Below, piece after piece: positions 1-64,000 of a stretch of DNA of 64,000 nt (positions are counted from its first letter, which is position 1; every line of letters starts with the position of its first letter). Under the pieces are notes generated by a model that was not told where the DNA came from, made no database searches, and saw nothing but the letters and a program-made list of their open reading frames with translations. The position numbers were made by a program, and so were the translations under genes. Source of the DNA: Haematococcus lacustris. Lineage: Eukaryota > Chlorophyta > Chlorophyceae > Chlamydomonadales > Haematococcaceae. The DNA lies in contig JASKMD010000018.1 of assembly GCA_030144725.1 (NCBI GenBank), forward strand, positions 3,614,026 through 3,678,025, in the 5' to 3' direction.

Positions 1-379
1 CAACACAGCACCCCATGCGCTGCACCACCTCCCCCTCACAGGCAAGCTCCATCACTCAGGTCACAGGCATCAGCCAAGCATGAGCCAGGCATCAGCCAGG
101 CGTCAGCCTGGCATCGTGACATTACTGCAGTAAGGTACCACACTTGGCTCAACATCAGCCTGGCTGTGACCCGGACGTAAGCCTGAGTCTGCTCATGGCA
201 AGCTGCGGCTCGGCGGGCATCAGGGCAAGTCAGGCTGCAGGGCCAGGTGCGCTGCTGGGTGGCTCCTCATGCCCCAGGCGTCCCAGACCGGGCATAACCC
301 AGCTGATGGATGCCCCGCCGGTCGTTTCTTAAACCAGGCCACTGCCTCCCCATTATCCTTGATATCGGCCACAAGGCAG

Positions 380-700
380 TCATCTACAGGGACCGTCATG
401 GAAGCCTGGTTGCTGCCCTACACCAGAGTGAGGAGGTACGAGCCTGTCTCACTGGCTGGTAAGCCCAGTCGCTGTGGGGGAGCGTCTCAACCGCACGTTG
501 CTAGAGCAGGTCAGGTGCATGCTGTTCATGACTCTTGAGCCAGCCAAGCTGTGGACAACAGCCATGTGCATCGTCAACCACCCAAGCGGGCTAGGCGTGT
601 TACGATGCAAGTGCATTCTATTGTATTGCCATGGCGATGTATTTGAGCAGACGCTACCTGGCAGAGAGGGTTGTGTAGGCAATGAACCCATACACTATGA
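380..700 (+). mobile_element. Ty1/copia integrase relic
   Basis: A short plus-strand frame at about 465-610 reads ERLNRTLLEQVRCML followed by AKLWTTAM. This is the C-terminal part of the copia integrase core, where the family normally has '(V)AERxNRTLxExxRCML' and then 'LWxxA'. The E of AER would be the third catalytic acidic residue. The preceding 'NGVAE' context is changed (VAVGE), no DDE-containing upstream part is readable, and stops follow closely, so this is a dead fragment. It lies just beyond the last visible exon of the pseudouridine synthase gene on the opposite strand. It may occupy an intron of that gene or have replaced its 3' end. Nothing else is recognisable in 1-960. Confidence 0.55.
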
Positions 701-974
701 GCACCATTAGCCCTAGGAAAGCACTGGAACGGATTGGATGCAGTGAACAGACCCTAGCAAAAAGCAGGAGGTGAGATCTGTTTCATCCGCAATTGAAGCC
801 ACCTGACTGGCTTTACAGCACCTACTTCACTTAGGGCTGGCTGGCAGGGGAGTGGCTGGCAAGGGGGTAGGCTGGCAGGGGTTTGCTACCAGAGAGCATC
901 CCCGCAGCTAGGGACATGTGGCCTGTTGCCCGCTAAGATTGTGAGCAGCTCAAGCACTCGATGCATGCACCTAC

Positions 975-1287
975 CCCATGCGTAGGGAGTCCTCATGACG
1001 GCCATCCCCATGCAATCCTAGCAGCCATGCAGGCAGGTAGTACTCGTAGGTGCGGGTGATGCAGGAGCGGCGGGCGCTGAAGGCCTTGTTGACTTTCTGT
1101 ACTGCCAGCACCTGAGCGGGGAAGCGGAGGGCAGGGAGGGATGCTAGGCAAGGCAATGGCAAATTAGGCAGCCTGCTGTGGGCTGCACTGGAAAGCACCG
1201 TTGCTGCCGCTACTGCTGCTGCTGTTGCTCTCCCTTGGTGCTGCTTTTCATGCACACTGTTGATCCTCCTGTTTATTACTCAACCGA

Positions 1288-1327
<40 letters not shown>

Positions 1328-1593
1328 AGCTGCTGAGCTAGTTGGCTCGTGCACCCACACACAGCCTGCCTCTCACACACATGGTAATGGGGCTGGATGC
1401 AGGGTTGAAGTGCTGGGTGGAGCTGTGCCTACGCGACCGTCCAGATGCAATGCTGATGGTGGTAGTGGGGTAGTGGTGGTTGTGGTGGTTATGGGTGGCC
1501 TGGGGCATGACACAGTGCATTAGTGTTTGCAGATGCAAGCATTGCTGGGTTTGCCATGAAGAGCCGGAACAATGACAAGTGTGACTTGCTGGG

Positions 1594-1629
<36 letters not shown>

Positions 1630-3143
1630 CCTGCTAGGGGCAGTGATGATGACGATGACGATGCAATGTCCATGCAATCTGTAACCAGGGGAGTGACGCA
1701 AGCTTGCATGCAGGCATGGGCTGCATGCACGCACCCTCACGCTTGGTGGCAGGTGCTGATTGATGCGTGTGGCTAAGCCCAGCCCCTCCTTGTCCGCCTC
1801 CATCACGACATCCGCATCTTGAACCACCAGCTTGACCCCGATGACCTGCAGGCACACCAGCTGGGCTGACATTGCGCTGGCCCCAACATCCTGCAGCCCC
1901 AGCCCTCAGGCTTGCATCATATGCTCCATGCCAGTCTACACTCAAGCAGCTGTGGAGCCAACAAAAGCCACAGGGAAAGGGAGGGAGGGAGGAGGGAGAG
2001 GAGTTAAAGCAGGGCAGGCATGAGAGGCAGGTGTCTAGACACCCTCCGCAATGCAGCGCTATGCAAAAAAAATTTACACTGTGTGCCAATGACAACATCA
2101 ACGCATGTCAACATTAAGCTGCAAAAGTGGCCAGTGACGGGCACCAGGCGAATAAACAGGTGCATTTGCCTATGAGGGTGCGTAGGTCAGCTCATGCAGC
2201 CCATGCAGCCCATGCAGCCCGGACAGGCTCACTGCAAGTTCTGTATCTGCTGCCTGCTTGCAGCCCAGTGCTGTGGCTGAGCCAGCCAGGGCCCCACCGT
2301 GGCCAGAGAGTGGACGCCCTTGTCTGTGCGGCTGCTGCGGCTCCACTTCAGCTTGAACAGGTCGCCATAGTTGCTGGGCGCAATGAGGCCGGCCTGAACC
2401 CCGACACCACAGCAAGCAGGGCGCGCTGCCGGCAAGCCAAACGACACAGACCTGTGGTGACAGCGTCACACTAGTGAAAGCGGGACCTCTTGACTGCACC
2501 TGCCACCCGACCCATTGTGTGAGGTGCAGATGGATGGAGTAGCACATGTGGCTACCTGTATGGCCATACCCTGACCCTGATAGGAGGAGGTATTGCCCTG
2601 TGCAGAGCCACAAGTGCGGCCTTACAGATGGATGGGGCAGGTCTCGATGAGGCAGGGTGAGGGATGAGGGGATGTGCGGTGGCGAGCTGGGTGCAGTAGT
2701 ACCTTGCACCCCTGCACCAGTGCCACTGTCCCCTCCCATCCAATCCGGCCTCTCAACGGCCTTGGCCTGCCATCCCTCCCCAGCCTGGCCCCTGCCTTGC
2801 TACCTGCAGCAAGGCTAGCTCCAGGACAGCCTCTATGCTGTCCTCCACAGGTGCGTCCCGGATGACCTGCAAGCCTGCAGCCATACCCCAGCACATGAGG
2901 CACAAGGCACCTCCAGCTGTCACTCTGCCCACCTGCACCGCCCTGACGTGACGGCTACCTTGTTACCCAACAGGGCTGGGCAGCACAGCTGGCCTAGGCA
3001 CTGGCCAATAGTCATCGGTCATCAACTGACAGAGGTCAAGAGATCAAGAGATCAAGACATCAACTGTCTATCAGAGATCAAGTGACTATCAGAGATCAAG
3101 AGATAAACTGTGACGGTGGCCATGGTGGTGGGCACATGCCATG

Positions 3144-3197
<54 letters not shown>

Positions 3198-3449
3198 GGC
3201 ACCTGCACAGTGATGCTCCCACCCCATGTCCAGGTCGCACCCACCTCGGAAGGTGGTGCCCACATATGCACAGTGCAGAGCGCAGGCCCTCTTGGCCCCA
3301 GGCAGACGCGGCCCAGTGGAGCCTGGCTCACGCAGTGCAGAGCTGACGCCACCAAGGATAGGGGCAATGCAGAAGGAAGTGACAGTGGAGGCAGTGGCAG
3401 TGGCAGCCCATTGGGGAGGTTCACACATGTTTGCCCCATCCCACCCCAC
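975..3449 (-). CDS. tRNA pseudouridine synthase (PUS1/TruA family), 5' five exons
   Basis: The protein should isomerise specific tRNA uridines to pseudouridine. Five minus-strand exons join in consistent phase: 3449-3245, 2874-2804, 2393-2298, 1845-1735 and 1111-975. They give about 206 residues: an N-terminal extension that could be a transit peptide, then [12 protein letters not shown] (the family GxxYxGxQ motif, formed exactly across the first splice junction), then [15 protein letters not shown] with the catalytic Asp at about residue 116. [19 protein letters not shown] and the FSAR...RTYEYYLP motif follow, all in the order of PUS1 proteins. The family's C-terminal half (the xNHxFHNYT and QIRKMVG regions) was not found in 1-974, so the gene either continues beyond the window or is truncated near the copia relic. 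The start used is the first ATG of the open frame; an ATG seven codons later is equally possible. CTG repeats fill two introns. Confidence 0.82.
1290..1327. repeat. (CTG)n microsatellite
   Basis: An uninterrupted (TGC/CTG) run in the intron between pseudouridine synthase exons D and E. A second, slightly interrupted run lies at 1595-1635 in the same intron. Confidence 0.9.
3144..3195. repeat. (TGC)n microsatellite
   Basis: About 17 uninterrupted TGC units inside the first intron of the pseudouridine synthase gene. Poly-Leu, poly-Cys and poly-Ala frames over it are artefacts. Confidence 0.95.
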
Positions 3450-3879
3450 CCCACCCCGCCCCTGGGGCCGCCACCAGGGTATTAAGCGCTATACTTGACA
3501 AGATGTCCAGGCACTTTTGAGCAGATGCAGACTGAGGCTTGGGGTGGTGAGCGTGGCCGTGGCATTGATGTTCACCTGTCGCCTCTACCCCGACCCTCGT
3601 AACCTGCACTGGAAGGGTCCTTGATGGCCGCGGAAGCGGCTGCTACTTGGTTGGCGGTGGGCTGTAGACCCAGGCTGCTGGCGAGCCGGGTCGCACATGC
3701 CCGTGCGGCGCCCTTTACATTTATCGCGATGCGCTGCGGCGATGCATGCTTCGAAGTCTGCAGCTGAGGCCGCATTGGCAAACAAATCAGTACGGTCGTT
3801 GCGGTTTAGTTTGTGCAAGCCTGCATGGCTCCATGAACGATCTCCTGTTCAGCCACCTTGTCCCTCACTAGGGCTCCAT
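3450..3879. other. intergenic, no gene recognised
   Basis: This lies between the pseudouridine synthase start and the 3' flank of the first TnpB/Fanzor-like relic. It should hold the synthase promoter. No TATA box or protein similarity was recognised. The segment 3830-3880 matches, in inverted orientation, the sequence following the second relic near 7475-7520. Confidence 0.5.
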
Positions 3880-5090
3880 TTGCGCCTACCACATACACCA
3901 TTGCCTAAGCACTATTGCCTGGCCTATTGCCTGGCTGTGGTGCTGGCTTGGCTTTGGCAGCCTTGCCCTTGCTCAGCTCAGCTGCCTGCTCAGCCTTGGT
4001 GGGCTGGGTGGGCTCAGCTGCCTGCTCAGCCTCGGTGCGCTTGCTGTTTTGCTGGAGGGGGAGTGCTGGGCCCTGGCTCTGAGGCTGCTGCTGGTGTGGC
4101 TTCCACGCTGCTGAGTGCTGAGGGCTGTGGGGGCTTGCGGGGGGCCACTACCGGGCACCACATCAGGCCCCGCACAGGCTGGTCACGCTGCTGGCTCCAG
4201 GCTGGGCTCAATAGGCGGAGGTCCACCTGCCCATGTGACCTTACCACGCCTGATGGGCTGCTCATGGTCCAGCTCCTCCTCACATGGCTGCTTGCCATTC
4301 ACTGCTGAGCTGACCCGGGTGGTGCGGTGCTCATCCACATGCACCACCCTGCCCCGCAGCTGGTCTGAGCCCCTGGGCCTGCACACCACCTTGCAGCAGG
4401 CCCACAGCACCGCATCAGCACCCCACCCACCCCTGGTGCCAATGCTAGCAGCGCCAAAGAACACCACCAGCTGCTTGGCACGCCCATGGCGCTCCATGGA
4501 CACCTCCTCCATGTCCTTCTGCAACTGCAGCCATGCACACAAGGCACACACATGGTGGCTGACATGGTGGCACCAGGTTAGGCATGGCACAATCAACTGC
4601 TCTTCATGCTCACTTAATGCCCAACCCATCACCTCTTAGTCCCTTACCCTCCCTCCCAACCACCCACCCTTACCTGCTTGAAGAACTGCTTCAGCGGTCC
4701 TGGGCTCCGTACAGCCTCAGCCGCTGCCGTGCCTACTTGGGGTCCACGTACACCCCCCAAACCGCGCCCCAGGTGGCCAGGGTGGCGGCGATGTGCTTCA
4801 GGTTGGCCACCAGGGAGGCGCCAGCTGAGCTTGGTTGGAGCCAGGTGCTGGAGGTGGGGCTTGGTTGGAGCCAGCCACCGCTGGGTGTCACGGCGGGAGT
4901 TGTTGAGGCCGCTGGCATGCTTCACCTAGCCCTTGGTCAGCTTCCACCGGTCCAGCTTGTCAGCTACCAGCAGAGCTGCCAGGCGAATAGCAAGCTGTTG
5001 CATGGCCAGCCGCCCAAGCTAAAGGTTGGGCATGGAGCCATGAGTCCACGTGGGCACGGTAGCCGCAGTATCCTTTGCTACGCAAAAGCT
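3880..5090 (-). pseudogene. TnpB/Fanzor-like transposon protein, broken copy 1
   Basis: Read on the minus strand, this is a decayed protein of a repeated family. An N-terminal helical part reads DKLDRWKLTKG, VKHASGLNNSRRDTQRWLAP and NLKHIAATLATWGAVW. An apparent intron follows (about 4676-4530). Then come RAKQLVVFFGAASIGTRGGW, VVHVDEHRTTRVSSAVNG and, in another frame, PVRGLMWCPVVAPRKPP. The order (V)xYG-like strand, DExRTS-like motif, then WC resembles the RuvC/zinc-ribbon half of TnpB and eukaryotic Fanzor nucleases. The CxxC expected after the RTS motif is absent. Damage visible: in-frame TAG in KG*VKH and PK*ARQ, a TGA shortly after, a frameshift near 4230, and loss of the C-terminal RDxNAA part after about 3940. 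The assignment rests on motif order by eye and on memory of similar repeated algal proteins; it could be another transposase type. Confidence 0.5.
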
Positions 5091-5369
5091 TAGCCAATTG
5101 ATTCAGCCCCGTCACTCAGCCATCATTATGCTACATGCTCTTCACATAACGCCCCAATGGGCCACTAGCTTAGATAAGGAAGCTCAGTATAAGGTCATGT
5201 ACCAGCAAAGGGGCAACACTCACAATTCATCGAGTCGCCACTTGTCTCACACCTCTTTATTTTACATGCACCAAAACCACTGCCTCACCCAAAGCAGCCC
5301 CCCCGGTGCTCTTGCAAGTGCCTGTCTTCCTGCTCATGTGGCTGAAGGTGACACCTGCCAAAGAGTGAC

Positions 5370-6267
5370 TCATGAATCTGACAGCAAGTCTGTGGCTGCC
5401 TCCTGCACAAACGCCTTCAACGCTGACAGCTCGCGTGGGCCCTTGTACGTCTGGTACTCCTCCCCCTTGTAAATGACCTTCAGGGTGGGGTATCCTTTGA
5501 TCTGCATGGACACCAGCCAGCACAAGCAAGCTGACTGCCAGTGTTATAACCATGCCTGGGCCACAACCATACTGGAGCAACATGTTCAGCACTGCTGCCC
5601 TTATCTTCCCTATCACACCACATTTACTGCTGTGGTTGGGAACGCAAGGGTGCCTGTGCTAGAGGGGGCCAGTGCAAGGCCTGTGGGAGCCAACACGTTA
5701 CTTACATCTGCTGCCTTGCACACATCACGGGCAACTGTGCAGTCCACATGCCCAATTTGAATCCTCTTGTCGGTCTTGAACGCTGCTCCCAGCTGCTTCC
5801 AGGTGTCAGCCAAGCGCTTGCAGTGACCTGTAGGTAACGCCAACCAGGGCCAGCAGACCAGCTTCATCCCTGTTACTATGCAACAAAGAGCCGTGCAAAA
5901 GGTGCATGTTATCAGATTACCATAGCTACTCACCACACCACGGAGCATAGTACCTGCAACAGGAGGATAACAAGAGCTGGTTACTCCAAGTTGCTTGCGC
6001 AGCTTCTGACAGCTGAATCCTTGGGTGCTTACTTGATGAGGTAAACCTTCCCATCGGAAACCTGCGGCGCAGCAAGCCCGTACAAGATCGTAGTGAACCT
6101 TGCTGGGTGTCTTAGATCACGGACCCCGCATTTTGCCTTTTCCCTACTTTGCTCTCGTAGTTGCTGGCCGTCAAGTTGATGACGTTCTTGTCCTCAAACT
6201 CCGATGCGGCCGCGCTCAGCCCCAATGCCAGCATGCACAACATACTGGCGATGCTGCGCAGACCCAT
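5370..6267 (-). CDS. PDIL5-1: single-domain protein disulfide isomerase (PDIL5-1-like)
   Basis: This is an ER thiol-disulfide oxidoreductase. Five exons with matching phases (6267-6148, 6061-6033, 5953-5934, 5827-5706, 5501-5370) encode 140 residues ending in TGA. Residues 1 to about 21 are a hydrophobic signal peptide ending ...LGLSAAA. One thioredoxin fold follows: FEDKNVINLT, then YYAPWCGHCKRLA with active-site Cys56 and Cys59, VDCTVARDVCKAAD, and the cis-proline region IKGYPTLKVIYKGEEYQTYKG. The length, the single domain and the VDC...VC...YPT...YKG pattern match plant PDIL5-1 rather than two-domain PDIs. The plant protein I recall has CKHC where this one has the canonical CGHC. There is no C-terminal KDEL-type signal (it ends LLSDS), so how it is retained is unclear. 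The catalytic motif is split by an intron between its two cysteines. Confidence 0.93.
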
Positions 6268-6975
6268 TCTTGACGCTCCGTTGTTGTGGAAGTCTCAACA
6301 GTAAAGGTGATGCCAGGAAACTGGCCTCAATTGGACTTTCGCTTTCACACTCGCACAAATTCAGAAACCGGCAAGGCAGCAAAGGATGGAAACACCAAAA
6401 CATATAGGAATCCTGAAGGCCTCCTGAGCAGCCCACCATAAGACTGATGCATTGGCAGCATCAGTTCCTCAACTCATGCTTAGTGCAAGGTATGCCGCTA
6501 AGTATTGACGGGGAGCATACACCGGACCTGGTGCAGATGGCGATGCCTCGGTTGGGCTGAGACGTGCTCAGCCTTGGCATATGCCCCAGCCCTTATGCCG
6601 GCCCTCGGAACGTTACGGCTTGCAATGTATTACACATCATATATAGCTAGAGAGCTGCATAAATGTTCAATGAGAACCAGCATGGCTAGAACTAGACTGG
6701 GCACTCATGTCGTGGTGTTCAGCGGGGGCAGTGGTAACCATTTATAAGTCGAGGAATTGCAAGAGTTACACAACAGTTGCATACAAGCAAACTAATGTGG
6801 TTAATGTGCTCCATCCCATCTTTGACTGCCAGAGCACTGCAGACCTGAGGCCAGAGTATGAGGATGTAGATTTCGACAGCGAGGACAAGGGGCGGTCCAT
6901 GGTTGAGTTGTGTGCACCTCTTGATGTGCATGCTGTCATGGAGCGTGCTGCCACCTTTCCCCTGATGCCACAACG
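6268..6975. other. upstream region of the PDI gene, no gene recognised
   Basis: This region should contain the PDI promoter reading leftward. A plus-strand open stretch at about 6830-6997 with an acidic segment (EYEDVDFDSEDKGRSM) runs toward the second TnpB/Fanzor-like relic but resembles nothing I know. Confidence 0.4.
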
Positions 6976-7242
6976 GCTGAGCAGGCAGCTGAGCTGAGCA
7001 AGGGAAAGGCTGCCAAAGCCAAGCCAGCACCACAGCCAGGCAGGTGGCTGGACAGGGAGTGCTATGCAGCGTCGAACATGCAGCGCATTGGGGAGAGCAG
7101 GTGGCGCCCGCTGGAGCTGTGTTGGTGGCTTGACCAGGTTAAGTTGCCAGCCAAGGGCAAGGAGTACCCTGGCCTAGGCTACAAGTGGCTGCGAGACAAG
7201 CCACCGAAGGCCCAGCAGCAGCAGGCTGTTGTGGCACAGTAG
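6976..7242 (+). pseudogene. TnpB/Fanzor-like transposon protein, C-terminal fragment (copy 2)
   Basis: This is an open frame of 88 codons ending in TAG, in the opposite orientation to copy 1. A Lys/Ala/Pro linker (KGKAAKAKPAPQPGR) is followed by WLDRECYAASNMQRIGESRW and a basic tail (YPGLGYKWLRDKPPKAQ). The block WxDRxxxAAxNM matches the last RuvC motif of TnpB/Fanzor nucleases, DRDxNAAxN. The usual second Asp, the catalytic metal ligand, is Glu here and the Asn after it is Tyr, so this copy is presumably inactive. No N-terminal half is attached upstream. About 240 bases after the stop there is a block (7475-7520) shared with the 3' flank of copy 1, suggesting the two came from elements with a common 3' end. 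Confidence 0.5.
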
Positions 7243-7569
7243 TGTGTGCCCCCTTTGTTGAGCTGTTATCAGCTTACAACCAGCGCATGTTTTTCATGCC
7301 AACTCTACACATTAGCCATCCGGTCAAGCAATAGCGTAGGTGGTAGGCACTCATGCACCATGTCCATGTGCATTGGGTATACTCCAACAGTCCATTTACA
7401 CCATTTAAGTCAGGCCACTAGTGGCCGCTAGTATTCCCTGCTAGTCGGGCTGCTAGTGGCCACCACTTGTCCGGCTCAAATGGAGGTCCTAGTGAGGGAC
7501 AAAGGGGCTGTCATGGAGCGATTATGGAGGGGATCACGGTGTAAAACATCAACATCATCCCATTGCATT

Positions 7570-7744
7570 TGTAACAGTTGTACGGCGCATGCAAGTGTGA
7601 TGCTGGCCATAAGGTACTCTGAACCCTGAAAAGGGAACAGTGGGTTCACAGCCCAACGAGCTACCCCGCTCTAAGCTCGTGGTACATGGCATTTAGGCTA
7701 GGTCAACCTGTGGGGTGCGTGGTTGACAACTCCCGCACGTTACA
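7570..7744 (+). repeat. 5' LTR of the TRIM
   Basis: 175 bp, identical by eye to 9020-9194. The ends are TGTAAC and GTTACA, a perfect 6-bp terminal inverted repeat typical of LTRs. Confidence 0.93.
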
Positions 7745-8490
7745 TTGGTTTCTCGACCGATGTTTCGCCAAGTGCTTCGGCTTGCAATAGCGGATAGCGG
7801 ATGACAACGTATGGTATGTGCGATGCAAGCCGCCTTCGGAAGCCGCCGCCGCCGGATACGGCGCCAGCCCCTTGAAGTGTGTCCGTCCAAAGTGTGCACG
7901 TTCGCAGAGCTGCGGGACGTAGCTCATGTTTGGCCGCAGGCCGATTTGTGTTTAGTGCACTTCACTTGGTCAGGTCGCAGTGACGTGACGCGCCTTTATG
8001 TGGCGCAGAACGTGGCGCCTTGATGTGGTGCATTCCCGAGGCTCTAGCCTCAGCCTGTTGGCTGCAGCCTACATGCCTGAATGTCGTGATGCTAGCCTAG
8101 CTGTAAGGTTGGCAGTGAGGGCTGTTGACTAGGCACACGACTCATGGCCCTTGGTAGTCATGGCCTAGGCTGCTTGGTGATGCTCATGTCGTAGCCGCAG
8201 TTGCAGGTCACCCTGGCTTGATGTGGCTAAGTGGCCAGGTGCAGGCAGGTGCAGCCGGGTGCAGCCGGGTGATAGCCATGGCTTAGGCTCATGGACAGAG
8301 CTCATGACATAGACATGGCTTGTCATGGCTGCCATGTAGGTGATGGGAAGTCGGCGGCTTATCCGATATGCCGCCAACATTGTGATCAAGGAAGTGTTGG
8401 CTGCAGGTATCCCGTCATCCTCATGAAGTTGTCCTCATGATGTTGGCCAAGACCAAGGGACAAGGTTTAATGCTTGTTATGGCTGGAGTG

Positions 8491-8580
8491 GGCTGGCATG
8501 GCTGGCATGGCTGGTATGGCTGGCATGGCTGGCATGGCTGGCATGGCTGGCATGGCTGGCATGGCTGGCATGGCTGGCTA
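8491..8580. repeat. short tandem repeat, unit about 9 bp (GGCATGGCT)
   Basis: About nine imperfect units of GGCATGGCT inside the TRIM, giving a meaningless Pro-Cys-Gln frame on the minus strand. ATGCATG-rich low-complexity sequence follows to about 8875. Confidence 0.85.
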
Positions 8581-9019
8581 TGGCTCTTCATTGCCTGATC
8601 ATGGCTGTTCATGGTGACATGCTAGGCTTTGCGCCGCACGTGACATGTTCTGGATGCTAGACACCGCTGGCTGCTGGTGCACATGCATGATGCATGTGTA
8701 TGATGCATGCATGTCGTGCTGCAGATCACAAACGCATGCATAAGAGTTGCATGGTTGTGCCATGCTCGGTCAATGAGCTGTTGACACGCATGGTTGCTTG
8801 CTGTTGCATGCATGTTGGCACATGTTGCATGCAAGCTTGCCACACATGGTGCATGCGTGAAGTAACATGCACATGAAGCACACATGGGTGTGTGGGTGCT
8901 AGGCTCGTGCAAAGCCACGGTGTATTCCGTAGGCTGTGTCCAGCGGCTGACATGATGTCAGACCGCGAGTCGCCAAGGGTGCGGCGGAGAGGGGAAGCTG
9001 CTTTGTAGGAGGGGAGGAA

Positions 9020-9194
9020 TGTAACAGTTGTACGGCGCATGCAAGTGTGATGCTGGCCATAAGGTACTCTGAACCCTGAAAAGGGAACAGTGGGTTCACA
9101 GCCCAACGAGCTACCCCGCTCTAAGCTCGTGGTACATGGCATTTAGGCTAGGTCAACCTGTGGGGTGCGTGGTTGACAACTCCCGCACGTTACA
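9020..9194 (+). repeat. 3' LTR of the TRIM
   Basis: 175 bp, identical to the 5' LTR. It is directly preceded by the polypurine tract and followed by the target duplication GCATT. Confidence 0.93.
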
Positions 9195-9280
9195 GCATTG
9201 GAGCATTGCAAAAATTGGGGCCCATTACATCATAGCAACAGAGCAGCACAGGTGAGCGGCTTGTCTAGGCTTGACAAGGC

Positions 9281-9359
9281 TTGACAAACCCACCATTGGC
9301 TACACTGCTGCCCAGCCTCACTGCTTCAGCCCGGTACTGACGCCTTCACCATGACAGTC
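9281..9359 (+). promoter_or_regulatory. conserved upstream region of U2 snRNA copy 1
   Basis: The block AACCCACCATTGG...ACACTGCTGCCCAGCCTC, from about -75 to -43 relative to the RNA start, is nearly identical upstream of all three U2 copies (also about 24729-24765 and 52027-52063) at the same distance. That is where snRNA proximal/upstream sequence elements lie. CCCACCATTG loosely resembles the plant upstream element CCCACATCG. No TATA box is seen. Its function is inferred from position and conservation only; shared flanks could also reflect duplication. Confidence 0.5.
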
Positions 9360-9540
9360 ATACCTTTCTCGGCCTTTTGGCTAAGATCAAGTGTAGTTTC
9401 TGTTCTAGTTAGTTTGATAGCTAACTCTTGGTCCATTGGACCAATGCTATCTAACTTATTTTTCTGAGGGTGCACCCAATGCAGGGCTTGCTCTGCGGGT
9501 GCACGGCTTGACCGTGGCGTTGCACTCCTGCCACGGTTGA
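9360..9540 (+). ncRNA. U2 spliceosomal snRNA, copy 1
   Basis: U2 RNA pairs with the intron branch site in the spliceosome. The copy begins ATACCTTTCTCGGCCTTTTG and GCTAAGATCAAGTG, the invariant U2 5' domain. Stem-loop IIa (AGTTAG/CTAACT) and stem-loop IIb (TTGGTCC/GGACCAA) follow. Next are a Sm-type site (TATTTTTCTGAG), stem III, and a 3' hairpin ACCGTGGC/GCCACGGT at 9511-9537 with a loop containing TTGCACT, as expected for U2B''/U2A' binding. All structural parts are present, so it can be functional. The branch-site recognition sequence reads GTAGTT rather than the near-universal GTAGTA. The exact 3' end is estimated. Confidence 0.93.
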
Positions 9541-10559
9541 GCACCTCACCAACACAATGAAGTGGGGCCCAGTGAACCTATTGCTAGCCAAGATGTCAAG
9601 ATGTCGGTGTGGGACTGTATGAGCACACTCTGTATATCTGCATTAAGAAAAACTGATCGCGTTTTGAAGAGTGCATTAATTCATTCTCAATGTGTAGCAG
9701 TCTGGAGCTCTGCCATTCATGATGTCCCAACATGGGGTTGGTAATCTTCATGCACATACTCACTCAATACTGCACCGTTTTCGATAGCGTTTATCGCATT
9801 GGCACCTGCGAATTAGTGCGCATCCACTGGCACGCGGCGCGTTACCTCTTGCGAGTGAGGCCATGCCGGCGCAAGCGATCGCGGACGAACCTCAGCTGCT
9901 CCCTGTCGATTGTTCTAGTGGTATGTAGCGGCACCAATGAATGAGCTGCGCCTGGCATCGAGCCAGAAGTACAATCTCATTTCAGCCCGCCACGCTCCAC
10001 GAGCCTTTCATTGGTGCAGGCGGCGTCGGAAGACCGTCGTGGGGCAAGTTACTGAGCGACATTGCAATATACGCGGAGAATGTGCGTTTCTCTCTAGCCA
10101 GTCATGCAGAAAAAGGGACCCCCTTCCACAAACTGGCATGTTGTGAGCTGACCACACTGAATACCTAGATTGTGGCTCTGTAACTTTGTTCCTTACTCAA
10201 CGACACAGCTGTTGGAAAAGAAAGCACGGCATTCCATTGAGTAGGCCTGCTGCAAATGACATTGGCGCGACATAACTTTGCCGTGCAGTAATGACTAGCC
10301 TACTCCGACGGCCTGGACCCCGCTCCCTAGCACCCCTCGCATCCCCCCGCAACTCCTTGCTCCCCCAACCTCTCCCTGGCCCCAGCCCCGCCCTCCCATC
10401 CTCCCTCCCACCACCGTCCAACCCCAGCCCCGCCCTCCAACGCCCCTTCCCAGCCCTAGCTCCGCCCTCCCACACACTCCCAACCCCAGCCCAGCCCCGC
10501 CCTCCCACCCCATCCCACCCCCTCCCAGCCCCAGGCCCGCCCTCCCACCCCTTGTACAT
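9541..10559. other. no gene recognised
   Basis: The first 100 bases downstream of U2 are similar to the downstream flank of copy 3. At 9725-9754 there is a copy of the left terminal sequence (TCCCAACATGGGGTTGG) of the DNA element starting at 11902. A C-rich CCCAGCCCCGCCCTCCC-type repeat occupies 10310-10550. No coding frame is convincing. Confidence 0.5.
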
Positions 10560-11650
10560 CCTAGACCAATGGGCCACGGCCGTCGGCATGCTCAGCTCCA
10601 CGCCCTGTCCAACTCACCAAGGGCTGGCTATCTGCACTGCCCTAGCGGCCTGAAAGCCATTGCAAGGAGGGCTGAGGCTATTGCCCAGCAGGTGCGGGCC
10701 GAGAATGAGATGTTGATGACCGAGGCCCAGTTACAACAGGCTTGTGAGGAGGTCTTGAGGCTGCCTTGCTCGACCTTGAGGAGAAGCACAAGCACCTGCA
10801 GGCATCACACAGGCAGCAGCGGTTGGACAACGAGTCTCTTGAGGCTGTGGTCAAGCAACAGGAACTGGCTATGACTACTGCCAAGCGTGCTCAGCACCGC
10901 CTCGAGGCCCACACTGAGCTGACCACACTGAAAGCAGGCAGTTGGTGCTGGTGCTGCTCCTGACCTGCCCCCCCCTCCTGCTGCACCCCCCCGGCAGCAG
11001 CAGGCAGCTGGTGCTGGTGCCGCCCCTGACCTGCCCCCCCATCTTGCTGCACCCCCCTGGCAGCAGCAGACAGCTGGTGCTGGTGCTGCCCCTGGGCTGC
11101 CCACCCCTCCAGCTGAGCAGCAGGGGGTCAGGGCGGAGCTGGACACAAGCTCGCCACGCAAGCGGAGGGCGGGCGGGAGGGATCGGACCCAACATGTCGA
11201 GCAAGGTAACGTAGCAATGGCCTACACACCTTGAGTGGCCTTACCGAGTGGCCAGGTAGTAGGTACTACTCACGAAGCGGTCAAGCAATGCAGCAGCCTT
11301 GTATACTTCCGAGCATGGGTGGAGGGGCGTCGTTACATCGGTTTGGCGTGCCATGTGCATTGTTTTGACTGCGGCGACTGTCCCTGACTGTTTGCAGAGG
11401 CTACTGGGCCACGTCGGTCGCGGCGGTCGGTCGCGGCGAGGCCCGCATGAGCAAAACTGGCATGAATTTGAATGTCAAGATTTGAGCCGCCATAGCACTC
11501 AGCACAGTGCATAATATTTAATGTTACAAGCTGCACCGCATAGCTGACAGAGTCCTCTATCCAGGGATGTGCGAAACTTAAATAGAAACCACGTGGCTGA
11601 GACGCGGCGTCGTTTTGATTACCAGGGGTCGGTTTCCTATCATTTCCTGT
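10560..11650 (+). mobile_element. decayed transposable-element sequence with coiled-coil frame
   Basis: Plus-strand frames encode a helical, heptad-rich stretch (AIAQQVRAENEMLMTEAQLQ, then after a frame change ALLDLEEKHKHLQASHRQQR and ESLEAVVKQQELAMTTAKRA). Three imperfect Pro/Ala linker repeats of about 60 bp follow (10930-11110), then a basic SPRKRRAGGRDR tail. The downstream part (about 11440-11480, GCATGAATTTGAATGTC) matches 14425-14455 in the neighbouring element, so the two are relatives. Stops and frameshifts show decay. The transposon class is not identified from this copy. Confidence 0.4.
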
Positions 11651-11901
11651 CATTTTTTGCTAGTTGGGGTCGCCTGAACTGCCATGTCACTACCCAGGGA
11701 ACGATGTTCCGTGATGTACAATGGCATGTCGTGCAAAAAGAGAGGATGGGAATGGATTGTAAGGGGCATGGAGGGTGTGCGGGGGGAGAGGGAGGGGGTT
11801 AGAAGAGAAAGGTAGCGGGGGTTAGGACGGAAGGCAGCTGGGAAGGTAACACGTTGAGGTTGGGAGGCTAGTGGGGAGAGGGAGGCTGGGTTGACGTCAG
11901 G
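11651..11901. other. no gene recognised
   Basis: A short spacer between two related transposon-like blocks. A segment near 11674-11735 resembles 52382-52440 downstream of U2 copy 3 (AACGATGTxCCGTGATG), indicating another dispersed repeat. Confidence 0.45.
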
Positions 11902-14900
11902 CGTTCCCAACATGGGGTTGGTAATCTTCATGCAACTGCCGCCCATCTACTCCATCATTTGATGTAACGTTTGCTGCGTCTGCTGCAGTGTGATAATGCG
12001 CGTTTAATGTAAGACTGGAATTGCCATCGGAGTCTTTCGATGCGGGCAGCCACATGTGACCCCGGTTGTGGCCCAATCACAGACCGTGGTTAGCTACACT
12101 GGTAAGCTACGTCCTTGGCTATCCGTTAGCGATGCACGACATATCGTTGGCGCACACCAGCGAAGTCCGGCAAACATGGCTGTGCGAGCTTCCTGATGGT
12201 GCAGGCCGCTTGGCGAGGATGTGATGATACCCTTAAGTGTTTACGGCAGCGCTACATCGCTATAATGGTGGGCGCCAGGCTAGCACCCCCCCCCCCCCCC
12301 CTCAACATCTTTGCTGCTTTTTGCCACCGCCGCTGAGCTCCAGCCAAACTCCATACACTCTTGTCCAAGATGACTCTTACGTGCATCACCAGAACAAAGA
12401 AACATAGATATATGATTAACGCACGATGATTGGGACCACTCCAAAGGCACATCAATTGTTGGCTGCAGGTGTATGATGAGTAGGCACCCCCTTCCACCAC
12501 CCCCTTCCAGTCCACTCAACCCTCCTCCCCGCCCATCCCCGCCCATCCCATCTCTCCAGCCCTCCTCCCACCCACTCCCTCTCCCATCTCTCCCGCTCTC
12601 CCATCTCTCCAGCTCCCTCTCCCATCTCTCCCATCTCTCCCATCTCCCCAGCCCTCCTCCCACCCACTCCCACTACCTCCCACCCCCTCCCACCCCCTGC
12701 CATGGGCAAGAGGCCGAGCAAAGCTCTCCGTGCCCATCTGAAGGCGTTGGTATGAATGGTATGAAGGCTGCGGTGGGCAGGGCACATGCTAAGGTGCAGC
12801 GGCTGCGGGATGTGGAGCAGTCCCTTATAGCCATGGCCGGCCCATGGGCAGCATGGCAGAGCAGCTCAGCACAGCCGGCCTCGCTCTGAGCAGTGCGTCC
12901 TCCCCAACCTACACCGGCCAGGCAAGACATCCACAACAAGGCTTGAATTCCACATTGTGTCCACCTACATGCGGCGCAAGACCCTTGGTAAGATGCAAAG
13001 GGGAAGGCAGGGTGGCGTGGGTGGGAAGGGGCTGGGAGAGAGTGGAAGGGAGTGGAAGGGAGTGGTAGGGGGTGGGAGGGGGGGGCTGAAGGGGGGCTGA
13101 GGCTGGGAGTAACCGCATGTCTTTGCTCTGCTGCCTGCTTTCAGACCAACTATTGCGCGCAATTGCAATACACCTGTAATTTGATGAGTGCACATGCGAT
13201 CGCCATGGCAAGGTGCTCGTATTGCGAGTGACAACAGCAGTGACAGCTGGGGCTGGAGCTGGGGCTGGGGCTGGGGCTGGGGCTGGGGCTGGGGCTGGGG
13301 CTGGGGCTGGGGCTGGGGCTGGGGCTGGGGCTGGGGCTGGGGCTGGGGCTGGGGCTGGGGCTGGGGCTGGGGCTGGGGCTGGGGCTGGGGCTGGGGCTGG
13401 GGCAGCAGCTGGGGCTGGGGCAGCAGCTGGGGCTGGGGCTGAGGCTGCAGCTGGGCAGGCCGACTCACCACTCAAGTCACCGATGTGTTGGCTATCATCC
13501 CCTTGCCTATTGGCACGGCAGAAGCTCATGTCCAGGTCATAATGCAGGAGCTGCTCCTCCACGGCCTCGACAGTGCCTGCATCGCCAGCATCACAGCAGA
13601 CAGTGCAGCTGTGAACATGGGTGAATATGGTGGTGTTGTCGCCCTGCAGAGCAAGGGGGCAGGCTGGCTGCATTCGGGCGCAGCCCTGCTATAGCCACGG
13701 CATACACAACACACTGCTGACTGGGCTAGCTGCATTGGGTGGTGACATCCGCCCAGCTATTGAATCCATTGCCAGTTTGCTGGCCCAGTATTGGGTGCCG
13801 CTCGGCTTGGGAGCATGGGGCTGAGGGGGGGGCTGAGGGGGGCCTGAGGCTGGGAATAACCGCATGTCTTTGCTACCTGCTTTCAGACCAACATTGCGCG
13901 CAAAGGCAGTACTCCTGCAATTTGATGGGTGCACATTTTGGCCACACAACTGTCGAGGAGGCAATGAAGTTGACAGGAAAGCAGCCTCAGTCATACCTCC
14001 AGTTTCACAAGCAGGAGGTACACACGAGCTGGAGGGTGCCCAAGCTACAGAGCCACGTGTGCACCCACCCCTGAGCTGTCTGTGCCTGCTGGTGCACCCC
14101 CTCAGCGGCAGCAACAGCTGGCAGCGGCAAGCACGTCACGTAAGCGTGAGGCACCTGCAGCTAACAAGTCGAGGGCAGCAAAGCAAGGTGAGACAACACC
14201 ACGTACTGCACCTAGCACCTTGTTCCATCGTGGTAGAGCAGCCGGTGATGCACTAGCGCCAGCAGCAGCTCCAAAAGCTAATAGTGGTATCCAGTTGTCA
14301 CGACTGCCGTCGTCGCGTCCACATGCCAAAATCAAAACATGTTCCGACTGCTGTTGCGTGTTGCAGGTGCCACTCACAACAGCGTGGCGAAGCGTGCTAG
14401 TGCGGCGCGCCTCGCATGTGGCGAAATCGCATGAATTCAAATGTCGATCTTTGGGCAGGCACTGAGCACCGCTGAGAGCGAGATAGTTATTGTTGCGTCT
14501 GCCATTTCGTAGATATGACTCTCCTCTGTTCGTAGCACTGTTTACATATATTTTTGACTGAGTGGTTGCGGAGATACGGGCTTCCTATCACAGGGGGGTG
14601 GTTTTCAGGTTGTTGGGAACGCCTGAGTTGACGGGAGGGTGCACTGAGTGGGTGGGGTTGGTAGGATTACCATGTCGAGCTATCAGGAGTTGTTCCAGAT
14701 AGCCCTACGTGGTAAGCATATATGGAGCTTAGCTTAACAATGACGATGATGATGACCGGGAAGTGGCTGTGAAGTGAGGGGGGGGAGGGAGCCCTCAGGC
14801 TACCGCCCACTACATCAGCAATGTAGCGCTGCACCGTACAACCCTGGGCTACTGTTTCACCGTCGCGCAGTGCCCTGCACTTTCGGCAAGCTCCCGCATT

Positions 14901-15137
14901 GGTGTTGATCGGACTTTAGCTGTGTGCACCATCTTGCATCACATTGAGGTAGCTTACCAATGGCCAGCACCAGAAGACTCTGATGGCCATTGCAGCCTTA
15001 CACTTGACGCTCAATACCACATTGCAGCCGGCGTAGCAAGCGCATTGTCAAATGATCATTACGTACTTGCGCTACGTATAATGTTCAGGTAGGTGGGCAT
15101 CAGTTGCATACAGATTAGCAATCCCATGTTGGGAACG
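11902..15137 (+). mobile_element. DNA-transposon-like unit with 42-bp terminal inverted repeats
   Basis: The left end (11902-11943) and the inverted right end (15096-15137) match at 36 of 42 positions. Both begin CGTTCCCAACATGGG, giving a 3.2-kb unit. Inside are fragments of a protein. A basic start (GKRPSKALRAHLKAL) lies near 12705. The segment LDSACIASITADSAAVNMG with GGVVALQSKG near 13565-13660 is reminiscent of the DUF4371/hAT-like transposase core, where SDGAxVxxG precedes a GV. A basic Pro/Ala linker (TSRKREAPAANKSRAAKQ) lies near 14130. Frames are broken and a (GGGGCT)n array is embedded. No clear target duplication was found at the ends, so the class (hAT or other) is uncertain. Confidence 0.45.
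13245..13441. repeat. (GGGGCT)n hexanucleotide array
   Basis: About 30 GGGGCT units, interrupted near the end by GCAGCA, inside the 11902-15137 element. Gly-Ala, Gly-Trp and Pro-Gln frames over it are artefacts. Confidence 0.95.
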
Positions 15138-15354
15138 ACCCAATCTCTGACACACCTTTCCAGATCACTGCCGACTAATTGAGCCAAGTCCAAGGTCAAG
15201 CTGTTGATCAGCTGGGTGTGACATTATGTGCCATTATCACGAGCCCGCTCGAGTCCACCTTGACGCCAGCAGGGGCCTCTCCTCTCCCCCAGTCTGGCCC
15301 CTCCCCTACCCTCCCCTCGCCCCAGCTTCTGCTCAGCTACCTCCCAGCTTCTCC

Positions 15355-18300
15355 TCAGCTGCCGCTGGACCCAAACTCATTTGTGAAGTCGGTGTAGGAC
15401 TTGAGCATGTCCCTGTTTGTACTCGGCTTGATGACAGCCAGAGCACCTGCAGAGGGAGCAGCCCAGAGCAGATCAACAGGCCATGATAGAGTGCGGCTGG
15501 CAGTTACTACAGTTGAAGCCATTTTGCCCACAAGGGGGAGCTCCTTTCAGAGCACAAGGTACACACAGCTCCCCAGATGCACCTCACACCCATCATTACT
15601 TGCCATGTTGCATTCTGACCTAGCCACCCCGCCCCTTCCCCCTTCACTCGCTCTTTCCCTTTGCTTCTCTCACACACATCTCTCACACTGCCTGGCCTAC
15701 CTATTCCCCACTGCTGCTTGCTAGTCATGACTGGTCAGGGCGTGTGCAACCACCGCTCTGGCAGCCCCTCCCTCTCATCCGCTGCCAACCAGCTGCTCAC
15801 TTGAAAAGTCGGACAGCGTGACGGCCCGCAGGGCAGCTGCCTGGACCTTTGCCAGCTCAACAGAAGATAGCTCGCGTATGGGCATCATGGCGGCCTCCTT
15901 GCCTGCACCTCACCCAGGACGGGGCTTTAACAGCATAGTCGCCACCATGGTCATGCTGATTTGAGAACCGTCATCATTGACATCATGCTTCGTCACCATG
16001 AAATATAAGACACCATTGCCGGCATACTTCCCTGCCCCTGGCCCTGCCCCTGCCCCTGCCCCTGCCCCTGCCCCTGCCCCTGCCCCTGCCCCTGCCCCTG
16101 CCCCTGCCCCTGCCCCTGCCCCTGCCCCTGCCCCTGCCCCTGCCCCTGCCCCTGCCCCTGCCCCTGCCCCTGCCCCTGCCCCTGCCCCTGCCCCTGCCCC
16201 TGCCCCTGCCCCTGCCCCTGCCCCTGCCCCTGCCCCTGCCCCTGCCCCTGCCCCTCCACTTGCCCCTCCACTTGCCCCTCCACTTGCCCCTGCCCCTTCT
16301 GTGATCCCCTTCTGCCCTTCTGTGCTGTGCCTCATCTTGGCCTGTGATCAGGCCTCAGGGTTTGACTCACAGAGGGCAGTAAGGTCTGAGGCTGAGTAGC
16401 CATCTGTCACCTTCACCACCTGCCGCAGGTCTTGAGCACTCAGCCGACTGCATACCTGCACACAGCTTAAGTCAGGTCTGTCTGTCTATGGTGAGGGGTG
16501 GGGTGGGGTGGGGTGGGGTGGGGTGGGGTGGGGTGGGGTGGGGTGGGGTGGGGTGGGGTGGGGTGGGGTGGGGTGGGGTGGGGTGGGGTGGGGTGGGGTG
16601 GGGTGGGGTGGGGTGGGGTGGGGTGGGGTGGGGTGGGGTGGGGTGGGGTGGGGTGGGGTGGGGTGGGGTGGGGTGGGGTGGGGTGGGGTGGGGTGGGGTG
16701 GGGTGGGGTGGGGTGGGGTGGGGTGGGGTGGGGTGGGGTGGGGTGGGGTGGGGTGGGGTGGGGTGGGGTGGGGTGACAGCGCCCTTACCTGCTGCCCCTT
16801 GAGCAGATGCTTCATGATGGCTGCCCTGCCCTCAGCACTGGGTAGAGGGATATGTATCCTGGGCAGCCAGGGCATTGACCAAGGTCAGGGGCAGGGGGAG
16901 TAGGCCAGGGTAGACAAGAGGCAGAGAGCCAGGGAGAGGTGGTTCAAAATAGGGAAGTGCGTCAAGGGAGGCAGTGCAGCCCAGTGTGGGAGTGGCTGTA
17001 TGTTCTACCAGGGGCTTCAAGGGTGCAGGGTTAGGATTAGGGTTAGGGTTAGGTGAGGGTGCTTAGGGGTGGTTAGGGTCAGAGTGGTCAGAGTGGTTAG
17101 GGTGGTTAGGGTCAGGGTGCAGTCCCAGCCCAGGGACAGGTGAAGGTGGCTGCCTAGCTTGATATGCGTTGCATGCGGTTCAGCTGATGCTTTCAGGTGA
17201 GGGGGGTGGCAGGAGCCTGGTGTGGCCTGGGTTGGGGTTTAAGTTTGGGCACCCAGGCATGAGGAATGGTGGTAGAGCTCACCGCTTGACCAGACGCCTG
17301 CGTACTGCATCGTCCAAATCATAGGGGCGGTTGGTGGCACCAATGACGATCTGTGCATAGCAATGCAGAGTCACATGGCTATTTATGCGGCACTGAAACG
17401 GGGGGTTATAGGCCAGAGAAAGGGAAGTTGGCACCTAAGGCCTTATGGTCATCCTGCAAACCAACCCACCATAGTAATATTCTTATGTCATCAGGTGGGG
17501 TTGAACCCGTGACCTTCCACTCATTGCAGAATTACTCATTACCAACTGAGCCACCAAGCGCACGACGGGGTGAGCTATGAAACAGGGGGTAGAAGTAGGG
17601 GGAGGGGAGGTGTACAGGCGTGATCACAGGAACTACAGCCGTAGCGCCCAGCTCATGCCTTGCATGGCCTGCCCTGCTTTCCCCCTCTTTGCTGCTCACC
17701 ACTCGCTCATTGTTGGCGGAGGCCACGCCATCAAACTGCACCAAGAACTCAGTTTTCAAGCGGCGAGCTGCGTCGTTTTCATTTGCCCCGCCGCGGGCAC
17801 TCATGATGGAGTCGATCTCGTCAATGAAGATGATGGAAGGCGCCTGGGGCCAGGCAGGAGGCAGTAGGGCAGAGGGTCTGCAGGGGGAGAGTAGGTCAGT
17901 AGGGAAGGTGAGGAGCAAGGCCAGCGGGGCCATCCTGCCAATCCTGGCACCGCATGGCCAGGAGGGCAGGCCCAAGAGTAGAGCCAGGCCAGGCCAGGCC
18001 AGGACAATCTATGCTAGACCAATCTATAGATAGGTGGGTCTTGGTGGGTTAGGCAGCCATAGAGGTGTGTGGTGTCAGGTCTTGACCTGCACTGTCAGTG
18101 CCCTGTTAGCTTTGCGCTGCGAGCAGAGTCGAGTATCACTGTTGTGTGATGATGCGGTCACCTCTAGGTCTTGCATGATCACTTGCCCGCTGATTGCCCC
18201 TGCCTGATGCTTGAAGGGAAAGCAACACCGCACAGTCATCCGCGCTGGACCCCGGCCGACAAGCAGGCAAGTCGAGCAGGCAAGTCGAGCAGGCAAACCA

Positions 18301-21300
18301 TCACAATTTTGCCTTTGCCTTTGCCTGCCAGGAGTGCCAGGAGCCCGACACTTGCTACCATGCTGGCTTCTGAACGTCCACACGCACTTCAGGGACAAAC
18401 GCTCCATCCCTCCCCTCCCCTGAGAACCAGGGGCCCGGACCCACCTGCTCTGCAGCCACGCTGAACAGGGCGCGCATGAGCTTCTCCCCCTCGCCCACCC
18501 ACTTGCTGGTCAGGGATGACGCTGAGATGGAGAAGAAAGCGGCGGAGGCTTCATGGGCCAAGGCCTGTGGGACAGTGAGGTGCAGCTGTGCAGCCCAGGG
18601 GAGGGGCAGCGGGGCGGGAGTAGCTGGGGCAGCAGCAAGGCAGGTAGGGTCAGGGTCAGGGTCAGGGTCAGGGTCAGGGTCAGGGTCAGGGTCAGGGTCA
18701 GGGTCAGGGTCAGGGTCAGGGTCAGGGTCAGGGGTGTTCACCTTGCCCAGCAGCGTCTTGCCGTTCCCAGGCGGTCCATACAGCAGGATCCCCCTCACTG
18801 GCGCCCTGAGTGGCCCGGAGAACAGGTCCGGGCGCAGTGAGGGGAGCACCACGGCCTCTCGCAGAGCTTGCTTGGCGGCAACCAGATCTGGCAGCAGAAC
18901 GTGAGGTGGTGGGTGAGGAGGAGGGCGGGGTATCAGCGGGTCATGAAGGCATGAGGGCAGCAGGGCGAGTGGGCAGCAGGGCGGACGGCTGGGAGGAAGC
19001 GGAGTTGTGAGAACAGGATGCAGGCAAGCCAAGTGAAGGCTAGTCAGGTCAAAGGGAGAAAGGCCTGCCTTTGGCCCAGAGGCCCACCCTCCTCATCCCT
19101 TGTCCTCTAGCCCCTGCAGCCCCAGCACCGGCCCCAGTCCCAGCCTCAGCCCAGGCCAGAAACGGCCAGGCCAGGCCAGCCCTGACCTGCAATGTCGTCC
19201 CACTTTACATTGGGGGCCCTGACCAGCATCTCTGCCCGGATGCTCTGCCTGTACTTGTCATCTTCAGCCAGGCTGCCTCTCAAGGCCACCCCAGCCCCGG
19301 CTGCTGCCAGCTGCGCCCCGCCTCCTGACTTGCCCCCGCCCCTGAGGGCAGCTGGCTGTGCAGGGCCCTGAGCAGCCTGTGTGGGTCTGGTGTTGGAAGT
19401 GAAGGGGCGGGAGATGGAGGCGGAGGTGGGGCGGGCGTTGGCGCGGGCACCACCTGGAGTGTCAGGACCACAGGCAGTGACAGGCGAGTAGCGGTAGCGG
19501 TGGCAGCACGACATCAGCAGCAGCACAACAGCAGCAGCAGCAGCGGCAGCCACAGTAGCAGCAGCGGCAAGGCATCACAATCTTCAACAGGAGCAGCAGC
19601 GGCTCAATCCCTCCTGACAGTCATCGCTGAGCCGCATCGCTGAGTCGCTGAGCAGTGGCAACTGCAAAGCCAGTCGTTCCCAGCTTCCCAGCTGCTCCGC
19701 AACCTGTGCAGCCTGGCCCCAGCGCTGGCCAGCGCAACAGCCCCCAGCCCCCAGCCCACCCCCAGGTGCTCCCACTAGCCGCCCACCCAGCTGCAGTTGC
19801 AGCGCACCCAGGCTCAGGCAGGCTGGCAGGCCCTCCCCAGCCCTGCCTGCCGCCCTTGACAGCTTCCCTGCCACACTGCATGCAGCTGCCCCTCCACCCC
19901 AGCCCAGGTATCTCAGCTGTTTGACAGCTCAGGACCAACAGCTGGCAACTTACAAACTGCCCGGGCAGACCCCAGCCCCATACCCAGCCTATACCCAGCC
20001 TGCACACTCACACACCTTCCGACACCATCCCTTTCCGTCGCTGCTGCCCACCCTGTTGCTGCTGCTGCTGCTGCTGACTGATGCTGTCTGAGCTGCCTGC
20101 TGGCCGCCCGGGGGGACTGGGCTGCAGCAGGAGCAGTCGCGGCTTCACAGGCGGGGCGCTGCTGGTGCTGCCTGGACCACCAGCTTCAAGCACCCTCAAC
20201 CTGCGAGGAGGGGAGGTCAGGAAGTGAGCAGCATGGTGGGGGGTGAAAGAGAGGGAGGGGAGGAGAGAAGGAAGGCTGGGAGGGGAGGGGAGGAGGGATG
20301 AGAGGCTGGGGAGGGGAGGAGGAAAGGGAGGCTGGGAGGGGAGGGGAAGAGGGATGAGAGGCTGTGGGTGTCATGATGATCATGTCTAGACAGGGTGTTG
20401 TAGACTGAAGGCAGGCTAGGCAGGGTGAGTGATTAGTGTGACAGGCTGGCTGACCCAGCGGCTTGCTGGGCTGGGCACTGCAGGGTCCAGCTGCCTGCCC
20501 TCACCCCACCTGCTGTTCACCTGCTGCTGCCAGGCGCTCAGCTGCTGGCGCCAATTGCTCACGTTGTCTGCAGCCGCACTCAGGCCTGCAGACCAGTGAT
20601 TTTTTTTTTGCGTAATACGTAACGATCGGAACCAAAAGCCTGTTTTCTAGGCCTGGATTTCGTTACCAAAATGACTTTTGGCTTGAAAAAAGGCTGCGAT
20701 GTTTGGTTTTCGTAACCAGTCGGGACCAGCTGCGTAACCAGCCATGTGACGGTCCTGGACCCTTCGTGACCAGCATCAGCGTGGCTGTTTTGAAAAAAAA
20801 AACACTGCTGCAGACGCACCACCACCACCACACTTCAACCACCACAACCACCTCAACCAACATCCCCATTGCGTAGGTCAGCTCTGCTGCTGAACCCCCA
20901 TCAGGCTGTGACCCCCTTCAGGCATGACATGAAGGTGCTGAAGTGCTGGGGCCATGGCTACCAGCAGCATGGGCCATGGCTACTCACGCTGCCTACTGCT
21001 ACCACACCTACCTACCCTCGCACCCTCGCTGGTTGAAGGTGAGGGACCCTGTTGAACTAAGGAGGTTGGAGTCAGGCAGACCATCAGAGTTTCTGTGAGT
21101 GTTTGGCTTTAGTGTGAGGCAGTGTTGGTACGCGCTCTTCGGTAGGGTCTTTGCTGCGTTTGTCCAGTGGAGCTCATCCCTCTTATGAGTGCTGTGCTGC
21201 CTTTAGACCCTCAAGCCCGAAACCCACGACATGGTCCAACCCACTGGGCCTGCTGGGCTGCCAGCAGCTGTTCAGGCTGCTGTCCCCTTGCGCAGCACCT

Positions 21301-22416
21301 CCCTCCTCATCCATCGCTGATGTCAGGGTAGGGGTCAGGCCAATGGAGCTCAGCGTGCATTGCTTATGACAGCGTACGGGCCACACGGGCGACACTCACC
21401 TGGCTTGCATGCCACCTCCCTTCCCTGCTCAGGTTCAGTGCATCAGGCCCCAGGCGGCTGCTGCTGCCCTGCTTTGCAGCTGGGCTGCCCCGCCTTGCAC
21501 TGCCAAGGTCCTAAACCGCTGGCGCTGCAGGCTGGCCAAGCAGCCTGGCCCCTGATGGCTGGGGTGGTTCAAACCAGGGCATCTGCAGCCCTGGAAGGGT
21601 GAAGTGAACAAGCAGCTGCATGGCTGCCGGCCGCAAGAGTGAGAAGTGTGAGACACCCTTTGTGCCATGCTGTTGCCCACCCACCCGCCCGGCCACCCGC
21701 CTGCCTGCCTTCCGCACCCGGCTTGCCCCACAGTTGCATTGAGTCTGCTGACCTGTGCCCTGCGCAGGGACCTGCAGCCCCTCCTGCATGGCTTGCACTG
21801 CCACGCGGTACAGCTTCACGGCCTGGGCGGAGTCCCCTGATGTGTCAGCCTGGTACGCCCGCTCAATAGCCTCCTGCGGACACCAAGCCCACCAGCCCAT
21901 TACTCCATTGTGCACAAGGGAGCCTCCGCATTGCATGTGCCATCTACTGCTGCTGATGATGATGATGTTGCTGCTGCTGCTGCTGTTGCTGCTCCTGCTG
22001 CTGTTGCTGATTGTCATAATGGATGATGATGATCATGGTAGTGACCATGCTTGCATCCTGACCTGAACCTGCCTGTCCACCTGTGTGACTGCTATTGCCT
22101 TGCCCTGGACCCCCAGACAGCATTCTTAGCTTGCTGCTTCCCAGCAAATGGTGCTTTCCATCCTGGGCTTATGTGCGTGCCGGGCTGGTCCCGCGCTGCT
22201 GCGAGGTTGGGTGGTATGTAATGGCAACTCACGGACTGCAGCATGGCTGCGAGGCCAACCCTGGCAGTGCGGGAACCCTAGTTCGTGCGCGCACATCGGC
22301 CCTGTCGCTGTGCGCTGCAAAGACACCTGTGCCAAGTCGTAGTATCCGCGCAGCTTCTCCACAGCTGCAAGCTGGGCCGGCTCGCCAGGTTTGCGACCCA
22401 GTAACCAGCTCATCAT
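15355..22416 (-). CDS. SPAST: spastin-like microtubule-severing AAA ATPase
   Basis: This is a meiotic-clade AAA ATPase expected to form hexamers that pull tubulin tails and sever microtubules. Thirteen exons with fully consistent phases (22416-22327, 21873-21753, 20585-20510, 20200-20016, 19453-19187, 18887-18742, 18564-18445, 17843-17700, 17350-17283, 16858-16789, 16455-16371, 15902-15801, 15446-15355) give 521 residues ending in TGA. An MIT domain (about 14-70, [20 protein letters not shown]) is followed by a low-complexity linker with polyglutamine. The AAA core starts at about 235: Walker A GPPGNGKT (284-291, Lys290), pore loop KWVGEGEK (316-323; usually KYVGEGEK), Walker B IIFIDE (339-344), sensor GATN (Asn390), arginine fingers RRRLVKR, then [12 protein letters not shown] and the C-terminal helix ending [12 protein letters not shown]. 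The core matches spastin better than katanin or VPS4. No catalytic residue is missing. Confidence 0.95.
16031..16254. repeat. (CCCCTG)n hexanucleotide array
   Basis: About 37 units of TGCCCC inside the spastin intron between exons 11 and 12. The Pro-Ala and Gly-Ala frames are artefacts. Confidence 0.95.
16495..16775. repeat. (GGGGT)n pentanucleotide array
   Basis: About 56 uninterrupted GGGGT units filling most of the spastin intron between exons 10 and 11. The transcript strand carries ACCCC. Confidence 0.97.
17028..17120 (+). repeat. interstitial telomere-like TTAGGG repeats
   Basis: GGTTAGGATTAGGGTTAGGG starts the block, followed by degenerate GGTTAGGGTCAG motifs. It lies in the spastin intron between exons 9 and 10. 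TTAGGG is the telomere unit of some Chlamydomonadales lineages (established), unlike TTTTAGGG in Chlamydomonas. It is too short to be a telomere. Confidence 0.75.
17491..17561 (-). mobile_element. tRNA-derived (SINE-like) segment
   Basis: On the minus strand there is a perfect pol III A box (TGGCTCAGTTGG) and, about 45 bases on, a B box (GGGTTCAACCC). This looks like a tRNA D-arm and T-arm, but the acceptor stem does not pair and no anticodon arm is convincing. The reading is a tRNA-derived SINE head or a tRNA relic rather than a functional tRNA. It lies in the spastin intron between exons 8 and 9, co-oriented with the gene. Confidence 0.55.
18647..18734. repeat. (GGGTCA)n hexanucleotide array
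   Basis: About 15 units of AGGGTC in the spastin intron between exons 6 and 7, ending 8 bases before exon 6. Confidence 0.95.
20594..20807. mobile_element. hAT-type MITE at a spastin splice acceptor
   Basis: A 214-bp AT-richer segment starts CAGTGATTTTTTTTT and ends AAAAAAAAAACACTG, so it has terminal inverted repeats of about 15 bp (CAGTGxTTTTTTTTT). The 8-bp direct duplication CTGCAGAC lies on both sides (20586-20593 and 20808-20815). An 8-bp duplication with CAGTG ends is the hAT signature (established). The interior has several CGTAACC-like motifs and no coding capacity. On the gene strand the duplicated bases are GTCTGCAG, whose right copy is the acceptor of spastin exon 3 (20585-20510). 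Confidence 0.85.
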
Positions 22417-23060
22417 CGTTCTCCTGAGACGCCCTTTACTCTTCTGGGTGCGGTGAGAGGCGGACGATGCTGGGCCGTTGCTGGCACATCCGCCTCGCCA
22501 GCACGCATGCACATCCTAGTGCATTGACGGCATGCACATCCTAGTGCATTGACGGCAATGTCGCAGCTCAACAGTTGACTAAGCGCTCTCGCACAATCGC
22601 CAAATCCGCGAGGCGCAGCATGGACCATGCGATACACTTTCCTGTCAGTGGGCATGGTGCATTGTCGCAGAGTTCCGGGTCATCATGGCTGGAAGAGTTC
22701 CTTCAAGGCTGAGCAGGATTACTGCCCTCTGCTGCCTGATCCCCGTCTTACTCCATCCCCTAAACACGGGCAACGGTGCACGTGGTCACGGTCAACTCAA
22801 TGGAAGACAAGCTGGCTGGCCATCACGCCTGAGCCCGGTGTTTGCCACACCCTGGCCCATAAGCAAGGGCGACATACCAGCAACGCATCACTTCACGCGA
22901 GCCCAGAGGTTGATGCCGTAGTAGAACTTGATGCGCACATGGAGGGTGTGCGATGGTATGGTGTCTATGCTATCGAGAGTATGGTATGGATAAGCGACTA
23001 AGCATCATTGTATGAAACGGCAAACCAGCTGAGCAGGAGTTCTAGTCAGGGTTGTGGCTG
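22417..23060. other. upstream region of the spastin-like gene
   Basis: This presumably contains the spastin promoter. A 25-bp direct repeat (CATGCACATCCTAGTGCATT type) occurs twice at 22508-22556. No other gene is recognised before the (CCCG)n array. Confidence 0.5.
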
Positions 23061-24537
23061 CGCCCGCCCGCCCGCCCGCCCGCCCGCCCGCCCGCCCGCC
23101 CGCCCGCCCGCCCGCCCGCCCGCCCGCCCCGCCCGCCCGCCCGCCCGCCCGCCCGCCCGCCCGCCCGCCCGCCCGCCCGCCCGCCCGCCCGCCCGCCCGC
23201 CCGCCCGCCCGCCCGCCCGCCCGCCCGCCCGCCCGCCCGCCCGCCCGCCCGCCCGCCCGCCCGCCCGCCCGCCCGCCCGCCCGCCCGCCCGCCCGCCCGC
23301 CCGCCCGCCCGCCCGCCCGCCCGCCCGCCCGCCCGCCCGCCCGCCCGCCCGCCCGCCCGCCCGCCCGCCCGCCCGCCCGCCCGCCCGCCCGCCCGCCCCG
23401 CCCGCCCGCCCGCCCGCCCGCCCGCCCGCCCGCCCGCCCGCCCGCCCGCCCGCCCGCCCGCCCGCCCGCCCGCCCGCCCGCCCGCCCGCCCGCCCGCCCG
23501 CCCGCCCGCCCGCCCGCCCGCCCGCCCGCCCGCCCGCCCCGCCCGCCCGCCCGCCCGCCCGCCCGCCCGCCCGCCCGCCCGCCCGCCCGCCCGCCCGCCC
23601 GCCCGCCCGCCCGCCCCGCCCGCCCGCCCGCCCGCCCGCCCGCCCGCCCGCCCGCCCGCCCGCCCGCCCGCCCGCCCGCCCGCCCGCCCGCCCGCCCGCC
23701 CGCCCGCCCGCCCGCCCGCCCGCCCGCCCCGCCCGCCCGCCCGCCCGCCCCGCCCGCCCGCCCGCCCGCCCGCCCGCCCCGCCCGCCCGCCCGCCCGCCC
23801 GCCCGCCCGCCCGCCCGCCCGCCCGCCCGCCCGCCCGCCCGCCCGCCCGCCCGCCCGCCCGCCCGCCCGCCCGCCCGCCCCGCCCGCCCGCCCGCCCGCC
23901 CGCCCGCCCGCCCGCCCGCCCGCCCGCCCGCCCGCCCGCCCGCCCGCCCGCCCGCCCGCCCGCCCGCCCGCCCGCCCGCCCGCCCGCCCGCCCGCCCGCC
24001 CGCCCGCCCGCCCGCCCGCCCGCCCGCCCGCCCGCCCGCCCCGCCCGCCCGCCCGCCCGCCCGCCCGCCCGCCCGCCCGCCCGCCCGCCCGCCCGCCCGC
24101 CCGCCCGCCCGCCCGCCCGCCCGCCCGCCCGCCCGCCCGCCCCGCCCGCCCGCCCGCCCGCCCGCCCGCCCGCCCGCCCGCCCGCCCGCCCGCCCGCCCG
24201 CCCGCCCGCCCGCCCGCCCGCCCGCCCGCCCGCCCGCCCGCCCGCCCGCCCGCCCGCCCGCCCGCCCGCCCGCCCGCCCGCCCGCCCGCCCGCCCGCCCG
24301 CCCGCCCGCCCGCCCGCCCGCCCGCCCGCCCGCCCGCCCGCCCGCCCGCCCGCCCGCCCGCCCGCCCGCCCGCCCGCCCGCCCGCCCGCCCGCCCGCCCG
24401 CCCGCCCGCCCGCCCGCCCGCCCGCCCGCCCGCCCGCCCGCCCGCCCGCCCGCCCGCCCGCCCGCCCGCCCGCCCGCCCGCCCGCCCGCCCGCCCGCCCG
24501 CCCGCCCGCCCGCCCGCCCGCCCGCCCGCCCGCCCGG
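23061..24537. repeat. (CCCG)n tetranucleotide array, 1.48 kb
   Basis: An almost pure CCCG/CGGG array is punctuated by about 13 single extra C insertions (CCCCG) that shift the register. The unit length (4) gives a 12-base protein period (PARP or GGRA) in every frame, which explains several artefactual ORFs of about 500 codons on both strands. It is strongly GC-skewed. The G-rich minus strand could fold into G-quadruplexes (inference). Confidence 0.98.
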
Positions 24538-24724
24538 GTTCTAGTGCATGGTTTCCGAACACATGACCTCAAATAAAACCAAAGGGTGGACGAGGCGGGG
24601 AGGCAACCGGGTCAGGTAGGGTTCTGCAAACATAGCCACTGTCATCCTTATTTGGCAGTGTAGAGCAGGTGAGCGGCTTGTTGACCAGCGCCTAAACGCA
24701 CGAGTTGTGGGTTCCAGACAAGGC

Positions 24725-24803
24725 TTAACAAACCCACCATTGGCCACACTGCTGCCCAGCCTCGCTGCTCGAGACCGGCGCTGACGCTTTCCTCACGTCA
24801 AAC
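24725..24803 (+). promoter_or_regulatory. conserved upstream region of U2 copy 2
   Basis: AACAAACCCACCATTGGCC and CACTGCTGCCCAGCCTC are shared with the other two U2 copies at the same distance from the RNA start. Confidence 0.4.
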
Positions 24804-24958
24804 ATATCTTTCTCGGCCTTTTGGCTAAGATCAAGTGTAGTTTCTGTTCTAGTTAGTTTGATAGCTAACTCTTGGTCCATTGGACCAATGCTATCTAACT
24901 CATTTTTCTTAGGGTGCACTCAATGCAGGGCTTGCTCTGCGGGTGCACGGCTTGACCA
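24804..24958 (+). pseudogene. U2 snRNA, diverged copy 2
   Basis: The first 140 bases closely match the other copies, with changes: the start is ATATC instead of ATACC, and the Sm region is CATTTTTCTTAG instead of TATTTTTCTGAG. After GGCTTGACC the sequence diverges and the 3' hairpin ACCGTGGC/GCCACGGT is lost. A weak alternative hairpin AGTAGT/ACTACT with a 20-base loop follows (about 24960-24990). Loss of the U2B''-binding loop and an altered Sm flank suggest a pseudogene, but a variant U2 cannot be excluded. Confidence 0.75.
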
Positions 24959-24990
24959 AGTAGTACTGCACCAATCACTAGTGAACTACT

Positions 24991-25362
24991 GCATTACACC
25001 CCATTGTGCAGTAGTGCACCACACCGAGTGGCACAATACATCACCTTAGCGATATCTCACCAACTAGGAATATTTTAAAATGTTCCTTCAAACTCCAATT
25101 CTTACAACCACGTCACAAGGTTACGTGCCAAATCTCAGGCCGCGATCTCAAAAACGATGTTACGCAGTAAGGTTTCTAATTTGAACATCTTTAATGTTCA
25201 AGGCCCCGTGCCACTTCATTCCAGTTCCATTGTGAAAGCCGAGCACATAGCCGTGCAGCTCTTTATAACACCTCTCCACTGTGCCTTTCATTGTCTCCTT
25301 ATGCCTACTAGGTGCCAAGATATCACATGTTTTAGTACCCTACCTCCAAAAATCCAGTTTTG
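24991..25362. other. no gene recognised
   Basis: AT-richer spacer between U2 copy 2 and the gypsy 5' LTR. No similarity or target duplication matching the far side of the element was found. Confidence 0.5.
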
Positions 25363-25773
25363 TGTCACAACACATGGCGTGACTAGACACATTGTGTGAT
25401 GAGGGGTTCTGCCCCATGACATGGACCTTAGCCTAAACTGAGCATTTGAGGTGTTGAGTGTGGCCGACTGCCCTTTGGGGGTTTCCTAAGTTGCGATCTG
25501 GGTTGTGATCTGAGCCAAGCAGAGACGTGTCTTGCTGACTCAGTGCATGGGGAAATGCTTGGACTGTGCCGGACTTTAGTATTTGAGCCTTGTTGTGTTG
25601 CTGCCTTGGCAGCTTGAGATACCTCACGTCACCCGCATTGTGTCAGCGGCAGAGGCACTCCCCAAGCCCCAGTGTAACAAGGGAACCGTGTGGAATCAGC
25701 CCACGTCTTTCCTGTCTGCTCAGCTCCCGGCGCACTCAACCCGGGCCGGCTCGGGCGGCGAAACCCCAGACTA
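25363..25773 (+). repeat. 5' LTR of the gypsy element
   Basis: 411 bp. It is nearly identical to 34379-34789; the differences I see are G/A in TGTGATGAGG and a T/G in the CCCTTTGGGGG run. Confidence 0.92.
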
Positions 25774-25800
25774 TCTCAAGCTAAGTGGTCCGCGCGGCAT

Positions 25801-26487
25801 ATGAGCTCAATGTCCGTTGACGGATCTTCCTATGCAGCTGACGCGGCCGGTTCGGTGAACGGCCCCACTATCGGAAGCCGTTTCAGTCCCTCTGCGCCGC
25901 CCGTCAAGCACCCTCTGCCATCGTCCGGCACGGTGCTGCTGCCCTATGAGCTGGACCGCTCGTTTCAGTGCGTCCAGAGCTCCCTCCAAGTCTTGTGCAA
26001 CGATGCGGAACTCTGGGGCGGCAGTGCGCTCCAGCTCGTCCTCCGCAAGCTGCCTAGCCGCGCATCTGCGGCTTTTTCCGACGGCTTTGTCAAGCCCTCT
26101 GTTGTCCAGGAGTACCAGCGTCGATACGAGGAGCTTCCCAGCGACCAGGCCTGGGACGCGGACTACTGCATCGCCATGTTCCTTGACATCGTGCGGGACG
26201 ACCTCTCGGACCCCGTGCTACTGAAGCAGCACGTCCAGGGTGTGCAGTTGGGCGACGTAGGTGATAGCGGCCGCACCGAGGCCCCGCGCTCGCTGAAGGT
26301 GCGCATGGCACCTCAATTGGTGCGCATGGCTGAGGAGGGTCACCTCAGCCGCCTCTGTGCTGTCAACCTGTTTTTGCATGCCCTTATGCCCCACCCTCGT
26401 CACGTGCTCCACAGCCAGGGCCAGCACCTGGTGCAGCGCAGCAAGGTGACCTATGCACGGCTCCCCTCACTCTCAAGACTCGGTTGA
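25801..26487 (+). CDS. gypsy ORF1: capsid part of Gag
   Basis: 228 codons from the first ATG after the LTR (ATGAGCTCAATG) to TGA. The protein has a Ser/Ala/Pro-rich start, then a helical region typical of a retrotransposon capsid (LPYELDRSFQCVQSSLQVL, YQRRYEELPSDQAWDADYCI, MAPQLVRMAEEGHLSRLCAV). It would assemble the particle. There is no zinc knuckle: that lies in ORF2, which begins in the +1 frame and overlaps ORF1 by 35 bases. Either Gag is completed by a +1 ribosomal frameshift, or a one-base indel has split the frame in this copy. Capsid identity is inferred from position and helical character. Confidence 0.75.
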   Translation: MSSMSVDGSSYAADAAGSVNGPTIGSRFSPSAPPVKHPLPSSGTVLLPYELDRSFQCVQSSLQVLCNDAELWGGSALQLVLRKLPSRASAAFSDGFVKPSVVQEYQRRYEELPSDQAWDADYCIAMFLDIVRDDLSDPVLLKQHVQGVQLGDVGDSGRTEAPRSLKVRMAPQLVRMAEEGHLSRLCAVNLFLHALMPHPRHVLHSQGQHLVQRSKVTYARLPSLSRLG

Positions 26488-29400
26488 GCTTGCCCTTGGC
26501 CGCGCTGAAGCTGCCGCAACCCAGGTGTATGAGGAGCTCATTGGCATGCTGCAGCTGGAGCAGGCAGCTGGGAAGCCGCTCAACGCACCTGCGGGCGTCA
26601 ACGCCGCTGAGCTGTTGGGACAAGTAAAGGGAGGTAACCCCACGGCTGTCAAGGCAGCCCAACGCCTAGTCAAGCAGCTTGGCAGCGCCCTCACCGCCCA
26701 GGGTGCACCTCCGGCACCAACCAGGCCTCCTGCACCTCACCTGTCCTGGTGTGAGGGTCACCAGCGCTGGACTAGTCACAGCACTGCTGAATGTCACCTG
26801 CTCAAGCAACAGCAGCCGCAGGCGGCGCCCGCTCCCACTCCAGCCCACCCCCACCCCCACGGTGCAGCCGCCAGCTCGCAGCCTATTGACCCAGCCCTGT
26901 ATGAGCAGTTCAGGTTGTTCATGGCTTCCCGCTCACCTGCTGCTGCCCCGCCACTGCGCGCTCACACCGTCGTGCAGTCAAGAAGCGGGCCATCCCGGGG
27001 TCGCCCACGCTGTGATCACTGCGGCAAAGACGGGCACACCGAGGAGCGGTGCTTCAGCAAGCATCCTGAACTGCGCCCAGCCCAATGGGGTCAGCCCGGA
27101 CCTGCGCACTCCCTCGCTGCCGTGCCTGGTGTGGGTGAGGGTGAGGATGAGGATGAGGACGCAGCCCTACACAGCCTCACCAACATGCCCATCACCAGCG
27201 TCAGCACCGCCTTTGATGCCATGCACCACGCCATTGCCCTAGCTGCTGCTGCTGAGCGCCCACTCAGCTTCGCGCCCGGCGGTGCCACCACCCATGCCCT
27301 GCCCGCCTCACGTGCTGCACCCCGTGACACCGGTAGCAGCAGCAGCAGCAGCAGCAAGGTACCCATGCAGCTAGAGGGTCAGGCTGACATCACGGACACT
27401 GTGCGCACCCTAGTGCAACAGGTGTCCACTTTGCAGCAAAACTTGCTTGCCATGGAGGCCCACATGGCTCAGCTGAGAGCAGAGCGACCTCTCGCCCAGG
27501 CTATTGCTTCTGCCACCGGCACCGCAGGCCAGCAGCCCATCCCTGTGCCACAGTCTGCTGCCCTTGCCGCTGCTGGCCCGGCCCAGCCGGCCTCCAGCCT
27601 GCGTGCCCTACCCTTTGCTGCCAACCCCAGCGTGTGCGCAGGCCTCAGTGTCCTAGACCGGCACGGCACTCCCCATGCCCTACCCGGTGTCATGCTCGAC
27701 TCTGGCTCAGGCGCACAGCTGATCACCGCCAGCCTGCCCTATGACTTGCTGGTTGGCAACGAGATCCTCTTCCGCCACGGCATCCAGCTAGATCTGGTGG
27801 GTCGTTTGCTCAGCTACGCTCCTCGGCTGTTCAGCCACAACGAGGCCCAGCCACGCCATGCTCTGCCCATGTACTTTGAGCCACCAGCCGAGTGGTCCAG
27901 CGGCCAGCTGCTGAGTCAGAGCAGCGTGATTGCCACGTCCTTGGTGGCCAGCCCTGACCCCGTTACCAATGCCCACCCAACCCCGCCGGCTCAGCTGTCT
28001 GCCTTGCAGCCCTACACGCAGGATGCTGTGTCAGAATCCGGTTCCAGTGGTTATGCAGAGTCATCAGCAGCAGCGCCTGTGACTGAGGCGGGTACCGGCC
28101 CCTCCAACTGGGCGGCAATCCCTGCTGCTTACCCCGCGTCCCTAATGAGCTATGCCCTGCCATATGCTGCCAACCTCAGCGTGGCCACAGGCCTCAGCAT
28201 CATAGACCGCCACGGTCACCCCCACGCCGTACCAGGTGTCGTCCTCGACTCCGGTTCTGGGGCACACCTCATTGCCCCATGGCTGGTTGAGCGGCTGCAG
28301 CTGCAGGCGGACCACATGCGGCTGCGTATCTTCCAGAGCGGAGGCACCGCCTTCCACGCCCACGGCGGAGTCATGGCTGAGGTGGGGCTCGCCCTAGGCA
28401 CACCCCATGCTGCCAGGTCCCGCCATCGCTTCCATGTGATGCCAGCAAACTCGCTGCCCTTCAGCCTGCTGCTTGGCACAGAAGTCCTTTACCAGCACGG
28501 CATCCAGCTTGACCTGACAGCCCGGCACCTCACTTATGCCCCCAGCCTTGCCAGCCACGGCCGGCAGCAGCCTCGCCATGCCCTGCCACTGCGCTTCAAT
28601 GCCAGAGACGCCTGGCCTGGCCTGAGCAGTATGGTTGAGACCTCTTTGGCAGCTCACCCTGAGCCTACTAGCCCTGAGCCCCTTTGGGCATGCGTGACCA
28701 GCCCAGCGCACAGCGAGGGGGAGCACGGCAGCAGTGGTCACACCGGCGTGAGCTACCTGGGGGCTCCAGGGGCACAGTCAAGTGCGACCAGCGCCGCCCC
28801 TGGCTGCAGCCATGCCCCCAGCGTTGCGGAGGACACTCCCAGACCGGAAATCAGGGGTCTTGTCTGGGAACCTCGCAGCAAGCCCGGCCACGGCACGGAT
28901 AGACCACAGCTGCCAGCCCGTTCCCCTAAGCACCAAGCGCTGGGCCTAGGAGCTGCTCGCCGCCGCGCCCGGCAGCAGCTGCGCACCACGCCCCCGCCAA
29001 AAGGCACCAGCTGGGCTACCGCCGGCCACCAACTGCTCACCACCATCCGTAAGGGCTGCACTCTGCGCACCATCACAACCCTGCTGCTCATCCTTTGCGC
29101 CCTGTTGCCCACGCTGCATGCGTGCCCACCCAACGAGCTGCCAGCCGTGCCAGCCTTGCCCGATGCGTACTGCTCCGTCACCATTGAGCACACACTGCCA
29201 GGTGGCCGGCAGCACTTGCCTCCTGATGTCCGCTTCACCAAGCACGCAAAGGGCGTGCTGTTCGGCAACCATCCGGGCATGACCACAGATGAGCATGCCG
29301 CCCTGCAAGCACTGGTAGAGGCCCATGACAGCGCGTTCTCTTACAGCCTGTCTGATCTGCCCGGGTACCACGGGCCCCGCCCCCCCTTCAGCATCCCCCT

Positions 29401-32400
29401 CACCTCTGACCAGCCTGTGCGCACCCCCCCTCGCCGCTACAGCCCTCTCGAGCGGCAAGTCTGCATTGACAAGACCGCTGAGCTGCAGGCCGCGGGCATC
29501 GTGTCCCCGGTGGAAGGGCCTTGCAGCTACGCTGCCGCCCCGGTCCTACCTGCCAAGAAGGATGCCCATGGCAACTGGACCGAGAAACGGTTTGCCATTG
29601 ACTACCGCCAGCTCAACGCAGCCACCAAGCCCGACATCTACGGCTTGCCCCGCCCTGATGAGATGTTCAGTGAGTTGGGTGACAGCTGCTACTTCAGCAA
29701 GCTAGACATGCGTAGCGGGTTCTTCCAGCTCATCATTGCACCAGCTGACCGCATCAAAACAGCATTCTGGTGTGGCAACAAGCTATACCACTTCAACCGC
29801 ATGCCTTTTGGCCTACGCAATGCACCAGCTGAGTATCAGCGGGTCATGGATCGCTGTATTGCTGATGCTGGCTTGACCCACTGCTGCAAGGCGTATATTG
29901 ATGACTTGCTCATCCACAGCACCAGCGCAGAGCAACACTTGGCAGACGTGGCGGCGGCGCTGCGCATGCTCCAGGCCAATGGGCTGAAGGCGCACCCTGA
30001 CAAGAGCCTATTCGGCGCTGATGTGGTAGAGTACCTGGGGCATAACGTTAGCAGCCATGGCCTGTCTCCCACTGAGGCTAAGGTGGCAGCTGTCACAGCC
30101 CTGCCTACTCCCACTTGCTTGCATGACCTGCGCCAAATCATGGGCTTCATCAACTACTATCGATGCTACGTGCCTGACTTCTCTGCCATTGCAGCCCCCA
30201 TCACCCGCCTCACTTCCAAAGGGGTGTCATGGGTGTGGGGGGAGGAGCAGCAGCAGGCGTTTGCCACCCTTAAAGCAGCCATCTGCACCCCTGGCCTGGT
30301 CCTCCGCCGTGCTGACCCTGACCGCCCTTTTACCCTGCACACTGACTGGTCCACTGCTGGCTGTGGCGCTGTCCTAGGCCAGACTGACGACGCCGGGCGC
30401 GAGTACATGGTGGCATGCATCAGCCGCAGCAATAACAAGCACGAGCGCAACTACAGCTCCTACCAGGGTGAAATGTTGTGCGCTGTGTGGGCCATCAAGA
30501 CCTTGCGCCCCTACCTGCATGGTGTTGCCTTCAGGCTGGTCACTGATCACCAGCCCCTTACATGGCTGATGACTAACCCAAACCTCACAGGGCACCACGC
30601 CCGCTGGGCTCTGAGCCTTCAGGACTACACCTTCACCATCGAGCACCGCCCTGGCAACAAGCATCAGAATGCGGACGTACTGTCCCGCTGGCCACTGGCC
30701 ACCACGGCTGATGGCTCGGGCGCACAGCTGGACCCTGACCCCGCCGTGGCGCTAGCCTGCTTCCCTTGCGTCGCCACGACCCAAGCTGAGTCAATGGTGT
30801 GGTCATGCGCATCCTACTGGCCATTTGACTCCCACTATGCCACCCACCCAGCTGACCTCCTGTGGGGCAACCTTGGGGGCCACCTGGATGCTTCCTTCCA
30901 CCCATCTGCCCCTCCCTTGCCAGAGCCCACAGAGCCTGCCTTACACGATGCGGCCCTTACCATGTTGCAGCAAGCTGCAACCACCCTTGCCCACCTCCAG
31001 CCTGCTGTCACCTTCATGGGTGCGGCTGCGGGCCCAAGGGACATGCATGGAGTAGCCCCACCCACACGCCTTGACACAACCCTCATCCCCACCACCTTCT
31101 TCCCAGCTGCTGCCAATGGCATTGTCCTCCTGGAGCTGTTTGGGGGTTTGTGTGCGGGGCTAGACATGTGCCTCCGCAATGGCGTGACAGTTTGCCGCTA
31201 CCTCTACTGTGACACAAACCCTGCTGCCCAGCGCGTCGCCCAGCACCGCCTGTCAGCCCTCTCCACTCAGTACCCCACCCTGCTGCCTGCTTCAGCATAC
31301 ACCACAGCCTTCACCTCCCTGCCATCTGATGTGCGTACCATCACCACTTCCCACCTCGTTGGCGCTGGGGCTATGGCTGGCCAGCAGTGGCTGGTTGTTG
31401 CTGGCTGGGAGTGCCAGGACCTCTCATCTGCTGGCACGCAGGCTGGCATGCATGGCCCACACTCTTCCACCCACCATGATTGTTTGCGCATCATTGGCTC
31501 CATGCAGCAGCTGCAGCCCTCCTGCCCACCAGGCTACATCCTTGAGAATGTTGCAGTCCAGCACAATTTCAGCAGCCCCGCCGTGGCAGCTCAACTGCAG
31601 CCACTGTGCCAGTTGTTTGGCGAACCCCTATGCTTTGATGCAGCCATTGTGGGGTCCTATGCCCACAGAGTGCGCAACTATTGGACCAACTTGTGTGACA
31701 CCGCTGCGGTGGCAGCTGTGCTGGCCAATGCTGACCGAGGGCATGCACAGGTGCAAGACATCCTGGACCCTGGCCGCCGTGCCCCGCTGGCCACCAGCTG
31801 GCCACCACCACCAGCCCTCCAGTGCGAGGTGGCCGGTCAGCCCCTGTGCGTGCTCCCCACCCTCGTTGCCACCCCACAATCCTACGCCTTCCGTAGCGCT
31901 GGACCTGGGCTCATGATCAACCCCGACGGCACCTGCAGCGAGCCCACCGTCCCTGAGCGTGAACGGGCCTTGGGCTATGGCACCGGCGCCACTGCGGCAC
32001 CGGGAGTCAGCCTGCCGCAGCGCTTTGCTATCCTTGGCCGCTGCATGGACGCCTTTGCCATGCAGTCACTGCTGGCCACCTCCCTTGCCCTCTATCGTTC
32101 ACCTCCCAGCCCCAGCCTCACCTCCTGTGCCTGCGTGGCGGGGGGGAGTGTTGGGCCCCAACCTCTTAATCGCCACCCAGCCCCAGTTGGCAGCCTCGCT
32201 TCACCTACCTGCCTCGAGGCGGCAGTGGTGGCTGCATCCGAGGAGGGATCAGACATCCACACCGATGCGGCTGCCCTACACTACCTACGCAACACTGCTC
32301 ACCTACCAGGGTTGACAGCCACCGAGATGCGCCGTGTGGTTCGCCGGGCCAAGGCTTACCGGTATGAGGCAGACCAGCTGCTCCGGGTCATGGCAGATGG

Positions 32401-34126
32401 CAGCGTCAAGGTTGTGCCAGCCCCAGCCACTCGTGATCAGCTTGTGCTCAACATGCATGGCAGCAATGGGCACTTTGGGGTGCGACGCACTACTGCCATG
32501 CTCTTGCACAACCACTGGTGGGCAGGCATCCATGCCGATGTAGCACGCATCCTCAAAGCCTGCCATGTGTGTGATAGAGCTAGGGCTAGCTTCAACCTTC
32601 GTGCTGCCCAGCTGTCACCTCTGCCAGTGCAAGGACTTTTCTATCGCTGGGGCGTGGACCTGGCTGGCCCGCTTCCCCGCACCCACCGCGGCAATGAGTA
32701 CCTGATGGTGTGCATCGAGCACCTAACCAAGCATGTGGAGCTAGTGCCCATCCCTGACAAGCTGGCCACCACCACAGCCTACAACTTTCATCACCAAGTG
32801 CTGGGCCGCTTTGGGGCTAGCGCTGAGGTCCTCACCGACGGGGGCCGTGAATTCCAAGGGGAGTTTGCTGATCTCTTGCAGCGCCATTTGATTGACCACC
32901 GTGTCACCTCCCCCCACCACCCCCAGGCAGATGGGCTGGCCGAGCGGGCGGTGCAGACTTTCAAGGATGCCCTCCGCAAACACATTGCTGTCAGTGGTGA
33001 CCCTGCTGCCTGGGATGAGGCCCTGCCCGCCATTGCCCTGGGTTACCGTGTCTCACCACAGGAAGCCACTAAGTGCAGTCCTTACTCTTTGCTGTATGGC
33101 CGTGCACCCGTGCTCCCCCCTGCAGTCGTCCAGCGCATGGCGCGCCCGGTCAACCTTGATGACCCAGTGGTGGCTGCCCACGACCTCCTGGAGCGCTCTG
33201 CCGTGTTGAGCCGTGAAACAGCTGCCGCCATGGGCAATATCCGCATCGCTCAGCACCGTGACACCCTTCGCTACGCCACCACCCACAGCGGCAGCTACAA
33301 GCCAGCTGCCCGTCAGCTGCACCCTGGCTCCTTTGTGTGGACACAACGCCCACAGGCCAACACCTTGCAGCTCGGTGCCCGCCCAGAAATCTACAGGGTG
33401 GTGTCAGTGGGTGCTAATGGGGTAGCTCGTCTCATGGGCAAATGCGGAAGGGTTATGGCTGAGAATGTTTGCAACCTTGCACCCTGCCACCTGCCCGACA
33501 TTGACCCAACCATCGACCACACTCTGGCACGCCCCACTGCTGATTTTCCCTGCTCAATCTGCAAATCTCCCACCGACGCTGACCGCATGTTGCTATGCGA
33601 TGGCTGTGGCAGCGGATATCACATGTTCTGCCTTGCTCCCAAACTGACCTCTGTACCTGAGGGTATATGGCTGTGCGCAGACTGCACCAGCCGCGGCACC
33701 ACCGTCCTCGAGGTGCAGCGCCGTACCCAGGCCGTGGCCACACAGCCTGCCGCGCCCCCCCTAAAGGAGGTCTTCACCACCAAGCCGGGGCGGGACCGAG
33801 CCGCTGCCGCCCAACGGCTACACGGGCGCGTGGTGCGCCATGCTGGCACAGGACTGTGGGGCGTGCTACGCTTCAAGGGGCAACAGTTCCACCCACACTT
33901 CTTTGCTGTGGACTGGGTGGACGGCACCCTCACTGACGCCATGAGCCCCACCATACTGCGCAACCGCCAGTGGCTGCAACCTGAGGGCACGACACTACCC
34001 GCTGCACCCACACATGCACCCGCTGTTCAACCTAGCCGCCGTCGGTCTACACGGTTGGGCCCGAGTGGAGACAATGCGGTAACTATTAGCACTGGGCTGA
34101 TCAGCATGGCATCACTGTGGGCCTGA
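26453..34126 (+). CDS. gypsy ORF2 polyprotein: NC-PR-PR-RT-RH-DNMT-IN-PHD
   Basis: 2,557 codons, uninterrupted, ending TGA. In order: helical Gag remainder; zinc knuckle CDHCGKDGHTEERC (187-200); a first aspartic-protease active site LDSGSGAQLI (Asp416) in a shortened domain; a second, complete protease LDSGSGAHLI (Asp599); reverse transcriptase with FSKLDMRSGF and YIDDLL (1148-1153); RNase H with HTDWS, YQGEMLCAVWA and TDHQPL. Then a DNMT3-like methyltransferase (about 1550-1890): LLELFGGLCAGLDM, GWECQDLSSAG (Cys1654), YILENVA (1696-1702), HRVRNYWTNL and ERERALGYG. Integrase has an HHCC region, Asp2069, Asp2129 (TDGGREF) and Glu2164 (DGLAER), and is followed by a PHD finger (about 2367-2412). 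The C-terminal segment (GLWGVLRFKGQQFHPHFFAV) is unassigned. All key catalytic residues of the polymerase and integrase are present. In methyltransferase motif IV, Pro of PCQ/PCN is Glu. Confidence 0.93.
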   Translation: MHGSPHSQDSVELALGRAEAAATQVYEELIGMLQLEQAAGKPLNAPAGVNAAELLGQVKGGNPTAVKAAQRLVKQLGSALTAQGAPPAPTRPPAPHLSWCEGHQRWTSHSTAECHLLKQQQPQAAPAPTPAHPHPHGAAASSQPIDPALYEQFRLFMASRSPAAAPPLRAHTVVQSRSGPSRGRPRCDHCGKDGHTEERCFSKHPELRPAQWGQPGPAHSLAAVPGVGEGEDEDEDAALHSLTNMPITSVSTAFDAMHHAIALAAAAERPLSFAPGGATTHALPASRAAPRDTGSSSSSSSKVPMQLEGQADITDTVRTLVQQVSTLQQNLLAMEAHMAQLRAERPLAQAIASATGTAGQQPIPVPQSAALAAAGPAQPASSLRALPFAANPSVCAGLSVLDRHGTPHALPGVMLDSGSGAQLITASLPYDLLVGNEILFRHGIQLDLVGRLLSYAPRLFSHNEAQPRHALPMYFEPPAEWSSGQLLSQSSVIATSLVASPDPVTNAHPTPPAQLSALQPYTQDAVSESGSSGYAESSAAAPVTEAGTGPSNWAAIPAAYPASLMSYALPYAANLSVATGLSIIDRHGHPHAVPGVVLDSGSGAHLIAPWLVERLQLQADHMRLRIFQSGGTAFHAHGGVMAEVGLALGTPHAARSRHRFHVMPANSLPFSLLLGTEVLYQHGIQLDLTARHLTYAPSLASHGRQQPRHALPLRFNARDAWPGLSSMVETSLAAHPEPTSPEPLWACVTSPAHSEGEHGSSGHTGVSYLGAPGAQSSATSAAPGCSHAPSVAEDTPRPEIRGLVWEPRSKPGHGTDRPQLPARSPKHQALGLGAARRRARQQLRTTPPPKGTSWATAGHQLLTTIRKGCTLRTITTLLLILCALLPTLHACPPNELPAVPALPDAYCSVTIEHTLPGGRQHLPPDVRFTKHAKGVLFGNHPGMTTDEHAALQALVEAHDSAFSYSLSDLPGYHGPRPPFSIPLTSDQPVRTPPRRYSPLERQVCIDKTAELQAAGIVSPVEGPCSYAAAPVLPAKKDAHGNWTEKRFAIDYRQLNAATKPDIYGLPRPDEMFSELGDSCYFSKLDMRSGFFQLIIAPADRIKTAFWCGNKLYHFNRMPFGLRNAPAEYQRVMDRCIADAGLTHCCKAYIDDLLIHSTSAEQHLADVAAALRMLQANGLKAHPDKSLFGADVVEYLGHNVSSHGLSPTEAKVAAVTALPTPTCLHDLRQIMGFINYYRCYVPDFSAIAAPITRLTSKGVSWVWGEEQQQAFATLKAAICTPGLVLRRADPDRPFTLHTDWSTAGCGAVLGQTDDAGREYMVACISRSNNKHERNYSSYQGEMLCAVWAIKTLRPYLHGVAFRLVTDHQPLTWLMTNPNLTGHHARWALSLQDYTFTIEHRPGNKHQNADVLSRWPLATTADGSGAQLDPDPAVALACFPCVATTQAESMVWSCASYWPFDSHYATHPADLLWGNLGGHLDASFHPSAPPLPEPTEPALHDAALTMLQQAATTLAHLQPAVTFMGAAAGPRDMHGVAPPTRLDTTLIPTTFFPAAANGIVLLELFGGLCAGLDMCLRNGVTVCRYLYCDTNPAAQRVAQHRLSALSTQYPTLLPASAYTTAFTSLPSDVRTITTSHLVGAGAMAGQQWLVVAGWECQDLSSAGTQAGMHGPHSSTHHDCLRIIGSMQQLQPSCPPGYILENVAVQHNFSSPAVAAQLQPLCQLFGEPLCFDAAIVGSYAHRVRNYWTNLCDTAAVAAVLANADRGHAQVQDILDPGRRAPLATSWPPPPALQCEVAGQPLCVLPTLVATPQSYAFRSAGPGLMINPDGTCSEPTVPERERALGYGTGATAAPGVSLPQRFAILGRCMDAFAMQSLLATSLALYRSPPSPSLTSCACVAGGSVGPQPLNRHPAPVGSLASPTCLEAAVVAASEEGSDIHTDAAALHYLRNTAHLPGLTATEMRRVVRRAKAYRYEADQLLRVMADGSVKVVPAPATRDQLVLNMHGSNGHFGVRRTTAMLLHNHWWAGIHADVARILKACHVCDRARASFNLRAAQLSPLPVQGLFYRWGVDLAGPLPRTHRGNEYLMVCIEHLTKHVELVPIPDKLATTTAYNFHHQVLGRFGASAEVLTDGGREFQGEFADLLQRHLIDHRVTSPHHPQADGLAERAVQTFKDALRKHIAVSGDPAAWDEALPAIALGYRVSPQEATKCSPYSLLYGRAPVLPPAVVQRMARPVNLDDPVVAAHDLLERSAVLSRETAAAMGNIRIAQHRDTLRYATTHSGSYKPAARQLHPGSFVWTQRPQANTLQLGARPEIYRVVSVGANGVARLMGKCGRVMAENVCNLAPCHLPDIDPTIDHTLARPTADFPCSICKSPTDADRMLLCDGCGSGYHMFCLAPKLTSVPEGIWLCADCTSRGTTVLEVQRRTQAVATQPAAPPLKEVFTTKPGRDRAAAAQRLHGRVVRHAGTGLWGVLRFKGQQFHPHFFAVDWVDGTLTDAMSPTILRNRQWLQPEGTTLPAAPTHAPAVQPSRRRSTRLGPSGDNAVTISTGLISMASLWA

Positions 34127-34337
34127 GAGCACCAAGGGGCGAGCCAATAGCGACTAGCGCTACCCTTGGCAGCATGCTCTCAGTGTCGCGGGGGGTTCAG
34201 GCATGGATGGGATTAGGCCCACCATGTCCTGCCCGTAGCGAGATCCACAGTGCCATGACCATTGTTGCAACCCTACTGTGACCTGTACCTCTTTAGTGCA
34301 CTGCGTTTCTGTGCCACCAACTTGTGCACTGGGGGGA

Positions 34338-34376
34338 ACTCTGTTACAGGTCACATCGCACGCTTACAACGCGACA
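34338..34376 (+). repeat. 39-bp direct repeat, copy before the 3' LTR
   Basis: ACTCTGTTACAGGTCACATC... ending AACGCGACA; it lies between the polypurine tract and the 3' LTR. An identical copy follows the LTR at 34789-34827. Confidence 0.9.
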
Positions 34377-34378
34377 GC

Positions 34379-34789
34379 TGTCACAACACATGGCGTGACT
34401 AGACACATTGTGTAATGAGGGGTTCTGCCCCATGACATGGACCTTAGCCTAAACTGAGCATTTGAGGTGTTGAGTGTGGCCGACTGCCCTTGGGGGGTTT
34501 CCTAAGTTGCGATCTGGGTTGTGATCTGAGCCAAGCAGAGACGTGTCTTGCTGACTCAGTGCATGGGGAAATGCTTGGACTGTGCCGGACTTTAGTATTT
34601 GAGCCTTGTTGTGTTGCTGCCTTGGCAGCTTGAGATACCTCACGTCACCCGCATTGTGTCAGCGGCAGAGGCACTCCCCAAGCCCCAGTGTAACAAGGGA
34701 ACCGTGTGGAATCAGCCCACGTCTTTCCTGTCTGCTCAGCTCCCGGCGCACTCAACCCGGGCCGGCTCGGGCGGCGAAACCCCAGACTA
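34379..34789 (+). repeat. 3' LTR of the gypsy element
   Basis: 411 bp, same boundaries as the 5' LTR (TGTCACAACA...CCCAGACTA). It is flanked on both sides by copies of a 39-bp sequence (34338-34376 and 34789-34827). Confidence 0.92.
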
Positions 34790-34827
34790 CTCTGTTACAG
34801 GTCACATCGCACGCTTACAACGCGACA
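34789..34827 (+). repeat. 39-bp direct repeat, copy after the 3' LTR
   Basis: Identical to 34338-34376. It is not present next to the 5' LTR. Confidence 0.9.
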
Positions 34828-35196
34828 TTTGCATTGAAAGTCCTCTAATGTGAACATGCCGTCGCCCCTATCCACCTACACAAAGACTGATACCAAAACT
34901 TTTGTTGATGTTGCTACCCGTCCCACTGCCCCTAGCAAGGCCAGCAGCTGGTCAAAAACATTACCCAGTAGCAGTCCATAGGCACTTGAAGTTGCACATG
35001 CACATGCAAGCATGCTACTTGCAAGATCCCTTCCTGGCCTTTGCTGCCTTCTTGGCTGCCTCAGCAACCACCTCATGCTTGAAATAGAACCTATCCTCTG
35101 CTGGGAAACGTAAGCTGGGCTGCGGTTGGGCTGATCGTTGAGCTGCAACACGCAACATTGCGTCATCAACGGCCAAGGGGATCCAGGGTTTGAATG
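34828..35196. other. no gene recognised
   Basis: Spacer after the gypsy element. Short open frames resemble nothing known. Confidence 0.5.
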
Positions 35197-35301
35197 CTTG
35201 CCACCCTCCACGCTGCTTGCCACTAGGGTACGCCCATATAATTATAGTTGGCTCGGTTTCCTATAAAAAGCTATAATTATAGGCTATAGGACTATAATAA
35301 T

Positions 35302-35358
35302 AGCTTGGCTCAGTAGCTTAGCAGCCAAGTGCGAGAGGTTACGGGTTCGACCCCACGC
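35302..35358 (+). mobile_element. tRNA-derived (SINE-like) segment
   Basis: A-box-like TGGCTCAGTAGCTTAG followed after about 28 bases by a B box GGGTTCGACCCC. No closed acceptor stem is seen, so it is read as a SINE head or tRNA relic. It shares the TGGCTCAG...ACGGGTTCxACCCCAC pattern with the minus-strand segment at 17491-17561. Confidence 0.55.
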
Positions 35359-36092
35359 AAGAGCGTACGTTTCACGTCAAGTCAGCTCAAACAAGCCGTG
35401 AGCAGCCCATCGACCCGCATTTTCATAGCAAGCTCATACACAAGACAAGTGAGTTGATGAAATGTTTACGGTGCGCCCTTGAGAGGCGGTGATGAACACT
35501 ATGTATCGCTGATGCTAAATACATGCATTGATGCAAGAAGGTGGCATTGATGCAAGAAGGTGATGCATTGATGCAAGAAGGTGGCGAAGATGTTGATACG
35601 GGTGTGGGTTGGGGTGGGCTAGGGGAAAGGGGGGGGGGGAGTTATGACTGAAAGTGGTCTTGCCGACCCCGGGCAGGGTCGTCATGGAGGGTCATTTTAC
35701 ATTCTCTCCACAATGTTGATTCTGATCTGATACAAACTTGCCATGTCATGTCTTACAATCATTACTTTGTGCTTAGTGGTACACCACACCAAAAAGGCAG
35801 AAGCACTGGAAGCAATACATGTCTCAAGCTCAACTACCTTGCAACACCACTACAGAAGACATGTATCGCTGATGCTAAGTACATGCATTGATGCAAGAAG
35901 GTGGCAACACCACACAACACAACAACACCTCAACAACACACCACCACAACAACAACACATTGACTCATGCCTCACACACCACCTATGCTATGTGCACAAC
36001 AAGCAAGGACCGGCTGCACCTCCTTGCTTTAGCTAACACTCACTACGGGACTGCTAAGCACTTTGCCTTGCTGCCTATGCCCAATGCCCCAT

Positions 36093-36417
36093 GGCTGGGC
36101 TGGGCTGGGCTGGGCTGGGCTGGGCTGGGCTGGGCTGGGCTGGGCTGGGCTGGGCTGGGCTGGGCTGGGCTGGGCTGGGCTGGGCTGGGCTGGGCTGGGC
36201 TGGGCTGGGCTGGGCTGGGCTGGGCTGGGCTGGGCTGGGCTGGGCTGGGCTGGGCTGGGCTGGGCTGGGCTGGGCTGGGCTGGGCTGGGCTGGGCTGGGC
36301 TGGGCTGGGCTGGGCTGGGCTGGGCTGGGCTGGGCTGGGCTGGGCTGGGCTGGGCTGGGCTGGGCTGGGCTGGGCTGGGCTGGGCTGGGCTGGGCTGGGC
36401 TGGGCTGGGCTGGGCTG
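36093..36417. repeat. (GGGCT)n pentanucleotide array
   Basis: About 65 uninterrupted GGGCT units. Gly-Leu-Gly-Trp-Ala and Ser-Pro-Ala-Gln-Pro frames over it are artefacts. Confidence 0.97.
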
Positions 36418-37414
36418 TACCCTAACAACACACAACACAACACAACAACGTCCAGCTCCAGACTGCGCGCTCCAGGCTGCCCGCTCCAAGCTCCAGCGTG
36501 TCTCGTGGGATGGGGGGGAGGGGAGGGGGGGAAGTAGGTGGGTAGAAGACTCGGAAGTGGTGGTGGGACGGGGTATGGAAGGGAGAAGGGGGCAAGGGAC
36601 AGGAGTGTGAACATCAAGCCTGCAGCCAGCAAGAGGCATCCTTGTGATTAGGCTGGGCATTGGGTGCCACTCATGTCCAGGGGCTGGCCACTCACAGTTT
36701 TGCTCCGTGTCATGCCTTGCTGACTCCTTGCTACCTCCTTGTTGGCTGCTGCTCTACGCCGCTGCTGCCTTGCTTGCAACCACCAAGCCATGCTACACCT
36801 GTCATGCTCCAGCTGTCTGTATTATCAGTCAGCTAAGGCTTAGCAAGCAGATGAACAAGATTAACACCCCAGCTGCATGTGCACTCACCGGAAGTCCAAG
36901 CTGACGCTCCAAGCGCCTCCTACCTGCTGCTCTTGGCTACTGCTCTTGCGATGACGACCAGCTTATTCATCGAGCTGATTCGAATAACTGGCGATGATTG
37001 GCGATAACTGGCGCGCGTAGTGAAGCCTTTGACCTGGTTCTACACCTGAACGACAGTGCTTTCCTTCCCTCCAAGGTTTGCGTGGTGGTATGGGCAAACT
37101 TGGGCAGACCGTCCGACCCTAGCGCATTGGGGTCATCGGGGCTAGGCGCAGCCATTGCGCTGGTCGGCGGTGGAAGCGGATGCAAGATTCGAGGACCTAT
37201 AAAAGCTATAAAAGTGCTCAAGCCATATACAAGCCATATACAAGCCATATAAACTATAAATATAATTATAGTCGGGCCGGTCGCTCCCTACTTGCCACCC
37301 TCCACGCTGGCTGCTGCTGCTGCTAGCATGTTATTCTTGCTTGGGGGGTACAGGCCAGTCTTCTCAAATGCCCAAATCCCAAATCCCAAATCAGGCCTGT
37401 TCAAATTATGTGCT

Positions 37415-37989
37415 TTACTGGACCTTTTTTTGAAACATCGCTAAATTCAAAGATTATTTGAACCTTCTTATGAAATTTGCCGGGGTTGGGCAGCAGCTTA
37501 GCGACCGCCAACCGCACTACGTGCTACGTCGAAGTGCGCTACAGATTCGGGGCCACCAAGGAGGCGTTGAGGCGCAGTAGCTTGCTAACACACTTTTTTA
37601 AGTTACTTGTAATTACTTTGATTATCTACGAGGACCCCCGCACGTGGGCACCGAAGGACCCTTGCTCGTAGATAAATCGAGTAATTAAAAAAAGAGGACC
37701 TTTTTCTGAAACAACGCCAAATTCAAAGATAGTTTGAACCTTCTTATGAACTTTGCCGGGATTGGGCAGCAGCTCAGCGACCGCCAACCGCACTACGTGC
37801 CTCGTCGAAGTGCGCTTCAGGTTCAGGGCCACCAAGGAGGCGTTGAGGCGCAGTAGCTTGCGCACACACTTTACTCGATTTATCTACGAAGTTACTCGAT
37901 TTATCTACGAGCAAGGGTCCTTCGGTGCCCACGTGCGGGGGTCCTCGTAGATAATCAAAGTAATTACAAGTAACTTAAAAAAGTGTGTT
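37415..37989. repeat. composite repeat: A - IR - A' - inverted IR
   Basis: Two direct copies of a roughly 172-bp sequence (about 37415-37586 and 37699-37870, GACCGCCAACCGCACTACGT) alternate with two near-perfect 98-bp inverted arms (37587-37684 and 37892-37989, outer end AACACACTTTTTTAAG). The arms could form a foldback with A' in the loop. It resembles a foldback/MITE-like element that duplicated its own flank. Short frames ending FGAHVRGSS are by-products of the inverted arms. Confidence 0.75.
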
Positions 37990-38103
37990 TGTCTGAAGTT
38001 TTCACAACACTGCCTTAGACCCATTCGTGCTTGCATTTACGTTTTTCGGGCCTACGCTTTACCACTGCTGCATTTGGTTTCCCCGTTAACGTTCATCGCA
38101 GTG

Positions 38104-39398
38104 GGTCACCCCCGCCATTGGCTGCACCCCCATGGCTCAAGAGATAACATCTAACTCATTTCTGAACGGATGGGGCTGGCGGTGAGGCACCTCCACGCGG
38201 TGGCCCTGGTAACAATCCGCGTTGACTTCGGTCGCACGGATTGGCTAAGCTACCTCACCACCGCACCCAGCGGTATATAAATTGGGATGCAACGGGAAAG
38301 CCTTCCCAGGCTTGAACGGGCACCGCTTTGTCCAGCGGAATACAAATGAGGTCCGGGTGACGCACACGACCGCTGCGGGTCATCGAGCTGTTGTGGAGTT
38401 GCTGGCGTCGTCAAGGAGGGAGCAGAGCTACCTCAATGCGGGACGTTGGCTGACAGCTGAAGTTTGGACTTTTGGAGCCTGAACTTCAGCTTTTAGTGCG
38501 ACATCCGGCGGACAAGGCTGGAATTGCTCTCGTCAACGAGGAGAAGAGATAAGGCCAGCTGCCAAGTGCACTAGTCTTTGCTCCTCTCATGCCTCTTTGT
38601 TTGCCTTGGGTGCTAGCTGTGGTCTGTGGCTACAGCTAGGGCAGCTTGATGGGGACATGTCCAGCCTGTGTCCAACGTTTGGAGGTGGGAGCAGGCCGCG
38701 CCACAGGCGGAAGCTCCTCCCTTAATGCACGCCGGTTTGTACCGGAGTAGTTTTCTTTCTTTCTTTCTTTCTAAACGGATGAGGCCGCCGATTGGTGCGA
38801 TGAGCTGGCGATGGCCTGACTAGAGTGCAGCCAGCCCCAGCGGTTTGCCGGGTGGCTGGCCCCCAACATGCGACGTGTTCTGGAGCCTCGCAGGTAATAT
38901 TTGCGACTGCTATAGGCAGCCTGGACTCAGTGCGGCTGAATTTCGCATCCTGACTGGACATCGCAACTTTCCAGGTTGCACAAGATACTCCATACATTGA
39001 TGCCTGTGGCTCCCGAGCAACCGCGAGCAGCAAAAATCGGTCAAAAAGATGTAGAAAATGAGCTAAGAACTGTGTTTACCGCCCACACATGAAACGGCCC
39101 ACACTTGAAGTTGACGCGTTTCTGTCTCATAGACACGCTAATATCCCACACAAGTAATCGCACACAACTTGCAGTTCTTCATTTCACATCCTGGTTGGAC
39201 TGTTAACTGGACAGCAAAAAGGCTTATATTTGAAAATTCAAATGTTTGAGCCCGCCGACCCCGGCAAAGGTGCACATCAGCCCGAGCAGCCCGCCAGCTT
39301 CGCGCTAATGAGCTGCACCGCCCTGCGCAAGAATTGCTGTAAATTTCTCAAAGACCGGTAAGATGTTATCAGGGGTGCAGCCAATGGCGGGGGTGACC
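38104..39398. mobile_element. 1.3-kb TIR DNA transposon nested in the palindrome
   Basis: A perfect 27-bp terminal inverted repeat begins GGTCACCCCCGCCATTGG (38104-38130 and 39372-39398). The flanking 4-bp duplication is AGTG (38100-38103 and 39399-39402). The uninterrupted right arm shows a single AGTG at the homologous position, so ends and duplication are confirmed by an internal empty site. The interior has a TATATAAA box near 38274 and a 66-codon frame (38282-38482, MGCNGKAFPGLNGHRF) without known similarity. It encodes no transposase and is therefore non-autonomous. The superfamily is not assigned. Confidence 0.85.
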
Positions 39399-39630
39399 AG
39401 TGACACTCTCCTTCGACGAGGCGCTTGACGTGGACCTCCCGTCCGGGGCTAGCACCCCGCGGAATTCGGTCTCATCATTCAGCCCGTCCAGCCTTGAGCT
39501 CAGCCCTTCGCCAAGTGGTGAAAATCAGCCCATTATCTCGGACACACTTCCGAGCGCGCACCCAGTAACCCAGCCCGCACAGCCGGAACAGCCTCACCTG
39601 CTTCTTACCTAAGCTTTTTCTTTAGTCTCC

Positions 39631-40299
39631 ATGGGTAACCGTGAGGCGCACCAAGCGCTGCCCGGGTGTGAGCGGTGCCAGTCTTTCAAGGCGTCAGCGG
39701 ACTACTACGCCGGGCTAGCAAGGGCACGAGGTGAGCAACTTGCTTAGCAGCTTGAGTACATAGAGCACCTCCTCAACATTGTGCGCAACCTTGCCGTAAC
39801 ACCCAGTGCACCTGTAGGCGGGGCTACACGCTACGTGGCACCACCGCCACCCCCACCGCCTCCACCTAGACGCTAGCCTGCACCACAGCTAGCACCCCAG
39901 CCCCACCCAGCCTATCAGGGGCACGCTCCACCACCTACCCTTTCCCACTCCGCCCAACACAACAGGGACGGTTACCAGCAGCGCCAGCGTCGCCGCGAGC
40001 AATAGGTACAGCCCATAGCGCAGTTCACGGCACAACCTGCTTCCATGGAGACCATCATAGCAGCGTTCAACGCACTCGGCGCTACCATGGACAGGATAGT
40101 GCGTCAGCAGGAGCAACAGCACGCCTCTCAGGCAGAGCCACAGGTAACACCAGGTTTAGTCAAGCTGACAGACGTACAACCGTTTGACGGCAAGGGTAGT
40201 GAATCCACATGGTTGCTTCATATTGAGGAGGCGTTCAAGCTGACATATTTTTGTTCATCCGTCAAGCCTGGTGTCAGCTTGAACACCTCCTCAATATGA
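39631..40299 (+). pseudogene. gag-like 5' fragment in the left palindrome arm
   Basis: From ATGGGTAACC the frame reads MGNREAHQALPGCERCQSFK, a coiled segment, a run of nine prolines, a Gln/Arg-rich stretch and METIIAAFNALGATMDRIV. It then reads VQPFDGKGSESTWLLHIEEA, which resembles the N-terminal capsid of Ty3-type Gag ('FxG...TWLxxxE..F'). It is interrupted by three in-frame stops, all TAG (39745-39747, 39874-39876 and 40003-40005), and ends at the palindrome centre where the reading turns into the inverted copy. The right arm carries the same frame on the minus strand with the same three TAGs. Confidence 0.65.
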
Positions 40300-40886
40300 A
40301 ACAACCAGGTGGATACACTACCCTTGCCGTCAAACGGTTGTACGCCTGTCAGCTTGACTAAACCTGGTGTTACCTGTGGCTCTGCCTGATAGGCGTGTTG
40401 TTGCTCCTGCTGACGCACTATCCTGTCCATGGTAGCGCCGAGTGCGTTGAACGCTGCTATGATGGTCTCCATGGAAGCAGGTTGTGCCGTGAACTGCGCT
40501 ATGGGCTGTACCTATTGCTTGCGGCGACGCTGGCGCTGCTGGTAACCGTCCCTGTTGTGTTGGGCGGAGTGGGAGGGGGTAGGTGGTGGAGCGTGCCCCT
40601 GGCAGGCTGGGTGGGGCTGGGGTGCTGGCTGTGGTGCAGGCTAGCGTCTAGGTGGAGGCGGTGGGGGTGGCGGTGGTGCCACGTAGCGTGTAGCCCCGCC
40701 TACAGGTGCACTGGGTGTTACGGCAAGGTTGCGCACAATGTTGAGGAGGTGCTCTATGTACTCAAGTTGCTAAGCAAGTTGCTCACCTCGTGCCCTTGCT
40801 AGCCCGGCGTAGTAGTCCGCTGACGCCTTGAAAGACTGGCACCGCTCACACATGTGCAGCGCTTGGTGTGCCTTACGGTTACCCAT
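40218..40886 (-). pseudogene. gag-like 5' fragment in the right pal. arm
   Basis: Mirror copy of 39631-40299 with small differences (for example CERC preceded by LHM instead of LPG, and HAYQAEP instead of HASQAEP). It keeps the same three TAG codons and runs through the spacer as FKLTPGLTDEQKY before meeting the other arm. No protease or polymerase follows. Confidence 0.65.
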
Positions 40887-41206
40887 GGAGACTAAAGGAA
40901 AAGCTTAGGTAAGAAGCAGGTGAGGTTGTTCCGGCTGCGCGGGCTGGGCTACTAGGTGCGCGCTTGGAAGTGTGTCCGAGATAATGGCCTGATTTTCACC
41001 ACTTGGCGAAGGGCTGAGCTCAAGGCTGGACGGGCTGAATGATGAGACCGAATTCCGCGGGGTGCTAGCCCCGGACGGGAGGTCCACGTCAAGCGCCTCG
41101 TCGAAGGAGAGTGTCACTCCGATGAACGTTAACGGGGAAACCAAATGCAGCAGTGGTAAAGCGTAGGCCCGGAAAAACGTAAATGCAAGCACGAATGGGT
41201 CTAAGG

Positions 41207-42336
41207 GCTTCTGTCAGCCTAGGATTGGCTTCAAGAGGTCACGCAGTATCAACTACGGCTAGGGTCTTAGCTTAACGCCGGTGCTAGAAGTGCTATGGCT
41301 AACTTACTATTGCTTGTATAGCAACAACGACTGAAACTACCGTGAGCCGAAGGAGAACTGTGAACTCGTATGTGCGAGAGCAGTACGACCGTTATAGAGA
41401 GACAGGTATCTTACAGTGTTCCGTGTTCAAAGGACCTATGTGGTTCAGCCCCCTTCTCTCGTTCCCTCTTAAACTTTACAACAACTCGCTTATAATCTAC
41501 AGACATCATACGGTGAGAAGCAACGTAATCAGGCGACGTTGCACATCATGTAAAATGAAAACATCAATTGTCCATGGATCTTACCGTGCAAACGTGTACT
41601 CTTACATTAGGCTTGTATGAATTGGGGGCGTGCTAGAAATGCAAGCAGGAGGATCCACTAGGCAGGGGGCTACTGACAGGGGGCTAGTCACTCGCTGGGG
41701 GGGTAGGGAGGGGGAGGTGTTCTGGGCATTGGGTGCTAGGCACTCACAGAAAAGGAGGGAATGGGAGGCGTAAAAGGGTGGAAGGAGGGGGAGGCTAGGA
41801 GGGGGGGGAGGGGAGCTCCTTCTGCTCCTTTCTCGCTGCAGATCCTGCAGCAAGGGCAGCGGCTCCATGTCATGGGTTGCCAATGGGAATGGTGTCACTC
41901 AAATGCTGAGTTAAGACTAAACCTTAGTATGGTCTTGGCTCAAGACTCCTGGGAGCTTTGTAACCCTATCTGGCTTCTTGACTCATGGCATCAAGTACAG
42001 GCATCTGTTTCACCTCTGTGTTTGTCATTAACCTCTGTGTCTTGGAAGCATTTGACCCCCACCCTTGCGGGGGGTGGGGGGTGGGGGGGATGGGATGCAG
42101 TGTTTCACATTGTCGAGATCCAGGCGGCATCAGGGGATGATTTGCAAGGCATGCCTAGTAAACACCGTCGCACGCTGCTACGTGCTCGCTCGCTAAACAG
42201 CTCAGTGAGTTGCGAGGCCAATACACCAACGTATTGCCGCATGTGATCATATTCGAATCACCAGAGCCGCTTAATGTGTTGGACAAACTCAGCCTGGTTC
42301 TTCGCACATTAGCTTTACCACACGCTAGGACATAGA
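41207..42336. other. upstream region of the SET-domain gene
   Basis: No gene is recognised. An AT-richer 92-codon frame at 41342-41620 (SYVREQYDRYRETGILQCSV) has base composition unlike its surroundings and no known similarity; it may be a transposon fragment. G-rich low-complexity sequence lies at 41690-41815 and 42060-42095. The SET-gene promoter must lie near the right end. Confidence 0.45.
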
Positions 42337-45300
42337 ATGGCGTGGATCAAGCTGCTAGCTGTCGCGGCCTTGATTTGCACATTCACAAGTATTGTGCACG
42401 CGGATGCGATCGGGGAGATGTTCCAGTGGGTCGTGGACAACGGTGGAATGGTGAGCATTCTCGGAGGCCGGATGAGTGTCCTCTGGCACTTCGAGGATTC
42501 GAGCCTCTGCACTGCCGTGCACCGTACAGGTGAACGTCCATGTCAAGAAAAACAGCAATGGTGTTCGTGGCCTGTTTACATCAGCACCAGCAAAGGAAGG
42601 GGAACATGTGGCAACCATAAACTCAGCATGCATGATCAATGCGGGCTCTACTACTTCGAACCTTATGGCAAGTCGGACTGCTGCACAAATGAGAGCAGCA
42701 AACTGCAGCTGGACCAGGAGTAGGCACGCTTGTCAGCCTTCACAATATGCTGAAGATGACAGTGGGTGCTGATGCAGACTGGCACGCTCTTCGTCTTGAG
42801 AGAGCTGCGTGATCCACATTCCAGGTTCAAGCCTTACGTAAATGTGGGAACCTCATGACACGATGTCATTTGTATCTGATGAAATGCAACGGAAACCACT
42901 AACAGCTGTCCGCCCTGCCACGAGCTCTCGTTCTGTGGGCTAGCTAGGCAGTTGGACAACACTCACATAGCAGCCTTCGCCAACCTTGTTGCCTCCCCTT
43001 CCCAACCCTGCATTTCTTGCTGCTGCTGTTTCGACGTCATGATTGGCTGATGTACTCATTGGCCACAGGCTTGCTACATGTGTCCATGTCAAACAACTCC
43101 ATTTGGCCTTGTGCTCTGTGCTGCGTAGATGTGGCCTGATCGCACCCAGGTGCTTAACCAGTGCAACATGCCAGAGATGTACTTCCCACTTCTTGACTCT
43201 GACATCTGTAGGTGGCAGGCATGACCAGGTTGCAAGTTGCCCAGTACTGGAGCCCCACAGTGCACTGGTTAGTAAGAGGAGTGGTGAGCAGCAAAAGCAA
43301 AGATGCAGAGCTGAAAGATCCAGTGGCATGACTGGTACTAGGCACCTGACCTGACCTGACCTGACCTGACCTGACCTGACCTGACCTGACCTGACCTGAC
43401 CTGACCTGACCTGACCTGACCTGACCTGACCTGACCTGCAGCGTGTGGTTTTGAGCTTTGTCTTTGGCAAATGTGCACATGCAAGACCTTGTTGACTTGA
43501 CCGCAGTGGTGAGCCATATCCTGGAACACCAGAATTACCTGGAGGCTGTGCTGGACGGGCAGGTGAATGCACAGATGGAGTTCACTGTGAAGGAGGTCCT
43601 GGGCAATGCCACCGTGACCCTGGATGACTTGAAGTACGCCTGTGCTTTGGTGAGTGGCACCGCAGTAGCCGCAGTGGCAGCAGTGGTAAAGCAAGCGCTC
43701 CTGTAACACTGACGGCTGTCATAGCGACAGAAGCAACCACAGTAGCAGCAGTGCACTTAACGCCTCGTATGAGAGATAGGGGTGGGCTTGCCCTCGTTGT
43801 TGCTGCCCACAGTCCACCACGCGCTACGTCACAGTGGAGAAACGTGACCGCGTAATGATGGTCAGTAGCAATGCCTGACACAATGACGGTCAGTGGGGCT
43901 GACTGTCACGTGTCGCCTCGGCTCCCAGAGCCTTGTAAAAACCATTCACCTGCCTAGCCCAATGCACCTGCCTAGTCTCTTGAATATCAATGAATGTACC
44001 TCAACAATCTCCTCCGCCAGACTATTGGACTGTGTGTGATTAGCCATATGATATCAATAGGGCAGCCTTGACTCAACCTGTCTCCATCCACCTGACTGAG
44101 CAGGTTCCGTGCTTGCCTGTGCCCCAGATCCCCATCTTTGATCTATCCAACCACAAGCGCATTTGCCCGCACACCACCACCGCTCTGGACAACGGCGACG
44201 AGGTGTCGGTGCTGGTGGGCGAGGATGTGGAGGCGGACACCGAGGTGAGTCAGGCAACCACCACAACAGCTCGTTTCAAGTGGCATAGTGGGCGATGGTG
44301 GACCCAGGCAGCCTCTGGTATATACCCCAGGCAGATGACCTAGGCAGCACCTGAGCGGTCCCAGAGCTATCCCATTCCCTGCATTGCTCAAGCACGAGAC
44401 CTTTTCAGATGCCACACCCAAACTGCAGTGTGTGGTGCTTAGATTGAGCCTGCCAGCTGGTGTGGCTGGCTGCAGCTGTGCTACTCTTACAACCCTCACA
44501 TGCGGGACGACTACGGTGTGCTGAACTACGGCTTCCTGCCAGAGCTGGAGGACCCTCCTCGGCTTCTTCAGGTGACAGGCTGAGCGGGATGCAGGAGATA
44601 TAGATATCAGCTACAGGCTGAGTGGGATGCCAGGACATATAGATATCAGCTACAGGCTGAGTAGGATGCCAGGACATATAGATATCAGCTACAGGCTGAG
44701 TGGGATGCCAGGACATATAGATATCAGCTACAGGCTGAGTGGGATGCCAGGCAGAAAACTGGTCACCCTGGTCAGGGCAGCTCATTGTGGCTTCAAGTTG
44801 GTGGCAGTGAAGTAACTCATGGGGCTATCAGCGAGGTTCTGCTGGCTGGCTCAACCTCACTTGTGCCTTTTGTCTGTTGCAGGTACCTAGTCCTATGTCC
44901 CTAAGGCCTTGCGCATAGCTCCCGGGGCTCCCAGTCATGAGGAATCAGTGCATTGGCATTGCCCGTGATGATCTGCCTGCCTCTAGCCCAAAGCTTTGTG
45001 GATGCTTCGTTGTCACACGGCACACACCTCCCCTACAACTAGGGGCTACAACAGGGGCTGCGTTATCTGGAACCAAGATTTGTTTGTCCAGGCCAATTCA
45101 TATCTCCCTGCCCCCACCCCCTCTCCCAGCACTCCTACCTTGGTGCTGCCTCCGCTGTTGGATAGCAAGGACACTGCTGTTTGAGGTGGGGCTGGGCTGT
45201 GCAGGGTGGTGGGGGCAGTCTACACCAGATTTTCTCCACTAGCAGCTTTACACAGGCAACCACTGCAATGTCTCTGGATGTTTGCAGATTGACCATCCGG

Positions 45301-47281
45301 CATACAATGTCACAGACTCCAACAAGGACTTACCGGAGGAGCCATTCTCAGGTGGGACTGGGTGGCTCAGTGCCTAACATAGCATGGCGACATGGCTGCC
45401 TTGCATGGCGGCAGCAGCCCAACATGCATTTGCGGATACACACCTTTGCCATCGCATAAGCCTCTTGGCCCAACGCCTGAGCCTGTTTTGTTTTAACCGC
45501 AGCCGAGTCCATCGATGGCTACCAACAAGAGATGGCCAGGCTGACGGAGCTGCTACAGTCTCTGGAGCAGGTGCGATGAATGCCTCCAGCTGCACTGTGT
45601 CCTTGCCCCATATTCCCACTTCTAGCGTCCTGCACCCCTGTCTAGTATTGCAGCTGTGCCATGGCGTCGCACACCCCTGGGGACATGTGCTTCTTAGCTA
45701 GCTGTGGTGTCTGGCTCACCAACAGCAGGTGCTGGGCCTCAGGGGGTGGGGATGCCTGCGCACTGAACCCCCTGCCCCTTAGGGGATGCCTGTACTGAAC
45801 CCCTGCCCCGCCACAAGCCCTGGAGCTGGTGCTAACGTCTTGCACTGAGTGTATGATGTTGGTTCTCTGCCTGTTCTTTGCCAGATGGCCAGGGCCAATT
45901 GCTTGATCACTAGGTGGACACGCAGCACCAGCAACCCTCGTTACACAGGCCATGTCCTGCAGCATGTTGGCCCAAAAGTAAGCTTCCTGCACTCCTGCTC
46001 GAAAGCCATCATGCATGAGCCCCTGACAGCCCTAGCTACACTATAAAGTGCATTAGCCCCTGACAGCTACAGCGTCCTACCCTGGTGGCATGATCCTTTC
46101 CTAACGACCACTGCGCTCCCTGTCAAAACAAGCAGCTGGAAGCTTTGCAAGGCTGGCCAGTCATTGCAGACCTGACCCTGAAAGGCCCCACCTACTCCGC
46201 TGCTTCTGTGCCCTCTCTGCCTGGCCTTTGGCAGCCAGTGGCAGGTGTCCTGTGATGTATGCGCTGGGCCACAGCTGGCTGCTTGCTGCCTGGCTGCTGG
46301 CCTGCCTCCTCCTGACAGGTGGACCTGGCGTTCAACGCATCTGCCTGGCCAGCCCCCGGTACCGACTACATCTTTGACATGCTCATGGGCCTGAGGCAGC
46401 GACGCCGTAATGCCATCAGGTGTGACAATGGCCTGATCTAAAGCGTTCATGTCAAAGCAGGAGACGAGGCAGGCATACTGATACTGTCTCTTCTGTGAGG
46501 TGTCTGGAACAGCGCCATCAGGGATTCACGGCATGGACCCATGCGGCCATAGCACGCACTACAGCTATTATGGTGATGCACCAGGTTTGCCCATCCTTCC
46601 CAAGCCCTCGTTTGTATGAAGTAGACACCCCACACACATTGCAGAGGTGCCCTTCAGATACGCTACTGCTGCACTGATGTAAGCTGATGACAGCTCACAA
46701 TGGTGCTCCTAGCACATGTCGGTATGGAGTTATCTACAGCCACAGACAAGTCTACCTGTTGGGCTAAACATCTGCAGCAGCAGCCGGCCCAGTCTACATG
46801 AGTTGATAACAGCCTTGAGAGGAGCCCCCAGCTCACATTGCTGCTGCCACTGCTGCTGCTGCTGGAGCTGCTGCTGCCGCTGCTGCTGCCACTGCTGCTG
46901 GAGCTGCTGCTGCCGCTGCTTCTGCTGGGGCCAGAAGGGTCTGCTGCCGGACTGCTGCTGGTTGCGTTCACTAGCACAGCTGTGCTCAGCAACAGCAAGC
47001 ATAGCAAATGGACGCCTGACTGCCATGTTGGCCAAGTTCCCCTGCCTGGGCTACGCAACGCTGCATCACCTCCTCTCCCATGGCTTTGTGTGCTCACAGC
47101 TGCAGCAGCTGGACATCTGTGAGGCTCCTCAGGCAAAGACTAGCTGATGCAGCACACCCCATGCAACCCATCTGACACTGGCTTGAGCCTGCTGTTGTCA
47201 ACCTCTTCTGTGCTGTGCCCTTTTCACGCCACACACAGGTATGAAGTTGCCCGGCTCGCCTCGAAGATTGAGGAGCTGTGA
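42337..47281 (+). CDS. SET-domain lysine methyltransferase (Rubisco LSMT/SETD3 type)
   Basis: It should transfer methyl groups from S-adenosylmethionine to lysine or histidine of a non-histone protein. Thirteen exons in consistent phase (42337-42450, 42530-42667, 42778-42837, 43129-43207, 43507-43649, 43813-43860, 44128-44244, 44476-44571, 45288-45351, 45503-45570, 45885-45977, 46319-46419, 47239-47281) give 387 residues ending in TGA. Residues 1-22 form a signal peptide (ending TSIVHA), then EMFQWVVDNGG. The SET domain runs VRGLFTSAPAKEGE, then LRDPHSRFKPY, VTLDDLKYACAL, the NH motif IPIFDLSNHK (195-204) and LNYGF with the catalytic Tyr251. A helical substrate-binding-like tail follows (SIDGYQQEMARLTELLQSLE). 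Intron 2 starts GC (ATG|GCAAGT). Exons 4, 6 and 11 are the least certain. A secretory signal is unusual for this family. Confidence 0.85.
43345..43439. repeat. (CTGAC)n pentanucleotide array
   Basis: About 19 units of CCTGA inside the SET-gene intron between exons 4 and 5. Confidence 0.95.
44592..44755. repeat. 39-bp minisatellite, about 4 units
   Basis: The unit contains ATATAGATATCAGCTACAGG followed by CTGAGTGGGATGCCAGGAC. It starts 20 bases after the donor of SET exon 8 and lies in intron 8. Confidence 0.92.
46940..47145 (+). pseudogene. fragment of the F-box/LRR gene inside a SET-gene intron
   Basis: The sequence WTPDC..., LAKFPCLGYATLHHLLSHGF and CSQLQQLDICEAPQA is a shortened copy of residues around 48395-48575 of the gene 1.4 kb downstream (VAKFPCL...YATLHHLLSHGLV). 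It is missing the middle TGLKLRWCSLC piece and is preceded by CTG/GCTGCC repeats (46835-46925). It lies in the last SET intron (46420-47238), same strand, with no start or end of its own. Confidence 0.8.
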
Positions 47282-47936
47282 ACTGTGAACAAGACCTTTA
47301 CATGTTGCATGGCAGCTGGACCCTGCTCACCAGCAGTTGCTGGCCCAGCCCTAGGACTGAGAAGGGAATTGTGGAGCTACGCCATGGCCGTGGCAAACAG
47401 GCTGAGAGAGTGCAGGGCTGAGCAACCTCACAGCCTGTGAAGTACCTGCCAGGGAGGGCTTACATATGAAGCCATGTGAAAACGCAGTTACTCGGAGCTA
47501 GCTAAACGCACCAATGTTTATTTCAGATGGTGTATGAGTCCATGTTATTGAGTTTCCTGGTCTACCGCTCCATCCGTCCGGTGTGAGTCTTGGCCCACCT
47601 TCCCCCTCTTGCAGACAGGGGCTGCTAATCACTTTGTCACCACGGTGAACAGTTGATGGGCCGCGACGCTCATTACTCATCAACGAACCAGTTTCTCGCC
47701 CAAGCATAGCGTGCCAAGTGCGCAGCTTCTGAGTAACTGCGTGTGATGGAGGGTGGGGAAGCTATCACAGCAAAACAGGCGCCCTCGTCTACTAATCCCT
47801 TCGCCCCACGCTCGTCACAATCGCGAGCGGGCAGCGGAGCATCCGTAGCATACTAGCGTCCACGCGCCTACACCATCCCGCAGGGGCCCCAGATCGTTAC
47901 CACAGCCGCACTTGGTTGAGGCTTGTGCGTCTACGG
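47282..47936. other. intergenic, no gene recognised
   Basis: 3' flank of the SET gene and presumed promoter of the F-box/LRR gene. Nothing else is recognised. Confidence 0.5.
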
Positions 47937-49085
47937 ATGCACACCATACTTTGGCCCAAAGCTATCGAGCGCTCCCATGCAGCCAAAGATGCACAGCACA
48001 GCCTTAGAGAGCCCGATGCGCAAGCTGGGGTCGATTTCTCCCGAATACCGTTTGACATCCTCTCTCGAATCTGGCGTAGCCTGGACCCCAGCAGTCAGCG
48101 GCAGCTGTTGTTGACCAGTAGGGGCGTAGCATGGACGATAATGCGAGAGGCGCTCGCCATTCGTTTGCAGCTACGGCCGGCCCCGCACAGCTTGCCGCTC
48201 TTCATGGCGCAAACCCTGTCCACGCGGGTTCGTCCGCTGCGGTTAGCGATCACAATTACAGTCCCGCCAAGCGACGAGGGCGGCACATTAGCCAGCTCGG
48301 TAGTCTCCAGCCTCAGCTGCCTCCGTCCCTGCCACGCAACCCAGCAAGTCAGCTTCACCTTCCTTTATAACAACATAGGCAGCGGCAGTCAGCGGTCTGA
48401 GTGGACGCCTGACTGCACCACAGCCATGGTGGCCAAATTTCCCTGCTTGACCGGCCTGAAGCTGCGGTGGTGCAGCTTGTGCTACGCAACGCTGCATCAC
48501 CTGCTCTCCCATGGCTTGGTGTGCTCACAGCTGCAGCAGCTGGACCTCTCTGAGGCTCCTCAGGCAAGCAGTCCAGCAGGCCAGTCAATAAAGTCATGGC
48601 TTCAAGGCAGCAGGGCTTTCGAGAGCTGCAACCTCAACCAGCTCAGCTTGCAGCTCAGCGGCAGCCCGGCAGCCCTGCCCTCCCTGCTGCCCCTTGCCTC
48701 CCACCTCACCCGCCTCACCCTCACACACAATGGCCTGCCTTGCGAGCTACCCACCTTCCTGCCAATCATCGCACCACTGACCCGCCTGGTGTGCCTGGAG
48801 CTGAGGCAGGGGAACGTCAATGCTGACTGCAGTGGGCTGGAGAGTTTTGTTCCATGCCTGCCCCGCTGCCTACACAGCCTGCTGCTGCCAGGGGTCAGGG
48901 TGTCTGGGCTGCAGCAGCTGGACGCCCTGCTGGCCGCCACCCAGCTCACACGCCTCCACCTGCACAGCATCAGCTGGCCGGCTGACCCAGGGCCAGAGGG
49001 CAGCCAGCTGGATAGCCGGGCTGACTCAGCCTGCAGCTGGCAGCAGCTGCAGCTAGATGACTGGGAGGGCTGGAGGTGGAGGTAG
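47937..49085 (+). CDS. F-box-like, leucine-rich protein
   Basis: An open frame of about 382 codons from the first ATG (an in-frame TTG lies 21 bases upstream). Residues about 37-65 (RIPFDILSRIWRSLDPSSQR) look like an F-box: the (L/I)Px(D/E)(I/L)L...IW..L pattern expected for a Skp1-binding helix bundle. The rest is a run of irregular leucine-rich repeats: FPCLTGLKLRWC, LQQLDLSEAP, LNQLSLQLSG, LTRLTLTHNG, LTRLVCLELRQG, LTRLHLHSIS. This suggests a substrate-recognition subunit of an SCF-type ubiquitin ligase (inference). Another LRR-like frame at 49201-49558 is probably a further exon, but I could not find a splice pair in matching phase, so the 3' end (TAG at 49083-49085) is provisional. Confidence 0.7.
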   Translation: MHTILWPKAIERSHAAKDAQHSLREPDAQAGVDFSRIPFDILSRIWRSLDPSSQRQLLLTSRGVAWTIMREALAIRLQLRPAPHSLPLFMAQTLSTRVRPLRLAITITVPPSDEGGTLASSVVSSLSCLRPCHATQQVSFTFLYNNIGSGSQRSEWTPDCTTAMVAKFPCLTGLKLRWCSLCYATLHHLLSHGLVCSQLQQLDLSEAPQASSPAGQSIKSWLQGSRAFESCNLNQLSLQLSGSPAALPSLLPLASHLTRLTLTHNGLPCELPTFLPIIAPLTRLVCLELRQGNVNADCSGLESFVPCLPRCLHSLLLPGVRVSGLQQLDALLAATQLTRLHLHSISWPADPGPEGSQLDSRADSACSWQQLQLDDWEGWRWR

Positions 49086-49200
49086 CCAGCACCATGGACT
49101 GCTGGGCTGGTCCTCGCCATCCTCTGACTGTGGGCCAAATGCAGCCCCTCGTAGCTCCGTTGTGACACCAGATCAAAGGTGTCGAGCTGCCCTTAAAGCA

Positions 49201-49558
49201 GATGTCAGTCCCACGCCTGGCAGCCCTGGCCGCCGCCTTCCCCGCCGCCACCCGCCTGCGCTGCACCGGATATGGCCCCGACTACTCTGGCCAGCCAGGC
49301 TTTGACTGGAGCCTGCTGCCCTCCCTCCTCCCCTCCCTGACCCATGTGGAGGTGCAGAGGGTGCGGCTGCAGGCTGAGTTGGTTGAGGCGCTGCAGCGGC
49401 TGGATCAGGATCCCAGAGCCATGGGGCTGGCCTTGCGCATCAGCTGGCTGAACACCAGCAGCGCGCCGCCAGACGCATTGCAAAAGATGATGGGCTTGGT
49501 GTCAGGGGCAGGGGGCCTCAGCCTTGACGTGCTTGGGTCAGGTCCTGGCTGGCCCTGA
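49201..49558 (+). CDS. probable 3' exon of the LRR gene
   Basis: The frame MSVPRLAALAAAFPAATRLR, then [20 protein letters not shown], continues the leucine-rich style of the preceding frame and starts right after an acceptor-like TTAAAGCAG. It ends with TGA at 49556-49558. It is read as a downstream exon of the F-box/LRR gene; it could instead be a separate decayed copy. Confidence 0.5.
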
Positions 49559-52026
49559 CACTGGCACTGCAGCAGGACCGGGGGCTGGGTGTGACCTGTG
49601 GGGGTGGAGGGAGGGTGGGCAGCTGGTCAGCCCAAGTATGTTCAGATTCAGGCAGCATACGCTGGCAGCCCCACCATGCTGTCCAGTGGTCACGATGCTA
49701 TGGGGCGGCCATGGTGTGGGGTGTAGTGGGTGGGGTGTAGGGTGGGTTGGAGTGGGCACGTTGGGTGGGTGGGTGGCGTGGAGTGTGCATGTTGATTGGT
49801 CGGCTGGTCGGTGGGTTGGCTGGGTGGTTGATTGGGTCGGTGGCATTGAGTGGGGTTGAGTGGGCTGGGTGTTGGATGAAGGGTGGAGTGGGTGGGTGGG
49901 GTTGGGTGGGGAAGGAGGCTGCTGTCCCAGTACTGCTAGGGAGATACTAATGTGCTGATACATAGCCTAGCAACACAGCAGCAGCAGAGCTGGGCTGTGA
50001 CAGCCAGCAGGTTCCATGCAGCTGCATGGCTATCCTGGTGAACTAAGCCTGGCATCAGTCCGGTAGCCTGTGCCCAATGCTTGCATTAGAACCTTGATTG
50101 GAGCGTTCCCTGATCACCAAGCAGCGCCTGGCTACCTCCTGCCTGTTGCTAGCCACCAAGTCATAAAACCACCAGTGGTACTGCCAGGTTGCTTTGGAGC
50201 CATGCTGCTGACTGACATGACCCACTGACAAGTCAACGTTGTGAGTTGCGTGTGTGGTGTAGCAGTAGCAGTAGCATGGAAGGTATACAGTTTTCCTTCA
50301 GCCTTGGTGCATATGTGGTGGAGCTGGTGACGATGCATGATCATGTGGATATGGTGTGGAGGCAGGGGCAGCCAGACCCCTAGCCAATGCTTCACACATG
50401 GCGTTGTTGTTCTTGTTGTAAATTCCTGCTTTGCACCCTTTTCGTCCCGCGCTTTCAACCCCTGGAAGCCATTATTGCCTTAGGCGGTCAATGCGTCGGC
50501 TATTGGTACCTCCTTGCCGCATGGTGGCGATTGCCACAACTTCAGGTGATCATTGCATTGGCTATAAGGTGCTGTGGCTAGAAGGGGTTGAGCCCCTGTG
50601 AGCCGTGGTGGCCATCATGATAGTGAAGGTGGCCTCAGACTGCCCCAGGCTGTCATGCCTCAGCCAGCCATTGCCTGAGGCGGTCATTGCCGCAGGCGGG
50701 CAGTACCTCAAACTATGGGTTGCACAGGCTGGCAGTGATGGGGGCTGCTGGACAGAGAGCGCCACCGCCCACCTGAACCTGCAGGTGCCGCAGCTAGCCG
50801 CCGAGTACCGGCTAGAGTTGGACGATGCCAACAGCAGCGGCACCGCCAGCTGGCAGCAGGGGGCTTGGGCCCAAGTGCGGGGTGCAGGCCACAGCAGCCA
50901 GCGGCCGGCGCGCCCCTTGCAGCCTGAGAAAGAGGAGGGAGTGCCTAAGGAGGAGCGGGAGGAGTGGGCTAGAGGGCAGGAGCAAGAGCAGGAGATCGGA
51001 AGGGCGGGGTGGGGCCAGTGGGGCGGGACGACCAAGTGGTGTGCGGGGCAGGCCAGTGCCGGCCAGCAGCTGCAGGTGAGAGGGGGGTCACCGTGTCCAC
51101 CCCACCCTCAGCAAGCGGGGCGAGCTGAGCAGTGGTGGCCAACCTGAGCAGATGCAGGCCAGGGCTGCTCATGGAGCCTGCTGAGACCCACCTACGCCTC
51201 CCTGGTCCACCCAGGCCTTGGCCGAATGCTGAGGCCCACCCTGGATGGCCTGCGTTGGGAGTCGACAGATGACGAGCCTTGAGAGCCAATATGGCCTGGA
51301 GACTGAGGCGGTGAGCCTCCCACTGCCACCAGGTGCGTTCTGCACCACAGGAAAGCGTGCATGTCAAGGTGATAGACCAGGCATGCAAGCTAGAGCTCTG
51401 GCGGTGTGGGGTTGCATGGCATGGACCCATGCAGCCTAAGGAAGCCTGGCACTGTGCGGAAAAGCATGCAGTCTTCGTCACCATGTGCGATACTCTGTGC
51501 AGCCACATGCAGCCACATGCCCCACCACTTGCGGCATACCCCATGCAACCACAGCAATCCATTCACCCACCTCACTGCTGTGCTGTGATGCCAGCACCTG
51601 TGTACACCATGCACTGCCTGCACAAGATAGACAGCTGCATCATAGAAGACTCGCACATGGCTCCGTTTGTTAAAGACATTGCCAACGACACATTCAGGCC
51701 CATCAAGTTGTGTAACAACCACAACCAAGGTTCACCAAAGTTCAGGCCCCGCCTCTTGTCCCCCGTCAATGCCTGTCTTCATCCTGGCCCTACTCCTGGA
51801 ACCATTGTGGGAGACTGGTCGGGTAACTTCTTGCTGCGAGGGCTCACATTGCATGGATCCGTGGCACACGACCTGGCTGCCCCTTGACTAGGGCAAACTT
51901 ACCTGCCAGATCCCTTTATCACCCCACCTCTTACCGCTTCCCTCTCACTGCCACAGTTCAGTAGTGGGCGGCAGTGGTGCTCAGCAGCGGCTGTACGCAC
52001 GAGGTTTGACATCCAGACAAGGCTTT
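49559..52026. other. no gene recognised
   Basis: Low-complexity GGGTGGGTTGG-type sequence at 49690-49920, and several open frames at 50600-51150 and 51330-51890 without recognisable domains. One (50605-51147) contains AEYRLELDDANSSGTASWQQ but no family was recognised. Confidence 0.4.
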
Positions 52027-52102
52027 ACAAACCCACCATTGGCCACACTGCTGCCCAGCCTCACTGCTGTAGCCCGGTACTGACACCTTCCCCATGACAA
52101 TC
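52027..52102 (+). promoter_or_regulatory. conserved upstream region of U2 copy 3
   Basis: ACAAACCCACCATTGGCCAC and ACTGCTGCCCAGCCTCACTG at the same distance from the RNA start as in copies 1 and 2. Confidence 0.5.
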
Positions 52103-52283
52103 ATACCTTTCTCGGCCTTTTGGCTAAGATCAAGTGTAGTTTCTGTTCTAGTTAGTTTGATAGCTAACTCTTGGTCCATTGGACCAATGCTATCTAACTT
52201 ATTTTTCTGAGGGTGCACCCAATGCAGGGCTTGCTCTGCGGGTGCACGGCTTGACCGTGGCGTTGCACTCCTGCCACGGTCGA
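52103..52283 (+). ncRNA. U2 spliceosomal snRNA, copy 3
   Basis: Apparently the same RNA sequence as copy 1 through the 3' hairpin (ACCGTGGC/GCCACGGT, 52254-52280), with the same GTAGTT branch-recognition sequence and the same Sm site. About 70 bases of downstream flank are also shared with copy 1 (GAGCACCTCACCAACA, GAAGTGGGGCCCAGTGAAC), so the two arose from one duplicated unit or are kept alike by conversion. It is complete and probably functional. Confidence 0.93.
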
Positions 52284-55200
52284 GCACCTCACCAACATAA
52301 TGAAGTGGGGCCCAGTGAACCCATTGATAGCCAAGATGAAGATGTTGGTGGGGGATTTAATGGGTGTGTAGGAGTATGGGGCACTGCCATATTACTTCCT
52401 AGGCAACGATGTCCCGTGATGAACAATGCCATGTCGTGTGTAACAATCCAGACACTCAGCTAGGATGAATGCGATGTTTACTTCATTCCCCATGCAGGTT
52501 CTAGTGTGACATGTGAAGTACTTTGTTTTTAAGCTGAGATCGTTCTTGATTCGGGGAGAAAGATGTAAGCAAACACTGCGCTTCTGCTCCAGCGTCCCCG
52601 TTACTGAACAAGTCTCTGACTCAACTAGGCTCGCCACTACCAAGAGTACGTGTGTAGCCTGCGTCTCCATTTGCAGCCACAACACCCAGTAGCTGCTTTC
52701 TAAGTCTGTAGCTGCTCTAGCCGCATACGCAACAGCTATTTAGCCCAGCCAGTTCAAAAACCCTAAAGTTGCAGCCATGCATACTGGGTACCTGGCTGTA
52801 CTGTAACATCGTGCAAACAGTTGAGCACCTTACCAGCACCATGAAGTGCCCTCTATCGTTATCTTATTACCTACCTACCTTTTTTACTGTGCTGACAAAG
52901 TTTTATAACACCAAACAGGTTCGTGTGCTGCAGTAGCGCCATTACCATCCAACTATACCACAGAGGTTTGGGCAGGCAACGATGCTATGTGATGCCGCTG
53001 CTTCTGGCTCATAGGGTCAGGGCATGCTGCATCGGAAACCAAACTGCCATGTCCCACACTGTCCGACACCAGGCTGGCTGCTTGGAGCGAGTGCACTGCC
53101 AGGGCATGGGTAGATGATGTAGGGAACCACCGCATATCCATTACATGCCATGCAAAACAAACTACCATGCTGAAATGCAGCTGGAGGATGATGCACAGCA
53201 CTACACGACTACTTAAACATGGACACATTGCACTACGCTGGGCAGAACACATTGAGCCACACATGCATGTATGTGCTCTCCACGTCGAGCTCGTTACATT
53301 CGATGCCGGTATCACGACCATGGCATCAGCTAGAGCAACAGCAGTCAGCGGTCTATACCCCCGACCTCAGTACTGCAATGTTCGCCGGCGATAGGTGCGA
53401 TAGGTGCCAACGTAGCAGGCCACATCATTCAGTCCACCATCGTTGTCAGCGGGAGCATATCTGTGCGAGCATCTGCTCTGCACCTCATATACAATTTGAG
53501 CGCCACAATCAGCAAGAGCATCAGCAGCCAGCAAGAAAATCAGCAAGAACAAGAACATCAGCTAGAGCAGCAGCAGCCAACGGTTCGAGTGCACACCCGA
53601 CTAGAGCACTGCCATGTTGGAAGGTCACCCACCTGACGGTGGTGCAGCCTGGGCTACCTTTGCCCGCTCCTGCCGCTACTTGCCCCATGTCTGCAACACC
53701 CATCTCAGCCCCCATGTGCTCCTGACGCTCCTGGTTGCTGATTGTTAGTTACTGATTGTTACCTGTGCGCCCGGTGCTCCTGGTCACTCATTGCTAGGCA
53801 CCCATACATCCCACCTTGCGAATCATATGTCACACATAGGTCACACTGCTGCGGCTGCCCCATCCCTGCCTAGCTCTATGCTGCCTACCCTAGCACCGCC
53901 AGGTGTCACGCTGCTGGTGCACGCTCCCCTCCCTGTCGCACGCTCAAGTGCACGCTAGCCCATGCTGCTGCCACTGCACCTGCTGCACACACTCACACAC
54001 ACATGTGGCACAGCCACCAGGTGAAAGCCACGTCACGGTTGCAGCGACCAGGCACATCCACACCCACCCACTGCTGGTGCTGCCTGTCCTTGTGGGCCCG
54101 AAGCACCAGCCTGGCATGGCTGCTGGTGCCAGTGCCCCATACACCTCCCCCCCCCCCCCCCCCCCCCCCAACCCCACCCCATGCTGCTGCTAGGGCAGCA
54201 GCCAAGATGCCAGTCAGGCCCACTGATGGGTCGCAGCCTGGCTGGCAGTGGCGTGGCAGTGGGGAGTGCACTGAAGGGCTGTCCGGGCACCAGCCAGGCG
54301 CGGGCATGCAGGTGAAGGGCCCACTCTCCACACACCCAGCAGGGGCTGGGTGCAGCAGCCACTCTTGCACTGCTCTGCTTCAGCTTCGCTCACCACCCAC
54401 TGACCCACTAACACACATCCAGAGAGACGATGACACACATCCAGAAATGTTTGTATAGAAAAGTGTGTACACCACGGCAGGGCCAGGGGCAGCAGCTTCC
54501 AGCGTGTTAGTGTGTGAGCGCCCTGCGCCGCTGCTCTGCTCGCCCATGCCCACACATGCACCACCACCCCTGCTGACCCCTCCTGGCAGGCTGGGTGGTA
54601 CTGGCACTAAGGCTGCACCCCAGCGCGCCGCCCTGGTGAGCCATCCTCTGCTCCACCCTGAGCTGAAGCAGGACCCTGGCCAGTGCCCCGGGGGGGGTGA
54701 GGCCCTGCTGCTGGAGCCATCCTGGGAGTGTAACCCGCATGGACCCGCACGGATGCAGTAGTTCAGGAAGAAAGCATTTAGCCATACTGAAGAAGACAGG
54801 AGCCAAGATGAGGCCAGCTGCTGTTGCCCTAGAGCCTCAGCTCCAGGAGCGCCAGGTGCTAAGGTATGTCAGCTGACCTCCTTGCGACACTGCCCCAGCA
54901 GCCCGGGCTGGAGCCGCCTTGGTCAACCTGGTCAGCTGGGGCCTCCCCTCTCTGCACCATACCTCCTCACCCCACCCCACCCTGCTCCTGGCCTAGGCAG
55001 GTTGGTGCAGAGCTGCTCATTTCCTGCCGATGTTTGCCCAGGCCTGCACGGAGGGTGGACACAGCAGCAGGTAGGCTGAGCAGTGAGGGGCGTGCAGGTC
55101 TAGCTCCACTACTCTAGCTCCACTACTCTAGACTAGATAGATGGGGTGAGGGCGGTGAGTGAGAGCAGTGAGGAGCAGTGAGTGAGGGGTGAGCAGGTGG

Positions 55201-55405
55201 GTCTGAGCACTCCCGCACATCAACACCTTGACCTGCAGCCTTGACCTGCTGGGTCACAGCACAACAGTCACACACACAGCCAGCCCAGCCAGCCCAGGGG
55301 ATGTCAACAGCTGGCCTTGACCCTGGCCTTGGACCCTGACCCTGACCCTGACCTGGTCTCACTCTGGGCCCCCGGCCCCGGCCCCTATTGGGTTCCAGCA
55401 CTGAC
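52284..55405. other. no gene recognised
   Basis: It contains a further degenerate copy of the U2 downstream flank at 52821-52850 (TTGAGCACCTTACCAGCACC) without a U2 body, and a poly-C run of about 24 bases at 54146-54169. A possible terminal exon of the silk-like gene lies at 55239 down to 55129 (minus; VKAAGQGVDVRECSDPPAHP, ending TAG). Other frames show no recognisable domain. Confidence 0.45.
54146..54169. repeat. poly-C run
   Basis: About 24 consecutive C residues (after ACACCT), liable to assembly or sequencing length error. Confidence 0.9.
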
Positions 55406-56725
55406 CTGGGCAATGGCCTGTGTCACAGCCTCCGAGCTGCCACTTGCTGCAGCCTGCGCCTCAGCAGTGCGCAGCACACTACTGTGCACCAGACACACAG
55501 CCGCAAGCCAGTCACAAGCCACAAGATGCTCCAACCCATGCAGCCCCAGAATCTCCAACCATCCCAACTACCCCCAACCACCCCCAGCAGGAGCACCAGC
55601 CTAGCCAGCCTAGCCAGCAGCAGCTACCAGCCACCTACCCAGCTGCCAAGCAGCTACCGAGACCCTACCTGGGCTAGGGCCTGGGAGAAGGCTTGAGCTG
55701 AGGCGCCGTCAACACCCGGGGCGGTGGCAAAGGCGGAGGACAGTGCTGACGCGGTGGCGCCGCCGCCAACAGCGCTAGCTTGGCTCAGTGCCTGCAGGGG
55801 CAGCCCAGCCCCAGGGACGTTAGCTATATCCAACACATAGCAGCCATGATAACTAGCATAGCTTGACGAGCTCAGTTCCTCACACCCACACAGCCTGACT
55901 ATTCGGCAGCCCCACACAGCCTCATTACTGGGCAGCCCCACACAGCCAGTTGTTTAGCCTAGGCCCAGTTTGTCAGGCGGGCCTCAGGTCAGGCCTGGAG
56001 ATGTAGCCTTGGGCCGCCCAGACCAGCCCCCTGAGGATCCCTGACCCCACAGCCATAGCCTCCGCATGCTGCCAGCCATGTACAGCGCACGTGCCCTTCA
56101 GGCATAGCCACCGAGCACAGCCAGACTCAGCAGGCAGGTGGAGGCAGGTGGGCAAGGCAGGCATAGGGTGGGCGGCAGGCATAGCCGGCAGGCATAGGGT
56201 GCAGGTGGAGGTAGGGCTGTGATGAGGTGGCTGTGGTAAGGGGCAGGTGCCCGGCAGCCAGCACAGCCTGAACCTGATGAGGCACGATGCAGGTGGAGGT
56301 AGTCACGGGCCGCCTCCTGCACCCCCCCCGCAACTCCTTAAGGCAGGCACACAGGGGGCAGGGGCATGTGTGTGGTCATGGGCTCCCCCTCACATTGGCC
56401 AAGGCGCCTGTGGTGCCTGTGACCTCTGCAGCGCTGGCGGCCTGAGCCAAGGCCTTACCCACCAGGGGGGCGTTGCCTGCAGGCAGCAGCAGCGGCAGCA
56501 GCAGCAGTGAAGACAGTAGCAGCAGCAGTGAAGACAGTAGCAGCAGCAGCAGTGAAGACAGCAGCAGCAGCAGCAGCAGTGAAGACAGCAGCAGCAGCAG
56601 CAGCAGTGAAGACAGCGGTAGCAGCAGCAGCAGTGAAGACAGCAGCAGCAGCAGCAGCAGCAGCAGTGAAGACAGCAGCAGCAGCAGCAGCACTGAAGAC
56701 AGCAGTAGCAGCAGCAGCAGTGAAG

Positions 56726-56760
<35 letters not shown>

Positions 56761-56890
56761 GAAGACAGGAGTAGCAGCAGCAGCAGTGAAGACAGCAGCA
56801 GCAGCAGCAGCAGTGAAGACAGCAGCAGCAGCAGCAGTGAAGACAGCAGCAGCAGCAGCAGCAGTGAAGACAGCAGCAGCAGCAGTGAAG

Positions 56891-56922
<32 letters not shown>

Positions 56923-56926
56923 GAAG

Positions 56927-56973
<47 letters not shown>

Positions 56974-57235
56974 GAAGACAGCAGCAGCAGCAGCAGCAGC
57001 AGCAGTGAAGACAGCAGCAGCAGCAGCAGCAGTGAAGACAGCGGTAGCAGCAGCAGCAGTGAAGACAGCAGCAGCAGCAGCAGCAGTGAAGACAGCAGCA
57101 GCAGCAGCAGCAGCAGCAGTGAAGACAGCAGTAGCAGCAGCAGCAGTGAAGACAGCAGCAGCAGCAGCAGCAGCAGTGAAGACAGCAGCAGCAGCAGCAG
57201 CACTGAAGACAGCAGTAGCAGCAGCAGCAGTGAAG

Positions 57236-57270
<35 letters not shown>

Positions 57271-59025
57271 GAAGACAGGAGTAGCAGCAGCAGCAGTGAA
57301 GACAGCAGCAGCAGCAGCAGCAGCAGTGAAGACAGCAGCAGCAGCAGCAGTGAAGACAGCAGCAGCAGCAGCAGCAGTGAAGACAGCAGCAGCAGCAGCA
57401 GCAGCAGCGAAGACAGCAGCAACAGCAGCAGCAGCAGCAGCAGCAGCGAAGACAGCAGCAGGGGCGGCAGCGGCGGCAGCGGCGGCAACGGTGTGTTGGC
57501 GTGTCGGTAGCACCCACATGATGAACGGGGGAGGGGGTGCAGGTCAGGTGTTAGGGGGGGGTCAGCAGGGCTGTCACGATGGGGGGTGAGGTCAGGGGGT
57601 CAGGCTTCCCCGTAAATTCACCCAGCAGCCAGCCCTTCCCTAGCAGCCCTGCTCGCATTGCCCCTGGCCTGCTCCCCTCCCTGCCTCTCCGCCTCCCTGC
57701 CCTCCTGCCCTGTCCCCCTCACGCACCTCCTGCTGCCCCCGCTGCCAGGGCCTGCACCACAGCAGCAACAGCAGCAACAAGTGGGCAGCAAAGAGCGCGG
57801 GCAGGGAGGGGGCTGAGGCAGGGGCATGGAGGGGGAAGAGGACAGGCGAGGAGGGGACGATGAGGGGGCAAGCCTGCGGGCCAGCCTGCTCCTTCCAGCC
57901 CTGCCTGCTGCTCACCTGGGCCGCCGCCGTAGCGCTGGCGCTGGCATTGCCACCTGGTGCTGCAGCCTGCGCGGCCGCCTGGGCCACTGCCTCAGCCACG
58001 GCCGTCGCGTTGCCTGACGCTAGACCAGATGCCACACCTGCGGGCGCAGCCAGGTCACACCCACATCAGCGGGTCACACCACACCAGGTCACACCTGGTC
58101 AGGGCACATTGCACCTGGTCACACCTTCCACTCAACTGATAACTGCCCAGCCAGCCCACGCAGGCTCCCTGTGAGACAGCTGGTGGAGCAGGCCACCCCA
58201 GGCCCTCATCAGCCAGCCTGCCTCCGACCCAAGGCCAGGCCAGGCCAGGGCAGCGGCCAGGGCCCGCACCGGACCTCACCCCCCATGCTCCTGTTCGCCC
58301 TTGCCCGCCCCAGCCCCCAAGCCGCCCAGGGCGCTGCCTGCCGGTCCCTCCCTGCCCCCCCTCCCAGCCTGACCCACCAGTGACAGCAGGCAGGGCGCTG
58401 GCAGGGGCGTTGACGGGCACGGCCACTGGGCTGCCTGCGGCTGTGCCAGTCGGGGGGCTGGCTGCAGGGCAGCTGCAGACTGGGCAGCCGGCCGGGGCGG
58501 GGGTGAGGGTGGGGGTGGCAGGGGTGAGGGTGGCAGGGGTGGGGGTGGCAGGGGTGGGGGGTAGCAGGGGTAGGGGTGGCAGGGGTGGGGGTGGCAGGGG
58601 TGGGGATCGCTGCTGGGGTAGGGGTGGGGTTGGGGGTGGGGGTACCTGCTGGGGTGCCGGCAGTGCCTCCCGTGAGGTCCATGGTAGGCGGGGGGGGGGG
58701 GAGGGGGGAGGGGGCTGGCCACAGGGGGTGGGGGAGGGGGGAGGGTGGGGGGTGGGGGAGGGGGGAGGACAGGGGGTGGGGGAGGAGGGAGGGTGGGGGG
58801 TGGGGGTGGTGGGAGGGTGGGGGGTGGGGGTGGAGGGAGGGTGGGGGGTGGAGGTGGAGGAGAAGCGGGAGGGGGAGGGGGCGGAGGGGGAGAGGGCACT
58901 GGGGCAGGGGTGGGGGCTGGGGTAAGGGGGCTGGGGGCTGCGGCAGCGGGGCTGGGTGGTGTTGACGTCAAGGCGCTGCTCACGGCCTGAGCCTGAATAC
59001 ACACACATGGCCAGGCAGGCAAAAC

Positions 59026-59062
<37 letters not shown>

Positions 59063-60274
59063 GGTAGTCATACCGGTAAGGGCATCAGAAAGATGGGTCC
59101 ATACTCAGGTCATTGTCCCTGCTCCTGCTGACTGCTGTTGCTACTACTGCTACTGCTGCTGCTGCTGCTGCTGCCGCTGCATGGCTTCAGGCCACTTTTG
59201 CTGCTATTGTCGAGAGGCATGGTATTGTTTGGCATGCCTCGCTCGTGCCTGCTACTGTGCTTTCCCTCCCTGATGCCCCTGATGGTGGTGTTGTCCTGGT
59301 TGTTGTTGTGATAGGTGTGCAGGGCTGGGCCAGGCAGACCCCCTCCTGCCCCCTTGTTCTGCTGCTCCCCTCTCACCCACCCTGACCTCCACCTCGCTAG
59401 CCCTGCCTGCTGCATACAGCGCATGCCATCAGCCCGCTGCCCTACCCACCCCTTCCTAGGTCCTAGACCCTTGCCACAACTCCCAGCAGCTCTACACAGC
59501 ATTTTGTTATATATATTATTATTGTATTGATATTTATTACACAGCATTGTATTAATATTATGTTTTTTGTTTAGACGTTAGTCTAGCTCTACACAGCACT
59601 ACACAGCTCTACCGCAGCAGGTTGCTGCTACAGCTGCTGGTGAGGCATGGCCCACCCCAAGGTACACCCCACCTGAGCCTCAGCCCCCAGCCAGCCCACA
59701 GCAGCCCACACCAGCTCCCATCAAGACCCACCCCCAAGCTGACCCACCCACTCCCCCAGCCCCCCCTCCCCTGGTCCTGGATGCTTGCCAAAGCCCCCAG
59801 CAGCCCCCAGCAGCCCCCAGCAGCCCCCACCTGGGCCTGTGCAAGCGCTTGGCTGAAGGCTAGCCCCTGGCCCTGAGCCACGGCCTGCGCTTGAGCCTCT
59901 ACACAGGCAGGCAGGCAAGCAGGGGGGCAGGGGGCCACCATGAACATGTGAGCATGGACCGACTAACCACAACCTATTCCACCTCACCTCACCCCGCCCT
60001 GCCCTTACCCGCATCCAAGAACGAGCATGGAGTCCCCGCCCTGACCTGCCCCCTCGCCACCCCCCGCCCTGATATGGCACCCCTGGCCCTCACACGCCCC
60101 CACCGCCGCCCCGTCCCACCGCCGCCCCACTCACGCGCCAGCACCTGGCCTATGGCTCCCAGGCCTTGGTTGTTGATGGCTGAGGCGAGTCCGCTAGCGA
60201 AGGCGGTGGCCGAGGCCCCCCCTGCGACCGCACCCATGGCAGGTCAGGCCGTCTCCACCCCCCCGTGCAGGTGT

Positions 60275-60309
<35 letters not shown>

Positions 60310-60541
60310 TTCACTGCTGCTGCCGCTGCTGCTTCATGGCTTGTGGGGTCAGGCCACTGCTGCAGCTGCAGCTGGGAGGCATGGCAGTGTGGGTCACGGT
60401 GGACCTCCCTCTCACCTTTGGCCACAGCGCTGACCACAGCTTGTGCTGCAGCAGTGGCCTGACCCTGCAAGCCATGCAACGGACGCAGCAGCGGCAGCAG
60501 CAGTGAAGACAGCAGCAGCAGCAGCAGCAGCAGCAGTAAGG

Positions 60542-60573
<32 letters not shown>

Positions 60574-60652
60574 GAAGACGGCAGCGGCAGCAGCAGCAGT
60601 GAAGACAGCAGTAGCATCAGCAGTGGAGACAGCAGTAGCAGCAGCAGTGAAG

Positions 60653-60684
<32 letters not shown>

Positions 60685-60709
60685 GAAGGCAGCAGCAGCA
60701 GCAGTGAAG

Positions 60710-60742
<33 letters not shown>

Positions 60743-62049
60743 GTGCAGGCAGGCAAGGCTGCAGACGCACTGCAGTCCACTCTGGCTCTTGTCACCTGAG
60801 CCTGGGCCTGGGCTAAGGCCGCGGCAATGACCTTGGCCACAGAGCTGGGGTTGGAGGCGTAAGCACGGGCCAGGGCGTCAGACACGGCTGAGGCACTACC
60901 TGTACAGGGGAAGGGTGAGGGCAGGGGCAGGGGCAGGGCCAGCTTCCATACAGCTGCCCTCTAGTAGCAATGGGGAGGAGGGGAAATATAGAAGGGGAGG
61001 GTCGTAGGTAGGGGTAGGGGAGGAGGGAGGGAGCTAGAGGGGAAGGAGGAGGCTGGGAGGTTGTACTGGATGATGTGATTGGCCTTGGCAGGCATGAAGC
61101 CCTGGTTTGGGGTTCAAACCCAGGTCTGGTGGCACTCCCTGGGGTCACTGCACTGCCTCACCTCCTCCTGCACTCAAGGCGGTGGCAACCGCTTGCGCCG
61201 TGACAGTTGCACTTCCTCCATCCTGCTCAGCACAATACACCATGTAGTGCACCATGCAAACTGGCTAGCGGCCCACTGGCTGTGTAATCATCTGGTGTGG
61301 GAGATGTGTTGTGGTGTTGGGGGAGCTGGGTATGCTGCTGCTCGGCCTCGTAGGCCACATACCGCCGCAGCGGCTTGGGCTAGGGCTTGGGCCGCCGCGG
61401 CGGCGGCTCCCGGTCCCGAGGCTTGCGCCTGCGGACAACGTGTGTCACGCCGCCCGCGGTGCGAAGAGGTTTCGCATCATGAAGGCACGAGGTCGAAACA
61501 CGCGCAGCGCCGCGGGGCAAACAGGCGTGAGCTGTTGTCCCCGCTCCCGGCCTCTTTTACGCGTCGTGCGACTTGCTACACTCGGAGCGTCGTGCGACTT
61601 GCTACACTAGGAGCGGGGTGTCTGACACGCAGGCAGTAGGCTTGGTATATTCCCGTGACAATGTCCTGCAGCTTTTCCAAACCTGGGCGGCAGCACTAGC
61701 TAGCGCAGAGCCATTGCCGGACGCAATAGCCTGCGCCACGGCAGTTGCTTGCGCCGAGGCCTGCAGCAGTGCTCGCCTGGGCCCTGGCTGCCCGTGTGCA
61801 CCTACGGCAGGGCGGCGGCAGGTCGCTTGAAGGGGGGGCTTACAGACAAGCCAGAGCGACAGTGCTGGCTAGGGGACGAAGCAGAGCTGCCGAGGCGCAA
61901 GGTGGGGCGAGCTCGCTGGTTGCGGCAAGCGCGCTCGTAACCCGCCGGCTGTGCTAGCTGATCTGTAACACTTGTGCTGACGTACCCGCTCCATTGAGCA
62001 TCAGACCGGCTGTGACCAGCGTTGCCAGCAGCCATCGCAAGGGCGCCAT
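55406..62049 (-). CDS. secreted silk-like Ala/Gln/Ser-rich protein with polyproline block
   Basis: Fifteen exons in perfect phase (62049-61972, 61760-61683, 61428-61363, 61222-61162, 60899-60796, 60464-60416, 60221-60135, 59898-59831, 58992-58646, 58472-58378, 58037-57916, 57751-57727, 56476-56394, 55791-55669, 55459-55406) encode 480 residues without a stop. The N-terminus is a signal peptide (MAPLRWLLATLVTAGLML). Nearly every exon is one variant of an amphipathic Ala-rich repeat, for example AVAQAIASGNGSALASAAAQ, VSDALARAYASNPSSVAKVI, ATAFASGLASAINNQGLGAI and AFATAPGVDGASAQAFSQAL. Exon 9 adds a Ser/Pro block (PPPPPPTLPPPPPP repeats), likely hydroxyproline-glycosylated as in algal wall proteins (inference). 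The alternation of AxAxA, GxG and Gln/Ser resembles spidroin repeats in style. No known domain, transmembrane segment or anchor is seen. The 3' end is not fixed. Confidence 0.78.
56481..57458. repeat. (AGC)n array with GTGAAGAC interruptions
   Basis: Nearly 1 kb of AGC runs of 4-14 units separated by AGTGAAGAC, in the silk-like gene's intron between exons 12 and 13. Higher-order duplication is visible: the order of variants around 56700-56770 recurs at about 57190-57290. It yields long artefactual Ser/Glu/Asp, Ala/Val/Lys/Thr, Leu and Cys frames. Confidence 0.95.
59025..59060. repeat. (AGC)n microsatellite
   Basis: About 12 units in the silk-like gene's intron between exons 8 and 9. A shorter CTG run lies at 59152-59178. 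Confidence 0.9.
60485..60745. repeat. (AGC)n array with GTGAAGAC interruptions, second copy
   Basis: Same AGC plus AGTGAAGAC structure as 56481-57458, in a different intron (between exons 5 and 6) of the same gene. A short related CTG tract is at 60280-60335. Confidence 0.95.
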
Positions 62050-62516
62050 GTCGATACTTACTTCACCGACCAGCCGACGAGTTGTCAGATGCTGCTTAAG
62101 CCTTTACAGTGTGGTGCTCCAGCGTAGACGCAGTTTTTGCAATCACAGGTCACTCCTCTTAGCTGGGTCACGCTCCCGCCGGGCTCCCGTGGCCGCCAAT
62201 ACAAATCTATAATGTAATACGGCGAAGAAGTACTGCCTGGGCGACGCGCTGTGGTTGAGATGAAACAAGACGGCATAGCATAACACCGAGCTTAAACCAT
62301 GATCCGACATTGCCTTTGCTCGTAGGTGATGCAGGAGCTTCAATCCTGCTAGAAACCAGACGAACATGACTCAATCAACATGGAACACCATGTCTGACTG
62401 TGGGTAATCACTTAGCTACAATCAAACTGAAGTGTCCTCGGTCGCACACTTGATGACCACAACACCGGTGGCACCTTTCCCCTAGACCACTGGGCACCTC
62501 ATTAAAGCGTATAAGG
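62050..62516. other. upstream region of the silk-like gene
   Basis: Presumed promoter of the silk-like gene (minus strand). AT content is higher than in the gene. No TATA box or known element is assigned. Confidence 0.45.
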
Positions 62517-62808
62517 CTAACAGCCTGTGTGAACTACTAGGCCGTAAGGAATGTTGTGGGCCCGACCATCAATGCCCCGCCGGTACTCTGCAGCCCGGTG
62601 CAACCTCTGCCTGCCCTTGGGCAACCGTTCATTGACCAGCTTGAAGCCCTGCTGGTACTCCTTGCCCTGCAGGTACTCCTCTCCAGCCCCCTTGTCCCAC
62701 ACAATGCGGGGACACACAACGCGGGGGCGGCCCTTTACCTGACGCCTCTTCGTTTCCCAGCCATTCCTGCGCTCCTGCCGTTGTTTCCCTTGAGGCGAGC
62801 GAGACGTT
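62517..62808 (-). CDS. unrecognised basic protein fragment
   Basis: An open minus-strand frame of nearly 100 codons ends with TAG. It includes QERRNGWETKRRQVKGRPRV, IVWDKGAGEEYLQGKEYQQG and FKLVNERLPKGRQRLHRAAE. The composition (Arg/Lys/Gln/Glu, few repeats) looks like real protein rather than low complexity. The start is not identified: no ATG in frame, and an acceptor-like TCCTGTAG precedes it near 62823. I suspect a fragment of a repeated transposon-borne protein but cannot name a family. Confidence 0.4.
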
Positions 62809-64000
62809 GCGATGGAACCTACAGGACTGACGTGTAATTACACATCGCGTAACTCACGTAGCAACCTTTCAATTTCTTTGCCGAGCCCTTCTATTGCTTG
62901 TCTGTGCCGTTCCGCTTCTTCTTAGCCATCACTTCGAGGCAATGAGCAATGCATCCCCATCAATAATGATGCTTCAAGATTTGCCTGAGTGATAATGATG
63001 CTGATGCCGGTGGTCCTCGCCATGGTCCTCCTTGCCAGGATACCGAGCCAGGATGGCCTGGGAGGTGGTGGATTGTAGGCCGGGCCAAGCGGTGTGCGGG
63101 GCGTAAGTGGAGCTGCAATGAGAGGGCTGCCTCCAGCTGCGACATGCGCCTCTGCTTGAGCACGTGGTTTTGCCTGCAGCTCGGTGAGGTCGGACATCGG
63201 GAGTATCCTAACGACCTGGCCTGTTGGGGGTATCCAATTTGCGGCAATTTAGGCTGGTCACGTGGCAGGCGCAGCTCACAAGGCTGGGGGACGTACACAA
63301 CCGAGCACTTTCGTTCCAGCCAACCGGAGACCACAAGGCACCCCGTTACGACCAACAGCTTGACGCATATGAGGCTAGCTGTTCAAACAGAAACCAACCT
63401 AGAGCATACCTGGCTAGTCCGGTGTTGCTGAAGGTTTGCAAGGGCTCAGCATGTGCCTCCCTGGCGACCTTCTCCAACTAGTGCAGCAATCTTTGGGTTG
63501 GAGGTCTGTCAGCCAGCCAGTGCAAGCTCTGTGGGGAGCACATAACAGCTTGCTCGATTACATCAGTTGCAGATACTACGAACAAAACCATAATCCACAC
63601 CCAACATCATAAAGAACAGTCGTAACCATTGAAAAGCTGGTCTGTACATGCCAAAACTCACCAGGCCCACACAAGATGACTCACTCGACACAGAGCACAG
63701 TTTGGAAGCACAGCTCATCAGCGCACACATCAAGACAAATCTGAGCACAACCTTAGAATCAGGGTATTGCACACTGATGTTGACAAAAGGTCACCTACAC
63801 AGGCTCACGCTTGGACACACCGCATGGTAGCATGTCATGAGCTACACTGGCACAGCTGGCACAGTGGGGCATTGAAGCACGCTAGGTAGCTGTGGGTCTA
63901 GCCCACAAAAGGTACTTCAGCGTCCTGTGACACTTCCTGTCGAGCCACACTCAACACAACCAGTCTCCATCTGCCTATGTTGGCAGGTTGCTGCGACCCC
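62809..64000. other. no gene recognised
   Basis: Mixed sequence to the window end with short frames on both strands, none with a recognisable domain. A gene extending in from beyond 64000 cannot be excluded. Confidence 0.45.

Follow-up and report, generated by a model that had tools for sequence, protein, structure and literature searches.

A gypsy-type retrotransposon with split repeats carries a predicted DNMT3-like methyltransferase that has degenerated in one multiplied subfamily

The window analysed here, by which we mean the whole stretch of 64,000 nucleotides, contains what appears to be a recently inserted member of a gypsy-type retrotransposon family that has split repeats and several subfamilies, and whose polyprotein includes a predicted DNMT3-like C5-cytosine methyltransferase. 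Our preferred explanation, to which as a whole we assign a probability of about 0.6, is that a DNMT3-like enzyme was captured long ago and has been retained in Pol between RNase H and integrase, where it would serve to methylate new copies of the element. In this model the enzyme would be carried in the particle together with reverse transcriptase (RT) and integrase, and would methylate the double-stranded cDNA or the freshly inserted copy at CG, after which a host DNMT1-type enzyme would maintain the mark. New copies would be born with a host-like mark and quiet, which would protect the cDNA or limit damage to the host. The purpose of such self-methylation may be to hide the element or to spare its host, as a preliminary description of this DNA had proposed.

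The element is flanked by a 4-bp target-site duplication (TTTG at 25359-25362 and again at 34828-34831) and its repeats follow the order A1-coding-B1-A2-B2 with termini TGTC...GACA. On the forward strand, as for all features of the element below, the left terminal repeat A1 begins with TGTC and occupies 25363-25773 (411 bp), A2 occupies 34379-34789 (411 bp), and the 39-bp repeat B1 (34338-34376) is identical to B2 (34789-34827), which forms the right end (...GACA) and has one base in common with A2. The recent insertion proposed in the preliminary description is supported by the two mismatches in 411 positions between A1 and A2. A simple full-length LTR at each end was rejected because the repeats are split A-coding-B-A-B. 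Target duplications of 4 bp (TTTG, AGGC, GTAA, CCCT and ACGC) were present in all five copies with both outer ends visible among nine stretches read. In 9/9 stretches read, B1 and A2 are separated by GC (34377-34378 in the window), the centre of the palindrome GACAGCTGTC. This B1-GC-A2 palindrome (34338-34389) resembles the end-to-end junction of a circular form, from which the GC would be lost on integration. A pair of B repeats (39-41 bp) was visible in 8 of 23 long stretches, the others being shortened, broken or without a pair, and no second B was found in L024 or L031-L033 within the stretch examined, even with up to five mismatches. Since split repeats replace simple LTRs, we call the element gypsy-type by its enzymes only. 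It combines a DIRS-like repeat order with integrase-type integration. Unusual repeats are also a feature of REM1 of Chlamydomonas reinhardtii. Like the window element, whose genome is probably green-algal, REM1 is a gypsy-type element of unusual structure from a green alga, but its integrase, with a chromodomain, is described as truncated and in reverse frame, and the accessible part of its description mentions no methyltransferase (PMC2774666). Elsewhere in the window there are a G+C-rich low-complexity repeat that is open in several frames (23008-24576), a long array of a 10-bp unit (36023-36472) and a long hairpin (39399-41118) with inverted arms of 847 bp that are 97% complementary and 26 bp apart.

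ORF1, which by its position probably encodes Gag, has 228 codons from its ATG (25801-26487; open from 25678, stop at 26485-26487) and overlaps ORF2 in a different frame. The uninterrupted 2,557-codon frame that was said to carry a methyltransferase between RNase H and integrase is real, and ORF2 (26453-34126) encodes a Gag-Pol polyprotein of 2,557 aa. It includes CDHCGKDGHTEERC (27011-27052), a motif read from the sequence that we take to be a CCHC zinc knuckle. Pfam matches place RT (RVT_1, PF00078, E 6e-25) at aa 1042-1199 (29576-30049) and RNase H (PF17917, E 2e-32) at aa 1288-1392 (30314-30628), followed by the integrase zinc-binding H2C2 domain (PF17921, E 2e-12) at aa 1992-2045 (32426-32587) and the integrase core rve (PF00665, E 2.5e-8) at aa 2065-2157 (32645-32923). 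This order of RT-RNase H and then rve integrase in Pol bears out the gypsy-type assignment made earlier. Between them lies the predicted DNMT3-like methyltransferase domain (aa 1545-1905; 31085-32167), with Cys1654 in WECQ. A DIRS element was considered and rejected: ORF2 contains H2C2 and rve, no phage-integrase domain was found at E 1, and ORF1 has no Pfam match at E 0.1. C-terminal to the integrase is a PHD finger (aa 2367-2411; 33551-33685; PF00628, E 3e-11), which is also found by Pfam in L051, a copy with a degenerate enzyme. In many gypsy elements the position behind the integrase is occupied by a chromodomain, and the PHD finger may add chromatin reading to integration. ORF2 also contains two tandem protease-like units (27605-28672), namely a first, shortened one with LDSGSG (27605-27967), which matches the second at 35%, and a second, full aspartic protease-like unit (28130-28672), for which Asp_protease_2 scores E 0.03 in the window copy and gag-asp_proteas 1.8e-6 in copy L051. 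Because the first unit is longer in the sister copies L016 and L017 (55% to the second unit), its shortness in the window copy points to an in-frame deletion.

The domain displays, in unpermuted order, what we take to be methyltransferase motifs I, IV, VI and VIII and the C-terminal motifs. Its identification as a methyltransferase, made at first from such motifs, is upheld by a significant match in a profile search, in which the closest solved structures are DNMT3 (the first 29 of 42 matches). In a structure comparison of the predicted fold, the first 33 rows are DNMT3, followed by 4dkj (presumably M.MpeI) at 23.6 and M.HhaI at 22.7. It is because of these profile and fold results that we assign the domain as a predicted DNMT3-like C5-cytosine methyltransferase, and not because of the DLS and RxRxxWxN features, which the preliminary description had held to be typical of DNMT3/DRM. 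Those features proved not to be specific: RxRx[YF]WxN is present in 31/31 viral-contig methyltransferases read (31 of 80 fetched). Among pattern-matching stretches of the viral contigs, neither the 14 compared with the window's domain nor the 5 compared with its RT encode a relative. A DRM type was rejected, as DRM2 reached only E 0.65 in the profile search. The catalytic domain of human DNMT3A (PDB 8te3, 2qrv) is 24% identical to that of the window but does not sit in a retrotransposon Pol, and Glu here replaces its Pro before the catalytic Cys and Gln its Asn after it. The replacement of Pro by Glu in motif IV had been observed in the window copy and taken to raise a question of activity. 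It is confirmed as a family trait rather than a mutation of that copy, because the residue is Glu in 33 of the 34 copies read, Gly in one and Pro in none; and since Pro-Cys is absent from motif IV, we name the domain DNMT3-like and not a DNMT3. The C5 methyltransferase of Croceibacter phage P2559Y has the same motif order, RxRxYWTN and about 25% identity to the domain (E 8e-8), but is free-standing, has PCQ and is not accompanied by an RT; its own closest PDB match is DNMT3A (E 2e-25).

These relationships bear on the substrate. The enzyme might methylate RNA, such as the genomic RNA or the tRNA primer, or an RNA-DNA hybrid, instead of cDNA, as would suit a domain that adjoins RNase H in Pol and belongs to the same class as DNMT2 and DNMT6, which the accessible text of a 2025 survey associates with RNA (PMC12344493). 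However, the nearest solved relatives of the domain are the DNA enzymes DNMT3A, 3B and 3C, and no DNMT2 chain appeared at E 10 in the profile search of solved structures. We regard an RNA substrate as quite improbable.

The domain is certainly multi-copy and not confined to the window: its own genome (307.9 Mb, 597 contigs) contains at least 94 matching stretches, some of them pieces of one copy, with 94 of 188 candidates scored. These 94 stretches, together with a conserved position and the fold prediction, led us to reject chance similarity or a one-off insertion. The longer matching stretches group at about 100, 96, 70-74, 52-54 and 47-50% identity. Wherever RT/RNase H and integrase survive in 20 further long copies (L016-L035), the domain is found between them; RT was not found upstream of the domain in L029. 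Our alignment took in 34 copies of the 94, the frameshifted L043 being left out. Among the 28 of these outside the 47-50% group, WECQD is found in 27 (L017 has WGCQD) and EN[VAT]A likewise in 27 (L029 has EDAA), while motif VIII and both C-terminal blocks are present in all 28; judged by these motifs, the predicted enzyme is intact in most lineages examined. Of the 2,599 first-look RT candidates in the genome, 100 were scored. Among 101 RT matches, a scored methyltransferase match is no more than 1.8 kb downstream in 67 and not in 34, a number that includes fragments and possibly unscored methyltransferases. L146, read from among the 34, has a degenerate domain that is frameshifted and followed by a run of N. 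An identical RT score of 611.3 bits recurs at several places, and at some of these the frame is about 1,845 aa long (1,841-1,852 aa). Because this score is common to several places and L146 is frameshifted inside its degenerate methyltransferase, truncated copies of this sort may be spread in trans. In L026 (8031-9308 as oriented), a second gypsy-type RT, 40% identical, adjoins a truncated copy of the element.

Selection was estimated as dN/dS from Nei-Gojobori counts on chosen pairs. Between subfamilies the values for the domain are 0.11-0.18 (8 pairs), and in two wider pairs 0.21 (window and L036, dS 2.2) and 0.13 (L024 and L039, dS 3.6); in the eight pairs RT has 0.04-0.10 and the integrase core 0.04-0.09. 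Purifying selection on the domain, a point on which the preliminary description had suggested a test, is therefore evident between subfamilies (0.11-0.21); the synonymous excess between the window copy and L024 has p 1e-42. Within the 53% clade the domain gave 0.08-0.34 in 21/21 pairs. It is less constrained than RT and integrase core in most pairs, by about 1.2 to 4 times, and within the L024 group its values in four pairs of near-identical copies are 0.42, 0.93, 1.40 and 3.85, on few differences, such that purifying selection is undetectable there. The dS values are uneven across the domains of one pair, L018 and L022 (methyltransferase 0.94, integrase core 0.11). This is a sign that domains have probably been exchanged between subfamilies, in which case dN/dS would mix histories.

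The enzyme has degenerated in the 47-50% group (6 copies read, L044-L049). Motif IV there is WECPHL, WECPHH or WEYPHL, the Cys being lost in two copies, and LVNTT or LVSTT stands in place of ENV; motif IV, ENV, HRxRN, the C-terminal ERE.A.GY and the GRCMDA block are each found in 0/6. In the full copy L051, protease, RT, RNase H, integrase and PHD finger still match in Pfam, and the DNA_methylase match is gone (E up to 0.1). Open frames in this subfamily reach 2,828 aa, and six of its matches have one identical score, 221.9 bits, which suggests that these copies are near-identical and recently multiplied. In a tree of 22 copies, drawn from this genome only, the degenerate copies group together as a single clade (100/100) that joins the 53% clade. 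Their domain has dN/dS 0.25-0.88 (15 pairs). RT gave 0.00-0.03 among three degenerate copies and 0.04-0.06 among three 53% copies. In the same degenerate pairs, amino-acid change is significantly more frequent in the domain than in RT (Fisher p 4e-9, 4e-5 and 1e-9, from rounded counts, in pairs that share history). Three chosen pairs also show significantly more of it in the degenerate domain than in the intact one (p 3e-4, 2e-3 and 9e-3).

It is against these data that a non-catalytic role has to be weighed, in which the domain would be a part of Pol (a spacer, a DNA clamp or a SAM-independent binding module) kept for folding or cleavage. Such a role would be compatible with a motif IV that lacks Pro in 34/34 copies, and with a degenerate clade that keeps a long open frame, has multiplied and, at a dN/dS of about 0.5, still falls below 1. 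It would not readily account for the way in which ECQ, ENV, RxR and the C-terminal blocks are retained jointly (27 or 28 of 28 copies) and lost jointly (6/6), nor for the fact that motif loss coincides with lower constraint on the domain while RT stays constrained. We consider this alternative unlikely. The simplest reading is that predicted catalysis was lost once, that constraint was lost with it and that spread continued without it. Because the degenerate subfamily multiplied, this suggests that the predicted methyltransferase activity is helpful to the element rather than indispensable.

The preferred model calls for a host enzyme that maintains the mark. A methyltransferase family search that scored 75/75 candidates yielded nine matches, all of them intron-split host-type exons, distributed over six places, of which C182 and C22 contain three each. 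Exons were read singly, so that a weak or short-exon host DNMT3 could escape this search, and the retrotransposon domains, whose scores are lower than those of its matches, are absent from its list. The exon at L061 is of DNMT1 type (E 7e-34 to DNMT1), and that at L060 is equally weak to DNMT3A, 4dkj and HhaI (E about 0.2). No host DNMT3 was placed among the two exon types read at these six places, by a search able to miss short-exon genes. L060-L063 represent two host-type methyltransferase genes with three places each (C22, C182), the second stretch of each being about 96% identical to the first. Published views on a host DNMT3 are contrary: a 2023 survey of green algal transcriptomes reports DNMT3 as absent (PMC9998398), but another paper describes DNMT3 as highly conserved in green plants (PMC10538959), each as far as its accessible text goes. 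The retrotransposon enzyme could conceivably act in trans, with the host genome or rival elements as its target, either as a weapon or as the general de novo methylase of a host without DNMT3. The transcriptome survey and the host-type exons, with DNMT1 and the unplaced L060 as the two types read, would agree with this. On the other hand, a host DNMT3 with a weak score would go unseen in an exon-by-exon search, and the L060 exon is no closer to HhaI than to DNMT3A, and we give action in trans little credence.

Returning to self-methylation, CpG depletion as its trace was not seen when 12 elements (CpG observed/expected 0.46-0.57) were compared with six stretches of host DNA from the window (0.38-0.85), and this lack of an element-specific depletion counts in favour of the RNA substrate considered above. 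In the domain itself, CpG observed/expected is lower in the degenerate clade (0.36-0.42, 6 copies) than in the intact 53% clade (0.47-0.50, 7 copies), which is the opposite of what self-methylation alone would give.

Among known systems the closest is KnitGypsy-Dnmt3 of the charophyte Klebsormidium nitens, described as a gypsy element with a DNMT3 inside its Pol frame, repeats of DIRS-like type and Ka/Ks < 0.2 (de Mendoza et al., 2018; PMC5890265). Set against the accessible text of that paper, the window element has the same Gypsy domains, a DNMT3-type domain in the Pol frame and, by the published description, the same A-coding-B-A-B DIRS-like order, and its domain is under comparable purifying selection (0.11-0.21 between subfamilies). 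It differs probably in its host, in the PHD finger after the integrase, which that text does not mention for KnitGypsy-Dnmt3, and in having, unlike the element described, one subfamily with a degenerate enzyme that still multiplied; there, the retrotransposon methyltransferases were reported with conserved enzymes. The window element therefore matches the charophyte kind in the testable features, and the contrast between kept and lost enzyme within one family is new relative to that text. SymbioDIRS-Dnmt3 and SymbioLINE-Dnmt of Symbiodinium are likewise retrotransposons with a cytosine methyltransferase, in the DIRS type a DNMT3 in Pol, but their integration uses a tyrosine recombinase or is that of LINEs, whereas the window element has an rve integrase with 4-bp target duplications. 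According to the same text, two retrotransposon DNMT3 domains (from SymbioDIRS-Dnmt3 copies) methylate CG in yeast, while the gypsy-borne enzyme gave no methylation there, a result that its authors termed inconclusive (PMC5890265). The 2025 survey, in its accessible part, cites retrotransposon DNMT3 for streptophytes and dinoflagellates, calls the LTR type Copia and describes chlorophyte-charophyte 'ChloroDNMTs', often with PWWP (PMC12344493). We recognised no chlorophyte case of such an element in the open literature, which is a weak negative given that figures, supplements and most subscription journals lay outside it.

Why a transposon should carry an enzyme that usually silences transposons was asked in 2018 and is unsettled in the literature covered. 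If the host is a chlorophyte, the present family would extend such elements to a lineage without DNMT3 in one transcriptome survey, as far as its accessible text goes (PMC9998398). We can offer only tentatively the further idea that a DNMT3-type de novo methylase survives in this lineage solely as the gene of a selfish element that marks its own new copies. One family here pairs a kept with a lost enzyme, the lost one under relaxed selection, and this allows methylation, expression and insertion sites to be compared between the two. If our reading is correct, sister subfamilies that both multiplied, one with and one without the enzyme, would constitute a natural experiment within a single genome, and the contrast between them, seen in long-read methylation data alone, could tell whether the effect of self-methylation is to hide the element, to spare the host or to slow the element's own spread.
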